From a virus: a DNA stretch of 39,890 nt. The notes under the pieces are model-generated. The model worked only from the letters and a program-made list of their open reading frames with translations. It was not told the DNA's origin and did no database searches. The stretch's first letter is position 1, and the number at the start of each line of letters is the position of its first letter. A program made the translations under genes and the position numbers. The stretch is taken from IMG/VR virus record IMGVR_UViG_3300042988_001023, positions 1 through 39,890 of that record. One strand, 5' to 3'. This document shows, in pieces, positions 1 through 39,890 of this stretch.

Positions 1-121
1 CGGAATGAGCAGGCAAAGCTACGTTTATTTCATTAAGCCTGTCGGCCTTCCTGGGCCAATCAAGATTGGCTTCTCGGTCAACACTCGCGAGCGACTTCTT
101 TCCCTTGGCGCGTGGTCGCCT
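1..121. repeat. Left-end copy of terminal repeat block A
   Basis: Bases 1-121 are identical to 39459-39579, covering the end of cro and the first 39 codons of a T5orf172-type gene. After base 121 the two copies diverge completely, then agree again at 706-832 / 39764-39890. The sequence therefore closes on itself, but with 584 bp between the two blocks at the left end and 184 bp at the right end. Confidence 0.95.
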
Positions 122-553
122 TTGAAGCTGGAAATTATCGCTGAGATTCCGGGGACATGCCAACTGGAAAAGAACATTCAAGACTGCTTGCTCAACTCGC
201 ACAGTCATCACGAATGGTTCTTCCCAACGGATGAAGTCATTTCGGTTGTCGAGGCTATCAAAGCTGGCATTCCGATTGAAGAGGCGGTCGACCTTACCAA
301 CAGAGTCGGAAGCATTCGCACTCGTGGGCTCTCTGGTTGGACGGAAAGCACAAAAAAGCGCGCGAGCTATTCGACTCGCATTCGGAATTTGCACTGGAAG
401 GGTTACAAAACTCCTCAGCAAATCGAGTCCATTCTTCGCAAGTGGGATCGTGACAGGAGCCCTAGCTCGGAAGACATAGCATTGCTGGATGTCTTCATTT
501 CGGATGGCAAGAGTTTCCTAGAAGCGAGGTCTCCAAATGAAACAGCAGCCTAG
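5..553 (+). CDS. T5orf172 / GIY-YIG-superfamily protein (full-length version)
   Basis: 182 aa. The N-terminus (YVYFIKP, PIKIGFS, RERLLSL) and the later EWFF segment fit the T5orf172 (MUG113-like) branch of the GIY-YIG nuclease fold: a short beta-hairpin with tyrosine, a lysine/glycine strand, then an Arg-containing helix. The C-terminal half (about 100-182) has a basic helix pair that could bind DNA. On the circular map it directly follows cro (ATGA overlap seen at 39463-39466), so it would be an early P_R gene. The right-end copy of the same gene is cut to 48 codons, so this gene is present in only one of the two versions of the region. Function (DNA nicking or homing) is inferred from the fold. 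Confidence 0.75.
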   Translation: MSRQSYVYFIKPVGLPGPIKIGFSVNTRERLLSLGAWSPLKLEIIAEIPGTCQLEKNIQDCLLNSHSHHEWFFPTDEVISVVEAIKAGIPIEEAVDLTNRVGSIRTRGLSGWTESTKKRASYSTRIRNLHWKGYKTPQQIESILRKWDRDRSPSSEDIALLDVFISDGKSFLEARSPNETAA

Positions 554-641
554 TGAGAAATCACACTTACTTTTCGCGGCTTTGATCTTGTTCGCGTCCA
601 TTGCTTGCGCTCAGGCCGCTTGGCTTGCGCACTATGGATGA
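537..641 (+). CDS. Small single-pass membrane or exported peptide
   Basis: 34 aa, starting ATGA-style inside the 3' end of the T5orf172 gene. A hydrophobic stretch at about residues 10-29 (LLFAALILFASIACAQAAWL) follows a polar, charged N-terminus, so it is either a signal peptide or a membrane anchor. It exists only in the left-end version of this region. No family recognised; the short overlapping start is the main support for it being translated. Confidence 0.4.
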   Translation: MKQQPSEKSHLLFAALILFASIACAQAAWLAHYG

Positions 642-750
642 CGATCCTCCTCCCCTTGTCGCGATAGCTGTCTGGACGGCTATCTGCATCGTCCTGTTTT
701 GGGCTCCGCTGCAAGCTTCGCCATCAATCCGCATCCGCCCGCATCCGTGA
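634..750 (+). CDS. Small membrane peptide with a chimeric tail
   Basis: 38 aa beginning MDDDPPPLV, then one hydrophobic span (VAIAVWTAICIVLFW). From base 706 onward the reading frame runs into DNA that belongs, in another frame, to the winged-helix gene, so the C-terminal residues (QASPSIRIRPHP) look like an accident of the junction. The natural protein probably had a different C-terminus. It overlaps the preceding membrane peptide by a few bases. Confidence 0.3.
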   Translation: MDDDPPPLVAIAVWTAICIVLFWAPLQASPSIRIRPHP

Positions 751-832
751 ACTTGTGATTGACGGGCTGGTTGAAATCATCGGGACGCGTGAAAACGAGA
801 GCGGCGTTCGGGCGAGGGTTTACGTGGCTGCG
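706..832. repeat. Left-end copy of terminal repeat block B (127 bp)
   Basis: Exact match of 127 bp to 39764-39890, which is also the last 127 bp of the window. 127 is a common largest k-mer size in short-read assemblers, so this may be an assembly-graph overlap and not a physical terminal repeat. Joining here gives a circle of 39,058 bp. Confidence 0.95.
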
Positions 833-844
833 AGGGCGAAATGA
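706..844 (+). pseudogene. 3' fragment of the winged-helix gene
   Basis: Bases 706-832 equal 39764-39890 and encode, in the right-end frame, the last part of a winged-helix protein (RIRELVIDGLVEI). In this copy the frame upstream of 706 belongs to unrelated sequence and reaches a stop at 665-667 with no ATG, GTG or TTG start between, so the gene is broken here. The frame ends at 842-844, overlapping the ATG at 841. Joining 39890 to 833 restores a complete 98 aa gene. Confidence 0.75.
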
Positions 845-1089
845 TTTTCTTTGAGGAAGAAAGCTTCGGCGCAAATATGAAGCGGATAAGGTTAGCTCTC
901 TCAGCTAACCAAAAAGATTTTGCTCACCGCCTTGGGGTCTCTCCGCAATATCTTTGCGACGTTGAACATGATAGGCGCTCCCCATCTGTTGAGTTCGTCA
1001 AGAAGGTGTGCGGCTCCATAAAAATGAGCCGCATTTCGAGGCGTGATGCTCACATTTTGGCGGCCCGCGCGCATGGGTGGGAAGTCTGA
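841..1089 (+). CDS. Helix-turn-helix (XRE/Cro-type) regulator
   Basis: 82 aa. Residues about 10-55 form a typical XRE domain: GANMKRIRLALSANQKDF, then GVSPQYLCDVE and the following RRSPSVEF, matching the five-helix lambda-repressor-like fold. The start at 841 overlaps the stop of the winged-helix gene (ATGA). It lies early in the P_R operon ahead of the nuclease and replication genes, so it probably regulates early transcription. Target unknown. Confidence 0.8.
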   Translation: MIFFEEESFGANMKRIRLALSANQKDFAHRLGVSPQYLCDVEHDRRSPSVEFVKKVCGSIKMSRISRRDAHILAARAHGWEV

Positions 1090-1451
1090 TGGCTCTCGCC
1101 AGAAAACTTGAAGACGCCGTTCAAAAGGCCGTCATCGGATATATCGAATCCGTCGTCCCTCACGCGGTTGTATGGGCCTGCCCGAATGCCGCTAGGAGGA
1201 CCACTTATGGCCGTCCGACAAATGCGGTTCCCGGTCTACGCGCCGGAGCGCCTGACCTGATTGTCGCCCTTCCTGGGGGCCGCACATTGCATATCGAATG
1301 CAAGAGCCAGAAGGGCCGCGTGTCAATAGAGCAGATCGGCTTTCATGGAATGCTGGCCGCAATCAATCACGATGTCGTGGTGGTCCGGTCTGTGGATGAT
1401 GTCCGCCGCGCGTTTGTTGCGTTGGGCGTGAAAACCAGGGAGTCAGCGTAA
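1089..1451 (+). CDS. VRR-NUC domain nuclease
   Basis: 120 aa. It carries the PD-(D/E)XK core of the VRR-NUC family: GAPDLIVALPGG, then LHIECKSQKG (catalytic Asp, then Glu-X-Lys) and a following Gln-containing helix (EQIGFHGML). Family members resolve or cleave branched DNA and are common as single-domain genes in phages. The ATG at 1089 overlaps the stop of the preceding HTH gene. An upstream in-frame ATG at 1077 would add four residues but is less well placed. Confidence 0.85.
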   Translation: MALARKLEDAVQKAVIGYIESVVPHAVVWACPNAARRTTYGRPTNAVPGLRAGAPDLIVALPGGRTLHIECKSQKGRVSIEQIGFHGMLAAINHDVVVVRSVDDVRRAFVALGVKTRESA

Positions 1452-1452
1452 A

Positions 1453-1956
1453 ATGCATCTAGCCGCAACAAGCAACAGAAAAACCGCTTTGACAGAGAAG
1501 GTTTACGCCCGCGCGGCTGAGATAGATAGACTCCAGAAAGAGCTAAAAATATCCCGTCAAAAGGCGGCACAAGAGGCGCTTGAGGCAATGGAGCCTGGCG
1601 ACATCACCACAAATCAAATCGTCTCGTCCTTCCGAAGGCGAACAGTGAAGGAAATTCTCAAGATTTCCTCGGCTCATTTCGGCCTTTCGGAGAAGATCAT
1701 CGTCGGCCCAACAAAGCCGAAAGAGGTCATTCTTGCTCGTCAGATAGCTCAATACGTCTCATACAACTATTGCTCGGCGTCTCTTCCCCAGGTCGGGGCG
1801 GTTTTCAACAGGGACCATACGACCGTTCTGTATGCGGTCAGGAAGATTGAGGCGTTGATCGAAGGCGGCGACGATGAAGTGAGGCGTCATGTCGAGACAA
1901 TCCGAATAAAGCTATGCACATTCGATCTGAACGAAATGCCGTATTGGGGAGCCTGA
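1453..1956 (+). CDS. DnaA domain IV-like DNA-binding protein
   Basis: 167 aa. The C-terminal half matches the DNA-binding domain IV of DnaA: an ARQIAQYVSYNY helix, SLPQVGAVFNRDHTTVLYAV (the conserved signature with the DHTTV/DHSTV motif), then a long helix. No AAA+ ATPase domain is present. The N-terminal 70 residues are basic and helical. Such stand-alone proteins occur in alphaproteobacterial phages, next to replication or methylase genes. It may recognise DnaA-box-like sites at the phage origin or compete with host DnaA; which one is not shown. Confidence 0.8.
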   Translation: MHLAATSNRKTALTEKVYARAAEIDRLQKELKISRQKAAQEALEAMEPGDITTNQIVSSFRRRTVKEILKISSAHFGLSEKIIVGPTKPKEVILARQIAQYVSYNYCSASLPQVGAVFNRDHTTVLYAVRKIEALIEGGDDEVRRHVETIRIKLCTFDLNEMPYWGA

Positions 1957-2649
1957 ATGAGCCATCGCATTGAGACACTAGCGGAAGGCGTTGAGCTTCA
2001 CTTGGGGGATTGCCGGGAAGTGCTGCCAACGCTTGGGCGTTTCGATGCGGTTGTGACTGATCCGCCGTATGGAATCAATATGGCGGGCGGCTTCTCTGGG
2101 GCGGGCGGCTTCTCGGCCCCTATTGCACGCCGAGAATACGAAGGAGAATGGGATAAACAAAGGCCATGCAAGCAGACTTTTGAGAAATTTCTGTCTGTCG
2201 GGAAGTTTCACATAGTTTGGGGTGGGAACTATTTTTCAGACATTTTGCCCGTATCAACTAAATGGTTTTGGTGGGACAAATGCCAGACCATGCCGACTTT
2301 TTCAGATGGAGAATTGGCTTGGACGTCGATTCCTGGGTCGTCTACTAAAAAGATAGTTTGCCTTCAGGCGAAAGAAAAGGATCGTGTTCATCCTACGCAA
2401 AAGCCTGTTGAGGTCATGCGTTGGTGCATCCAGCAGCTCCCGAAGGAGTGCGCTTCTATCTTTGACCCCTTCATGGGCTCCGGCACAACCGGCGTAGCCG
2501 CTGTCAAACTCGGCCGCAAGTTCACCGGCATCGAGATAAACGAGCGCTACTTTGACATTGCGTGTCGACGTATCTCAGAAGCGCTGAAGCAGCCGGATTT
2601 GTTTGTGGAGCCGCCCAAGCCCGCCAAGCAGGAGGCGCTCGGCCTATGA
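1957..2649 (+). CDS. DNA N6-adenine/N4-cytosine methyltransferase, beta class
   Basis: 230 aa. Motif IV DPPYGI near residue 38 precedes motif I FDPFMGSGTTG near residue 172, the order of beta-class amino-methyltransferases that transfer a methyl from S-adenosylmethionine to an exocyclic amine. The segment HPTQKPVEVM is the usual linker ahead of motif I. The ATG follows the previous stop directly. No cognate restriction gene adjoins it, so it is probably an orphan enzyme for protection or regulation. The variable domain between the motifs is short. Confidence 0.9.
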   Translation: MSHRIETLAEGVELHLGDCREVLPTLGRFDAVVTDPPYGINMAGGFSGAGGFSAPIARREYEGEWDKQRPCKQTFEKFLSVGKFHIVWGGNYFSDILPVSTKWFWWDKCQTMPTFSDGELAWTSIPGSSTKKIVCLQAKEKDRVHPTQKPVEVMRWCIQQLPKECASIFDPFMGSGTTGVAAVKLGRKFTGIEINERYFDIACRRISEALKQPDLFVEPPKPAKQEALGL

Positions 2650-2795
2650 CCCGCATCTTTAGATACGTCCCTCACTCAGACGTCGAGCGCCGCCTTCGCC
2701 AAGGCTGGTTTATCTCCGCTGACCTCGGCCCGTCGCATGGGTGCTATTCGGTATTAATGGAGCGCGTATGCGAATGCGGGAGGATGCCGTATTGA
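2646..2795 (+). CDS. Small conserved phage protein
   Basis: 49 aa starting with ATGA overlap on the methylase stop. It holds the pattern VERRLRQGWFISADLGPSHG, which resembles small phage proteins commonly found between replication genes, and ends with a CEC motif that might bind metal with other ligands. No function known. The next gene starts inside its stop codon. Confidence 0.55.
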   Translation: MTRIFRYVPHSDVERRLRQGWFISADLGPSHGCYSVLMERVCECGRMPY

Positions 2796-3337
2796 GCGAA
2801 GTCGCTGACCTGATAGCTGACCTCATTGCCGAAGGCGTCTCCCCGCCCCTCATAGGCCGCGTGGTTGAGGTTATCGCTGGCGGCAAGGCGACCAAGGCGG
2901 CCCCGCGAAAGATCGCATACACAGCCGATTTTGAGGCGTTCTGGAAGGCTTACCCGGTCGACCAGAACATGAGCAAGTTGGAGGCGTTCAATGTCTGGAG
3001 GCGGATAGACGAGACCGAGCGGGAACTGGCGATGAAGGCCATCAATCCGTTCAAGGAGTGGATCGCCAAGCAGCCGGAAGGCTATCGGACGATCCACGCC
3101 TGCCGGTTCCTGAGCAAGAAGCGGTTCGAGGGCCATGCCGCACAGCCTGAATTGAAGGTCGTGGCGTCAAATCCCGGCGTCTATGTCATGCAGGACTCGC
3201 CAGAGTGGGGCCGCTATGCGGAAGCCTACAAGGCTGAGAAGGGAAAGCTGCCGCCAGTGGATAAAAAGGGCGGTTGGTTTTTCACGCAATCGGTTGTGGG
3301 CGAAGTCTGTACAAAAGTTAATGTTGAGAGCGCGTGA
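2792..3337 (+). CDS. Phage replication-type protein (helicase-loader/DnaT-like region)
   Basis: 181 aa from a TTG start at 2792 that overlaps the preceding stop (TTGA) and has a GGGAGGA ribosome site 7 bases upstream; in-frame ATGs at 2768 and 2774 are alternatives. The middle (FEAFWKAYPVDQNMSKLEAF then a helical repeat and YRTIHACRFLSKKRFEGH) is the compact domain found at the C-terminus of many phage replication proteins of the O/DnaT group. A full initiator domain is missing, so it may work with the DnaA-like protein. Family placement is moderate. Confidence 0.55.
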   Translation: MSEVADLIADLIAEGVSPPLIGRVVEVIAGGKATKAAPRKIAYTADFEAFWKAYPVDQNMSKLEAFNVWRRIDETERELAMKAINPFKEWIAKQPEGYRTIHACRFLSKKRFEGHAAQPELKVVASNPGVYVMQDSPEWGRYAEAYKAEKGKLPPVDKKGGWFFTQSVVGEVCTKVNVESA

Positions 3338-3686
3338 AAATGCTCGCCCCCAAGCAAATCAAGGGTAAAATGAAAATGGCCGGGCGCGTTAGCGAGACGC
3401 CCCGGCCTATCGAGCGCGACGGAAGTGGAGAGCGCGCCGACGTTGATATAAGGGTTAGTTTATATGTCCCTTGCTGTCAACGACCAACTTTCCAGCCCGG
3501 CAAAATGCCGTTTGAGCTTTCCGTTCTATCTCACTCCCGTCTGGGGGCGTTCGCACCTAAGCAGGGCGACCAGAGCAGTAGACCGGGCTTATCACCCAAG
3601 CCGCCTGTTGGATTGTTGCTTTCCGATGGCGCACACCCGCTAAAGTTTCACAGCGTATATGGGGGCTAACCGAGGCAAAAGTCTCA

Positions 3687-3711
3687 ACCCCGCCCTACCA
3701 AGGGGGTTTTT
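3687..3711 (+). terminator. Rho-independent terminator-like hairpin with a competing upstream fold
   Basis: ACCCC (3687-3691) can pair with GGGGT (3703-3707) across an 11-base loop, followed by a T run ending at 3711. The same CCCC can pair with GGGG at 3661-3664 (inner GAG/CTC pairing), which would disrupt the terminator. This resembles an attenuator. The stem is short, so it is only a candidate. Confidence 0.4.
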
Positions 3712-3813
3712 AGTGCTTGGGGATCAGGCTTAGCCCACCTTGTCAGGACTGTTCTGACACACGGGCGCGGGCAATACGGTCGAGTGGCAACTAGGATGGC
3801 TTCCTTGGTAGGG
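3693..3813 (+). ncRNA. Candidate structured RNA closed by an 11 bp stem
   Basis: CCCTACCAAGG (3693-3703) and CCTTGGTAGGG (3803-3813) are perfect 11-base complements. Inside, TGTCAG/CTGACA (3741-3746 / 3754-3759) forms a second hairpin. The interval lies between the replication gene and a C5-methyltransferase-like gene and has no coding signature. Strand is not determined by the pairing; plus is chosen because the flanking genes are plus. Confidence 0.45.
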
Positions 3814-3884
3814 AGTGATCCTAATGGGTGGGGGTAGTGTGTCTTGAGTTTGGTCGCAGACTTCAAACGCGCGAGGGTGGTGGG

Positions 3885-4469
3885 ATGAGGGTTCTGGTCG
3901 CCTGCGAGTTTTCCGGGGTTGTGAGGGACGCTTTCATACGGCGCGGACATGAAGCCCTGTCATGCGATCTGCTGCCTACGGAAAGCTCTGGGCCGCATTA
4001 TCAGGGAGATGTTCGGGATTTGCTCGATTATCCGTTTGACCTCCTGATAGCCCATCCCCCTTGCACACACCTGTCTGTCAGCGGAGCGCGGCATTTCGAG
4101 GCGAAGCGGATGGACGGGCGGCAACAGGCGGCGGTGTCGTTTTTCATGATGCTGGCCAAGGCCGACATTCCCCGCATAGCCATTGAAAACCCGGTCTGCG
4201 TCATGTCGAGCCTGTGGAGAAAACCTGACCAAGTTCTGCAACCTTGGCAGTTTGGGCACGGGGAAACCAAAGCCACCTGTCTCTGGCTGAAGGGCTTGCC
4301 GCCGCTGGTCCCGACGAATGTGGTTGAGGGCCGCGAAGCGCGCGTTCACCGGATGCCGCCTAGCGAGGATCGCTGGAAAGAGCGCAGCCGCACATTCGAG
4401 GGAATTGCGGAAGGCATGGCAAGCCAGTGGGGCGGAAACGCCGATCTGTTCTGCGAGGCTGCGGAATGA
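3885..4469 (+). CDS. C5-methyltransferase-fold DNA methylase-like protein
   Basis: 194 aa. The start at 3885 follows GGTGGTGGG. The N-terminus MRVLVACEFSGVVRDAF, the acidic strand end around SCDLLPTE, and LLIAHPPCTHLSVSG correspond to S-adenosylmethionine-binding motifs and the Pro-Cys loop of C5 methylases; IENPVCVM is the motif after it. The target-recognition region is much reduced. These short proteins are common in phages and often annotated as DNA cytosine methyltransferase; whether this one is active is not shown. A Cys sits in the PPC loop where the nucleophile would be. Confidence 0.7.
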   Translation: MRVLVACEFSGVVRDAFIRRGHEALSCDLLPTESSGPHYQGDVRDLLDYPFDLLIAHPPCTHLSVSGARHFEAKRMDGRQQAAVSFFMMLAKADIPRIAIENPVCVMSSLWRKPDQVLQPWQFGHGETKATCLWLKGLPPLVPTNVVEGREARVHRMPPSEDRWKERSRTFEGIAEGMASQWGGNADLFCEAAE

Positions 4470-4655
4470 CTACGCTTCGTCAGGGTGTTTCAGAAGAAGC
4501 TCAATCGCGACAATTGCTAGCCCGGGAATTTCCCTGTCTGCTGCAAGCCAGCGTCGGACGGTTCTGGCGTCAACATGCAAACGGCGAGCTAAGGCCGTTT
4601 GCCACCGCTCGCCGTATAAGGTCTTTCCTGCTTTTTCGAGTTGGGTCGGCGTCAA
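4470..4655 (-). CDS. Small HTH DNA-binding protein on the minus strand
   Basis: 61 aa. The segment WQTALARRLHVDARTVRRWL is a clear helix-turn-helix, preceded by an amphipathic helix. It starts by ATGA overlap with the stop of the minus-strand gene upstream (4652-4843), so the two form a unit that runs against the surrounding plus operon. It has its own strong promoter at 4869-4897 and may be expressed in the lysogen. Convergent with the C5-methylase gene, whose stop abuts it. Confidence 0.65.
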   Translation of the reverse strand: MTPTQLEKAGKTLYGERWQTALARRLHVDARTVRRWLAADREIPGLAIVAIELLLKHPDEA

Positions 4656-4843
4656 AGGGAAATCTCGCGGACGTTCTTGATAAGAACCTTGTCAGTCTTG
4701 GATTTGAACGCGGGCTTGTTGTCCCTGTCATGTTCAAAGATGCGGGTTGCGCCGAACTTGGGCGCATATTCGCGGGCTTCGTCCAAAGTCGTATGAACCG
4801 AGCGGCAGCGGGCGTCTTCGGTGGTGGTGATGTAAACGAGCAT
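4652..4843 (-). CDS. Unknown small protein, first gene of a reversed two-gene unit
   Basis: 63 aa (MLVYITTTEDARCRSVHT...). The ATG at 4843 is preceded by GGAGACAGACA, a leader also used by several minus-strand genes at 31.6-32.1 kb, and this decides the start over upstream in-frame codons. The protein is mixed alpha/beta in appearance with a basic C-terminal half (FKSKTDKVLIKNV). No family recognised. It is coupled to the HTH gene 4470-4655. Confidence 0.6.
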   Translation of the reverse strand: MLVYITTTEDARCRSVHTTLDEAREYAPKFGATRIFEHDRDNKPAFKSKTDKVLIKNVREISL

Positions 4844-4868
4844 TGTCTGTCTCCGTGTTTGCCTCTCT

Positions 4869-4897
4869 CTTATAGGGCCATCGGTCCTAGCTGTCAA
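4869..4897 (-). promoter_or_regulatory. Strong sigma-70-type promoter, leftward
   Basis: On the minus strand TTGACA (4897-4892) is followed after exactly 17 bases by TATAAG (4874-4869). This is the best-matching promoter found by eye in the window. It points at the gene starting at 4843 and away from the plus operon, as expected for an independently expressed cassette. Confidence 0.75.
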
Positions 4898-4918
4898 CAA
4901 CTATTTTAGGCTTGTCGG

Positions 4919-5425
4919 ATGAATACTCCAGAAACCCGCGCCAAGGATGCGGAACGAAAGCGCCGTCAGCGTCGAGAGGCAAGAGGTCTTCTCCCGGATG
5001 CAGATTTCCCTGTCATGACCGCAGAACAGATTCGCGCTAAGGACATCGAACGCAAGCGCATCGCCCGCCGCAGGGCAAAGGGTCTCCCGGATGATTATGT
5101 GTTCGTTCCGAAGACCCTGGAAGACCGCAAAGCGTATCAACGGGAATGGCAGCGGAAAAAGCACGGCCACGGAACCAAGGCGGAATACCTCGCCAAACTG
5201 GCAGCGGCGCGCGCTGAGAAGGAACGGGAGCGCGAAGCGGCCAAACTGGCCAGAATACGCGAAAGAGCTATCCAGGCGGCTCGTAGGGCCGAAGAAAGGG
5301 AAGCAAGGCAATGTTTCAGGAAATCTGGAAATGGGACGAAGACGCGAAACGCCTCCTCTTCGACCGCAAGCACTGTTCGCAAACCTGGGAGGCTGATGGC
5401 GATGTGCGGATGGCGCGGGTGGTAG
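4919..5425 (+). CDS. Highly charged repeat/coiled-coil protein
   Basis: 168 aa. Residues 1-85 contain three basic modules spaced about 35-40 residues apart (ERKRRQRREARG, ERKRIARRRAKG, REWQRKKHG), each ending in Lys/Arg-Gly. Residues 85-132 form a long Ala/Glu/Arg helix. The last 35 residues lose this character just where the next gene starts at 5311, so the natural end may be earlier and a frameshift between 5300 and 5425 is possible. It may bind nucleic acid; no family recognised. Confidence 0.5.
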   Translation: MNTPETRAKDAERKRRQRREARGLLPDADFPVMTAEQIRAKDIERKRIARRRAKGLPDDYVFVPKTLEDRKAYQREWQRKKHGHGTKAEYLAKLAAARAEKEREREAAKLARIRERAIQAARRAEEREARQCFRKSGNGTKTRNASSSTASTVRKPGRLMAMCGWRGW

Positions 5426-5523
5426 AGGAAGCCGCCCGCTGGCGTCGTCTGTATGAGTCTAAAATGATCGAATGCGCCCGCCTTCAAAAGCGGGTGGAGA
5501 AACTGGAGAAAACGAAATGCTGA
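5311..5523 (+). CDS. Small helical protein
   Basis: 70 aa. Starts with MFQEIWKWDEDAKRLLF and ends in a coiled coil (ECARLQKRVEKLEKTK). Its start lies 115 bases inside the preceding open frame, with AGGGAAGCAAGGCA upstream as ribosome site. The next gene overlaps its stop. It reads as a normal protein while the overlapped frame does not, so this is the more probable coding frame here. Confidence 0.55.
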   Translation: MFQEIWKWDEDAKRLLFDRKHCSQTWEADGDVRMARVVEEAARWRRLYESKMIECARLQKRVEKLEKTKC

Positions 5524-5660
5524 ATATTTGGATTTCCGGGGGCATGTTCGCTTTCGGCGTGGTTCATATCTATCAGGGGAATTGGGGATATGCGGCTATA
5601 GACATGATCTTATCTGCGGTCGGAATAGCTATCCACGTTTTGAGGAGCAAAAATGGCTGA
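5517..5660 (+). CDS. Small membrane protein
   Basis: 47 aa with two hydrophobic spans (IWISGGMFAFGVVHIY and AAIDMILSAVGIAIHVL) separated by a short polar turn. ATG at 5517 overlaps the preceding stop and the next gene starts inside its last codons. Probably an early inner-membrane protein of unknown role. Confidence 0.55.
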   Translation: MLNIWISGGMFAFGVVHIYQGNWGYAAIDMILSAVGIAIHVLRSKNG

Positions 5661-6030
5661 ATGGCTCTCAGAATCCCCATGGTCTTCCCGTCAAGACTCC
5701 CTCCGCCAGAACCCGGCTTTGTCCTATGCGGGGGTGCAGGCTGAGTTGGCGGCGGTAAAAACTGCTGGAGGGAGAATGAAGATAACCGAAGCCGCTTTTG
5801 AGCCAGCCTTGACGGCTCTTGAAGCCGCGGCTGATGCCGTTGCGCCGGGAGCATTGCCGACAAAGGAAGCGCTTGCGGATGCATTTATCAAGGCTATCGC
5901 GTCAACCGTCGCCGCAGAGCAAAAGCGCTATTTGGATTTCATCGAAGAACACGCCCAACGCTATTCCCGTGGCTCAGTAACCCGTGTGGCGCTTGATAAT
6001 CTGGCGCTGGAAATCCGAGAGCGTTCGTAA
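5653..6030 (+). CDS. Unknown Ala-rich protein
   Basis: 125 aa from an ATG at 5653 with AGGAGCAAAA in front. A second in-frame ATG at 5776 has a stronger ribosome site (GGAGGGAGA) and begins MKITEAAFEPALTAL, giving an 84 aa protein; the region 5653-5775 is less protein-like, so the shorter form is quite possible. Helical, acidic, with a C-terminal Arg/Glu helix. No family recognised. Confidence 0.5.
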   Translation: MAEWLSESPWSSRQDSLRQNPALSYAGVQAELAAVKTAGGRMKITEAAFEPALTALEAAADAVAPGALPTKEALADAFIKAIASTVAAEQKRYLDFIEEHAQRYSRGSVTRVALDNLALEIRERS

Positions 6031-6062
6031 TCCCGGCTGCGTCTCTAGCCTGTAATCAATGG

Positions 6063-6584
6063 ATGGAGAAAGCTGTGGCCTGGCATATAGCTCGCGTGGC
6101 TGGAAGAGAAACCCGCGCCTGTCTCTATCTTTCCCGCGCTGGCATTCGGAACTTTAGGCCAGTCGAATGGCATTACTTCATTGACCGGCGCACAAAGGTC
6201 GAGCGCTACCGTGAACGGCCCCGCTTCGGCGGATATGTCTTTGTCGAGCTACACAACGCTGCCGATCGCGACGCGGCTTGCAATGCGATAGGGGTGGCGG
6301 GGCTGCTCGGATGGTGGACGGATGAGGGCTACAGGCTCGCCACGATCCCCACGCATTACGTGACCGATCTAATGGACGCGGGGCCGGTTGTCCTGAACAA
6401 GGTGAACACCAAGGGCCGGTTCCGGCATGGTCAAAAGGTTAAGCTTGCTCTTGGCGCTTTGGCTGAGATTATCGGCGAGTTCCAAGAGCTTGACAAGAAA
6501 GGCTTGAACGTGGTAAAGGGCGTGCTATTCGGGAAGGAACAGCGTTTCCATCTCCCGGATGACCGTCTTGAGGCTGCCGAGTAA
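6063..6584 (+). CDS. NusG-like transcription elongation/antitermination factor
   Basis: 173 aa. Residues 7-65 follow the NGN domain of NusG/RfaH: a Trp then alternating hydrophobics (AWHIARV), GRETRACLYLSRAGIRNFRP, then RERPRFGGYVFVEL, the aromatic GYVFV strand. The C-terminal part (about 118-173: FRHGQKVKLALGALAEIIG and the following VVKGVLFGKEQRFHLP) fits a KOW barrel. It lies at the end of the early-right operon just ahead of the late genes, where lambda-like phages carry a Q antiterminator. The phage may use its own NusG paralogue to switch on late transcription; this is inference from position and fold. Confidence 0.8.
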   Translation: MEKAVAWHIARVAGRETRACLYLSRAGIRNFRPVEWHYFIDRRTKVERYRERPRFGGYVFVELHNAADRDAACNAIGVAGLLGWWTDEGYRLATIPTHYVTDLMDAGPVVLNKVNTKGRFRHGQKVKLALGALAEIIGEFQELDKKGLNVVKGVLFGKEQRFHLPDDRLEAAE

Positions 6585-6665
6585 CATGGACCGGCGCAAG
6601 CCACTCCCGGCAGAACTCGCCATCAAGCCTCCCGAATGCGGTTGAGGCTTTGGCGGTTTGCGCCC

Positions 6666-6797
6666 TCAGTTCAACTCCTCCAGCGTCTCCAATAGCGTCT
6701 GCTGGCGGTCTCTGACGATCTCCCGCAGTTCAGATAGCCAGAGCCGCCAGTGTTTCGTAATGCATGGCGATCCCGAGAGCGGATATTCGTTTGATAT
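6666..6797 (-). CDS. Possible 43 aa helical protein with non-standard ATA start
   Basis: On the minus strand a frame reads (M)SNEYPLSGSPCITKHWR then LSELREIVRDRQQTLLETLEEL and stop, which is protein-like with a clean C-terminal coiled coil. The only start in a suitable place is an ATA at 6797, so the gene may use a rare start, may have lost its ATG by mutation, or may be chance. It overlaps the 3' end of the gene 6730-6969 by 68 bases. Confidence 0.25.
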   Translation of the reverse strand: MSNEYPLSGSPCITKHWRLWLSELREIVRDRQQTLLETLEELN

Positions 6798-6969
6798 GTT
6801 CCGCGCGGTTTTCTGGGTTGTAATGCTGTCTCGGAAACTCGGCTCTTAGCTTTGCTGCTGTCCAAGCCAGCCGAAGGCAACGGGCGAAGTCAAAACCTAG
6901 CCCGTATCGTTTACTGTCTCGCCAACGCTTGTGGGCGTCGCGCATAAGGGCGGAACGGTCAAGAGTCAT
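6730..6969 (-). CDS. Small conserved phage protein, minus strand
   Basis: 79 aa. The pattern LMRDAHKRWRDSKRYGLGFDFARCLRLAWTAAK is reminiscent of small phage proteins seen repeatedly in alphaproteobacterial prophages. Helical and basic. It is transcribed away from the HTH-nuclease gene 7078, sharing the 108 bp intergenic region with its palindromes. Function unknown. Confidence 0.6.
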   Translation of the reverse strand: MTLDRSALMRDAHKRWRDSKRYGLGFDFARCLRLAWTAAKLRAEFPRQHYNPENRAEHIKRISALGIAMHYETLAALAI

Positions 6970-7019
6970 TGGTTAACATTCCTAGCTTGATTGCCATGCC
7001 TATAAATAAAGGCTACGCC

Positions 7020-7069
7020 TGTTGACGCGAGTATGTCAACACCCTATTTACATAATATCTGTAAATAGG
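7020..7069 (+). promoter_or_regulatory. Promoter covered by two palindromes
   Basis: TTGACG (7022-7027), 17 bases, TATTTA (7045-7050) makes a sigma-70-type promoter for the gene at 7078. TGTTGAC/GTCAACA (7020-7026 / 7035-7041) is a 7 bp inverted repeat over the -35 box. CCTATTTACA/TGTAAATAGG (7043-7052 / 7060-7069) is a perfect 10 bp inverted repeat over the -10 box; its right arm ends in the AGGAG ribosome site. The layout suggests repression, possibly by the HTH protein encoded next door or by a host regulator. Confidence 0.7.
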
Positions 7070-7077
7070 AGCCGGGC

Positions 7078-7581
7078 ATGGTAGACAGGGATAAATTTAG
7101 GGAGCTTTACGAGAGCGGGTTCAGTGGCGCTGAGATAGCAAGAAAGCTTGGCATTACTCGGCAGAGAGTTTCTTATTTAGCCAAGCAGATGGGCATTCGC
7201 CACGGCGTTATCACGCAGCCAAGAGCGATTGATTACAAGATCGTTTACGGCGCTCAGTCGAAGCCTAGCCCAATAAAAGGCGCGCATATTTCCCACACCG
7301 CTTGCGGAAAGGCCTCTGAGTTAATTGTCGCGGCTGATCTGACTGCTAGAGGGTGGAACGTGTATCTCCCATTGTTTTGTAACAAGGGGTTTGATCTGGC
7401 GGCTTTCAAGGACGGCGTGACGATAACTGTCGAGGTCAGGTCCAGCCGGAAAGTTCTCGTTTCTACCGGCAAGCCAATGGTCACTAAAAGACGGGACCAG
7501 AAAAACTACGCGTCTCATTATGCGGCTGTGTGCGGTGGTTGTTCTGTCCACTATGAGCCATCAATTGACCCGCCGGAATGA
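7078..7581 (+). CDS. HTH plus restriction-like (PD-(D/E)XK) nuclease fusion
   Basis: 167 aa. Residues 5-40 are a helix-turn-helix of the resolvase/Sigma type (LYESGFSGAEIARKLGITRQ then RVSYLAKQMG). Residues about 75-150 match the restriction-like fold: ASELIVAADLTARGWNV (Glu helix), then FDLAAFKDGVTITVEVRSS (Asp, then Glu-Val-Arg in place of Glu-X-Lys), and a following basic strand. Single-domain relatives are annotated as group I intron endonuclease or nuclease-fold proteins. The HTH could bind the palindromes in its own promoter. The Lys-to-Arg change at the active site may affect activity. ATG at 7078 has AGGAG 7 bases upstream. Confidence 0.65.
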   Translation: MVDRDKFRELYESGFSGAEIARKLGITRQRVSYLAKQMGIRHGVITQPRAIDYKIVYGAQSKPSPIKGAHISHTACGKASELIVAADLTARGWNVYLPLFCNKGFDLAAFKDGVTITVEVRSSRKVLVSTGKPMVTKRRDQKNYASHYAAVCGGCSVHYEPSIDPPE

Positions 7582-7778
7582 CAAAAATCGACGCTTATAA
7601 ATATATCTTGCAGATATGGGTAGACCCTGACCGGGGGCCGGATGACTTCAACGGCACACTGATAATGCTGTGGCTTGTCATGCTTGGCTTCCCCTGCACG
7701 CGGGCGGGCGTTCTCAAGGTCGCCAGAGCCTATTGCGACAGCCAGAGCGAGAACAGGCTATTGAGGGCGAGACGGTGA
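7578..7778 (+). CDS. Unknown small protein
   Basis: 66 aa starting by ATGA overlap with the HTH-nuclease stop. Sequence TKIDAYKYILQIWVDPDRG then a hydrophobic helix (LIMLWLVMLGF) and a basic C-terminus. Could be membrane-peripheral or a small helical bundle. No family recognised; coupling to its neighbours on both sides supports it. Confidence 0.5.
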   Translation: MTKIDAYKYILQIWVDPDRGPDDFNGTLIMLWLVMLGFPCTRAGVLKVARAYCDSQSENRLLRARR

Positions 7779-7984
7779 CAGATTTTGACATCCTTGCCCG
7801 CATCCGAAAGCTTGAGCTTGAAGTCTCTCGCCTCAAGGATCGGATCGCGCCTGACTTTATGAATGCGACCATGCCGCCTTGCCCTATGCCAGAACCAAAG
7901 CCAATCTGGCCAGTCGAAGAGATAACCGATCACGAAGCTATGGGAGCCATGCTCCACACGATGAAACGAAGAGAGACAGATTGA
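7775..7984 (+). CDS. Unknown small coiled-coil protein
   Basis: 69 aa with GTG start overlapping the previous stop (GTGA). N-terminal coiled coil (FDILARIRKLELEVSRLKDR) followed by a Pro-rich, Cys-containing linker and a short helix. No recognised family. The next gene begins inside its stop codon. Confidence 0.5.
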   Translation: MTDFDILARIRKLELEVSRLKDRIAPDFMNATMPPCPMPEPKPIWPVEEITDHEAMGAMLHTMKRRETD

Positions 7985-8145
7985 ACCGAACCGCCGTCAT
8001 CTTCCCCACGCCGCCGACTTCTGAGACTTGGGACAAATTCTGCGCTGCGTCTGGAGCGGTGAAAGGCGAATGGCTTGGGGTGAAGTTCGTCAGCCGGAAA
8101 GCCTGCAAACCAAAACCCGGAAAGCCAAGGCCGAAGGCTATTTGA
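7981..8145 (+). CDS. Unknown small basic protein
   Basis: 54 aa, TTG start overlapping the previous stop (TTGA). It contains WDKFCAASGAVKGEWLGVKF and a Lys/Pro-rich C-terminus (KACKPKPGKPRPKAI). No family recognised. It ends convergent with the minus-strand GIY-YIG gene, overlapping it by 8 bases. Confidence 0.4.
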   Translation: MNRTAVIFPTPPTSETWDKFCAASGAVKGEWLGVKFVSRKACKPKPGKPRPKAI

Positions 8146-8650
8146 TCCGGTTTATCTTAAGCGGCGCTGCATCCTTAAAGCGGGCGATTTGCTCTCCAGT
8201 CCAGTAAGATGGATCGCCCCAGATTTCGCGTTCAACGTCGCTAAGCCCATTCAGGAAGGCTTCGCGATCTTCCTTCGATACCACGTCGCCCGGCTCATTC
8301 CCTGCGTTACGTTTGTGCCGATACCAAGTGGTTCTACTCATACCATGATATTCCCAAGGCCTTGTCGCTTCCGCAGTAAGGTGGCGCATACTGTTTAATG
8401 GCCTGCCCCCATTGCCGCCTCTTTTTGCAGTCGCGTTCCATAAAGGCCGTTCTGTCTTGATGGCTAAATGTTCAGCCGAAAGAGCTTCATCTTCCGACTC
8501 GAACCATTGCAGCGTGATTGCGGAAATCTCAGTAGTCCAGTGGCCGCGTCGAATATGCTCCGCAAGCCTATCAAAAGGGTTGCGAGATACGCCAACGTAA
8601 AGCAGTTGGCCAGACTTAGAGAAATGGCGGTAAAGAGCTGTCTGTGTCAT
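8138..8650 (-). CDS. GIY-YIG endonuclease
   Basis: 170 aa. Residues 5-75 are a GIY-YIG nuclease: LYRHFSKSGQLLYVGVS (the two Tyr-containing strands), RLAEHIRRGHW (catalytic Arg) and a Glu in ALSAEHLAIKTERPLWN with the terminal Asn. The C-terminal half (residues 80-170) holds a small HTH-like segment (GMSRTTWYRHKRN) fit for DNA binding. It sits against the operon, directly upstream of the terminase genes, a usual place for free-standing homing endonucleases. Its promoter is at 8657-8685. Confidence 0.85.
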   Translation of the reverse strand: MTQTALYRHFSKSGQLLYVGVSRNPFDRLAEHIRRGHWTTEISAITLQWFESEDEALSAEHLAIKTERPLWNATAKRGGNGGRPLNSMRHLTAEATRPWEYHGMSRTTWYRHKRNAGNEPGDVVSKEDREAFLNGLSDVEREIWGDPSYWTGEQIARFKDAAPLKINRIK

Positions 8651-8656
8651 GCCTCT

Positions 8657-8685
8657 AATGTAGAGACAGTAAGAGACAATTACAA
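8657..8685 (-). promoter_or_regulatory. Leftward promoter of the GIY-YIG gene, possibly leaderless
   Basis: On the minus strand TTGTAA (8685-8680), 17 bases, TACATT (8662-8657). The ATG at 8650 follows the -10 box after only six bases, so transcription may begin at or beside the start codon, though AGAGG in the gap could act as ribosome site if the start lies further up. Confidence 0.5.
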
Positions 8686-8686
8686 G

Positions 8687-9046
8687 ATGATCTTGAAAAA
8701 ACGAGAGGTAAACGCGAACTCGTTGGCGAACCTAAAACCGTTCGGCCCCGGAAATCCCGGAAGGCCAAAAGGATCGCGCAACAAGCTAGGGGAAGCCTTC
8801 ATCGAGGACTTGTATGCCGATTGGCAAGAGCATGGCCAGCAGGCTTTGAAGGATTGCCGAGAGCAAAACCCGGCCGCTTACGTCAAGACGGTCGCCAACC
8901 TCCTGCCGAAGGACATCAACCTAAACGTCAATGTCGCTGAACAGCTTACAGACGATGAAATCGCCGTGGGACTTGATGCCGTACGAGCGGCTATTGCTGC
9001 ACGAAAAGCTGTTTCAGACAGCGGCGGCGAGGACACGGCTCATTGA
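8687..9046 (+). CDS. Terminase small subunit (DUF5681-like)
   Basis: 119 aa from ATG 8687. The N-terminal GPGNPGRPKGSRNKL is the signature of DUF5681-type small terminase proteins, followed by a helical region (EAFIEDLYADWQEHGQQALK, then AYVKTVANLLPKDI) and an acidic C-terminal helix. It recognises the packaging site and stimulates the large subunit. The large terminase gene starts inside its 3' end, as is normal for this pair. Confidence 0.8.
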   Translation: MILKKREVNANSLANLKPFGPGNPGRPKGSRNKLGEAFIEDLYADWQEHGQQALKDCREQNPAAYVKTVANLLPKDINLNVNVAEQLTDDEIAVGLDAVRAAIAARKAVSDSGGEDTAH

Positions 9047-10421
9047 GTGGTGCCGGTTGAATGGCTTTCAGCCTGCCGCGCATCATCAGCTGATAATCCG
9101 GGAGCTTGAGGCTGTCGCATGTGGGGAGGTCCAGAGGCTCGCTTTATTCTTGCCGCCTGGCTCCGCAAAATCCACTTACGCAAGCATTCTGTTCCCCCCG
9201 TGGTATCTGGCGCAAAAGCCGGAAGCGTCGATCATCGCGGCAAGCCACACTGCGGAACTAGCCGAGAAATGGGGCAGGCGCGTTCGGTCTCTGGTCGTAG
9301 AGCATGGGGCAACCCTCGGTGTCTCGGTTAGCTCTGAGTCTTCTGCTGCTGGCCGTTGGGACACTGATAAAGGCGGAGAGTATTTTGCCGCTGGCGTTGG
9401 CGGCTCTATCACTGGCCGTCGTGCTGACCTTGCTATCATAGACGACCCGGTGAGAAGCCGCGAGGACGCTGAAAGCAAGCTGATCCGGGACAAGGCTTTC
9501 GAGTGGTATAAGTTCGACCTATCGACGCGTCTCAAGCCGAATGCGGGCGTGATCCTGATTCAAACCCGCTGGCATGAGGACGACCTTGCTGGGCGCATCC
9601 TTGCTGAAGAGGGCGACCGCTGGCGCGTTGTAAAGCTTCCCATGGAGGCAGGCTTAGACGACCCGCTCGGGCGTGGTCCCGGCGAGCCATTGTGGCCTGA
9701 CTGGTTCACAGATGAGATGCGCTCCGATGCCAAGCGAGACACGCGTGTATGGTCAGCGCTATATCAGCAAGAGCCAGCGCCAGAAGAGGGAAGCCTTTTC
9801 AAAAGAGAATGGTTTGTCCCTGTCGATAAACTACCTCCTGCCGAAACGCTACGGCTCTACGGGGGTTCTGATTACGCTGTCACGTCGGAAGGCGGCGACT
9901 ACACGGTGCATGTGGTTGTGGGGCTTGATCCAGACGGCGAACTGTATCTGTGCGATCTATGGCGGAAGCAGGCGGCGTCGGATGAATGGGTAGACGCGTG
10001 GTGTGATCTGGTTCGCAAGTGGAAGCCTTTTTCCTGGGCGGAAGAGAATGGACAGATTAAATCAGGCGTCGGCCCTTTCTTGGAGCGTAGGGCTCGTGAA
10101 AGAGAAGCCTATTGCGTCCGTGAGCAGTTCCCAACTCGCGGAGATAAAGCGGTTAGGGCCCAGTCCATCAGGGGTCGTATTGCGTTGCGAGGGCTCAGAC
10201 TTCCAAAGGACGCTCCCTGGCGTGCTGAATTTGAGTCAGAGCTATTGCGTTTCCCCGCTGGCGTTCACGACGATCAGGTGGACGCTCTCGGCCTAGTCGG
10301 TCAGCTACTCGACCGAATGCTAGAGGGCGAGAGACCGCGTCTCAAGACCAAGCCGACGATTGACAGATACGAGCGCCGGTCACGCGAGCGCGAAGATGCA
10401 GGCGGATGGAAAACGATCTAA
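8955..10421 (+). CDS. Terminase large subunit
   Basis: 488 aa from ATG 8955; 8931 and 8976 are other in-frame ATGs, and none has a good ribosome site. Walker A-like PPGSAKSTYAS near residue 76, Walker B LAIIDDP near residue 162, and a coupling segment (LIQTRWHEDDLAGR) form the ATPase. The RNase H-fold nuclease domain shows YGGSDYAVTSEGGDYT and FPAGVHDDQVDALG, with the catalytic aspartates. It packages DNA into proheads through the portal that follows. Length is normal for the P22/Sf6-like group. Confidence 0.92.
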   Translation: MKSPWDLMPYERLLLHEKLFQTAAARTRLIEWCRLNGFQPAAHHQLIIRELEAVACGEVQRLALFLPPGSAKSTYASILFPPWYLAQKPEASIIAASHTAELAEKWGRRVRSLVVEHGATLGVSVSSESSAAGRWDTDKGGEYFAAGVGGSITGRRADLAIIDDPVRSREDAESKLIRDKAFEWYKFDLSTRLKPNAGVILIQTRWHEDDLAGRILAEEGDRWRVVKLPMEAGLDDPLGRGPGEPLWPDWFTDEMRSDAKRDTRVWSALYQQEPAPEEGSLFKREWFVPVDKLPPAETLRLYGGSDYAVTSEGGDYTVHVVVGLDPDGELYLCDLWRKQAASDEWVDAWCDLVRKWKPFSWAEENGQIKSGVGPFLERRAREREAYCVREQFPTRGDKAVRAQSIRGRIALRGLRLPKDAPWRAEFESELLRFPAGVHDDQVDALGLVGQLLDRMLEGERPRLKTKPTIDRYERRSREREDAGGWKTI

Positions 10422-12422
10422 ATGGCTGAACAAACCGACACCGCCAAAGACGATGGACTGCTAGACGTTACGGCGCTTGTCGAGATGTTCGAGCAGGCCG
10501 AAGACGCCAGCCTTTCCGCGCGCAAAGAGGCTGAGCGTGACCGTGATTATTGCGACAATATCCAATACACGGCGGAAGAGTTGGCGGCCTTTGCCAAGCG
10601 GAAGCAGCCGCCCATCGTTATCAACCGCGTCAAGCGCAAGGTCGATTTCCTTAAGGGTTACGAGCAGTCGCAGCGGGTTAACCCCAAGGTTTTGCCCAGA
10701 ACGCTCGCCCATGAACAGGATGCAGATGGCGCTGAGAAGTCCCTGATATATGCGGCTGAAAAAGAGCGATTTGATCACAAGCGCTCAGGCGTCTGGGATA
10801 ATCTGCTGGTCGAGGGGACTGGTGGGTATGATGTCGGCGTAAAGAAGGGATATGACGGGCAAATTGACGTAACGATTTCCCGTGTCCCGTGGGACCGGAT
10901 GTTCTATGATCCGCACAGCGCCGAGCCTGATTTTTCGGATGCTGGCTATCTCGGTCTGGTTCGGTGGGTGGATTTTAACGAAGCGAAACTTGAATATCCT
11001 GAAGGCGTCGACTCCCTTGAATGGACGATCAATGACACGACGCCTTCCGACACTTACGACGACAAGCCGAAGTTCCGTGTCTGGGCTGACAAGAAGCGCA
11101 AGCGCGTTCGCATCTGCCAGATTTGGGTGAAGCGCGGCAAGGATTGGTTCTTTGCCGAGTTCACCAAGGGCGGCATTCTGAAGGCTGGACCGTCGCCATA
11201 TGTGACCGATAAGGGCGAGTCCGACTGTGGATTGATCTTCGGCTCTGCCTACGTCAACCGCGACAATGACAGGTATGGCATTGTGCGGGAGATGATCGGG
11301 CCGCAAGACGAGATTAACAAACGCCGCTCGAAGGCTCTGCATCTACTTAATACCAATCAAATGGTCTATGAGCGCGGGGCGGTTCAGGACGTAGAGAAGG
11401 CCAGGCGCGAGGCTGCGCGTCCCGATGGCGCGATTGAGCTTAATCCGGGAGGCTTCGAGACATTCAAGCTCGAAACCCGTCTTGACCTCGCCACTGCTCA
11501 AATGAGCCTGTTGCAGGAAGCCAAGAACGAAATTGACCAGATGGCGGGCAACATCGCCCTCCAGGGGAATGCGCTCAATCAGAACAGTGCATCGGGCAAG
11601 GCGATCATCGCCAGCCAGCAAGGCGGCGCTATGGAAATCGCGCCAATTCTCGACAAGCTGCGCGACATGGATTTGCGGGTGTTTCGCGCTGTTTGGTATC
11701 GCATCCGGCAATTCTGGACGGCTGAGAAGTGGGTGAGGATTACTGACGACGAGCGCAATGTGAAGTGGGTGGGGCTGAACGTCGACCCGCAGCAGGTTCA
11801 GATGGCGCTGATGCAAAACCCTGAGATGCAGGGCAAGATCGCTGGCGTCGTCCCGCAACTCGCGGAGTTGGATTGCGACATTATCATTGACGACGCGCCC
11901 GACGGTATAACGCCGCAGATTGAACAGTTCCAAGCGCTTGTAGAACTGAAAAAGATGGATGCGAACGGGGAGCTTCCATTCCGCGCCATCATGGCGGCAA
12001 TGCCGAACTTGCGGAACAAGCAGGAAATACTCGCGCAGATGGATGAATCTGCACAGGGCGCGCAGCAGAGCAATGCTCAGATGGCGCAACTCAACATGGC
12101 TGCAAATCAGGCCAAGGTTCAAGAGACGCAGGCCAGTGCGCAGTTGAAACAGGCTCAGGCGTTCAAGGCCGTGCAAGAGGCGCAACAGCCGCCAGACATG
12201 CCGCAGGGTCCAGAACAGACGCCATACGCCGAGCAACTCGCGCAGTTCAATGAGTCGCAAGCAAACGTTGTTGATACCTATGCGTCGGCTGACCTGAAGC
12301 GGGCTCAAACGGCGAAGACTTTAGAGGAAATGCGTCTGATGCCTCACAAGATGGCTCAAGACGCGCAGATGAAGCACGATCAGATGATGCAGCGCGCATC
12401 CATGGCTAAAAGGGCCGTCTAA
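10422..12422 (+). CDS. Portal protein, P22-like
   Basis: 666 aa, close to the 725 aa of P22 gp1. The N-terminal region (RKEAERDRDYCDNIQYT, then PIVINRVKRKVDFLKGYEQS) and the middle (IPWDRM-type segment VPWDRMFYDPHS, REMIGPQDEINKRRSKALH) match the P22-type portal family. The C-terminus, after about residue 540, is a long Gln/Ala-rich coiled coil corresponding to the portal barrel. Forms the dodecameric ring at the packaging vertex. It abuts the terminase gene and overlaps the next gene (TAATG). Confidence 0.9.
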   Translation: MAEQTDTAKDDGLLDVTALVEMFEQAEDASLSARKEAERDRDYCDNIQYTAEELAAFAKRKQPPIVINRVKRKVDFLKGYEQSQRVNPKVLPRTLAHEQDADGAEKSLIYAAEKERFDHKRSGVWDNLLVEGTGGYDVGVKKGYDGQIDVTISRVPWDRMFYDPHSAEPDFSDAGYLGLVRWVDFNEAKLEYPEGVDSLEWTINDTTPSDTYDDKPKFRVWADKKRKRVRICQIWVKRGKDWFFAEFTKGGILKAGPSPYVTDKGESDCGLIFGSAYVNRDNDRYGIVREMIGPQDEINKRRSKALHLLNTNQMVYERGAVQDVEKARREAARPDGAIELNPGGFETFKLETRLDLATAQMSLLQEAKNEIDQMAGNIALQGNALNQNSASGKAIIASQQGGAMEIAPILDKLRDMDLRVFRAVWYRIRQFWTAEKWVRITDDERNVKWVGLNVDPQQVQMALMQNPEMQGKIAGVVPQLAELDCDIIIDDAPDGITPQIEQFQALVELKKMDANGELPFRAIMAAMPNLRNKQEILAQMDESAQGAQQSNAQMAQLNMAANQAKVQETQASAQLKQAQAFKAVQEAQQPPDMPQGPEQTPYAEQLAQFNESQANVVDTYASADLKRAQTAKTLEEMRLMPHKMAQDAQMKHDQMMQRASMAKRAV

Positions 12423-12751
12423 TGACTAATATTCCGTCAAATCTGACCCAAGACGTAAATTGGGATTACGAGACTGTCGCGGCGTCGCAGACGGCTCAAG
12501 TTCTCGGCCCGACTGGCGGCTTTGGTGATTATCTCGCTGGTTTGCTGGTTATCCCGGCAACCACGTCGCCGGGGAATGTCCTGCTGCTCGATAACGCCAC
12601 GTCAATCACCGTCTTTACCGGGGGCGCATCGTCAATCCTTAGCCTGCATCCGTTCTTTATCCCGATTGGGGCGAAGAGCCGTTCTGGCGCGTGGAAGGTA
12701 ACGACAGGCGCGGATGTCTCGGTTATGGCTATTGGGAATTTCAAAGAATGA
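12422..12751 (+). CDS. Virion-associated protein with a duplicated beta domain
   Basis: 109 aa. Almost the whole protein (DYETVAASQTAQVLGPTG, DYLAGLLVIPATTSPGNVLL, GASSILSLHPFFIP, VMAIGNF) is repeated at the C-terminus of the product of 12880-13734. It is beta-rich, and by position between portal and scaffold probably a head decoration or fibre component. TAATG coupling to the portal gene. Confidence 0.6.
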   Translation: MTNIPSNLTQDVNWDYETVAASQTAQVLGPTGGFGDYLAGLLVIPATTSPGNVLLLDNATSITVFTGGASSILSLHPFFIPIGAKSRSGAWKVTTGADVSVMAIGNFKE

Positions 12752-12876
12752 GCAAGTTTCCCCTCTGGTATCGCATCTCGACTGGCCCAGCCATTCTTGG
12801 CGCTCCCGTCCCTTCTGGTCCTGGTGGTGTCGGGTCTCCTATGGGCCTCCTGCTTCTCTTGACATACGCGGTATAA
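12748..12876 (+). CDS. Small virion-region protein with hydrophobic C-terminus
   Basis: 42 aa, ATGA overlap with the previous stop. MSKFPLWYRISTGPAIL, a Gly/Pro linker, then MGLLLLLTYAV. Similar short Gly/Pro proteins lie beside decoration genes in related phages. It may be a structural peptide or a membrane-associated one. Function unknown. Confidence 0.5.
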   Translation: MSKFPLWYRISTGPAILGAPVPSGPGGVGSPMGLLLLLTYAV

Positions 12877-12879
12877 GCC

Positions 12880-13734
12880 ATGGTCGATAACGTCGAAATA
12901 ACTGCCGGATCAGGCGTCACGGTCGCCGCTGACGACATTGCTGGCGTAATCCATCAGCGTGTGAAAATCAGCGTTGGCGCGGATGGCTCGGCAAGCGACA
13001 TGGTTGGCGGCGCTGGCGCTGTTTCGGCTGCCGTCCCGCGCATGACGCTGGCGAGCGACGATCCGGCTGTAGCGCTGCTGACGACGATTGATAGCGACAC
13101 GTCGCGTCTGACTAGCTCGGCTGGCCCTACGGCTGTCGGATCGGCGCTGTCAACTACATCGTTCATGGTAGGGGCGCGTTATAATTCGACGCCTCCGACG
13201 TTCACGGATGGCCAGGAGGGCGGGCTACAGGTCACGGCGGCGGGTCGCCTCATTACCCATGATACGGCGGCTGTTGCTGAACTGACGACGCTTTCCGGCG
13301 CTGTTTCATCGTCCCGCGTGGCTGTCAATCTAATCTCTGGACAGGCTGGCGTTGCGGCTGGTTCTGGCGCAAATGGGGCGACCGTTCCGCGTGTAACTAT
13401 CGCCACGGATGACCAGACAGCGGCAAACCTGAACAACGCCCTAAAGGGGGAATACGAGACTGTCGCCGCATCGCAGACTGCACAGGTTTTGGGCGCAACG
13501 GGCGCAACGGGGGATTATCTTGCTGGCGTCCTGATCGTTCCTGCGACGACTTCTCCCGGAAACGTGCTTATTCTCGACAATGCCACGTCGATCACGATTT
13601 TTGCTGGCGGCGCGTCGTCGGTGAGTAATCTTGTCCCATTCTTCGTCCCGCTTGGCATGACGAGCGTTTCTGGCGCGTGGAAGATCACCACGGGCGCAAA
13701 CGTCTCTTGTATCGGGATTGGGAACTTCACCTAA
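12880..13734 (+). CDS. Head decoration/fibre-like protein
   Basis: 284 aa. The N-terminal 190 residues are Ser/Thr/Ala/Val-rich beta repeats with recurring phrases (GAVSAAVPRMTLASDD, GANGATVPRVTIATDD), typical of trimeric fibre or decoration proteins. The last ~95 residues repeat the product of 12422-12751. The neighbouring structural genes place it in the virion. ATG at 12880; ends by TAATG overlap with the next gene. Confidence 0.6.
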   Translation: MVDNVEITAGSGVTVAADDIAGVIHQRVKISVGADGSASDMVGGAGAVSAAVPRMTLASDDPAVALLTTIDSDTSRLTSSAGPTAVGSALSTTSFMVGARYNSTPPTFTDGQEGGLQVTAAGRLITHDTAAVAELTTLSGAVSSSRVAVNLISGQAGVAAGSGANGATVPRVTIATDDQTAANLNNALKGEYETVAASQTAQVLGATGATGDYLAGVLIVPATTSPGNVLILDNATSITIFAGGASSVSNLVPFFVPLGMTSVSGAWKITTGANVSCIGIGNFT

Positions 13735-14495
13735 TGGCGCTCATTCTACCCGGAAGAAGCATTATCGGCCCGGCTGTTTATGGTGGGACATCCCCGTTCT
13801 CTCCGTCTGATTTATCGCCTAATGCGTGGTATGATCCGAGCGACATTAATACGCTTTGGAAAGATACGTCTGGAACGTCTGCTGTTACAACTGACGGAGA
13901 TTTAGTCGCGCGGATCGATGATAAGTCAGGGAACGGCTACCATCTGACGCAAGCGACATCAGGAAATCGGCCTCAGTATAAAACAAGCGGCGGTCTGCAT
14001 TGGCTCTTGTTTGATGGCGTCGATGACGTCTTAGCGAATACAAGCTTTTCTTTAAGCGGGACAACCGTTCACGGCTACGTAGCTTTCCAGCAAAATGGCG
14101 GGGCAAGTTATGGGCGTCTTATTAGTTTGAATAGTGGTGGAAACGACTATGACGACGCGTCTAGGGCGGCGCTTATCATTAGGAGCCTGACGACTGACGA
14201 CTTCTTATCCTATAGGGTTAATCCTGTAAGTTCTGGCACAACATTTACGGCAGGCACAGATTACGTAGTTGACGCCAAGTTTGATGGGACTGATTACACA
14301 GTCAGGAAAAATTATTCGACAACAGCAACAGCCGCCAGTTCAGGAACATTCTCGACAACTCAAATAAACATTGGATGTGATACTGCGTCGGGCGCTCTTA
14401 GTTGCAGAGTTTACGGTCTTGTTATGTTTGTATCGCCGACGAATAGCGCGTCGCTTGCGACTTGGCTCGGCAACAAAGCCGGGATTTCAATATGA
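13734..14495 (+). CDS. LamG/concanavalin-like virion protein
   Basis: 253 aa. N-terminus MALILPGRSIIGPAVYGG, then SPNAWYDPSDINTLWKDTSG and RIDDKSGNGYHLTQA, followed by LLFDGVDDVLAN: this is the usual opening of LamG-like jelly-roll domains in phage structural proteins, which can bind sugars. Its AT-richer codon use and the next gene's differ from the flanking genes, so both may be recent acquisitions. A host-binding or head-fibre role is inferred. Confidence 0.6.
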   Translation: MALILPGRSIIGPAVYGGTSPFSPSDLSPNAWYDPSDINTLWKDTSGTSAVTTDGDLVARIDDKSGNGYHLTQATSGNRPQYKTSGGLHWLLFDGVDDVLANTSFSLSGTTVHGYVAFQQNGGASYGRLISLNSGGNDYDDASRAALIIRSLTTDDFLSYRVNPVSSGTTFTAGTDYVVDAKFDGTDYTVRKNYSTTATAASSGTFSTTQINIGCDTASGALSCRVYGLVMFVSPTNSASLATWLGNKAGISI

Positions 14496-14860
14496 TTTCC
14501 ATTGTTATGATTGCTCCTGCAGAAATTCGCACATATGCAAACGCCTTTGGCATTGCGTTTGGGTATGACGTTCCTGGGACGCGCGGAACATTTGTTGTTC
14601 CTTTGTCTGCAAGCGGGGCGCTCCCGCCGACGCATTATGGTTGTCACTTGTGGGCTCATATAGAGTTTTCTGCAATGCTTGATGCAGGGTTGGACGGGAC
14701 TTTATCCCCGCTTCCTGATGGCGTTACGTCTGCATCGTTACAAGCTTTATTGGGGTCAATGACAATTTCGCGTATTGACGGAGATACAGACGCATTTGCG
14801 CATTTTTCAAATACAGTCTCCGCAGCGGGGCTTTCCGTAATACACCCTGAAATGGGATAG
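14492..14860 (+). CDS. Unknown protein in the head-fibre cluster
   Basis: 122 aa, ATGA overlap with the LamG-like gene. Mixed sequence (MISIVMIAPAEIRTYANAFG, then TRGTFVVPLSASGALPPTHY) with many small residues. No recognised family. Base composition is AT-richer, like its upstream partner. Position suggests it could be a chaperone for, or companion of, the preceding fibre protein. Confidence 0.5.
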   Translation: MISIVMIAPAEIRTYANAFGIAFGYDVPGTRGTFVVPLSASGALPPTHYGCHLWAHIEFSAMLDAGLDGTLSPLPDGVTSASLQALLGSMTISRIDGDTDAFAHFSNTVSAAGLSVIHPEMG

Positions 14861-14868
14861 AACGAATT

Positions 14869-14884
14869 GCCAGCAATTGCTGGC
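14869..14884. repeat. Perfect 16 bp palindrome
   Basis: GCCAGCAATTGCTGGC lies nine bases after the stop at 14860 and before the scaffold gene, in the longest gene-free gap of the head module (133 bp). It could form a hairpin that ends or stabilises the mRNA, or be a protein site. There is no T run. Confidence 0.6.
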
Positions 14885-14993
14885 CATAGCCGTCGCCGGG
14901 CTTAACGGGCGTCTCGGGTAGCTCTCTCGTCATCAGGAGCGGCGTCGCCGGTCATCGGGCGGATCGTGACCTTTCACGTAAACAGGAAGCCAC

Positions 14994-15797
14994 ATGAAAG
15001 ACCTAGAGGACATCCTCTCGGGGCGCGAAACTGCGCCCGAAGTGGAAACTAAGGAAGTTGAGACACAGGCCACGGAAACACCGCAGGAAGCGCCGGAAGC
15101 GCCTTCTGACGAACCCTCCGATGGCCAGACGACCGTTCCCGTTGCCGCGCTGCAAGCCGAGAGGCAGAAGGCGAAAAGCTACAAGGAACAGGTCGCAGCG
15201 TTTGAGCAGCGGTTAGCCGAACAAAACTCGGTTTGGGAAAATCGCCTGAATCAGCTTTTTGCGAACTTCAATCCGCAACAGCAGATGCAGGAACCTCCCA
15301 AGGCTCCCGATTTTTGGGAAGCGCCTGAGACGGCGATTGATTATCGCCTGAATCAGACTGTCGCCCCTCTTGCGGGTAAGTTGCAGCAGATGCGGGAAGA
15401 TTTCTCGCGGATGCAGGCAATCGACAAGCACGGGCAACAGACCGTCGATGCAGCCTTTAGCGAACTGGTGAGCCTGCGCAATGCAGGAGACCCGTCGTTT
15501 TCGGCTGATTATCAGCGCATAATGGCTTCTCCGCATCCTTTCGGAACTCTGGTCGAGTGGCATCGTAAGCGCCAGACGCTCGCTGAAATTGGCGACGACC
15601 CGGCGGCTTACAAAGCGAAACTTGAGGCCGAACTCAAAGCCAAACTGATGGCTGAGTTGCAGGCCAACCCTCCACTGTCTCCGAATGCGCCTCCGGCTGT
15701 CATGCCGAGCAACTTTGCGACTTCCCGCAATGTGGGCAGTCGTTCCGGCCCTGCATGGTCAGGCCCGCAGGCGATTGGGGACATTTTCAAGCGATAG
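14994..15797 (+). CDS. Scaffolding-like protein
   Basis: 267 aa, directly before the major capsid gene. Acidic N-terminus rich in Glu/Thr/Pro (residues 8-45), then VPVAALQAERQKAKSYKEQV and long coiled coils; the C-terminus becomes Pro-rich and basic. This layout (acidic disordered start, coiled coil, basic end) is typical of phage scaffolds that guide capsid assembly and then leave. Ribosome site AGGAAG upstream of 14994. Confidence 0.7.
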   Translation: MKDLEDILSGRETAPEVETKEVETQATETPQEAPEAPSDEPSDGQTTVPVAALQAERQKAKSYKEQVAAFEQRLAEQNSVWENRLNQLFANFNPQQQMQEPPKAPDFWEAPETAIDYRLNQTVAPLAGKLQQMREDFSRMQAIDKHGQQTVDAAFSELVSLRNAGDPSFSADYQRIMASPHPFGTLVEWHRKRQTLAEIGDDPAAYKAKLEAELKAKLMAELQANPPLSPNAPPAVMPSNFATSRNVGSRSGPAWSGPQAIGDIFKR

Positions 15798-15818
15798 GCT
15801 TGGGAATAGGTCTCTACA

Positions 15819-16943
15819 ATGGCGGATACCCGCGTTGCATCTGGCCTCACTGTTGAACAGTGGGATGACCAGTATTTTACCGAATATCTCACCGATAACC
15901 GTTTCTCCGAGTCCATGGGCTCGAATGAAACGGCTGTCATCCAGGTCAAGGAAAACCTCACCAAAAAGCCCGGCGACCGCATCAACTTTGCGCTCGTCAA
16001 TAAACTCACGAATGACGCCGTAACTGGTCGGTCGACCATGGAAGGCAATGAGGAGGACATGGCCTCTCGTGAGTTTCCTGTTACTGTCGACAAGCGCAGG
16101 AACGCCGTTCGCGTTGCTGAAATTGACGAGCAGTATTCGGCGATATCGCTTCGTGAAGCGGGCCGCTCAGTCCTTATGGACTGGTCGAAGAAAGACACGG
16201 AAAAGCTCATTACCCGTGCGCTGTCCTCGATCAACGGCAAGCGCGTTCTGAGCCTCCATCAGACGCCGTCTAATCAGGCGACGAATGCCGAGATGGACAC
16301 GTGGCTGGTTGATAACGCTGACCGCGTTCTGTTCGGCAAGAACCGCTCGAACAACGTCGCCAACGACTGGTCAGATTGTATCGACACGCTTGACACGACG
16401 GACGATCTTCTTACACCGGCTGCGGTGTCGAAGATGAAGGCGATCGCGGAAACCATCGCGAATCCGCTTATTCGCCCGATTCGTTCAACTGCGACGAAGG
16501 GCCGTCGTTACTACATCATGTATGCCCATCCGTATGCTTTCAATGACCTCAAGAACAGTTCGACCATGACGCAGGCGCAGCGTGAAGTCTCCATGCTGAT
16601 GGAGAATGAGCGCTTGTTTGAAGGTGGCGATCTCTATTGGGATGGCGTCATCATCAAACAGGTTGAGGAAGCCATTGATGAATGGAACATCGGACTTGAT
16701 GGCGCGTCTTCGGCTCGCGTTGTCGGCGCGTATCTGTGCGGCGCGCAGGCGATTGGCATGGCGAACGCCCGCCGCTGGCGCTCGACGACTGAGACGTTCG
16801 ATTACGGCGACAAGTATGGCGTCGAAATCAGCGCGATCTACGGCGTCGAGAAGCTGCGCTTTGAATCCGGTAACGCCGACTCCGGCGATTACAAGGATCA
16901 CGGCGTCGTGTCCGGCTTCTTTGCCACCGCTGGCCTGGCCTAA
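15819..16943 (+). CDS. Major capsid protein, N4 gp56 family
   Basis: 374 aa. Features of the N4 gp56-type (DUF4043) capsid family: LTVEQWDDQYFTEYLTDNRF start, KPGDRINFALVNKL with the following loop (E-loop region), RAAGR-like segment SLREAGRSVLMDWSKKDTEK, and the C-terminal YGVEISAIYGVEKLRFESG. HK97 fold is expected. It is paired with a P22-like portal and head-completion set, a mosaic seen in some podoviruses. Confidence 0.88.
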   Translation: MADTRVASGLTVEQWDDQYFTEYLTDNRFSESMGSNETAVIQVKENLTKKPGDRINFALVNKLTNDAVTGRSTMEGNEEDMASREFPVTVDKRRNAVRVAEIDEQYSAISLREAGRSVLMDWSKKDTEKLITRALSSINGKRVLSLHQTPSNQATNAEMDTWLVDNADRVLFGKNRSNNVANDWSDCIDTLDTTDDLLTPAAVSKMKAIAETIANPLIRPIRSTATKGRRYYIMYAHPYAFNDLKNSSTMTQAQREVSMLMENERLFEGGDLYWDGVIIKQVEEAIDEWNIGLDGASSARVVGAYLCGAQAIGMANARRWRSTTETFDYGDKYGVEISAIYGVEKLRFESGNADSGDYKDHGVVSGFFATAGLA

Positions 16944-16961
16944 TAAGGGGAGCATGATCTA

Positions 16962-17453
16962 ATGACTACTTATACTGCTACCCGCGCGGCCTCCACCTTC
17001 CCCGTGTTCAAGGGGGAGGGCTCCGGCGCTCTCTGCGTTGCTTATGGCACGTATGAGGTTGCCACTAACCTCGCTGCGGCGTCCATTATCGAAATGTGTC
17101 GGACCCCTCCCGGCGCAGTTGTTCTCGGCGGTGAATTTATCGGCGAGGACCTCGACACGGGCACTGAAGAACTTGATTGGGATGTCGGCTACTTCGCCAA
17201 TGGCGTTGAAGCTGCTGATACGGATGCTCTCGGAAATCTTGGCGTGATTACCGGCGACGCGTTCGCCGCTGGCAATCTCTCCACGGCTGCGGGCATTCAC
17301 TATCGGCTGGAAAGCACGACCGGAAGCGTTATTCAGGCCAGCGGCCCGATTACGCTGACGAATGAGACCGTGTGGGGCTTCACCGTCAACACGGATGCGG
17401 CGACGGGCGGAACTGGCACGATCCAGCTTCGCATTTACTACGTCTGCCCGTAA
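16962..17453 (+). CDS. Small virion protein after the capsid gene
   Basis: 163 aa, beta-rich (TYTATRAASTFPVFKGEGSG, PPGAVVLGGEFIGEDLDT, TGTIQLRIYYV). It has the length and composition of capsid cement/decoration proteins that commonly follow the major capsid gene. AAGGGGAG ribosome site upstream. No exact family recognised. Confidence 0.6.
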   Translation: MTTYTATRAASTFPVFKGEGSGALCVAYGTYEVATNLAAASIIEMCRTPPGAVVLGGEFIGEDLDTGTEELDWDVGYFANGVEAADTDALGNLGVITGDAFAAGNLSTAAGIHYRLESTTGSVIQASGPITLTNETVWGFTVNTDAATGGTGTIQLRIYYVCP

Positions 17454-17502
17454 CATCAACTGAGGGGGCTGGAAACTGCCCTCTCTCCCTTTGGGTGATT
17501 GT

Positions 17503-17805
17503 ATGAAATTCAGGTTTATCGGAGACCCAAGAGACAACGGTTCCGGCCCAGAGACGGTCGAAAGGTTCGATCACGTCTTTACGCGGTATGGATGGACGGA
17601 TGTGCAGGACAAGGAAGCCGTCCGAAAGCTGCTCGGGCATTCACATTTTGAGAGCTTTTCCGATTCCACATTTCCCGCCAAGCTCGCCATTTCCGACGAG
17701 CGCGAAGCGCTTATCCGCGAGGCGGAAGAATTGGGAATTGCTGTCGATAGGCGCTGGTCGAATCTGACCCTTAGCGCGAAGATCAGAGAGGCGCTTGCGT
17801 CATGA
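17503..17805 (+). CDS. Unknown structural-module protein
   Basis: 100 aa from ATG 17503. N-terminal half (MKFRFIGDPRDNGSGPETVE then FTRYGWTDVQDKEAVRKLLG) resembles small head-to-tail module proteins; C-terminal half is a helix-loop-helix ending LSAKIREAL, similar to the SAP-like or HeH motifs that end many phage proteins (LGIAVDRRWSNLTLSAKI). It overlaps the gp4-like gene by ATGA. Confidence 0.55.
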   Translation: MKFRFIGDPRDNGSGPETVERFDHVFTRYGWTDVQDKEAVRKLLGHSHFESFSDSTFPAKLAISDEREALIREAEELGIAVDRRWSNLTLSAKIREALAS

Positions 17806-18155
17806 AAACTCCAGCGGACGTTTACGATGAAGCCCTGACGGCTCTTGGCGCGGTTGGCGCGGGTCAGACGGCCTCGGCTGAAGATACGCTTGTCGCATCG
17901 ACTGCCTTTCGTCCCTTGCTGGAGGAAATCGCGGCCATCGACGTGATTTACATCGCCGTCGATCCGACCGACGACGACGCGGAAGACATTCCAGAAGAGG
18001 TATTCTTGCCTCTCTCCAAGCTGCTGGCCAATGAAATCGCCCCGCATTTCGGCGCTCCGTATGACGCGGGCATTCGGGAACTGATGCTTCAGCGCCTTCG
18101 CAGGCTCACGCATTCGCCCTCCTATGGGCAGACGCAACAGGCTGAATACTTTTGA
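17802..18155 (+). CDS. Head-completion protein, P22 gp4-like
   Basis: 117 aa. MKTPADVYDEALTALGAVG, then an insertion with acidic residues, then LPLSKLLANEIAPHFGAP and LMLQRLRRLTH, matching the helical head-to-tail adaptor proteins of the P22 gp4 group that bind below the portal. Position directly before the gp10-like gene agrees with P22 gene order. Shorter than P22 gp4 (166 aa). Confidence 0.65.
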   Translation: MKTPADVYDEALTALGAVGAGQTASAEDTLVASTAFRPLLEEIAAIDVIYIAVDPTDDDAEDIPEEVFLPLSKLLANEIAPHFGAPYDAGIRELMLQRLRRLTHSPSYGQTQQAEYF

Positions 18156-19555
18156 GAGCGGATATCCCCTTTCCCGCCTCATCCATGCCGGGACAGCAGC
18201 CGGGCGAAGGCCAAGGGCGCTTGCTGAATGCCTTTTGCGAGGTCGATGGGGGGATTAAGACATGGCGGCCTGTCCCCGGCTCGACTGAGTTTGTGGACCT
18301 CACGACCGATACGCCGCGCGGGAAGATGGTTGCGGACAATCTGCTGTATTGCGCTCAGGATGGCGTGGTTAAGACGGTCTCGACAAATGGCGTGATAACC
18401 ACGCTGACGGGGGCGCTGTCTGGAACCGATCCCGTCACCTGGGCGCAGAACAATAAGACGCCGACGCGGGACGTTGTGGTTGTCTCTGAGAATGGCTGTT
18501 TCTCCGTATCAACGGCGGCGGTGACGAGCTTCGCTGACGCTGACCTCCCGCAGCCAAATTCGGTCTGCGCGCTGGATGGCTATTTCCTCTGGACGATTGG
18601 CGATGGGCGCATCTTCGCCTCTGACCTGAACGACGTCACCGTTGACGCGCTATCCTTCACCACGGCGCAAGGCTCTCCAGATGGCCTGTTGCGGGGAACG
18701 GCGAGCGGCGGGCAGTTCTTCGCCTGGGGGAATACCTCATGCGAGGTTTACCAGAATGTGGGAACGTCGCCTTTCCCGCTCTCGCGCGTGACCGTCATTC
18801 CGGTTGGGCTCATTGGCACTTGGGCCATCGCCGCACAGATACAGGGATGGGACACGGATCAAGTGTTCGTCGCTGCCGATGGCACGGTTCGCCGCTTGCA
18901 GGGCTATAACCCGGTCCATGTCTCGACAAAGGATGTAGAGCGCGACATTCAGTCCGTCACCGACAAGGAAACGCTTAAGGCCACGGTTTACGTCTTCGAC
19001 GGCCATCCGATTTGGAGCCTGTCGTCCCCAACTTGGACTTGGGAATATAACCTTGAAACCGGCTTCTGGCATGAGCGCTCCACGTCCAATTCCCGTTGGA
19101 AAGGCGACCAATCCGCCTATTTCAACAGCCAGTGGGTTGTGGGCGAGAATGGCGGCTCAAAGCTGCTCTACATCGACCCATCCGAATTTACCGATGATGG
19201 CACGGCGATAACGATGACGCTGGAAAGCGGCCCGGTGAAGGATTTTCCAGCCCGCGTCTACGTCTCGAATGCCATGTTTGACTGGACGACCGGCGCGGCT
19301 CCGGTAAGCGGAACCGAAGACGAGACAAATCCGACTGTTTCGGTTTCATGGTCCAGAGACGGCGGCGGAACGTGGTCGAATGCCGTCTCGGCTCGGTCGC
19401 TTGGGTCTCAGGGCGAGTTGTCGCAGTCGATCCGCGTCAATCGGATCGGAATTTCTACGCATCACGGAATGCGCTTCCGCCTTCAAACCTCCAGCCCGGT
19501 CTATCGGACGCTGAGGGGCGGAAGGTGTGAGGCGGCGGCTAGGGCTCCGGCCTGA
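18152..19555 (+). CDS. Packaged-DNA stabilisation protein, P22 gp10-like
   Basis: 467 aa, close to P22 gp10 (472 aa). TTG start overlapping the previous stop (TTGA). The sequence runs through beta-propeller-like repeats (RPVPGSTEF, NGVITTLTG, DGYFLWTIGDGRIFASDLND, TVRRLQGYNPVHVST) and the YNLETGFWHER motif seen in the Phage_stabilise family. It plugs the portal channel after packaging. The C-terminus (FRLQTSSPVYRTLRGG) is also typical. Confidence 0.8.
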   Translation: MRADIPFPASSMPGQQPGEGQGRLLNAFCEVDGGIKTWRPVPGSTEFVDLTTDTPRGKMVADNLLYCAQDGVVKTVSTNGVITTLTGALSGTDPVTWAQNNKTPTRDVVVVSENGCFSVSTAAVTSFADADLPQPNSVCALDGYFLWTIGDGRIFASDLNDVTVDALSFTTAQGSPDGLLRGTASGGQFFAWGNTSCEVYQNVGTSPFPLSRVTVIPVGLIGTWAIAAQIQGWDTDQVFVAADGTVRRLQGYNPVHVSTKDVERDIQSVTDKETLKATVYVFDGHPIWSLSSPTWTWEYNLETGFWHERSTSNSRWKGDQSAYFNSQWVVGENGGSKLLYIDPSEFTDDGTAITMTLESGPVKDFPARVYVSNAMFDWTTGAAPVSGTEDETNPTVSVSWSRDGGGTWSNAVSARSLGSQGELSQSIRVNRIGISTHHGMRFRLQTSSPVYRTLRGGRCEAAARAPA

Positions 19556-21348
19556 TGGCGTTTACCGAACTTCCCCCGCCTCCTCCACCGCCAAACATTG
19601 TCCGTTTCGACAGAGACGGCAAGCCAAAAAAGGCTCAGGTTGAATACGAAACGCGCCTTAGCCAGTGGCTCGGGCGTGGGGCTGGTTACAGGAAGCTTGA
19701 CGACTATAAGCTGTCAACGGACGCTGACGATACGGAAGCATTCCAGCGCGCGCACGACGACACGAATAACGATGGGATCATCCTTTTACCAGCCCGCGAA
19801 CTGACGATCAGCGGGCAAGTTGAAATCACACGGTCGCTCCGGTGGGTCGGCTGCGGGTGGAACGAAACGCATCTTTACGGGACAATTATAAACCTGACGG
19901 GAACGGTGGACTCTCCGTTTTACATCGCCGGAACTGATGCGCAGGGGACCGTATTTGAGAATTTCTCAGTAAGGCAGTCTCATCCTACGCCCGGCGGCGG
20001 GTGGGCTCCGACTGCCTACCCGGCCGTTTTTGACATATTCAATGTCAATGGTGAGGTCAGGATTAACAATATCCTTGCAGCCCCCGTTTATGATTTAGTA
20101 AAGTCTCGCGGCTCTCAGAGAATGATTGTCGAAAACATTCGCGGTCAGATATTCAGGAGGGCCGTCGATGTCGATGGCGCGTATGATGTTTGCAGGTTTG
20201 TAAACTTTCAGATATGGCCATACTGGTCTCAGAATCAAAACGTCTGGATGTGGCAACAGTCAAACTCTGACGTTCTATATATTGGACGATGCGATACGCC
20301 ATTCATTGACAAGATTTTCGTGATTTTCGCCAGGTCTCTTATCCACACAGTCACAACTGCGGCGGGCGATCCGACAAAGCTATATTGCGGCGCGCTTTGT
20401 GCGGATGCGACTAAATACGGGCTTTTGATCGAAAGCGACAATTTCACCGCAGATATTGCGTCGCTGCTTGTGCAAAGCGCCGATTACACCGCGACGACAG
20501 CGACAATTCCCGGCGGAAGGGCGATGCTCCTTTCCGGCGACAACGCTCGCGTTAGAATACAAGGCTTGCAAACAGAACGGCACGAGTCAATCGTGATCGA
20601 AGTTGCTGGCGACAATTGCCTTTTATATGTTGGGCACGCTCATTTTAGATATATTGATTCAGCAGTCGGCGTTGTCGAAGTTACTGGGTCTGCCAGTGTC
20701 GTGTCGTTTGATACTGCGCCTTATATTGAGGATGCAGGTTCGGCAGGTATAGCCAATACTGGCACACAAGTGCTTGTAGGCATGCGCCAAAATTATGTCG
20801 CGTCACAGGTAAATGAGGTTCGGGCGTTTGGCGCGGCGACCGGCTCCGCTGTTGAACTCGCCGCGATAGGCGTTGACACGAACATCAATCTTCAACTGTC
20901 TGCAAAGGGCTCAGGGGCTGTAAAGGCGGCTACTGCATCTGTTCTGGATAATTCCACGACAGTTGCAACGACTGCTTATGTTGACCGAGCAAGCCCGCAA
21001 GGGGCATGGACAAGCTACACGCCGACGATAGCGCCTCAAACAGGGGCGTTTACGAGCGCGTCCGCGACGGGAAGCTATCGGCAGGTCGGCAAGACGGTTT
21101 ACGTCTACGCGAACATAACGATTACAACCAACGGGACAGGTTCGGGGTTTATCACATTCACGCTTCCGGTGTCTTCGCCTACAGCGTCAACCGTTGGTTG
21201 CGGGCGCGAGATAAATTCAACAGGTGTGGCTTTATCTGTGACGTTTACCGCCAGCGCATCGACCGCATCAATCGTTAAATACGACAATACATACCCCGGC
21301 GCTGATGGGTATGTTCTGACCGTAAGCGGGATTTACGAGATACCGTAA
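19555..21348 (+). CDS. Tailspike/tail fibre with beta-helix
   Basis: 597 aa. N-terminal 60 residues (PPPPPPNIVRFDRDGKPKKA then YETRLSQWLGRG) are a virion-attachment part. Residues 60-400 are a right-handed beta-helix of the pectate-lyase type: DADDTEAFQRAHDDTN, ILLPARELTISGQVE, then strands every 20-25 residues. The last 150 residues are a beta-rich trimeric head (TTVATTAYVDRA, then SYTPTIAPQTGAFTSAS). Such spikes bind and often degrade surface polysaccharide. TGATG overlap with the gp10-like gene. Confidence 0.8.
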   Translation: MAFTELPPPPPPPNIVRFDRDGKPKKAQVEYETRLSQWLGRGAGYRKLDDYKLSTDADDTEAFQRAHDDTNNDGIILLPARELTISGQVEITRSLRWVGCGWNETHLYGTIINLTGTVDSPFYIAGTDAQGTVFENFSVRQSHPTPGGGWAPTAYPAVFDIFNVNGEVRINNILAAPVYDLVKSRGSQRMIVENIRGQIFRRAVDVDGAYDVCRFVNFQIWPYWSQNQNVWMWQQSNSDVLYIGRCDTPFIDKIFVIFARSLIHTVTTAAGDPTKLYCGALCADATKYGLLIESDNFTADIASLLVQSADYTATTATIPGGRAMLLSGDNARVRIQGLQTERHESIVIEVAGDNCLLYVGHAHFRYIDSAVGVVEVTGSASVVSFDTAPYIEDAGSAGIANTGTQVLVGMRQNYVASQVNEVRAFGAATGSAVELAAIGVDTNINLQLSAKGSGAVKAATASVLDNSTTVATTAYVDRASPQGAWTSYTPTIAPQTGAFTSASATGSYRQVGKTVYVYANITITTNGTGSGFITFTLPVSSPTASTVGCGREINSTGVALSVTFTASASTASIVKYDNTYPGADGYVLTVSGIYEIP

Positions 21349-21360
21349 GGGATAAAACCA

Positions 21361-22407
21361 ATGGCCGACTACAACGCAATGGCGTTGATGATGCAGATGC
21401 AGGCGCAGCAGCAGGCACAACAGGCCTTGCAGCAGGGTCAGCAACAGTCCATTTCCGCGCTTGGCGACGCCTATAAGACGGGCCGAACGGATGTCACGTC
21501 GGCTATTCCTCAGCAGACGGGCGCGCTTCAGACCGGCTACAATACGGCGGGTCAGGCCATCCAGGGCGGGCTGCAAGGCTCTCTCTCGGCGCTTGGGCAG
21601 GGCTATAACACGGCGGGCGGCGCGCTCGGAACCGGCTACAACACGGCCCGTTCTGACATCGCGGGCGGCGTTGCGGCGTTCGATCCCTACTACCAGACCG
21701 GAACGCAGGCTAATACTGCCTACGGGAACGCTCTGGGGCTTAACGGCGCGGAAGGCAACGCAGCGGCAACGCAGGCTTTCCAGACTTCCCCAGGCTATCA
21801 ATTCGCGGTTGATCAGGCCAGCCAAAACGCCATGCGCCGGGCTGGCGCGATGGGAATGCTCGGCTCGGGCAATACGGCGGATGCGCTGACGCGGCTTGGC
21901 TCCAATTTGGCTAATCAGGAATATGGGAACTACCTGAACCGCTTGCAGGGCCTTGGCGCTCAGGGGATGCAGGCGGCGGGGGCCAAATATCAGGGCGCGG
22001 CGGATAGCGCCAATCTGGCCACGAACTACGGCGGCAACACCGCTGCGCTGGCGACGGATTACGGCAAGAACACCGCCAACGCGTACGACGCCTATGGAAC
22101 GCGCGGCGCTGACCTCGCGACCGGGTTGGGCACCAATCTCGCCAACGTCTACGGCGGGTCGGCCAATACGCTTGCCGGTCTTGCCTCGGGATATGGGCAA
22201 AATCAGGCTCAGGTTTACCAGGGCACGGCGGCTAATCAGGCCAATACGCTGATGCAGGGTTCTCAGCTTGCGGGCGGAATTCTCAGCAACCAAGCGCAGC
22301 AGCAATACGCCAATCAACAAAAGCCGTGGCTGCTGGCCTCTGGCATTCTTGGCGGGCTATCCGGCCTTGGCGCGGGCGCGCTCTCGAATCCCGGTCTCTT
22401 CAGGTAA
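21361..22407 (+). CDS. DNA ejection/internal virion protein
   Basis: 348 aa, rich in Ala/Gln/Gly. Starts with a Gln-rich helix (MMQMQAQQQAQQALQQGQQ), has YNTAG-type repeats (GYNTAGQ, GYNTAGG, GYNTARS), then SPGYQFAVDQASQNAMRRAG followed by SGNTADALTRLG, a motif typical of podovirus internal/ejection proteins. Ends with a hydrophobic Gly/Leu segment that could insert in a membrane. First of three consecutive ejection-type proteins. Confidence 0.7.
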   Translation: MADYNAMALMMQMQAQQQAQQALQQGQQQSISALGDAYKTGRTDVTSAIPQQTGALQTGYNTAGQAIQGGLQGSLSALGQGYNTAGGALGTGYNTARSDIAGGVAAFDPYYQTGTQANTAYGNALGLNGAEGNAAATQAFQTSPGYQFAVDQASQNAMRRAGAMGMLGSGNTADALTRLGSNLANQEYGNYLNRLQGLGAQGMQAAGAKYQGAADSANLATNYGGNTAALATDYGKNTANAYDAYGTRGADLATGLGTNLANVYGGSANTLAGLASGYGQNQAQVYQGTAANQANTLMQGSQLAGGILSNQAQQQYANQQKPWLLASGILGGLSGLGAGALSNPGLFR

Positions 22408-22417
22408 GGTCTAGCTG

Positions 22418-23995
22418 ATGGCATATGAAAACACCGGCCTGCTTGCCTTCGCCAATTCGCTGAACAATGCCGGACAAATGTTTGGTAACGCGCTTCAACA
22501 GCGGTTTCAGCAGCAGTCTTTGGCGTCTCTCGCGCCGCTGGCGAAGAACCAGGATTGGGCGGGTCTGTCCGAAGAAGCCTTCAAGATGGGGAATGTCGAC
22601 CTTGGCTTGAAGGCTTTGGCTCAGGCTCAGGAAGTCAAGAAACTCGAACAGCAGCGCCTATTCGACAACCAGGCGCTCGGCATGGCCACGGGCGGCGGCG
22701 CGGGCGCTCAGCAGGGCGTGACGGGCGGCGTGACGCCTAATCCCAATCCGCAGCCAATGCCGCTCAGCGGGGCGTCTCTGAGCCAAGCCATCATTGGGCA
22801 GGAAAGCGGCGGAAACCCGAACATCGGCAAGAGCGTGAACGGCGCGATGGGAATTGGGCAAATCATGCCTGAGACGTTCGCGCGTTACGCCAAGCCGGGC
22901 GAGAGGATCGACAACCCACAAGACAACTTGGCTGTAAGCCAGCGGATGACCGACCTTTACTTGCAGAAATACGGCGATCCGGCTCGCGCTGCTGTGGCGT
23001 ATTTCTCAGGTGAGGGCAACGTCGCCCCGCCCGGCAACCCTACGCCTTGGAAGAATAACGCCAAGGACGGCAATGGCAAAAGCGTTTCATCCTATGTCGC
23101 AGACGTTCTGGGGCGCATGAACAAGGGCGTTCAGGTCGCGGACGCATCTGGCGCTGTCCCGGCGAGAGCCATGCCGCAGCAGGCTCCGCAGCAGAGCCCA
23201 GTTGATGGGCTGATGGCCAAGCGCCAGAACATTCTTCGCGCGCTCTCGGCTCAGGGGATTTCAGACAACGCCCGGCAGCAGCTTAACACGCTCCTAAAGG
23301 ACACAGAGTTTCAAATCGAGCGCGCGGACAAGACGGCTAACAATCCGGCGAAAAAGCTTCAGAACGATGTTGCACAGCGCGGCGCTCTTGCCGATCAATA
23401 CGGGCTGCAAGGCGAAGACGCGACCCGCTACAAACTGACGGGGAATCTCCCCACAAAGTCAGAGAAAGCGCCGACCGAATCGCAGTCCAAGAACGCTGTC
23501 TACTACACAGAAAACATCGCTAATCATGAAATCCTGAACAGCCCAGAAGCCCTCGCAGGCGGAACTGGCGTCAAGGGCGCGCTAGGCAGGAGTGTGGCTG
23601 AACTGCCCGGCGTTGGACCATCGCTTACACCGGAAGATACGGGCAAGTTCAAGCAAGCCGCAGACAACTTTGTCTCGAACGTGGTTTACGCGAAGTCGGG
23701 GGCGAGCGCGACCAAGGCCGAATATGACCGCGCCTATAACAACTACATCCCGACGCCGTTTGACAAGCCCGCTCTCATTGAGCAGAAGGCCAAGGCGCGC
23801 GAGCGTTGGCTTGAGCAGATGAAGGTGTCTTCCGGGCCCGGCGTCGCCAAGTCGGAAACCTCATCGCAATCGCTTAAAGCCCCTTCCGCGTATGACATGC
23901 AGAAAGCCCAAGAGGCGCTTGCGGCGGGTCGGAGCCGGGAGGAAGTTACGAACTTCCTCCGCTCGCGCGGCATGAGCGCTGACGGCCTTTTCTAG
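22418..23995 (+). CDS. Internal virion protein with lytic transglycosylase domain
   Basis: 525 aa. Residues about 125-215 are an SLT/goose-lysozyme domain: SQAIIGQESGGNPN (catalytic Glu), VNGAMGIGQIMPETFARY, and AAVAYFSGEGNV. It is flanked by Gln/Ala-rich helical regions. Such virion transglycosylases open the peptidoglycan locally during DNA entry. Its last 135 bases are overlapped antisense by the gene 23861-24184. Confidence 0.85.
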   Translation: MAYENTGLLAFANSLNNAGQMFGNALQQRFQQQSLASLAPLAKNQDWAGLSEEAFKMGNVDLGLKALAQAQEVKKLEQQRLFDNQALGMATGGGAGAQQGVTGGVTPNPNPQPMPLSGASLSQAIIGQESGGNPNIGKSVNGAMGIGQIMPETFARYAKPGERIDNPQDNLAVSQRMTDLYLQKYGDPARAAVAYFSGEGNVAPPGNPTPWKNNAKDGNGKSVSSYVADVLGRMNKGVQVADASGAVPARAMPQQAPQQSPVDGLMAKRQNILRALSAQGISDNARQQLNTLLKDTEFQIERADKTANNPAKKLQNDVAQRGALADQYGLQGEDATRYKLTGNLPTKSEKAPTESQSKNAVYYTENIANHEILNSPEALAGGTGVKGALGRSVAELPGVGPSLTPEDTGKFKQAADNFVSNVVYAKSGASATKAEYDRAYNNYIPTPFDKPALIEQKAKARERWLEQMKVSSGPGVAKSETSSQSLKAPSAYDMQKAQEALAAGRSREEVTNFLRSRGMSADGLF

Positions 23996-24184
23996 AAAGT
24001 AACCGGCAATCACGGTTGCCGGTCCTGAGATGAACATAAACCCGAGAACGGCTGAGATTAGATAGAATCTCGGCCCCTCCATGTAAGTCGGCTCATAGCA
24101 GCAGGCTTGTATCAAGTCGGCAATCGCAAAGCCAGAAACGCAAGCGACGGCCCACTGAAAGACATACCAGAAAAGCTGAGACAT
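23861..24184 (-). CDS. Two-span membrane protein antisense within the ejection cluster
   Basis: 107 aa from ATG 24184; an upstream in-frame ATG at 24205 would add seven residues. Two clear membrane spans: LFWYVFQWAVACVSGFAIAD (residues 4-23) and a second around FYLISAVLGFMFISGPATVI (residues 41-60), followed by a positively charged tail. Its start codon shares the CATG with the plus-strand ATG of the next ejection gene. The last third lies antisense to the transglycosylase gene. Function unknown; possibly superinfection exclusion or another lysogen trait. Confidence 0.5.
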   Translation of the reverse strand: MSQLFWYVFQWAVACVSGFAIADLIQACCYEPTYMEGPRFYLISAVLGFMFISGPATVIAGYFLEKAVSAHAARAEEVRNFLPAPTRRKRLLGFLHVIRGRGFKRLR

Positions 24185-25763
24185 GGACGATTGGGACTCC
24201 TTCATAAAGGGAGCGCCGCAACCCGCCGCGCCGCCTGCTCAAAACAATCCGTCTGACGGATGGGATAGCTTCATCAAAGGAGCGCCCAAACAGAACGGCC
24301 CGCGCATCATCCCTGTTGATCCGCAAGACCAGAACACGCCGATGGCGCGCAAGTTCGCCAAGGAAGTTCAGGACAAGACCGACAAGGAATTGCTGGCCAA
24401 ATATAATGTCGGACCCGGCGTCGCCGCAATGTCCTCCTGGGCGAATACCGCTGGAATGAACCTACCGAGGGTCGCAAACTCATATATTCAATCGGCTATT
24501 TCCGGTAAGCCGCAGGATCAGGAATACCAAAGGTTAAGCGAAATTGACGCGGCCTTGGGGCGTCAATACCAAAAGCCTAGCGTTGCCGGAACGGTTGCTG
24601 GTGCTCTCACTGCGGGCGCTCTTATCCCGGTTGCAGGTGCGGCGACGACTGGCGCAAGGGCGTTGCTCGGGGCCGGAACTGGCGCGGCCATGGGCGGGAT
24701 CAGCGAATACGCCGATACGCGCGACCCTGAGAAGGCGCTGCAATCTGCGGCCATCGGCGGTGTCATCGGCGGAACTGTCGCGCCTATCGCGGAGAAGGTC
24801 ATTGCCGCGCCTGTCAACGCCGTTGGTAAGGCTTTTCAGGCCAAGCCGTCCATCCCTACCACAGGGGAACTAAAGGCGTCCTCGCAGGCCGCATACAACC
24901 TCGCGGACCAAGCCGGGCTGGTCGTCAAGCCGCAGGGCGTCCAGACGCTTGCAACTGACGTTAAGTCGATGCTGGCCAATGAGGGCTATCATCCCTCCCT
25001 GCAAGGCAAGATCGCGCCAGTCCTGCAAGAACTCGACAATCTGTCGCAGGGCAACGTCACGCTCAAAGGTCTTGACGTGCTGCGCAAGATGACGAGCGCC
25101 GCGCGCATGGATGCGGACCCGTCGACGCGCCGCCTTGGCGCAATGACGACGGAAAAGATTGACGATTTCCTGAATAATCTCACGCCGAATGACGTGTTGA
25201 TGGGGAATGCGCAGCAAGGCATTTCAGCGCTCAAAGAAGCCCGTTCGCTGTGGTCGTCATTCCGCAAGGCCGACATGGTTGATGAGGCTCTGAAAATGGC
25301 TGAGATGCGTTCGCAGTCGACATACTCGGGCGGGAACATTGAAAACGCCATTCGCCAAGAGTTCCGCAAAATCCTTCAAAGTCCCAAAAAGTCTTCCGCC
25401 TTCAATAATCAGGAAAAGGCGGCGCTCGCCAAGATTGTCACCGGCAATTCCGGGCAAGGAACGGTTCGCCTTCTCGGCAAGCTTGCCCCGCAAGGCGCGA
25501 TTACAACCGCGATGAACCTTGGCGCGGCGGGGGCGACGGGCGGCGCGTCTGCGGTCGGAACCGTTGTGGCTCAGGGCTCGAAAATGCTATCCGAGAAAAT
25601 GACCAAGAACAACGTCGACACATTGTCAAAGACGATCCGCGCCAGAGGCGGAAAGATCACTCGGGACGACATTATGACGGCTCAGGCGGGCGACCGTCTG
25701 CGCAATTTCTTCTCGTCAATCGGCGTCAATCTCGACCAAATCCGCCAAAGCGAGGGCCAATAA
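24183..25763 (+). CDS. Large internal/ejection protein
   Basis: 526 aa. It opens with a duplicated module (DDWDSFIKGAPQ and DGWDSFIKGAPK), common at the start of podovirus ejection proteins. Residues 130-215 are a Gly/Ala-rich hydrophobic hairpin (GTVAGALTAGALIPVAGAAT...GGVIGGTVAPIAE) likely to insert into membrane. The C-terminal part is helical. Expected to form part of the DNA translocation channel. Ends by TAATG overlap with the HNH gene. Confidence 0.7.
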   Translation: MDDWDSFIKGAPQPAAPPAQNNPSDGWDSFIKGAPKQNGPRIIPVDPQDQNTPMARKFAKEVQDKTDKELLAKYNVGPGVAAMSSWANTAGMNLPRVANSYIQSAISGKPQDQEYQRLSEIDAALGRQYQKPSVAGTVAGALTAGALIPVAGAATTGARALLGAGTGAAMGGISEYADTRDPEKALQSAAIGGVIGGTVAPIAEKVIAAPVNAVGKAFQAKPSIPTTGELKASSQAAYNLADQAGLVVKPQGVQTLATDVKSMLANEGYHPSLQGKIAPVLQELDNLSQGNVTLKGLDVLRKMTSAARMDADPSTRRLGAMTTEKIDDFLNNLTPNDVLMGNAQQGISALKEARSLWSSFRKADMVDEALKMAEMRSQSTYSGGNIENAIRQEFRKILQSPKKSSAFNNQEKAALAKIVTGNSGQGTVRLLGKLAPQGAITTAMNLGAAGATGGASAVGTVVAQGSKMLSEKMTKNNVDTLSKTIRARGGKITRDDIMTAQAGDRLRNFFSSIGVNLDQIRQSEGQ

Positions 25764-26251
25764 TGGTCGACGTGCAATCAATCCGATCTGTCTTGGATTT
25801 TGACCCCGAAACAGGCGTCTTCACATGGAAGAAGACGATGACCGGTACGGCTAAAAATGGGGATATTGCCGGGAATATGTGTCGCGGAAGACGCCGCATA
25901 AAAGTTTTCGGAAAAACATTCATAGCGTCCAGACTGGCGTGGTTGATGGTAAACGGTTCGCTTCCTGTGGGGGAAATAGACCACGTAAATTGTGATTCAA
26001 CGGATGATAGGTTTTGCAATCTTCGTATTGCTGACAGGAAATTAAACTCAGCAAACCGTCGAGTTTTCAAAAACAATTCGTCTGGAAAAAAAGGCGTCTC
26101 ATGGGATGCAAAAAACCAAAAATGGCGGGCCGGGATAAAGGTTAACGGCAAGAGTTTCAATCTTGGAAGGTATGCTTCAAAGGAAGCGGCGGCGGCTGCA
26201 TACGAACACGCGGCCATCTCAGCCTTTGGCGAATATGCGAGGGCTTCCTGA
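25763..26251 (+). CDS. HNH-AP2 homing-type endonuclease
   Basis: 162 aa. Residues 1-95 are an HNH_3-type nuclease (FDPETGVFTWKK, ASRLAWLMVNGSLPVGEIDH, then CNLRIADRKLNSANR). Residues 105-160 are an AP2 DNA-binding domain (GKKGVSWDAKNQKWRAGIKV, LGRYASKEAAAAAYEHAA). It lies exactly between two virion genes with TAATG and TGATG junctions, so it was inserted without harming either. A second family member lies at 36569-37039. Confidence 0.9.
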   Translation: MVDVQSIRSVLDFDPETGVFTWKKTMTGTAKNGDIAGNMCRGRRRIKVFGKTFIASRLAWLMVNGSLPVGEIDHVNCDSTDDRFCNLRIADRKLNSANRRVFKNNSSGKKGVSWDAKNQKWRAGIKVNGKSFNLGRYASKEAAAAAYEHAAISAFGEYARAS

Positions 26252-27360
26252 TGGTTCAATTCATCGGGCTCTCAACTCAACCCGTCTACTACAACAACCG
26301 CCGCATCGTCGGGGCTAAGGTCTTCGTTTACGACGCGGGAACGAACACACCCCGCACAGCCTATGCCGATGGTCTGGCCGGAACTGAGCATGACTGGCCG
26401 TTCCTGACGGACGCAAACGGCTGCATTCCGCCGTTTTGGGTAACTGGCGCGGCTATCAAGGTTCAAATCACTACGTCAACCGGGACCGTCATTCGCACGG
26501 TAGACGACATTCCCGGCGAGACGGCGGCGGCGAGCGTGACGCCTGGGACGGGGACGACCATCTCCCCAGGCTTCATGATGGCCGCGCATATGACCGGGAC
26601 TGTTTCCGGGTGGGTGCGGGCCAATGGCAGAACGATTGGCGACGCGGCTTCCGGGGCTACGGAACGGGCCAACGCTGACACGTCTGACCTCTACACGGTT
26701 CTCTGGAATGACACGCTGCTGAGCGTTTCCGGGGGGCGCGGGGCGAGCGCGGCGGCTGACTTTGCGGCAAACAAGACGATTGCGCTTCCCGACTATCGCG
26801 GGCGGGCCTTTGTCGGGCTTGCCGACATGGGCAACTCCACCTCAACCCGGCTGGACGGCATCACCTTCGCCACAGGGACCAAGACGACGCTTGGCTCCAC
26901 GGCGGGCGCGGCGACCGTCACCCTGGTTGAAGCGAATCTTGCCAGCCATACGCACACCGGCACAACGTCGACAGCTTCCAGCCATACGCACTCGGCAACG
27001 TCCAGTTCCGAAACGCCAGTTATCACGGTTTCCAGCGACGGCGCTCATACGCACACTGCGACGCAGGACGTTCATTCTCATACTGTCTCGACGGGCACAA
27101 ACCAGGCTGCAAACGGAAGCGGCAAGGATTCTGTTAACGGCGCGTCGACAACCTCCACAAGCACGGCGCAACCGGCGATCACCGTCAACAGCGCCTCTGC
27201 TCATACGCATACCGCGACGAATGCGGCGCACAGTCACACTGTCACGATTGCTTCTGACGGGGCGCATTCACACACGATCACCACGGGAAGCACGGGAAGC
27301 GGAACGGCGGTCGACAAATGTCAGCCGCTAATCCTGAGCACGATCTACATCAAACTGTGA
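26251..27360 (+). CDS. Tail fibre/collar protein with His-X-His needle
   Basis: 369 aa. N-terminus (VYYNNRRIVGAKVFVYDAGT, PRTAYADG) is a phage tail-fibre adaptor; IALPDYRGRAFVGLADMGNS is the tail-collar motif. Residues 225-360 carry at least seven His-X-His pairs (SHTHTG, SHTHSA, AHTHTA, VHSHTV, AHSHTI), the metal-binding pattern of T4 gp12-like needles, in which trimers hold iron. It ends with the compact CQPLILSTIYIKL tip. Confidence 0.8.
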   Translation: MVQFIGLSTQPVYYNNRRIVGAKVFVYDAGTNTPRTAYADGLAGTEHDWPFLTDANGCIPPFWVTGAAIKVQITTSTGTVIRTVDDIPGETAAASVTPGTGTTISPGFMMAAHMTGTVSGWVRANGRTIGDAASGATERANADTSDLYTVLWNDTLLSVSGGRGASAAADFAANKTIALPDYRGRAFVGLADMGNSTSTRLDGITFATGTKTTLGSTAGAATVTLVEANLASHTHTGTTSTASSHTHSATSSSETPVITVSSDGAHTHTATQDVHSHTVSTGTNQAANGSGKDSVNGASTTSTSTAQPAITVNSASAHTHTATNAAHSHTVTIASDGAHSHTITTGSTGSGTAVDKCQPLILSTIYIKL

Positions 27361-27366
27361 GGGCAA

Positions 27367-27705
27367 ATGCTTAGAGCCCGCCTTTCTCCAATCTCGACTG
27401 TCGATGATTGGATTGACACTATCTACATCCGCGACTCTGACGACGGGACAGCCTTTGTCCTGACTGGCTGCACGGCTGAACTCGGCATTCGAAAGATTGG
27501 CGAGGAAACTATCACGACCGTTGCGTCAACTTCCGGTGGAGAAATCACCTTCCCCGCAACTGGCTATCTGCATTGGGAAGTTCTCGATGCGGATTACGAG
27601 TTTGACGTTGGAGAGTATGACGTTCGCCTGAAACTGGTTCGCGACGGCTACACGACCTCAATCATCATCGGAACGCTTCCTGTAATCGACGGGCTGGAAT
27701 CATGA
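27367..27705 (+). CDS. Fibre-module protein of unknown role
   Basis: 112 aa. Beta-rich: TVDDWIDTIYIRDSDDGTAF, TGCTAELGIRKIG, YLHWEVLDADYEFDVG, YDVRLKLVRDGYTTSI. It resembles immunoglobulin-like small phage proteins between fibre genes (BppU-like N-terminal folds are a possibility). It overlaps the following fibre gene by ATGA. Confidence 0.55.
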   Translation: MLRARLSPISTVDDWIDTIYIRDSDDGTAFVLTGCTAELGIRKIGEETITTVASTSGGEITFPATGYLHWEVLDADYEFDVGEYDVRLKLVRDGYTTSIIIGTLPVIDGLES

Positions 27706-29429
27706 CGCTTTTCACCACGACTCGCCCGCTTCTTTCCGTAAAAGCCACGGCCCGCTTTCCGGCGAGCGTCACGGCTGATACTGGCCTCGCCGTCACCAAG
27801 ACGGGCGGGAATTACAATTTCGGGTTTGACTTCACCGGCCTAACCGAAAATACCGCTCTTTCGACGCCTTCCGAATGGTGGACGCTGGTATATAACGACC
27901 AGACGGAAACCTATGAACAGGTCCGCGTTGACGCGCTGGTAGATTATACGATTGACGTAAGGCGCGGCATTGGCGACGCAGATGCGACAATTCTGTCATC
28001 TGACAGATATGTTGAGCTAACAGCCTCTCTGACGGCGGCGCGGACGTGGACGCTTCCGGCTGCGAGCGCTGTCACGGGCGGCGTTCATATCATCATCCAG
28101 GATGCGGCAGGAGGGATTGGGGCAGTTAATACGCTGACCGTCCAGCGCGCGGGCGCAGACACAATCAACGGCGCAACCTCTATTGTCTTTAGCACGGCAT
28201 ATGACGGCGCGGTTTTCTACTCTGACGGAACATCGAAATGGTCCTATGTCCGCAGGCCGTCAACCGTAACGGTCGCCTCCGGTAAGACGGTCACGTTCAA
28301 CAATACGCTCACGTTCAGCGGAACGGATGGAAGTTCGGTTGCCTTCGGCGCGGGTGGAACGGCAGCCTATACGGCGAACAAGCTTTCGGCCTTCGCGGCG
28401 ACGACTTCTAGTGAACTGGCAGGCGTCATTTCGGATGAAACAGGCTCTGGAGCGCTCGTTTTCGCTACGTCGCCAACGCTGGTGACGCCGCTTTTGGGGA
28501 CGCCGACAAGCGGCGTTCTGACCAATTGCACGGGGCTTCCCATTGCAACAGGTATTAGCGGCCTCGGAACTGGCGTCGCAACCGCCGCCGCAGCTGCTGT
28601 CAATACAAACGGCGGGCTTGTAACAGCCTCTACGGCTTCAATTGCCTCTGGCGCGCTATTGACAGGCGCGGGGTCAGGAACGGCCATCTCTGCGATCACT
28701 CCTGGGACGGGCGTTGCGACGGCGCTTGCAGGAAATTTGAATGCAGCGAGCGGCCTTGTCGGATTCTCTGGAACTCTTGGCTCACCTGCGGCGACAAAGA
28801 TCACCTTTTCCGCTGGAACGAATAGCGTCGCGCCGATCATCCTCACGTCTGGTACAAACCTGACAACCGCAGCGGCGGGCGCTATCGAGTATGACGGAAC
28901 GGTTTATTATGCGACGCCGAATGCGAGCAATCGAGGGGCAGTTAGTTCCGAGCATTTTGTTATTCTTACATCAACAAACACACTAACGAATAATACGAGT
29001 GCGCAGCCTGTATTTGACGGCGGAGGCGGGTCTGCAAATGGCGAAATTACACTCCCGACCGGGACATATTTTTTCGAGATGCTATGGGACATATCTAGCC
29101 TTAGCGCGTCGGCGCATACGATTAGCCTGACATTTGCAGGGACGGCAACAATCGGCGCAATAAAATATCAGGGAACATATTATGATTCTCTCGCAGGTGT
29201 AGTTAAAGGGGCTGTTGCGACTGCAACCCAGATTGGAACAGCCGGAACAACCACTCAAACTTTGAATATGCAAATCTCAGGTATGTTTACGGTTACTGTC
29301 ACAGGAACAATCATCCCTCAAATCACTCAAGGAACAAACTCTGCGGCGGCGTCTGTTTTGATCGGCTCTTATTTCAAATGCCACAGCGTCGGCGCGTCGA
29401 ATGTCGCAACCGTTGGGAACTGGTCGTGA
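27702..29429 (+). CDS. Large repeat-rich tail fibre
   Basis: 575 aa. N-terminus TTRPLLSVKATARFP; residues 90-180 hold RYVELTASLTAARTWTLPAA, a typical fibre repeat; residues 215-390 are Gly/Ala/Thr repeats (ATSPTLVTPLLGTPTSGVL, GISGLGTGVATAAAAA), the classic phrase in podovirus fibres. The last 150 residues form an AT-richer receptor-binding-like head (SEHFVILTSTNTLTNN then FEMLWDISSLSASAHTISL), suggesting exchange of the tip. Confidence 0.75.
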   Translation: MTLFTTTRPLLSVKATARFPASVTADTGLAVTKTGGNYNFGFDFTGLTENTALSTPSEWWTLVYNDQTETYEQVRVDALVDYTIDVRRGIGDADATILSSDRYVELTASLTAARTWTLPAASAVTGGVHIIIQDAAGGIGAVNTLTVQRAGADTINGATSIVFSTAYDGAVFYSDGTSKWSYVRRPSTVTVASGKTVTFNNTLTFSGTDGSSVAFGAGGTAAYTANKLSAFAATTSSELAGVISDETGSGALVFATSPTLVTPLLGTPTSGVLTNCTGLPIATGISGLGTGVATAAAAAVNTNGGLVTASTASIASGALLTGAGSGTAISAITPGTGVATALAGNLNAASGLVGFSGTLGSPAATKITFSAGTNSVAPIILTSGTNLTTAAAGAIEYDGTVYYATPNASNRGAVSSEHFVILTSTNTLTNNTSAQPVFDGGGGSANGEITLPTGTYFFEMLWDISSLSASAHTISLTFAGTATIGAIKYQGTYYDSLAGVVKGAVATATQIGTAGTTTQTLNMQISGMFTVTVTGTIIPQITQGTNSAAASVLIGSYFKCHSVGASNVATVGNWS

Positions 29430-30025
29430 CGATAGTTCCGATCACTCCAGGCCGCGCTCTACGTATGACGCGAGATGACGTAGAAAAGGCGGCGAACCTA
29501 CTTGGCTGCGAAGTTCCTGCCTTGCGGGCGGTTATGGCGGTCGAAAGTAGAGGGAGCGGGTTTGACGCCAAAAACAGGCCAATAATCCTATTCGAGCCAC
29601 ATGTTTTCTATCGGAACTTGCCTGTTAATGATCTGCAACGCGCAATCATGCTTGGCCTCGCCTATCCAAAATGGGGACAGCGACCATACCCGAAGGACAG
29701 TTACCCGCGTCTTGAAGCCGCGCGAAACGTGAATAACGAGTCTGCGTTCCGCGCTGTGTCGGTTGGACTGGGGCAAATCCTCGGAGAGAATTTCCGCAGC
29801 GCGGGGCACACGTCAGCGGCTAATATGTTTGTCGCGGCCTGTGACAGCGAGGGCGAACAACTGATGCAGATGGCGCGGTTCATAAAGGCCAACCGTCTTG
29901 ACGAGCCGCTGCGTCGGAAGAATTGGGCGGCGTTTGCGAAAGGCTATAACGGTCCGGATTATGAAAAGAACAACTATGACGACAAGCTTGCCGCAGCTTA
30001 TCGCCGCGCGCTGCTGGTCGCCTGA
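29426..30025 (+). CDS. Endolysin, N-acetylmuramidase family
   Basis: 199 aa from a GTG at 29426 overlapping the previous stop (GTGA); the ATG at 29465 is an alternative. The DUF3380/N-acetylmuramidase pattern is present: LRAVMAVESRGSGF (catalytic Glu), RPIILFEPHVFYRNL, RAVSVGLGQILGENF, then the YNGPDYEKNNYDDKLAAAYR end. It cleaves peptidoglycan at the end of infection. No signal peptide, so it needs a holin; small membrane genes follow. Confidence 0.9.
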   Translation: MTIVPITPGRALRMTRDDVEKAANLLGCEVPALRAVMAVESRGSGFDAKNRPIILFEPHVFYRNLPVNDLQRAIMLGLAYPKWGQRPYPKDSYPRLEAARNVNNESAFRAVSVGLGQILGENFRSAGHTSAANMFVAACDSEGEQLMQMARFIKANRLDEPLRRKNWAAFAKGYNGPDYEKNNYDDKLAAAYRRALLVA

Positions 30026-30163
30026 ATGACCAAGCTCGCCATCGTAATCGCAATGTTCTCCATCTGGTTCTCTGGGGCCTGGTGGGCAATGGACGAGCGC
30101 AAGGCGGCTCTATGGGCGCTTGGGTTTGGTCTGCTCATGCTCTTTATCGGGGGAACGCTATGA
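30026..30163 (+). CDS. Small two-span membrane protein, holin candidate
   Basis: 45 aa beginning right after the endolysin stop. Two hydrophobic spans (LAIVIAMFSIWFSGAWW and LWALGFGLLMLFIGGTL) linked by MDERKAA. Size and place fit a small class II-like holin, but other membrane peptides compete for that role. Confidence 0.5.
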   Translation: MTKLAIVIAMFSIWFSGAWWAMDERKAALWALGFGLLMLFIGGTL

Positions 30164-30288
30164 CAGCATGGGAACGGTTATACTATGGCGTCATTGCCGT
30201 GGCGCTGATCTGTGGGGTTGCAGTTCTTGGCGGGTGTTCAACCGTGAAAGCGATTGGCGACGCCTGCCTTGAAGACTTGTGCCGGTAG
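30160..30288 (+). CDS. Small lipoprotein
   Basis: 42 aa, ATGA overlap. Signal peptide LYYGVIAVALICGVAVLGGC ends in an LGGC lipobox, with modification expected on that Cys. The mature part is only about 17 residues (CSTVKAIGDACLEDLCR). Outer-membrane anchored peptide of unknown role, distinct from the o-spanin at 31104. Confidence 0.55.
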   Translation: MTAWERLYYGVIAVALICGVAVLGGCSTVKAIGDACLEDLCR

Positions 30289-30289
30289 C

Positions 30290-30418
30290 ATGTTCCCGCC
30301 AGACTGGATCGTTTTCTTTGAAATAACGATCAAAGCGGCGGTTGTCGTCATGGTGTTTGAGTTTTTCCAAAAGGTCGTTCCGTGGAGGGAAATATGGGCG
30401 CTCTTGTCCTCCTCCTGA
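30290..30418 (+). CDS. Small membrane peptide
   Basis: 42 aa, MFPPDWIVFFEITIKAAVVV then MVFEFFQKVVPWREIW. One membrane span. It begins one base after the preceding stop and overlaps the next gene by 25 bases. No family recognised. Confidence 0.45.
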   Translation: MFPPDWIVFFEITIKAAVVVMVFEFFQKVVPWREIWALLSSS

Positions 30419-30585
30419 TTTGTCCCGGCGAGATTTCCAGAACAGACTGCACCCCAGAAACAGCCCGTGTTTCTGTCTCAATCCGACTAGAGCAAATTTC
30501 GTGCGGAGTTGGAACGCTCGCCGCTCCATATCGCCTCCATGTCGGGGACGATGAGTTTGTGCGGGTAATTTGCAGGATGAGGTAG
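30394..30585 (+). CDS. Small exported Cys-containing protein
   Basis: 63 aa from ATG 30394 (GTGGAGGGAAAT upstream). Short hydrophobic N-terminus (MGALVLLLICPGEI), then SRTDCTPETARVSVSI with four Cys in total. Likely exported. Its stop codon is the first strand of the RNA element at 30585-30703. Confidence 0.5.
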   Translation: MGALVLLLICPGEISRTDCTPETARVSVSIRLEQISCGVGTLAAPYRLHVGDDEFVRVICRMR

Positions 30586-30703
30586 GAAGCGGGCCGGATT
30601 GGCTACCGGCTTCTAATCACGGTCCTAGCGGCTAAGGCTAGGTCGGCGGCCGGAGCCGGTTAGACGACCTGTTCTCTGCGTGTCCATCCACGCCGCCGCT
30701 TCC
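30585..30703 (+). ncRNA. Candidate structured RNA, multi-hairpin junction
   Basis: An 8 bp stem GGAAGCGG/CCGCTTCC (30585-30592 / 30696-30703) encloses four hairpins: GCCGG/CCGGC (30593-30597 / 30606-30610), CCTAGC/GCTAGG (30624-30629 / 30637-30642), CGGC/GCCG with CGGA loop (30647-30658), GCGTG/CACGC (30678-30682 / 30689-30693). The shape recalls a cloverleaf but is 119 nt, lacks a T-loop consensus and has no plausible anticodon arm, so it is not an ordinary tRNA. It lies between lysis genes without coding potential. Confidence 0.55.
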
Positions 30704-30754
30704 TAAACAAAAGATACCCCGTCAGAGGTTTTCTGGCAACTCAGGAGAAACGTA

Positions 30755-30937
30755 ATGCCTGCTTTTCTTGTGAACTGGAAAACGACTGTGATGGCGCTTT
30801 TGCCGCTGGTCGCCTATGCCCTGTCGCACTTTGGGCTGTGGCCTGCGTCCATGCCGCTCCCGCCTATGGACCAGATTTGGCCGGGCCTGCTGGCTGTCTT
30901 CGGCGTCGGCCTCGTCGCTTCTGATGGCGGGAAGTAA
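30755..30937 (+). CDS. Small membrane protein, holin candidate
   Basis: 60 aa, with AGGAGA ribosome site. Two hydrophobic segments (TVMALLPLVAYALSHFGLWP and IWPGLLAVFGVGLVASDGGK) around a Pro-rich turn. Similar short proteins stand beside spanin genes in many phages and are sometimes called holins. Next gene begins directly after its stop. Confidence 0.5.
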   Translation: MPAFLVNWKTTVMALLPLVAYALSHFGLWPASMPLPPMDQIWPGLLAVFGVGLVASDGGK

Positions 30938-31186
30938 ATGTGGGCGGCGATCATATCCGCCGTGGCGGCAGTCTTTAAGGCTGCCGCTGCATTCATTTCA
31001 AAGCGACGGGATGAAATGCTCGTCTCTTTAGGCCGCTCGAAACAATCAAACGTCGATTTACAGGGGCGCATAGATGCACTCAAGGAAGCCAATCGCCTCC
31101 GCAATGAGGCTGAGTCTCGCGTTAACCGCGATGATGCTGGCGGGGTGCCAGTCGATGACGGGTTCGAGCGAAAAGACGACAATTGA
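30938..31186 (+). CDS. i-spanin (Rz-like)
   Basis: 82 aa. N-terminal membrane-anchoring helix (MWAAIISAVAAVFKAAAAFI), then a coiled coil (SNVDLQGRIDALKEANRLRN) in the periplasm. The o-spanin gene starts inside it in another frame at 31104, the classic nested Rz/Rz1 plan. The two together fuse inner and outer membranes in the last step of lysis. Confidence 0.75.
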   Translation: MWAAIISAVAAVFKAAAAFISKRRDEMLVSLGRSKQSNVDLQGRIDALKEANRLRNEAESRVNRDDAGGVPVDDGFERKDDN

Positions 31187-31310
31187 CACGCTTGCGTTTT
31201 GTGACGTGGCGCGTCCAATTTGGTGGTCGCGCAAAGACACACTCAAGACAATTGAGCAAATCAAGGTCCATAACGCCATCGGCAAAGCTTGCGGATGGGG
31301 GGGCAGGTAA
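31104..31310 (+). CDS. o-spanin lipoprotein (Rz1-like)
   Basis: 68 aa, nested with the i-spanin gene. Signal peptide MRLSLALTAMMLAGC with LAGC lipobox; mature part holds FCDVARPIWWSRKDTLKTIE and QIKVHNAIGKACGW, a recognisable motif of Rz1-like proteins of alphaproteobacterial phages. An upstream ATG at 31074 would give a poor signal peptide, so 31104 is chosen. Confidence 0.8.
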   Translation: MRLSLALTAMMLAGCQSMTGSSEKTTIDTLAFCDVARPIWWSRKDTLKTIEQIKVHNAIGKACGWGGR

Positions 31311-31311
31311 A

Positions 31312-31533
31312 ATGCCGACCCCGCAACACCGCATCCTGAATTGGCTGGCTGAAAGCCCTATCGTCCGCGCGTCAGATGTCGTAACAATACCGGCAGGCTT
31401 CAGTTTTCCGTTTTGGTGGCCGTATTTTAAAGGAATCTCGGACGGGGCTATTTTACTGGTCCCGATCCTGACGGCGGTTCTGCTGCTGTTGAGAATATGG
31501 ATGACTTGGCGTGGCAAGAGCCCTGGGGATTAA
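31312..31533 (+). CDS. Membrane protein at the end of the lysis cassette, holin-like
   Basis: 73 aa from ATG 31312. One strong membrane span (GAILLVPILTAVLLLLRIWM) and a half-hydrophobic segment before it (VVTIPAGFSFPFWWPYF). It might be the holin or an accessory. Its last 86 bases overlap antisense the first-strand gene 31448-31666, so late and early-left operons converge here. Confidence 0.55.
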   Translation: MPTPQHRILNWLAESPIVRASDVVTIPAGFSFPFWWPYFKGISDGAILLVPILTAVLLLLRIWMTWRGKSPGD

Positions 31534-31666
31534 CCACAATCCGCACACAACTCTGGCAAGGCACGGTCCTATCCGCGCATTGGCCATATCGACAATAGAT
31601 GATTTCAGCGCCTTCGTCTTCGGTGTCGTCGTCCGTAACGTGCTGTCTCACAGTCTCACTTTCCAT
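31448..31666 (-). CDS. Cys-containing small protein, last gene of the early-left operon
   Basis: 72 aa. ATG 31666 follows GGAGACAGACA, which fixes the start. It has a Cys cluster CRYGQCADRTVPCQSC that could bind zinc. The C-terminal part is antisense to the holin-like gene and may be less constrained. Overlaps the gene upstream. Confidence 0.5.
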   Translation of the reverse strand: MESETVRQHVTDDDTEDEGAEIIYCRYGQCADRTVPCQSCVRIVVNPQGSCHAKSSIFSTAAEPPSGSGPVK

Positions 31667-31880
31667 TGTCTGTCTCCTGCGGGCGCATCGTTTTGGCGCT
31701 GCATTCATGCGGCGTGGCGCATTCCTGCCGCCTCTCGCAATGAGTTGACGGGCAGTCGCGCCACCTGTCCGGGCGCTGGCGCTTCTCCCATTGGTCGGCA
31801 GCGAACGCCGCAGAACCGTGGTCATGGCCTTTGCCGAGGTAGCGGTTGTAAACGGTTCCCCATGTCACCGAGTTAGCCAT
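31656..31880 (-). CDS. Unknown small protein with Cys/His cluster
   Basis: 74 aa. ATG 31880 preceded by GGAGACAGAGA. VTWGTVYNRYLGKGHDHGSA, then CPSTHCERRQECATPHEC, four Cys and two His that might form a zinc site. The ribosome site of the next gene is encoded in its last codons, showing coupling. Confidence 0.5.
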   Translation of the reverse strand: MANSVTWGTVYNRYLGKGHDHGSAAFAADQWEKRQRPDRWRDCPSTHCERRQECATPHECSAKTMRPQETDNGK

Positions 31881-32091
31881 TCTCTGTCTCCGGGGCGGGA
31901 AGGACATCAACGCCGATAACTTGACGGTGCCAAAAGCAAGTGCCGGTCTTGCTGCGGCCTGTGTATTCCCGCAAGAAAGCCTCAAGCTCTGGCGCGTCAA
32001 TGTCGAACGTCTTAAATTCAGACAGGACGCTGCCGCCGACGTTCGAGGCCATTCCTGCATCATCTGTTCGCACGATTATCCGCAATGTCAT
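31873..32091 (-). CDS. Unknown small protein
   Basis: 72 aa. ATG 32091 preceded by GGAGACAGACAA and overlapping the previous stop (ATGA). LRIIVRTDDAGMASNVGGSV then FDIDAPELEAFLREYTGRSK: alpha/beta with an acidic helix. No family recognised; the strong coupling on both sides supports it. Confidence 0.6.
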   Translation of the reverse strand: MTLRIIVRTDDAGMASNVGGSVLSEFKTFDIDAPELEAFLREYTGRSKTGTCFWHRQVIGVDVLPAPETENG

Positions 32092-32183
32092 TTGTCTGTC
32101 TCCGGGGCTATAATCGGCAGACGCACACTTTCCGCCACGTTATATTCGACTGTTTCCGCTTCGTTCGATTCACCATCTGCCAT
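32088..32183 (-). CDS. 31-residue peptide
   Basis: MADGESNEAETVEYNV then AESVRLPIIAPETDK. Acidic. Its last codons encode the ribosome site of the next gene and it ends by ATGA overlap, so it may act partly as a translational leader. Ribosome site GGAAAGGG upstream of ATG 32183. The 138 bp before it contains only AT-rich sequence and a weak inverted repeat. Confidence 0.4.
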   Translation of the reverse strand: MADGESNEAETVEYNVAESVRLPIIAPETDK

Positions 32184-32321
32184 TTTCCGGCCCTTTCCGA
32201 CGTTAACTTAACCGCTTGCAACCGGGAGGCGCGGCTGCTCCGGGAGTTTTAAACCGTTTAATATCAATGCTTAATGATGGGCTGTAGGGGGTGGCGCACA
32301 ACTGACGCCCAGAAACATCGT

Positions 32322-32585
32322 TCACTTTAGGGATAGGACTGCGGCTGCTTCCCCATGGCATCCAAGCCGTTTCAACTCGTTCGCCGCTTCTTCCAGCGCC
32401 TCGGCGCGGCCTGCGATGTATGCGATTTGCGGGGTTACGTCGGATTGGAAAATCTCTCCATTTTTCTCCTGCTCCCTTACCGCCGCGTCGAGGGCGACGC
32501 GCATGGCTTTTGTGTCGGTTGTGTCCATCCGCGCTTCAGCAAAGGCGTTGAGCGCTTCGTCGACAGAGTCATCAGTCCATTCCAT
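32322..32585 (-). CDS. Unknown protein, paralogue A of a tandem pair
   Basis: 87 aa from ATG 32585 (GGAAGGAAGTGAAG upstream); a GTG at 32591 is a weaker option. It shares MEWT, an AF-containing helix, the RVALDAAV segment and GRAEALEEAANELKRL with the neighbour 32602-32925, so the two arose by duplication. Helical and acidic. Function unknown. Confidence 0.6.
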   Translation of the reverse strand: MEWTDDSVDEALNAFAEARMDTTDTKAMRVALDAAVREQEKNGEIFQSDVTPQIAYIAGRAEALEEAANELKRLGCHGEAAAVLSLK

Positions 32586-32601
32586 CTTCACTTCCTTCCG
32601 G

Positions 32602-32925
32602 TCATTTTAGGTTGCGGATTTCGTCAGCGAGACCCTGGAAAACAATGTCGGTTGGCGAGCCCGGCTTTAGCGACTCTAGCTTCTTCGCCGCTTCCTCCAG
32701 CGCCTCGGCGCGGGTGCGGGATTGGAAGAGTGCCTTTAGCTTGTCATTTGGTGCGGGCGGATTGTCTATGGCGTCGAAAAACGCTTTAGTTGCCCATGGC
32801 GATAGGACAAGCCCCTGCGCCTTTACCGCCGCGTCGAGGGCAGCGCGCAATCGTTCGCGGTCGCTTTTTGACCCGGAATTAAATGCGGCAAGCGCGGCGT
32901 CTTCTGCCTTTTTCGTCCAATCCAT
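32602..32925 (-). CDS. Unknown protein, paralogue B of a tandem pair
   Basis: 107 aa from ATG 32925, with the same GGAAGGAAGTGAAG leader as paralogue A. MDWTKKAEDAALAAFNSG, RLRAALDAAVKAQG, then TRAEALEEAAKKLESLKPG match A; a middle insertion (LSPWATKAFFDAIDNPPAPN) is absent there. Helical. Function unknown. Confidence 0.6.
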   Translation of the reverse strand: MDWTKKAEDAALAAFNSGSKSDRERLRAALDAAVKAQGLVLSPWATKAFFDAIDNPPAPNDKLKALFQSRTRAEALEEAAKKLESLKPGSPTDIVFQGLADEIRNLK

Positions 32926-32951
32926 CTTCACTTCCTTCCGATAAGCGCGAC

Positions 32952-33176
32952 CTAAGTCTTCCGCCAAGAGCACGGCTTGTTAAGCTCAATTCCGCGCTCA
33001 ATCCTTCCGCCGTATGGCTTTGGAGCCAGTTGAGTCCCCCAGAAGAAGGCAGCGGGCAATTCGGGAATTGAGTAGCTATCGAATGCCCTGCATTTCCCTT
33101 GTTTTTTTGGGTGCAATCTTCCGCTTGCTGTTCGCTCCCAATCCGCATACGTGCATTCGTCACAAGTCTCAGTCAT
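32952..33176 (-). CDS. Small Cys-rich protein, possible zinc ribbon
   Basis: 74 aa. TCDECTYADWERTASGRLHP with a later KCRAFDSY and CSWRKT gives four Cys in a CxxC...C...C layout. It begins one base after the integrase stop (ATGA-like spacing), with AGGAAAG as ribosome site. Similar proteins are common downstream of phage integrases; role unknown. Confidence 0.6.
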   Translation of the reverse strand: MTETCDECTYADWERTASGRLHPKKQGKCRAFDSYSIPELPAAFFWGTQLAPKPYGGRIERGIELNKPCSWRKT

Positions 33177-33177
33177 T

Positions 33178-34233
33178 TTATTTCTTTCCTATCATCGCTA
33201 CTTCTCTGCGAAGATGGTCAGCATGTAAATGAGCGTAGTTCCTGACCACGTATTGCTCGCCGGTCCCGAGAATCTCGGCTATTTTCCGGGTGCTAACGCC
33301 CTTCTGAGCAAGCCAGCTTCCGGTTGTGTGGCGAAGGCAATAGGCGGTTACGCTCGCGTCCAAGCCAGCCAACTGGACGGCCCTAGTCAACGCTGAATGG
33401 GGCCTAATCAACGCCTCTCCGTTATATCTAACGCACGGACCCCTGCCCCCGTCCCTTTCCGCCCATCGGCGCATCAGGCGGTGCAGTTCCGGCGCGATCG
33501 GCACGGGCGGCTGGCGCTTCGTCGTCTCGCGCGTATCTGTGGCTCGGCGGTAGATAAGCCCATTGTCTAGGTCTACCCACCCGCGATGGGTCGTCCGATC
33601 CCATGACAGGCCCAGAATCGCGCCCGGCCTCGATCCCGTATAGACGCCAACCAAAATGAACCGGGCCAAGTGCCGGATACGGCGGTTCGTCAGGCATACC
33701 CAAAGCAGCCGAGCGACTTCAGAGCGCGTCAGCCAGCGGCTACGGGGCGGGCCCGGCGGCGGGGTCCATACGTCGACAACTTCCCTGTATAGCCCCGTGC
33801 GGCGGGCGTAGGTTAAGGCCGCGCCCAAGTCCTGAAGGTCACGCCGAGCGCCGCCGTCATTCCCGCGATGCTTGGCGTATTCTTGGCAGCGGCGGCGGGT
33901 AATGTCCGCGATCGAGAGGCGACCGAAAAACTCAAGCAGCCGCCCTGCTCGCTTGCGTCCAGTCACCGGGCGAGCCTGCCCCGGCACAACTTCGTCAAGG
34001 TAAATCGAGATCACGTCGGCCACAGGGATTTGATATAGGTTACGCCCCCTGGTTGTGGGGTCGTGTTTGCCGCCGAGATATTCCGCGAACACTCGCTCGG
34101 CGTCACCACGCGCGCCTTCGCCGCAGCCAGTGCTACGGTAAACTGATCCTGTGTCTCGGATGACCCAGACAGCGGATTGCTTGCCCCTTGCTGGCCTGAG
34201 CCAAAGACGCGCGCCTTTTGTTTTTCTCGGCAC
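33178..34233 (-). CDS. int: Tyrosine-family site-specific integrase
   Basis: 351 aa from a GTG at 34233 with GGAGGGAG upstream. N-terminal arm-binding part (PRKTKGARLWLRPARG, then STGCGEG), core-binding helices around PVADVISIYLDEVVPG, and a catalytic domain with Arg about 202 (VYTGSRPGAILGL), Arg-His about 301 (YCLRHTTGSWLAQ) and the nucleophile Tyr about 333 (RNYAHLHADH). It integrates and excises the prophage. Located in the early-left operon with an excisionase-like gene upstream. attP could not be seen by eye. Confidence 0.9.
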   Translation of the reverse strand: MPRKTKGARLWLRPARGKQSAVWVIRDTGSVYRSTGCGEGARGDAERVFAEYLGGKHDPTTRGRNLYQIPVADVISIYLDEVVPGQARPVTGRKRAGRLLEFFGRLSIADITRRRCQEYAKHRGNDGGARRDLQDLGAALTYARRTGLYREVVDVWTPPPGPPRSRWLTRSEVARLLWVCLTNRRIRHLARFILVGVYTGSRPGAILGLSWDRTTHRGWVDLDNGLIYRRATDTRETTKRQPPVPIAPELHRLMRRWAERDGGRGPCVRYNGEALIRPHSALTRAVQLAGLDASVTAYCLRHTTGSWLAQKGVSTRKIAEILGTGEQYVVRNYAHLHADHLRREVAMIGKK

Positions 34234-34403
34234 AACTCCCTCCATTTTTGGATTGCAGCCGGGGTCGTGACAATGCGACGCCCGAGCTTTTCCGTCTCCA
34301 GTTCGCCACGGCTGGCGGCGGCGCGCAAGGTCGCGGCTTTGACTTTGCCGCGCAGGCAAATCTCGGCGGCTTCGTCGAGGGTCATGGGAGATGCGGCGTC
34401 CAT
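34011..34403 (-). CDS. Excisionase-like HTH protein overlapping int
   Basis: 130 aa. Residues 7-55 are a MerR/Xis-type winged helix (MTLDEAAEICLRGKVKAATL, RAAASRGELETEKLGRR). The start at 34403 follows the stop of the previous gene. The remaining C-terminal half overlaps 223 bases of int in another frame and looks unstructured, so the natural protein may end near 34233 and be extended here by a frameshift or simply run on. Confidence 0.65.
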   Translation of the reverse strand: MDAASPMTLDEAAEICLRGKVKAATLRAAASRGELETEKLGRRIVTTPAAIQKWRELCREKQKARVFGSGQQGASNPLSGSSETQDQFTVALAAAKARVVTPSECSRNISAANTTPQPGGVTYIKSLWPT

Positions 34404-34404
34404 G

Positions 34405-34725
34405 TCAGTCGTCCGATTCAAGGGCGGCTAGGGTGTTTTTCGCTTTAAAACTCACATCTCTATCGTCAAATGCAATGCCATGAGGATGCGGCTTGTAGAT
34501 GTTTGGGTCGGCGTAGAACTCCATCGCCTCCCTCGCCATCGCCAGCTTGCGCTCGGCGGCGTCGCGTTCTTCCCGACGCTTGGCTCCTTCCGTAAGAGCC
34601 TTTTCAAAACGAGCCGCGATGGCGTCCCGCTCGCGGGTCAGGCGCTCGATGGTCTCGACATGCTCCGCGTGATAGTTGCGACCGCGAGTCGCATCGTTCA
34701 CAAATTCAAGCCATTCTACAGCCAT
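34405..34725 (-). CDS. Coiled-coil protein, Ea22-like tail
   Basis: 106 aa from ATG 34725 (GGGAGTTTGAAAG upstream). Central coiled coil (HVETIERLTRERDAIAARFE, RREERDAAERKLAM) and a C-terminal AREAMEFYADPNIYKPHPHG, found in Ea22/Ead-like phage accessory proteins. Role unknown. Confidence 0.55.
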   Translation of the reverse strand: MAVEWLEFVNDATRGRNYHAEHVETIERLTRERDAIAARFEKALTEGAKRREERDAAERKLAMAREAMEFYADPNIYKPHPHGIAFDDRDVSFKAKNTLAALESDD

Positions 34726-34737
34726 CTTTCAAACTCC

Positions 34738-34866
34738 CTATTCGACAATCTGAATTGGCGGGATTTCGGCTTCGCTGTGGTGGCTCCATGACACGATCAG
34801 CAATCCGCCGCCGAAGGCAAATACAGCCAGGAATGTCAGGAGCGAAACTAAGAAAAATCGTTTCAT
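34738..34866 (-). CDS. Small membrane peptide
   Basis: 42 aa, MKRFFLVSLLTFLAVFAFGG then GLLIVSWSHHSEAEIPPI. Positively charged start and one membrane span; could be anchored or exported. ATG 34866 overlaps the previous stop (ATGA) and has GGCGAGGAG just upstream. Confidence 0.55.
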   Translation of the reverse strand: MKRFFLVSLLTFLAVFAFGGGLLIVSWSHHSEAEIPPIQIVE

Positions 34867-35150
34867 CTCCTCGCCCTCGCTTCTCTGATAATCTGCGCCG
34901 AACGCGGGTCAGACCAATGTCCTTCAGCCAATTCAACAAGCCCGGTTGTGTCGACGTATGGCGGTTCGTATGCGGAGAACTCTGGTTCCTCGATCCGCAA
35001 CTTGTGCATCGTGTCGGCCACAATGCGCGGGATATCTTTGCTTCGTGCACCACTGGTGCGGAGCATTGTTCTGACGGCTTCCGGCGTCTCACCGGCTTTA
35101 AGCAGTTCAGCGGCTCGGCGGCGTAGTCCTGTGCGTTCGGTGACCATCAT
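34863..35150 (-). CDS. Unknown basic protein
   Basis: 95 aa from ATG 35150, AAGGA ribosome site. Residues 5-35 (GLRRRAAELLKAGETPEAVR) are helical and might form a small DNA- or protein-binding domain; the rest is acidic/aromatic (EEPEFSAYEPPYVDTTG). ATGA overlap on both sides. No family recognised. Confidence 0.55.
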   Translation of the reverse strand: MMVTERTGLRRRAAELLKAGETPEAVRTMLRTSGARSKDIPRIVADTMHKLRIEEPEFSAYEPPYVDTTGLVELAEGHWSDPRSAQIIREARARR

Positions 35151-35380
35151 GCAGGTTCCTTTTTGATGTATGACGTTTGGTTCGCGCCACCCTTGAACTT
35201 CATCTTGAAGCCCTCCGTCTGCTCCTGCATTTCCGCGATCTGCTTGCGCTGCTGGATGATTGTCGACTGTTGAATGTCAATCCAATCGGCCATGGCGCGT
35301 AGTTTCGCGGCTGTCGTGAACTGGCCGCAGGATTCGCAATGCTTCGCGTAGGTTCTGGCTTCGTCACAAATGGCGCTCAT
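35147..35380 (-). CDS. Unknown small protein with CxxC
   Basis: 77 aa. MSAICDEARTYAKHCESCGQ, then a coiled coil (STIIQQRKQIAEMQEQTEGF). GAGAGACAG precedes the ATG, a relative of the leader seen at 31.6-32.1 kb. Could hold a partial zinc site. Role unknown. Confidence 0.5.
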   Translation of the reverse strand: MSAICDEARTYAKHCESCGQFTTAAKLRAMADWIDIQQSTIIQQRKQIAEMQEQTEGFKMKFKGGANQTSYIKKEPA

Positions 35381-35413
35381 TCTACTGTCTCTCGTCGTTA
35401 GTTATTATTCGTC

Positions 35414-35608
35414 CTAACAAAGTTTGTTCTGGCTAGTGTGATTTGCATAAATGGAAAATAATTTGTGATTACTCATTGATGCTGTATGGTCTACGTCGCC
35501 GCTTGTGACGATTGCGCCGCATTGCTCACACCGAAAGCCGGTTGCAACCCTTGCGCGTTGCAGGATTTCAACTTTGACTGGCTTTGTGAACTCGCGGCGC
35601 TTGGTCAC
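35414..35608 (-). pseudogene. Truncated HNH endonuclease
   Basis: 64 aa from a GTG at 35608 overlapping the previous stop. The N-terminus (MTKRREFTKPVKVEILQRAR, FRCEQCGAIVTSGDVDHT) is the start of a phage HNH protein, including CxxC and the first catalytic Asp-His, but after residue 43 the sequence becomes unrelated AT-rich coding and stops, so the Asn and final His of the motif are lost. Likely a decayed gene, with the deletion ending in the 35381-35413 gap. Confidence 0.6.
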
Positions 35609-35922
35609 AGTCTCTTCTCAGCCCTTGCGTTGGCTTCCGATGATTGTTGCTCGGAGAACTTCATCCGAATCCACTCAAGTTCTAACTTCGCCAGATTCGC
35701 TTCATGACGTGCTTTCACCATGGATTCGATAAACTCCCGCCATTCCGGTGAAGCCTTGACAGCCATTTCTGCTCGGTTAACCGGCATATCCCCAAGAGCA
35801 GCCATCCTCTCTGACAGGACGGTACTCTTTGTGGATTCGAGAAGGTCGGCGGCGGCTTCCTTGTCGCACCATCGTTTAGCTGCGATGCGGAACTGTTCGC
35901 TGATGGGTCCGACGTAGGCCAT
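35605..35922 (-). CDS. Conserved phage protein next to SSB
   Basis: 105 aa. Helical with the phrases ISEQFRIAAKRWCDKEAAAD, LGDMPVNRAEMAVKASPEW and EWIRMKFSEQQSSEANARAE, which recur in alphaproteobacterial phages beside the SSB-like gene. It may be a single-strand-annealing or replication accessory helper; this is not established. TAATG overlap with the SSB-like gene. Confidence 0.6.
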   Translation of the reverse strand: MAYVGPISEQFRIAAKRWCDKEAAADLLESTKSTVLSERMAALGDMPVNRAEMAVKASPEWREFIESMVKARHEANLAKLELEWIRMKFSEQQSSEANARAEKRL

Positions 35923-36554
35923 TAAAATGGAATATCCGAGTCAGGATCGTGGCCAGCATGAAAACCATTGCCAGGATCGTCATGCTGGCGATGTCCTAGC
36001 GCGATCTCCTGATATTCAGGCGACGCCGCAATCTTCGCCTTCAGATTGTCAGACAAGCTTCCGTAGACCTCCGCGTCGTATTCGTTTTCGATCAGCGCGA
36101 GGTATTGGAGCTTGTTGACGAGCGGCGGCGGCGTCGCTCCACGAAGCAGCTTGCCGATGCTGGCGACCTTGGAAAACGTCTTGTCTCCCTTCGTCTCATG
36201 CGTCACGGTCAACATGCATGGTGCTCCGAGAAGCTTTTTGGTGTTGAAAGCGTTTTCGCCTTCAAAGTCTTCGTCGACAAACGCCTTGCCCCGCCATGCC
36301 TCAAGGTCTTTGCGCAGGGTCGATTTTTCATGCATCGACCATGTGTAAGTTTTGGAAGCGCTGAACGGTCGACCGTCCTTCATAAGCTCGTCGGCAAGCT
36401 CCCAAGACAGCATGACCTTACGCTGTATCTTGTGGTCGCCCATGTATTCGACGCTCTGCGTTCCAAGGTCGAGAAAGCGATAGCAAACTCCGATGAAAGT
36501 TCCTGATGGCGTGATTTCGAAATTGCCGCCCTCAGTCGGTTTCGGAAGGATCAT
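35922..36554 (-). CDS. Single-stranded-DNA-binding-like protein
   Basis: 210 aa from ATG 36554 (AGGAG, seven bases upstream). N-terminal OB-like beta region (GGNFEITPSGTFIGVCYRFL, QRKVMLSWELADELM), then a helical middle and a disordered acidic C-terminus ending DSDIPF, the SSB tail that binds partner proteins. Similar proteins replace SSB in many phages. Acts in replication or recombination in the cytoplasm. Confidence 0.7.
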   Translation of the reverse strand: MILPKPTEGGNFEITPSGTFIGVCYRFLDLGTQSVEYMGDHKIQRKVMLSWELADELMKDGRPFSASKTYTWSMHEKSTLRKDLEAWRGKAFVDEDFEGENAFNTKKLLGAPCMLTVTHETKGDKTFSKVASIGKLLRGATPPPLVNKLQYLALIENEYDAEVYGSLSDNLKAKIAASPEYQEIALGHRQHDDPGNGFHAGHDPDSDIPF

Positions 36555-36568
36555 CTGTTTTCTCCTGT

Positions 36569-37039
36569 TTATCTTGCAAAGGTTCCATACGCCGCCTTAG
36601 CGGCTTGCTGGCGCAAGCTTTTTGCTTCCGCCAAAGTGTTTCTTATGCCGACATATCTCTGTCCGACTCGGACGACGAATTTTCCTTTGTTGTTAATGCT
36701 GACGCCAATTACCCCAGTTTTGTTTTCCGGGCGCAAACCAGTGTTAGCTTTATTCTGAGAATGCGTAGCTTCCCGCAGATTTTCCCATCTACAGTCTGAT
36801 TTATCGAGGTTGATGTGGTCAACTTGCATGCTTGGCATTTCCCCAAGCATGTATAGGAACGCTAATCTGTGGGCGTAGTAGTCCTTGCCGTAGATAGATA
36901 TGACAAGGTATCCGTCCGCATTTATGCTTCCTGCCTTCTTTCCTGGAACGACTTTGCAGCATGTCTTGGCCTTCCAAACCCAAACGCCTGTGTCTTTGTC
37001 ATAGGACAAAACTTCTTTGAGTTTTTCCTGCGCCAGCAT
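36569..37039 (-). CDS. HNH-AP2 homing-type endonuclease
   Basis: 156 aa. HNH_3-type nuclease (YDKDTGVWVWKAK, AHRLAFLYMLGEMPSMQVDH, NLREATHSQNKANT) and an AP2-like C-terminus (NKTGVIGVSINNKGKFVVRV, then TLAEAKSLRQQAAKAAYG). Related to the product of 25763-26251 but clearly diverged. It lies between the Gp157 gene and the SSB-like gene as an insertion that leaves both intact. Confidence 0.9.
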   Translation of the reverse strand: MLAQEKLKEVLSYDKDTGVWVWKAKTCCKVVPGKKAGSINADGYLVISIYGKDYYAHRLAFLYMLGEMPSMQVDHINLDKSDCRWENLREATHSQNKANTGLRPENKTGVIGVSINNKGKFVVRVGQRYVGIRNTLAEAKSLRQQAAKAAYGTFAR

Positions 37040-37040
37040 G

Positions 37041-37559
37041 TCACTTCGTCCTAATTTGAAGACTTGCAGGTTGATTATTCAAAGATGCAAACGCCAACAT
37101 ATCCCCCGCCATCAGCGCTTCCTTGATGGCCTTCTTGTCGAAGGCGTATGTCGTCTTGACCGTGCGGAACTGCTCCGGCGCGTCTTCCGGCTCAATCGTG
37201 GTCACAAGCGATGGCGGGTTGTTTCGAAGGCTCAGCGTCACGTCTGCGGCTTCAACCTTTTTCAATCCCGCTTCTTGCATCGCCCATCCGATTGACTGTC
37301 TGAGCTTGTCGGATTTCCTCTCAAAGCGGTCTTTGCGGTCTTTATTTTCCTCAATGATCCGCTTGATTGCTTCCGCAAAGGCTTCATAGCGTGTCGCCTC
37401 ACGCGCCATGTAAGCCAAAACCTCTTTAAGGTTTGTCTCGCCTTCGAGCGTATCAAGCAAAGCGGCGTCATCGTCTGCAAGGTCAAACTCTTCCGCCAAC
37501 TGCGCCTTGATGGCGTTATAGATGGCGACGGTGTTACTCAGCGGCGGCGACAAACTCAT
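37041..37559 (-). CDS. Siphovirus Gp157-family protein
   Basis: 172 aa from ATG 37559 (GGGAG upstream). Long helices with an ALLDTLEGETNLKEVLAYMA start, then RFERKSDKLRQSIGWAMQEA and VTLSLRNNPPSLVT, and a terminal FRTVKTTYAFDKKAIKEALM: this fits the Gp157 family (first noted in Streptococcus thermophilus phages, where it gave phage resistance). In phages it is usually an early gene near SSB/recombination genes. Confidence 0.8.
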   Translation of the reverse strand: MSLSPPLSNTVAIYNAIKAQLAEEFDLADDDAALLDTLEGETNLKEVLAYMAREATRYEAFAEAIKRIIEENKDRKDRFERKSDKLRQSIGWAMQEAGLKKVEAADVTLSLRNNPPSLVTTIEPEDAPEQFRTVKTTYAFDKKAIKEALMAGDMLAFASLNNQPASLQIRTK

Positions 37560-37941
37560 GTGACTGCTCCCTGATTTTGGCCATGTCATCGGCGTTGCGT
37601 TCCTTCAGGCGGATAATCTTCGCCTGCTGAATCCAGCGGATCGCGTCGCGCAAGGAGTCCCGCGCGTCCAAGTAGGCAACCGGCTTGATGTCGCTTTCAA
37701 AGCCCCATGTCTTCTCGATCTTGCGGGCCTGCTTGCGGAGAGCGTGGGCATGTCGGCGCTGACGAAGCGCGGCGTCGATGCAGCGTTGCGAATAGGACGC
37801 CTTGCGCTGATCGTCGTATTTTGTGAGGATTTCCCGCGCCCGTTCGCAAAATCCGTTATCGTCTTCGTAATCATAGCCAATGACTTGGCTCATAACGCCA
37901 TAGAGCGCTTCGCGGAGAAGGTCGGTCATGGAGGATTTCAT
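37534..37941 (-). CDS. Unknown helical basic protein
   Basis: 135 aa. MTDLLREALYGVMSQVIGYD, then an Arg/His-rich coiled coil (RRHAHALRKQARKIEKTWGF). ATG 37941 overlaps the previous stop (ATGA) with GGTGGAG upstream; an in-frame ATG at 37929 is the other option. Gp157 gene starts inside its 3' end. Confidence 0.55.
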   Translation of the reverse strand: MKSSMTDLLREALYGVMSQVIGYDYEDDNGFCERAREILTKYDDQRKASYSQRCIDAALRQRRHAHALRKQARKIEKTWGFESDIKPVAYLDARDSLRDAIRWIQQAKIIRLKERNADDMAKIREQSHEFVAAAE

Positions 37942-38306
37942 TTCTCCACCTCATGCTGGATGCACTCGACAAGCTTGCCGTCGGACATGCGGATTTCTAC
38001 AACTGCGGTGCGGCCACATTTGGCAACAGCGTCTGCCGCTTCGCGCGTGAGATATCCGGGCAACCCACTTGGGTAGACATTCATCCAATAGCTTATCATC
38101 TCAGGGACGTTAATGAGGTCATCGGTGCATTCTCTAGACCTGTAATATTTTCCGTCGGGATAAAAGGTGGATGGTTCCTCATGCCCATCGCCATAGGAAA
38201 TCAGGGCGACAATTTTTTCCCCATCGCAGTCATTGAGGTCCGTGCAGATAATCCGCGCCTTGCGTCCGTCGCGCGTTTGCACAGGCTTTGTCGGATCGAA
38301 TGTCAT
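37938..38306 (-). CDS. Conserved phage protein
   Basis: 122 aa. MTFDPTKPVQTRDGRKARII then CTDLNDCDGEKIVALI and FYPDGKYYRSRECTDDLINV: a beta-rich domain that recurs in phages of Alpha- and Betaproteobacteria. No function known. ATGA overlap on both sides, within the early-left operon. Confidence 0.65.
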   Translation of the reverse strand: MTFDPTKPVQTRDGRKARIICTDLNDCDGEKIVALISYGDGHEEPSTFYPDGKYYRSRECTDDLINVPEMISYWMNVYPSGLPGYLTREAADAVAKCGRTAVVEIRMSDGKLVECIQHEVEK

Positions 38307-38440
38307 TGCGGCCTCCGATTACGCTTCACGCGAGCCGGCTGCTGACGCGGGATAAGGAACGAAAGACCGACGATCCAGGCGCAGGTGAGCGCGAGAAACG
38401 GCAAGGCCATAAAAAAGGCTGCGTATTGATTGGGAGTCAT
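38303..38440 (-). CDS. Small membrane protein, first gene of the early-left operon
   Basis: 45 aa: MTPNQYAAFFMALPFLALTC, AWIVGLSFLIPRQQPARVKR. One membrane span with a basic cytoplasmic tail. GGAGGGAACGACG precedes ATG 38440. It is the first gene after P_L, so it is expressed immediately on induction or infection. Confidence 0.6.
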   Translation of the reverse strand: MTPNQYAAFFMALPFLALTCAWIVGLSFLIPRQQPARVKRNRRPQ

Positions 38441-38472
38441 CGTCGTTCCCTCCACGCGTTTGCGATGGAAGG

Positions 38473-38501
38473 AACCTAAAACCGAAATATCGTTTTGGCA
38501 A
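38473..38501 (-). promoter_or_regulatory. Early-left promoter P_L
   Basis: On the minus strand TTGCCA (38501-38496), 17 bases, TAGGTT (38478-38473). An operator-like site lies in the spacer. The layout parallels P_R at 39207-39235 (TTGCGT, 17 bases, TAGGCT), which supports both. Confidence 0.6.
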
Positions 38502-38532
38502 TCGAAAAATCGTAGTGAGAGCGAAAAAATAT
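38482..38532. promoter_or_regulatory. Left operator region with three repressor-site candidates
   Basis: Three CGAAA-rich sites start at 38483 (CGAAATATCGTT), 38503 (CGAAAAATCGT) and 38522 (CGAAAAAATAT), spaced 20 and 19 bases. The first is a near-palindrome covering the P_L spacer. The same element occurs three times in the cI-cro gap, so these are probably CI/Cro operators in lambda-like triplets. Confidence 0.65.
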
Positions 38533-38534
38533 TA

Positions 38535-38583
38535 CCCCCCCCCCGTTACCTACGTATTTCTACATATTGAGTAGAAGTACGCA
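38535..38583. repeat. C10 tract and imperfect inverted repeat
   Basis: Ten consecutive C (38535-38544) are followed by an inverted repeat with 13-base arms at 38551-38563 and 38571-38583 (core TTCTAC/GTAGAA, two mismatches). It lies just downstream of the repressor gene and could end its transcript or bind a protein; the homopolymer is a hotspot for sequencing or replication slippage. Confidence 0.5.
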
Positions 38584-38634
38584 GCGGGAGCAGGCTATGT
38601 TTCGGGATTATGACTGACTGTGGCGGGCTACAGA

Positions 38635-39153
38635 CTATGCGCGAGAAATTTTTACGCCTTTTGAAATCAGATATTTATGCGTTAGAGATGCTGCAAGAAT
38701 GCGGCGCGCTCGCGCAAACTCCTCAGGAGGTTCGCCGGTTAGAGGTTCTTCGGCGACTCCTCGCACGTACGCAGCAATCTCATCCGCTTCTTCAGCCGAG
38801 AACTTCATCGCCTGAAGAACACCGAGAAGAGCGGCAAACACGGCCGTGAGCGCCTCCTCCGTGTTCCGCTCCGTGATGGCCTGATTCGTTCTTTCCTTTG
38901 GCGGCTTGCCGGTTTTAAGCCAGTTCTCGGTAACGCCAAGGGCTTGAGCTAATTCGACGATAATCGTCGGCTTCTCGGAAAATCCCCGCTCTATTGAGCT
39001 GATCGTGCTGGCTGCTGTCTTGAGCCTGGGGTTTATTTTTCTGACCTGTTTGACCAGGTCCTTTTGTTCCCAGCCTTTTTCCATCCGCGCCTTTGCGACG
39101 CGGTCCCCTAATGTTTCCATCGGCCCAATCTTCTTTTGCTTCAAGGCTTTCAC
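38635..39153 (-). CDS. CI-like phage repressor (HTH, no peptidase domain)
   Basis: 172 aa from a GTG at 39153; ATG 39117 is an alternative. Residues 13-80 are an XRE domain (LGDRVAKARMEKGWEQKDLV, ASTISSIERGFSEKPTIIVE, ALGVTENWLKTG). The C-terminal half is helical (TEEALTAVFAALLGVLQAMK, AEEADEIAAYV) and lacks the LexA/CI serine-lysine peptidase, so induction would not go by simple RecA-stimulated self-cleavage. Divergent from cro, with operator candidates on both sides. Confidence 0.85.
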   Translation of the reverse strand: MKALKQKKIGPMETLGDRVAKARMEKGWEQKDLVKQVRKINPRLKTAASTISSIERGFSEKPTIIVELAQALGVTENWLKTGKPPKERTNQAITERNTEEALTAVFAALLGVLQAMKFSAEEADEIAAYVRGVAEEPLTGEPPEEFARARRILAASLTHKYLISKGVKISRA

Positions 39154-39173
39154 GTCCTAGCACCTCCATCGAA

Positions 39174-39230
39174 CGAAAAAATATCGCTGTGGAAGACGAA
39201 AAACAGTTGCGTAGAACGAAAAGTCGTTTT
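39174..39230. promoter_or_regulatory. Right operator region with three repressor-site candidates
   Basis: CGAAAA sites start at 39174 (CGAAAAAATATCG), 39197 (CGAAAAACAGTT) and 39217 (within AACGAAAAGTCGTTTT, 39215-39230), spaced 23 and 20 bases. The last is a perfect 5 bp palindrome AACGA/TCGTT lying in the P_R spacer. Together with 38483-38532 this makes two triplets flanking the repressor. Confidence 0.65.
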
Positions 39231-39235
39231 AGGCT
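39207..39235 (+). promoter_or_regulatory. Early-right promoter P_R
   Basis: TTGCGT (39207-39212), 17 bases, TAGGCT (39230-39235). The cro ATG at 39242 follows the -10 box after six bases with no ribosome site between, which suggests a leaderless cro mRNA. Confidence 0.6.
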
Positions 39236-39241
39236 CTGTCT

Positions 39242-39466
39242 ATGGACACGACCAAACCAATCGACCTCGTTCTTTCCAAGCTTGGCGGGCAATCGCGTCT
39301 CGCGGAGATGCTCGGCAAGCGCCAGTCAACAGTCGCGTATTGGGTGAAGACGACAGGCATTCCTGCTGAGGCGGCTGTCGCTCTTGAGCGCGCGACGAAT
39401 GGCGAAATACCGCGTTGGGTGTCGCGCCCTGACCTTTGGGAAACCCCATCGGAGGCGGCGGAATGA
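39242..39466 (+). CDS. Cro/YdaS-like regulator
   Basis: 74 aa. VLSKLGGQSRLAEMLGKRQS then TVAYWVKTTGIPAEAAVALE is the YdaS/Cro-type HTH. Divergent from the repressor, first gene under P_R, so it takes the Cro role in the switch. Its stop overlaps the next ATG (ATGA at 39463). Confidence 0.8.
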   Translation: MDTTKPIDLVLSKLGGQSRLAEMLGKRQSTVAYWVKTTGIPAEAAVALERATNGEIPRWVSRPDLWETPSEAAE

Positions 39467-39579
39467 GCAGGCAAAGCTACGTTTATTTCATTAAGCCTGT
39501 CGGCCTTCCTGGGCCAATCAAGATTGGCTTCTCGGTCAACACTCGCGAGCGACTTCTTTCCCTTGGCGCGTGGTCGCCT
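39459..39579. repeat. Right-end copy of terminal repeat block A
   Basis: Identical to 1-121 and discussed there. Here the block runs into a short tail (CAAGAGGCTAAGAGGGCG) and then the winged-helix gene, instead of the full T5orf172 gene. Confidence 0.95.
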
Positions 39580-39609
39580 CAAGAGGCTAAGAGGGCGCTA
39601 AAGAAATGA
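39463..39609 (+). pseudogene. T5orf172 gene cut to 48 codons (right-end version)
   Basis: The first 39 residues equal the left-end T5orf172 protein, then QEAKRALKK and stop. The nuclease-fold core after the first two strands is missing, so it is presumably inactive. Its stop overlaps the next ATG (ATGA at 39606), which keeps translational coupling from cro to the winged-helix gene. Confidence 0.7.
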
Positions 39610-39890
39610 CCTATCCCGACACTCCCGGCTTTGTCCGCACAAGCGCAACATCCAAATCCGCCGCGACGTTCATTGAGCCGTCCGCTGGCACAGTCCGCGC
39701 ATGGGTTCTCAAGGAAATCCGCAAGGCTGGCCAGAAAGGTCTGTCATGTGAGCAGGTGGAGCGCCGCTGCAAGCTTCGCCATCAATCCGCATCCGCCCGC
39801 ATCCGTGAACTTGTGATTGACGGGCTGGTTGAAATCATCGGGACGCGTGAAAACGAGAGCGGCGTTCGGGCGAGGGTTTACGTGGCTGCG
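39606..39890 (+). CDS. Winged-helix protein, continues across the circle join
   Basis: 95 codons here; joining 39890 to 833 adds RAK and a stop, total 98 aa. After a short N-terminus (MTYPDTPGFVRTSATSKSAA), AWVLKEIRKAGQKGLSCEQV, then HQSASARIRELVIDGLVEII and a beta-wing (TRENESGVRARVYV) form a typical wHTH of the phage type. Early P_R gene, likely a regulator. Intact only in the right-end version. Confidence 0.75.
   Translation, partial: MTYPDTPGFVRTSATSKSAATFIEPSAGTVRAWVLKEIRKAGQKGLSCEQVERRCKLRHQSASARIRELVIDGLVEIIGTRENESGVRARVYVAA
39764..39890. repeat. Right-end copy of terminal repeat block B
   Basis: Exact copy of 706-832 and the last 127 bp of the window. Confidence 0.95.

Follow-up and report, generated by a model that had tools for sequence, protein, structure and literature searches.

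Structural variants in viromes have been described from long reads in gut phages, which carry about seven per genome (PMC11323893), and in a marine study in which 25 of 66 genomic islands showed alternative arrangements (PMC6487183). Putative homing endonucleases located at boundaries of genetic exchange have been reported to include T5orf172, a subfamily of GIY-YIG (PMC10448857). Here we analyzed a T5orf172-containing locus in the 39,890-base virus record IMGVR_UViG_3300042988_001023; the window considered is the whole contig. Most likely, this contig represents a single temperate phage population, mapped as a circle, in which two alleles co-occur behind the cro-like gene, each of them a separate derivative of a longer parent.

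The two ends of the contig share two exact repeats, blocks A and B (Table 1). Pairwise comparison of the ends showed identity at all 121 positions of block A and all 127 positions of block B, and the right copy of B finishes on the final base of the contig. The expectation for such exact repeats is ~1e-59 (121 bp) and ~1e-63 (127 bp), and they are not the product of chance. Between A and B lie 584 bp at the left end versus 184 bp at the right, so the spacing proposed in a sequence-only reading of this DNA holds to the base. Local alignment of the left and right inserts revealed no similarity above shuffled controls, nor did comparison of each insert with the remainder of the contig in both orientations. 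Because the alignments stay within the controls, the inserts are unrelated sequences, neither diverged nor inverted copies. The contig begins inside block A, hence the region upstream of the left allele is not in direct view and the link of this allele to cro is made through the 121-bp identity.

Table 1. Features of the variable spot and its neighbors in the window
Feature	Position	Strand	Evidence or remark
Block A, left copy (end of cro and start of T5orf172)	1..121	+	100% identity to 39459-39579
Intact T5orf172/MUG113 (GIY-YIG-type) gene, 182 aa	5..553	+	Pfam and end-to-end alignment with RHph_I1_23
Left-only segment, 584 bp, GC 0.51	122..705	+	Insert comparison
Membrane-type peptide, 34 aa, hydrophobic stretch	537..641	+	Overlaps T5orf172 end
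Membrane-type peptide, 38 aa, hydrophobic stretch	634..750	+	End fused out of frame into winged-helix DNA
Block B, left copy (706-832), plus remaining winged-helix 3' end	706..844	+	Headless and startless; stop overlaps next gene
XRE-type HTH gene, first shared gene past the variable spot	841..1089	+	Pfam HTH_3 1.1e-7
Integrase	33178-34359	-	
CI-type repressor gene	38635..39153	-	Pfam HTH_19; phrog_4 1e-12
cro-like gene (YdaS/Cro family)	39242..39466	+	Pfam YdaS 4.2e-16; P22_Cro 1.1e-6, just under its cut-off
Block A, right copy	39459..39579	+	
Broken T5orf172, 39 residues plus 9 foreign (QEAKRALKK), in frame	39463..39609	+	48-aa ORF; stop overlaps winged-helix start
Right-only segment, 184 bp, GC 0.58	39580..39763	+	
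Putative intact small winged-helix gene, 98 aa once continued at 833-844	39606..39890	+	Weak Pfam matches and homologues
Block B, right copy, exactly 127 bp	39764..39890	+	Reaches contig end

We predict that the large ORF of the left version is a member of the T5orf172/GIY-YIG-type nuclease family. It matches MUG113 (1.4e-5, 26.0 bits; cut-off 22.3) and T5orf172 (8.6e-5, 23.4 bits; cut-off 20) in Pfam, and aligns from first to last residue with a gene of Rhizobium phage RHph_I1_23. The residues VYF, K20, G22, R30, E55, and EWF are invariant among four aligned T5orf172 sequences. The nuclease domain is the only one recognized by Pfam, which reported no zinc-finger DNA-binding domain and no match over the C-terminal 100 aa. 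The fold model of the protein weakly resembles Slx1, a GIY-YIG nuclease (E 0.11; low-confidence model); the structure models obtained have low confidence (pLDDT 59 and 63) and add little. In the right version T5orf172 breaks off after residue 39 and is without the conserved E55 and the EWF motif. The possibility that the nine residues beyond the break are the native T5orf172 C-terminus was rejected, as RHph_I1_23 matches the C-terminus of the left version instead. Also rejected was a virgin-site/homing dimorphism, since the right allele retains a T5orf172 remnant.

For the intact gene of the right version, matches to MarR_2 (6.1e-5, 23.6 bits) and HTH_20 (1e-4, 22.6 bits) both fall under the Pfam cut-off of 27, so it does not qualify as a MarR-like winged-helix protein by that measure, and a fold search was uninformative. 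The winged-helix label is a putative one, taken purely from similarity: the protein matches homologues in L095 and L096 over its whole length, and its N-terminus is similar to a protein in L160, whose copy sits just before an ORF that by eye appears to be ERF-type-recombinase-like. A search of 397 genomes of one order returned two homologues. In the left version no possible start codon (ATG, GTG, or TTG) precedes block B in the same frame. About 90 bp of dead winged-helix sequence lie between the two membrane-type ORFs, which overlap each other in series, and the XRE gene. Each version comprises one intact gene and one scar. The ORFs bear out the earlier description of the left version as an intact T5orf172 gene with membrane peptides and a beheaded winged-helix gene, and of the right version as the reverse, an intact winged-helix gene with a damaged T5orf172. 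Because the left T5orf172 and the right winged helix are each intact relative to their homologues, neither version can be derived from the other by a single deletion.

Relatives indicate how the genes may have been ordered originally. In RHph_I1_23, L004, L098, L142, and L143, T5orf172 is the next gene after a cro-like gene, and in most cases the two overlap by 4 bases. In L142 and L143 a repressor-like ORF is divergent to this pair, and in L143 a 49-aa membrane-type ORF follows T5orf172, matching the placement in the left version. From these gene orders, the ancestral arrangement was likely cro followed by T5orf172 and then a membrane peptide. The winged helix is likely a further early gene, placed between the T5orf172/membrane-peptide stretch and the replication genes. 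More broadly, the pair of a cro-like gene and T5orf172/MUG113 is found in no fewer than six distinct phages, the present one among them (L091, L004, L098, L142, and L143 are listed), and T5orf172 behind cro is possibly a conserved early nuclease of the immunity region.

The supposed full parent order was found in no relative within the collections searched. Among viral contigs, a T5orf172 search returned one relative at 39% and a terminase search a best match of 75%, while a degenerate pattern search for block A and a search with the winged helix gave no match; together with a replication-gene query, these searches identified no second record of this phage. Searches of phage and plasmid DNA detected no near relative, and T5orf172 was not found in the 397 genomes of one order. 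The only match from a scan of genome contigs lies inside an unrelated ATPase-like gene and was dismissed as chance.

Beyond the features in Table 1, we identified a DnaA-like gene and a methyltransferase gene in the early region and genes for terminase, portal, coat, head-closure, and ejection proteins. This predicted gene set is that of a temperate tailed phage. We take its head module to be like that of P22-like podophages. Such phages package DNA by the headful mechanism, which results in circular maps. The presence of integrase, CI/Cro, portal, coat, and head-closure proteins thus makes the phage type compatible with a circular map. The genome also encodes a putative second homing-type nuclease, an HNH_3 endonuclease (36569-37039, minus strand, 2e-17) within a leftward operon. 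Just past the portal gene is a 300-bp direct repeat (12435-12734 versus 13421-13720, 70% identical), apparently an old partial gene duplication, and three short direct repeats (30-60 bp) with a spacing of 304-346 bp at 32380-32940 suggest a duplicated small gene.

How the two versions came to lie at opposite ends of one contig can be addressed from the behavior of assemblers. Among 20 sister IMG/VR contigs of similar size, nine have end repeats, of 127 bp (four contigs), 123 bp (three), 126 bp (one), and 114 bp (one). These lengths are assembler word lengths; common metagenome pipelines finish at k=123 or 127, and k=127 was adopted for the present contig from its sisters. In one record, IMGVR_UViG_3300026967_000003 (ends L112/L113), a 126-bp end repeat starts 20 bases in, and the ends nearly close but not cleanly. 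We simulated a de Bruijn graph at k=127 from the two circles implied by our contig, of 39,458 bp (left allele) and 39,058 bp (right allele). The graph branches at two nodes and contains three edges (438, 838, and 38,874 bp). Its path through left allele, shared part, and right allele reproduces the window to the last base at the 3' end and extends it by six bases at the 5' end. The left repeat, at 121 rather than 127 bp, is six bases short of the ideal path, a deviation of a few bases such as occurs in sister contigs, and a dead end in the graph may mark where the left allele begins. The contig shows what is expected of a bubble, with flanks of about k length (121 and 127 bp) around alternative inserts of 584 and 184 bp. 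Whichever allele is used to close the circle, the genes spanning the joins are intact: cro leads on to T5orf172, and the winged-helix gene extends to 833-844, its stop codon overlapping the start of the XRE gene.

Several other explanations have to be set against this evidence. The left segment could belong to another, related phage with at least A and B in common, making the contig chimeric and leaving the phage itself with a single version. Such an origin would accord with the contig starting inside A, where the upstream neighbor of the left allele is out of view, and with the lower GC of the left-only DNA (0.51 versus a comparison value of 0.56). However, the left allele runs through B into the single shared 38.9-kb path, B, identical over 127 bp, carries a dead 3' remnant of the same winged-helix gene, A is identical over 121 bp, and phage and viral collections, from which near-identical records may be missing, yielded no close relative; we regard a chimera as unlikely. 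Read at face value the contig is a linear genome with one version at each end, but both of its ends cut genes (cro/T5orf172 and the winged helix) whose missing parts sit at the opposite end, and at its 3' end the contig stops after exactly 127 bp of B, which leaves a genuine linear genome very improbable.

Programmed or phase-like switching of early accessory genes inside one clone, raised in the sequence-only reading, might be suspected from two alternative gene sets close to a regulator and both present in one assembly. The evidence does not support it, and we give it very little credence: on either strand, similarity of the inserts to one another and to the remaining contig stays within the level of shuffled controls, and the broken gene of each allele could not be mended from the other without a third donor. 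We detected no inverted repeats of at least 20 bp, and no reverse-complement or silent copy of the inserts elsewhere in the contig, and inversion and silent-copy models were rejected on these grounds. A mixed-sample assembly had also been suggested; this stands insofar as the end-to-end layout is probably a product of the assembler, as the fit to a k=127 graph bubble indicates, but not as an artifact of content, since both sequences are probably real nevertheless. From the form of the assembly, we infer that both alleles probably coexist in one sample and belong to the same phage. The earlier alternatives of two haplotypes or of two deletions from a longer parent are both well supported, and they combine into one account.

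In that account of two co-occurring alleles, the parent would have had the order cro, T5orf172, membrane peptides, (more), winged helix, XRE. As relatives keep cro-T5orf172, each allele appears to have arisen separately from this longer parent by deletion (or replacement). The left allele would have lost the stretch from the second membrane peptide into the winged-helix gene, and the right allele T5orf172 from codon 40 onward plus the membrane peptides. The most likely mechanism is a pair of independent illegitimate deletions, or short replacements, affecting early genes that the phage can do without; we infer simple deletion, and the parent would be needed to tell the two apart. Both may have been tolerated since neither touches cro on the upstream side or the XRE and replication genes on the downstream side, and since in the right version the genes still overlap one another without a break. 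Meeting a single bubble, a short-read de Bruijn assembler with a final k of 127 would then have ordered the circle as left allele, shared 38.9 kb, and right allele. Two versions at one spot are most likely ordinary population variation. That the spot behind cro is a recurrent hotspot of deletion or exchange through action of the T5orf172 nuclease, with nuclease-bearing and nuclease-less alleles kept by selection, seems rather improbable.

The locus illustrates how two alleles of a phage population can go unseen within a single contig, and how a circular genome can be filed as one lacking end repeats. Screening "linear" viral contigs for k-length repeats near their ends would recover complete genomes together with structural variants. 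It also marks the gene spot behind cro as a probable site of accessory early gene loss.

Compared with the variants known from long-read viromes (PMC11323893; PMC6487183), the locus is alike in having insertions, deletions, or alternative arrangements at one spot within one phage population, of the kind where short-read graph assemblies break or tangle. Unlike those variants, both alleles here lie at the two ends of one contig and are known from assembly alone. The 127-bp terminal match resembles the k-length end repeats of circular contigs, including the sister contigs, but it joins through a bubble rather than as a plain start-to-end repeat. As with putative T5orf172 homing genes (PMC10448857), a T5orf172/MUG113 gene is present at a spot where phages that are otherwise identical differ, and one of its alleles is truncated. 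In contrast to those genes, it has no zinc-finger DNA-binding domain that Pfam recognized and sits directly behind cro in several temperate phages, and, unlike the uninvaded site of a homing gene, the allele without T5orf172 keeps a 39-codon remnant.
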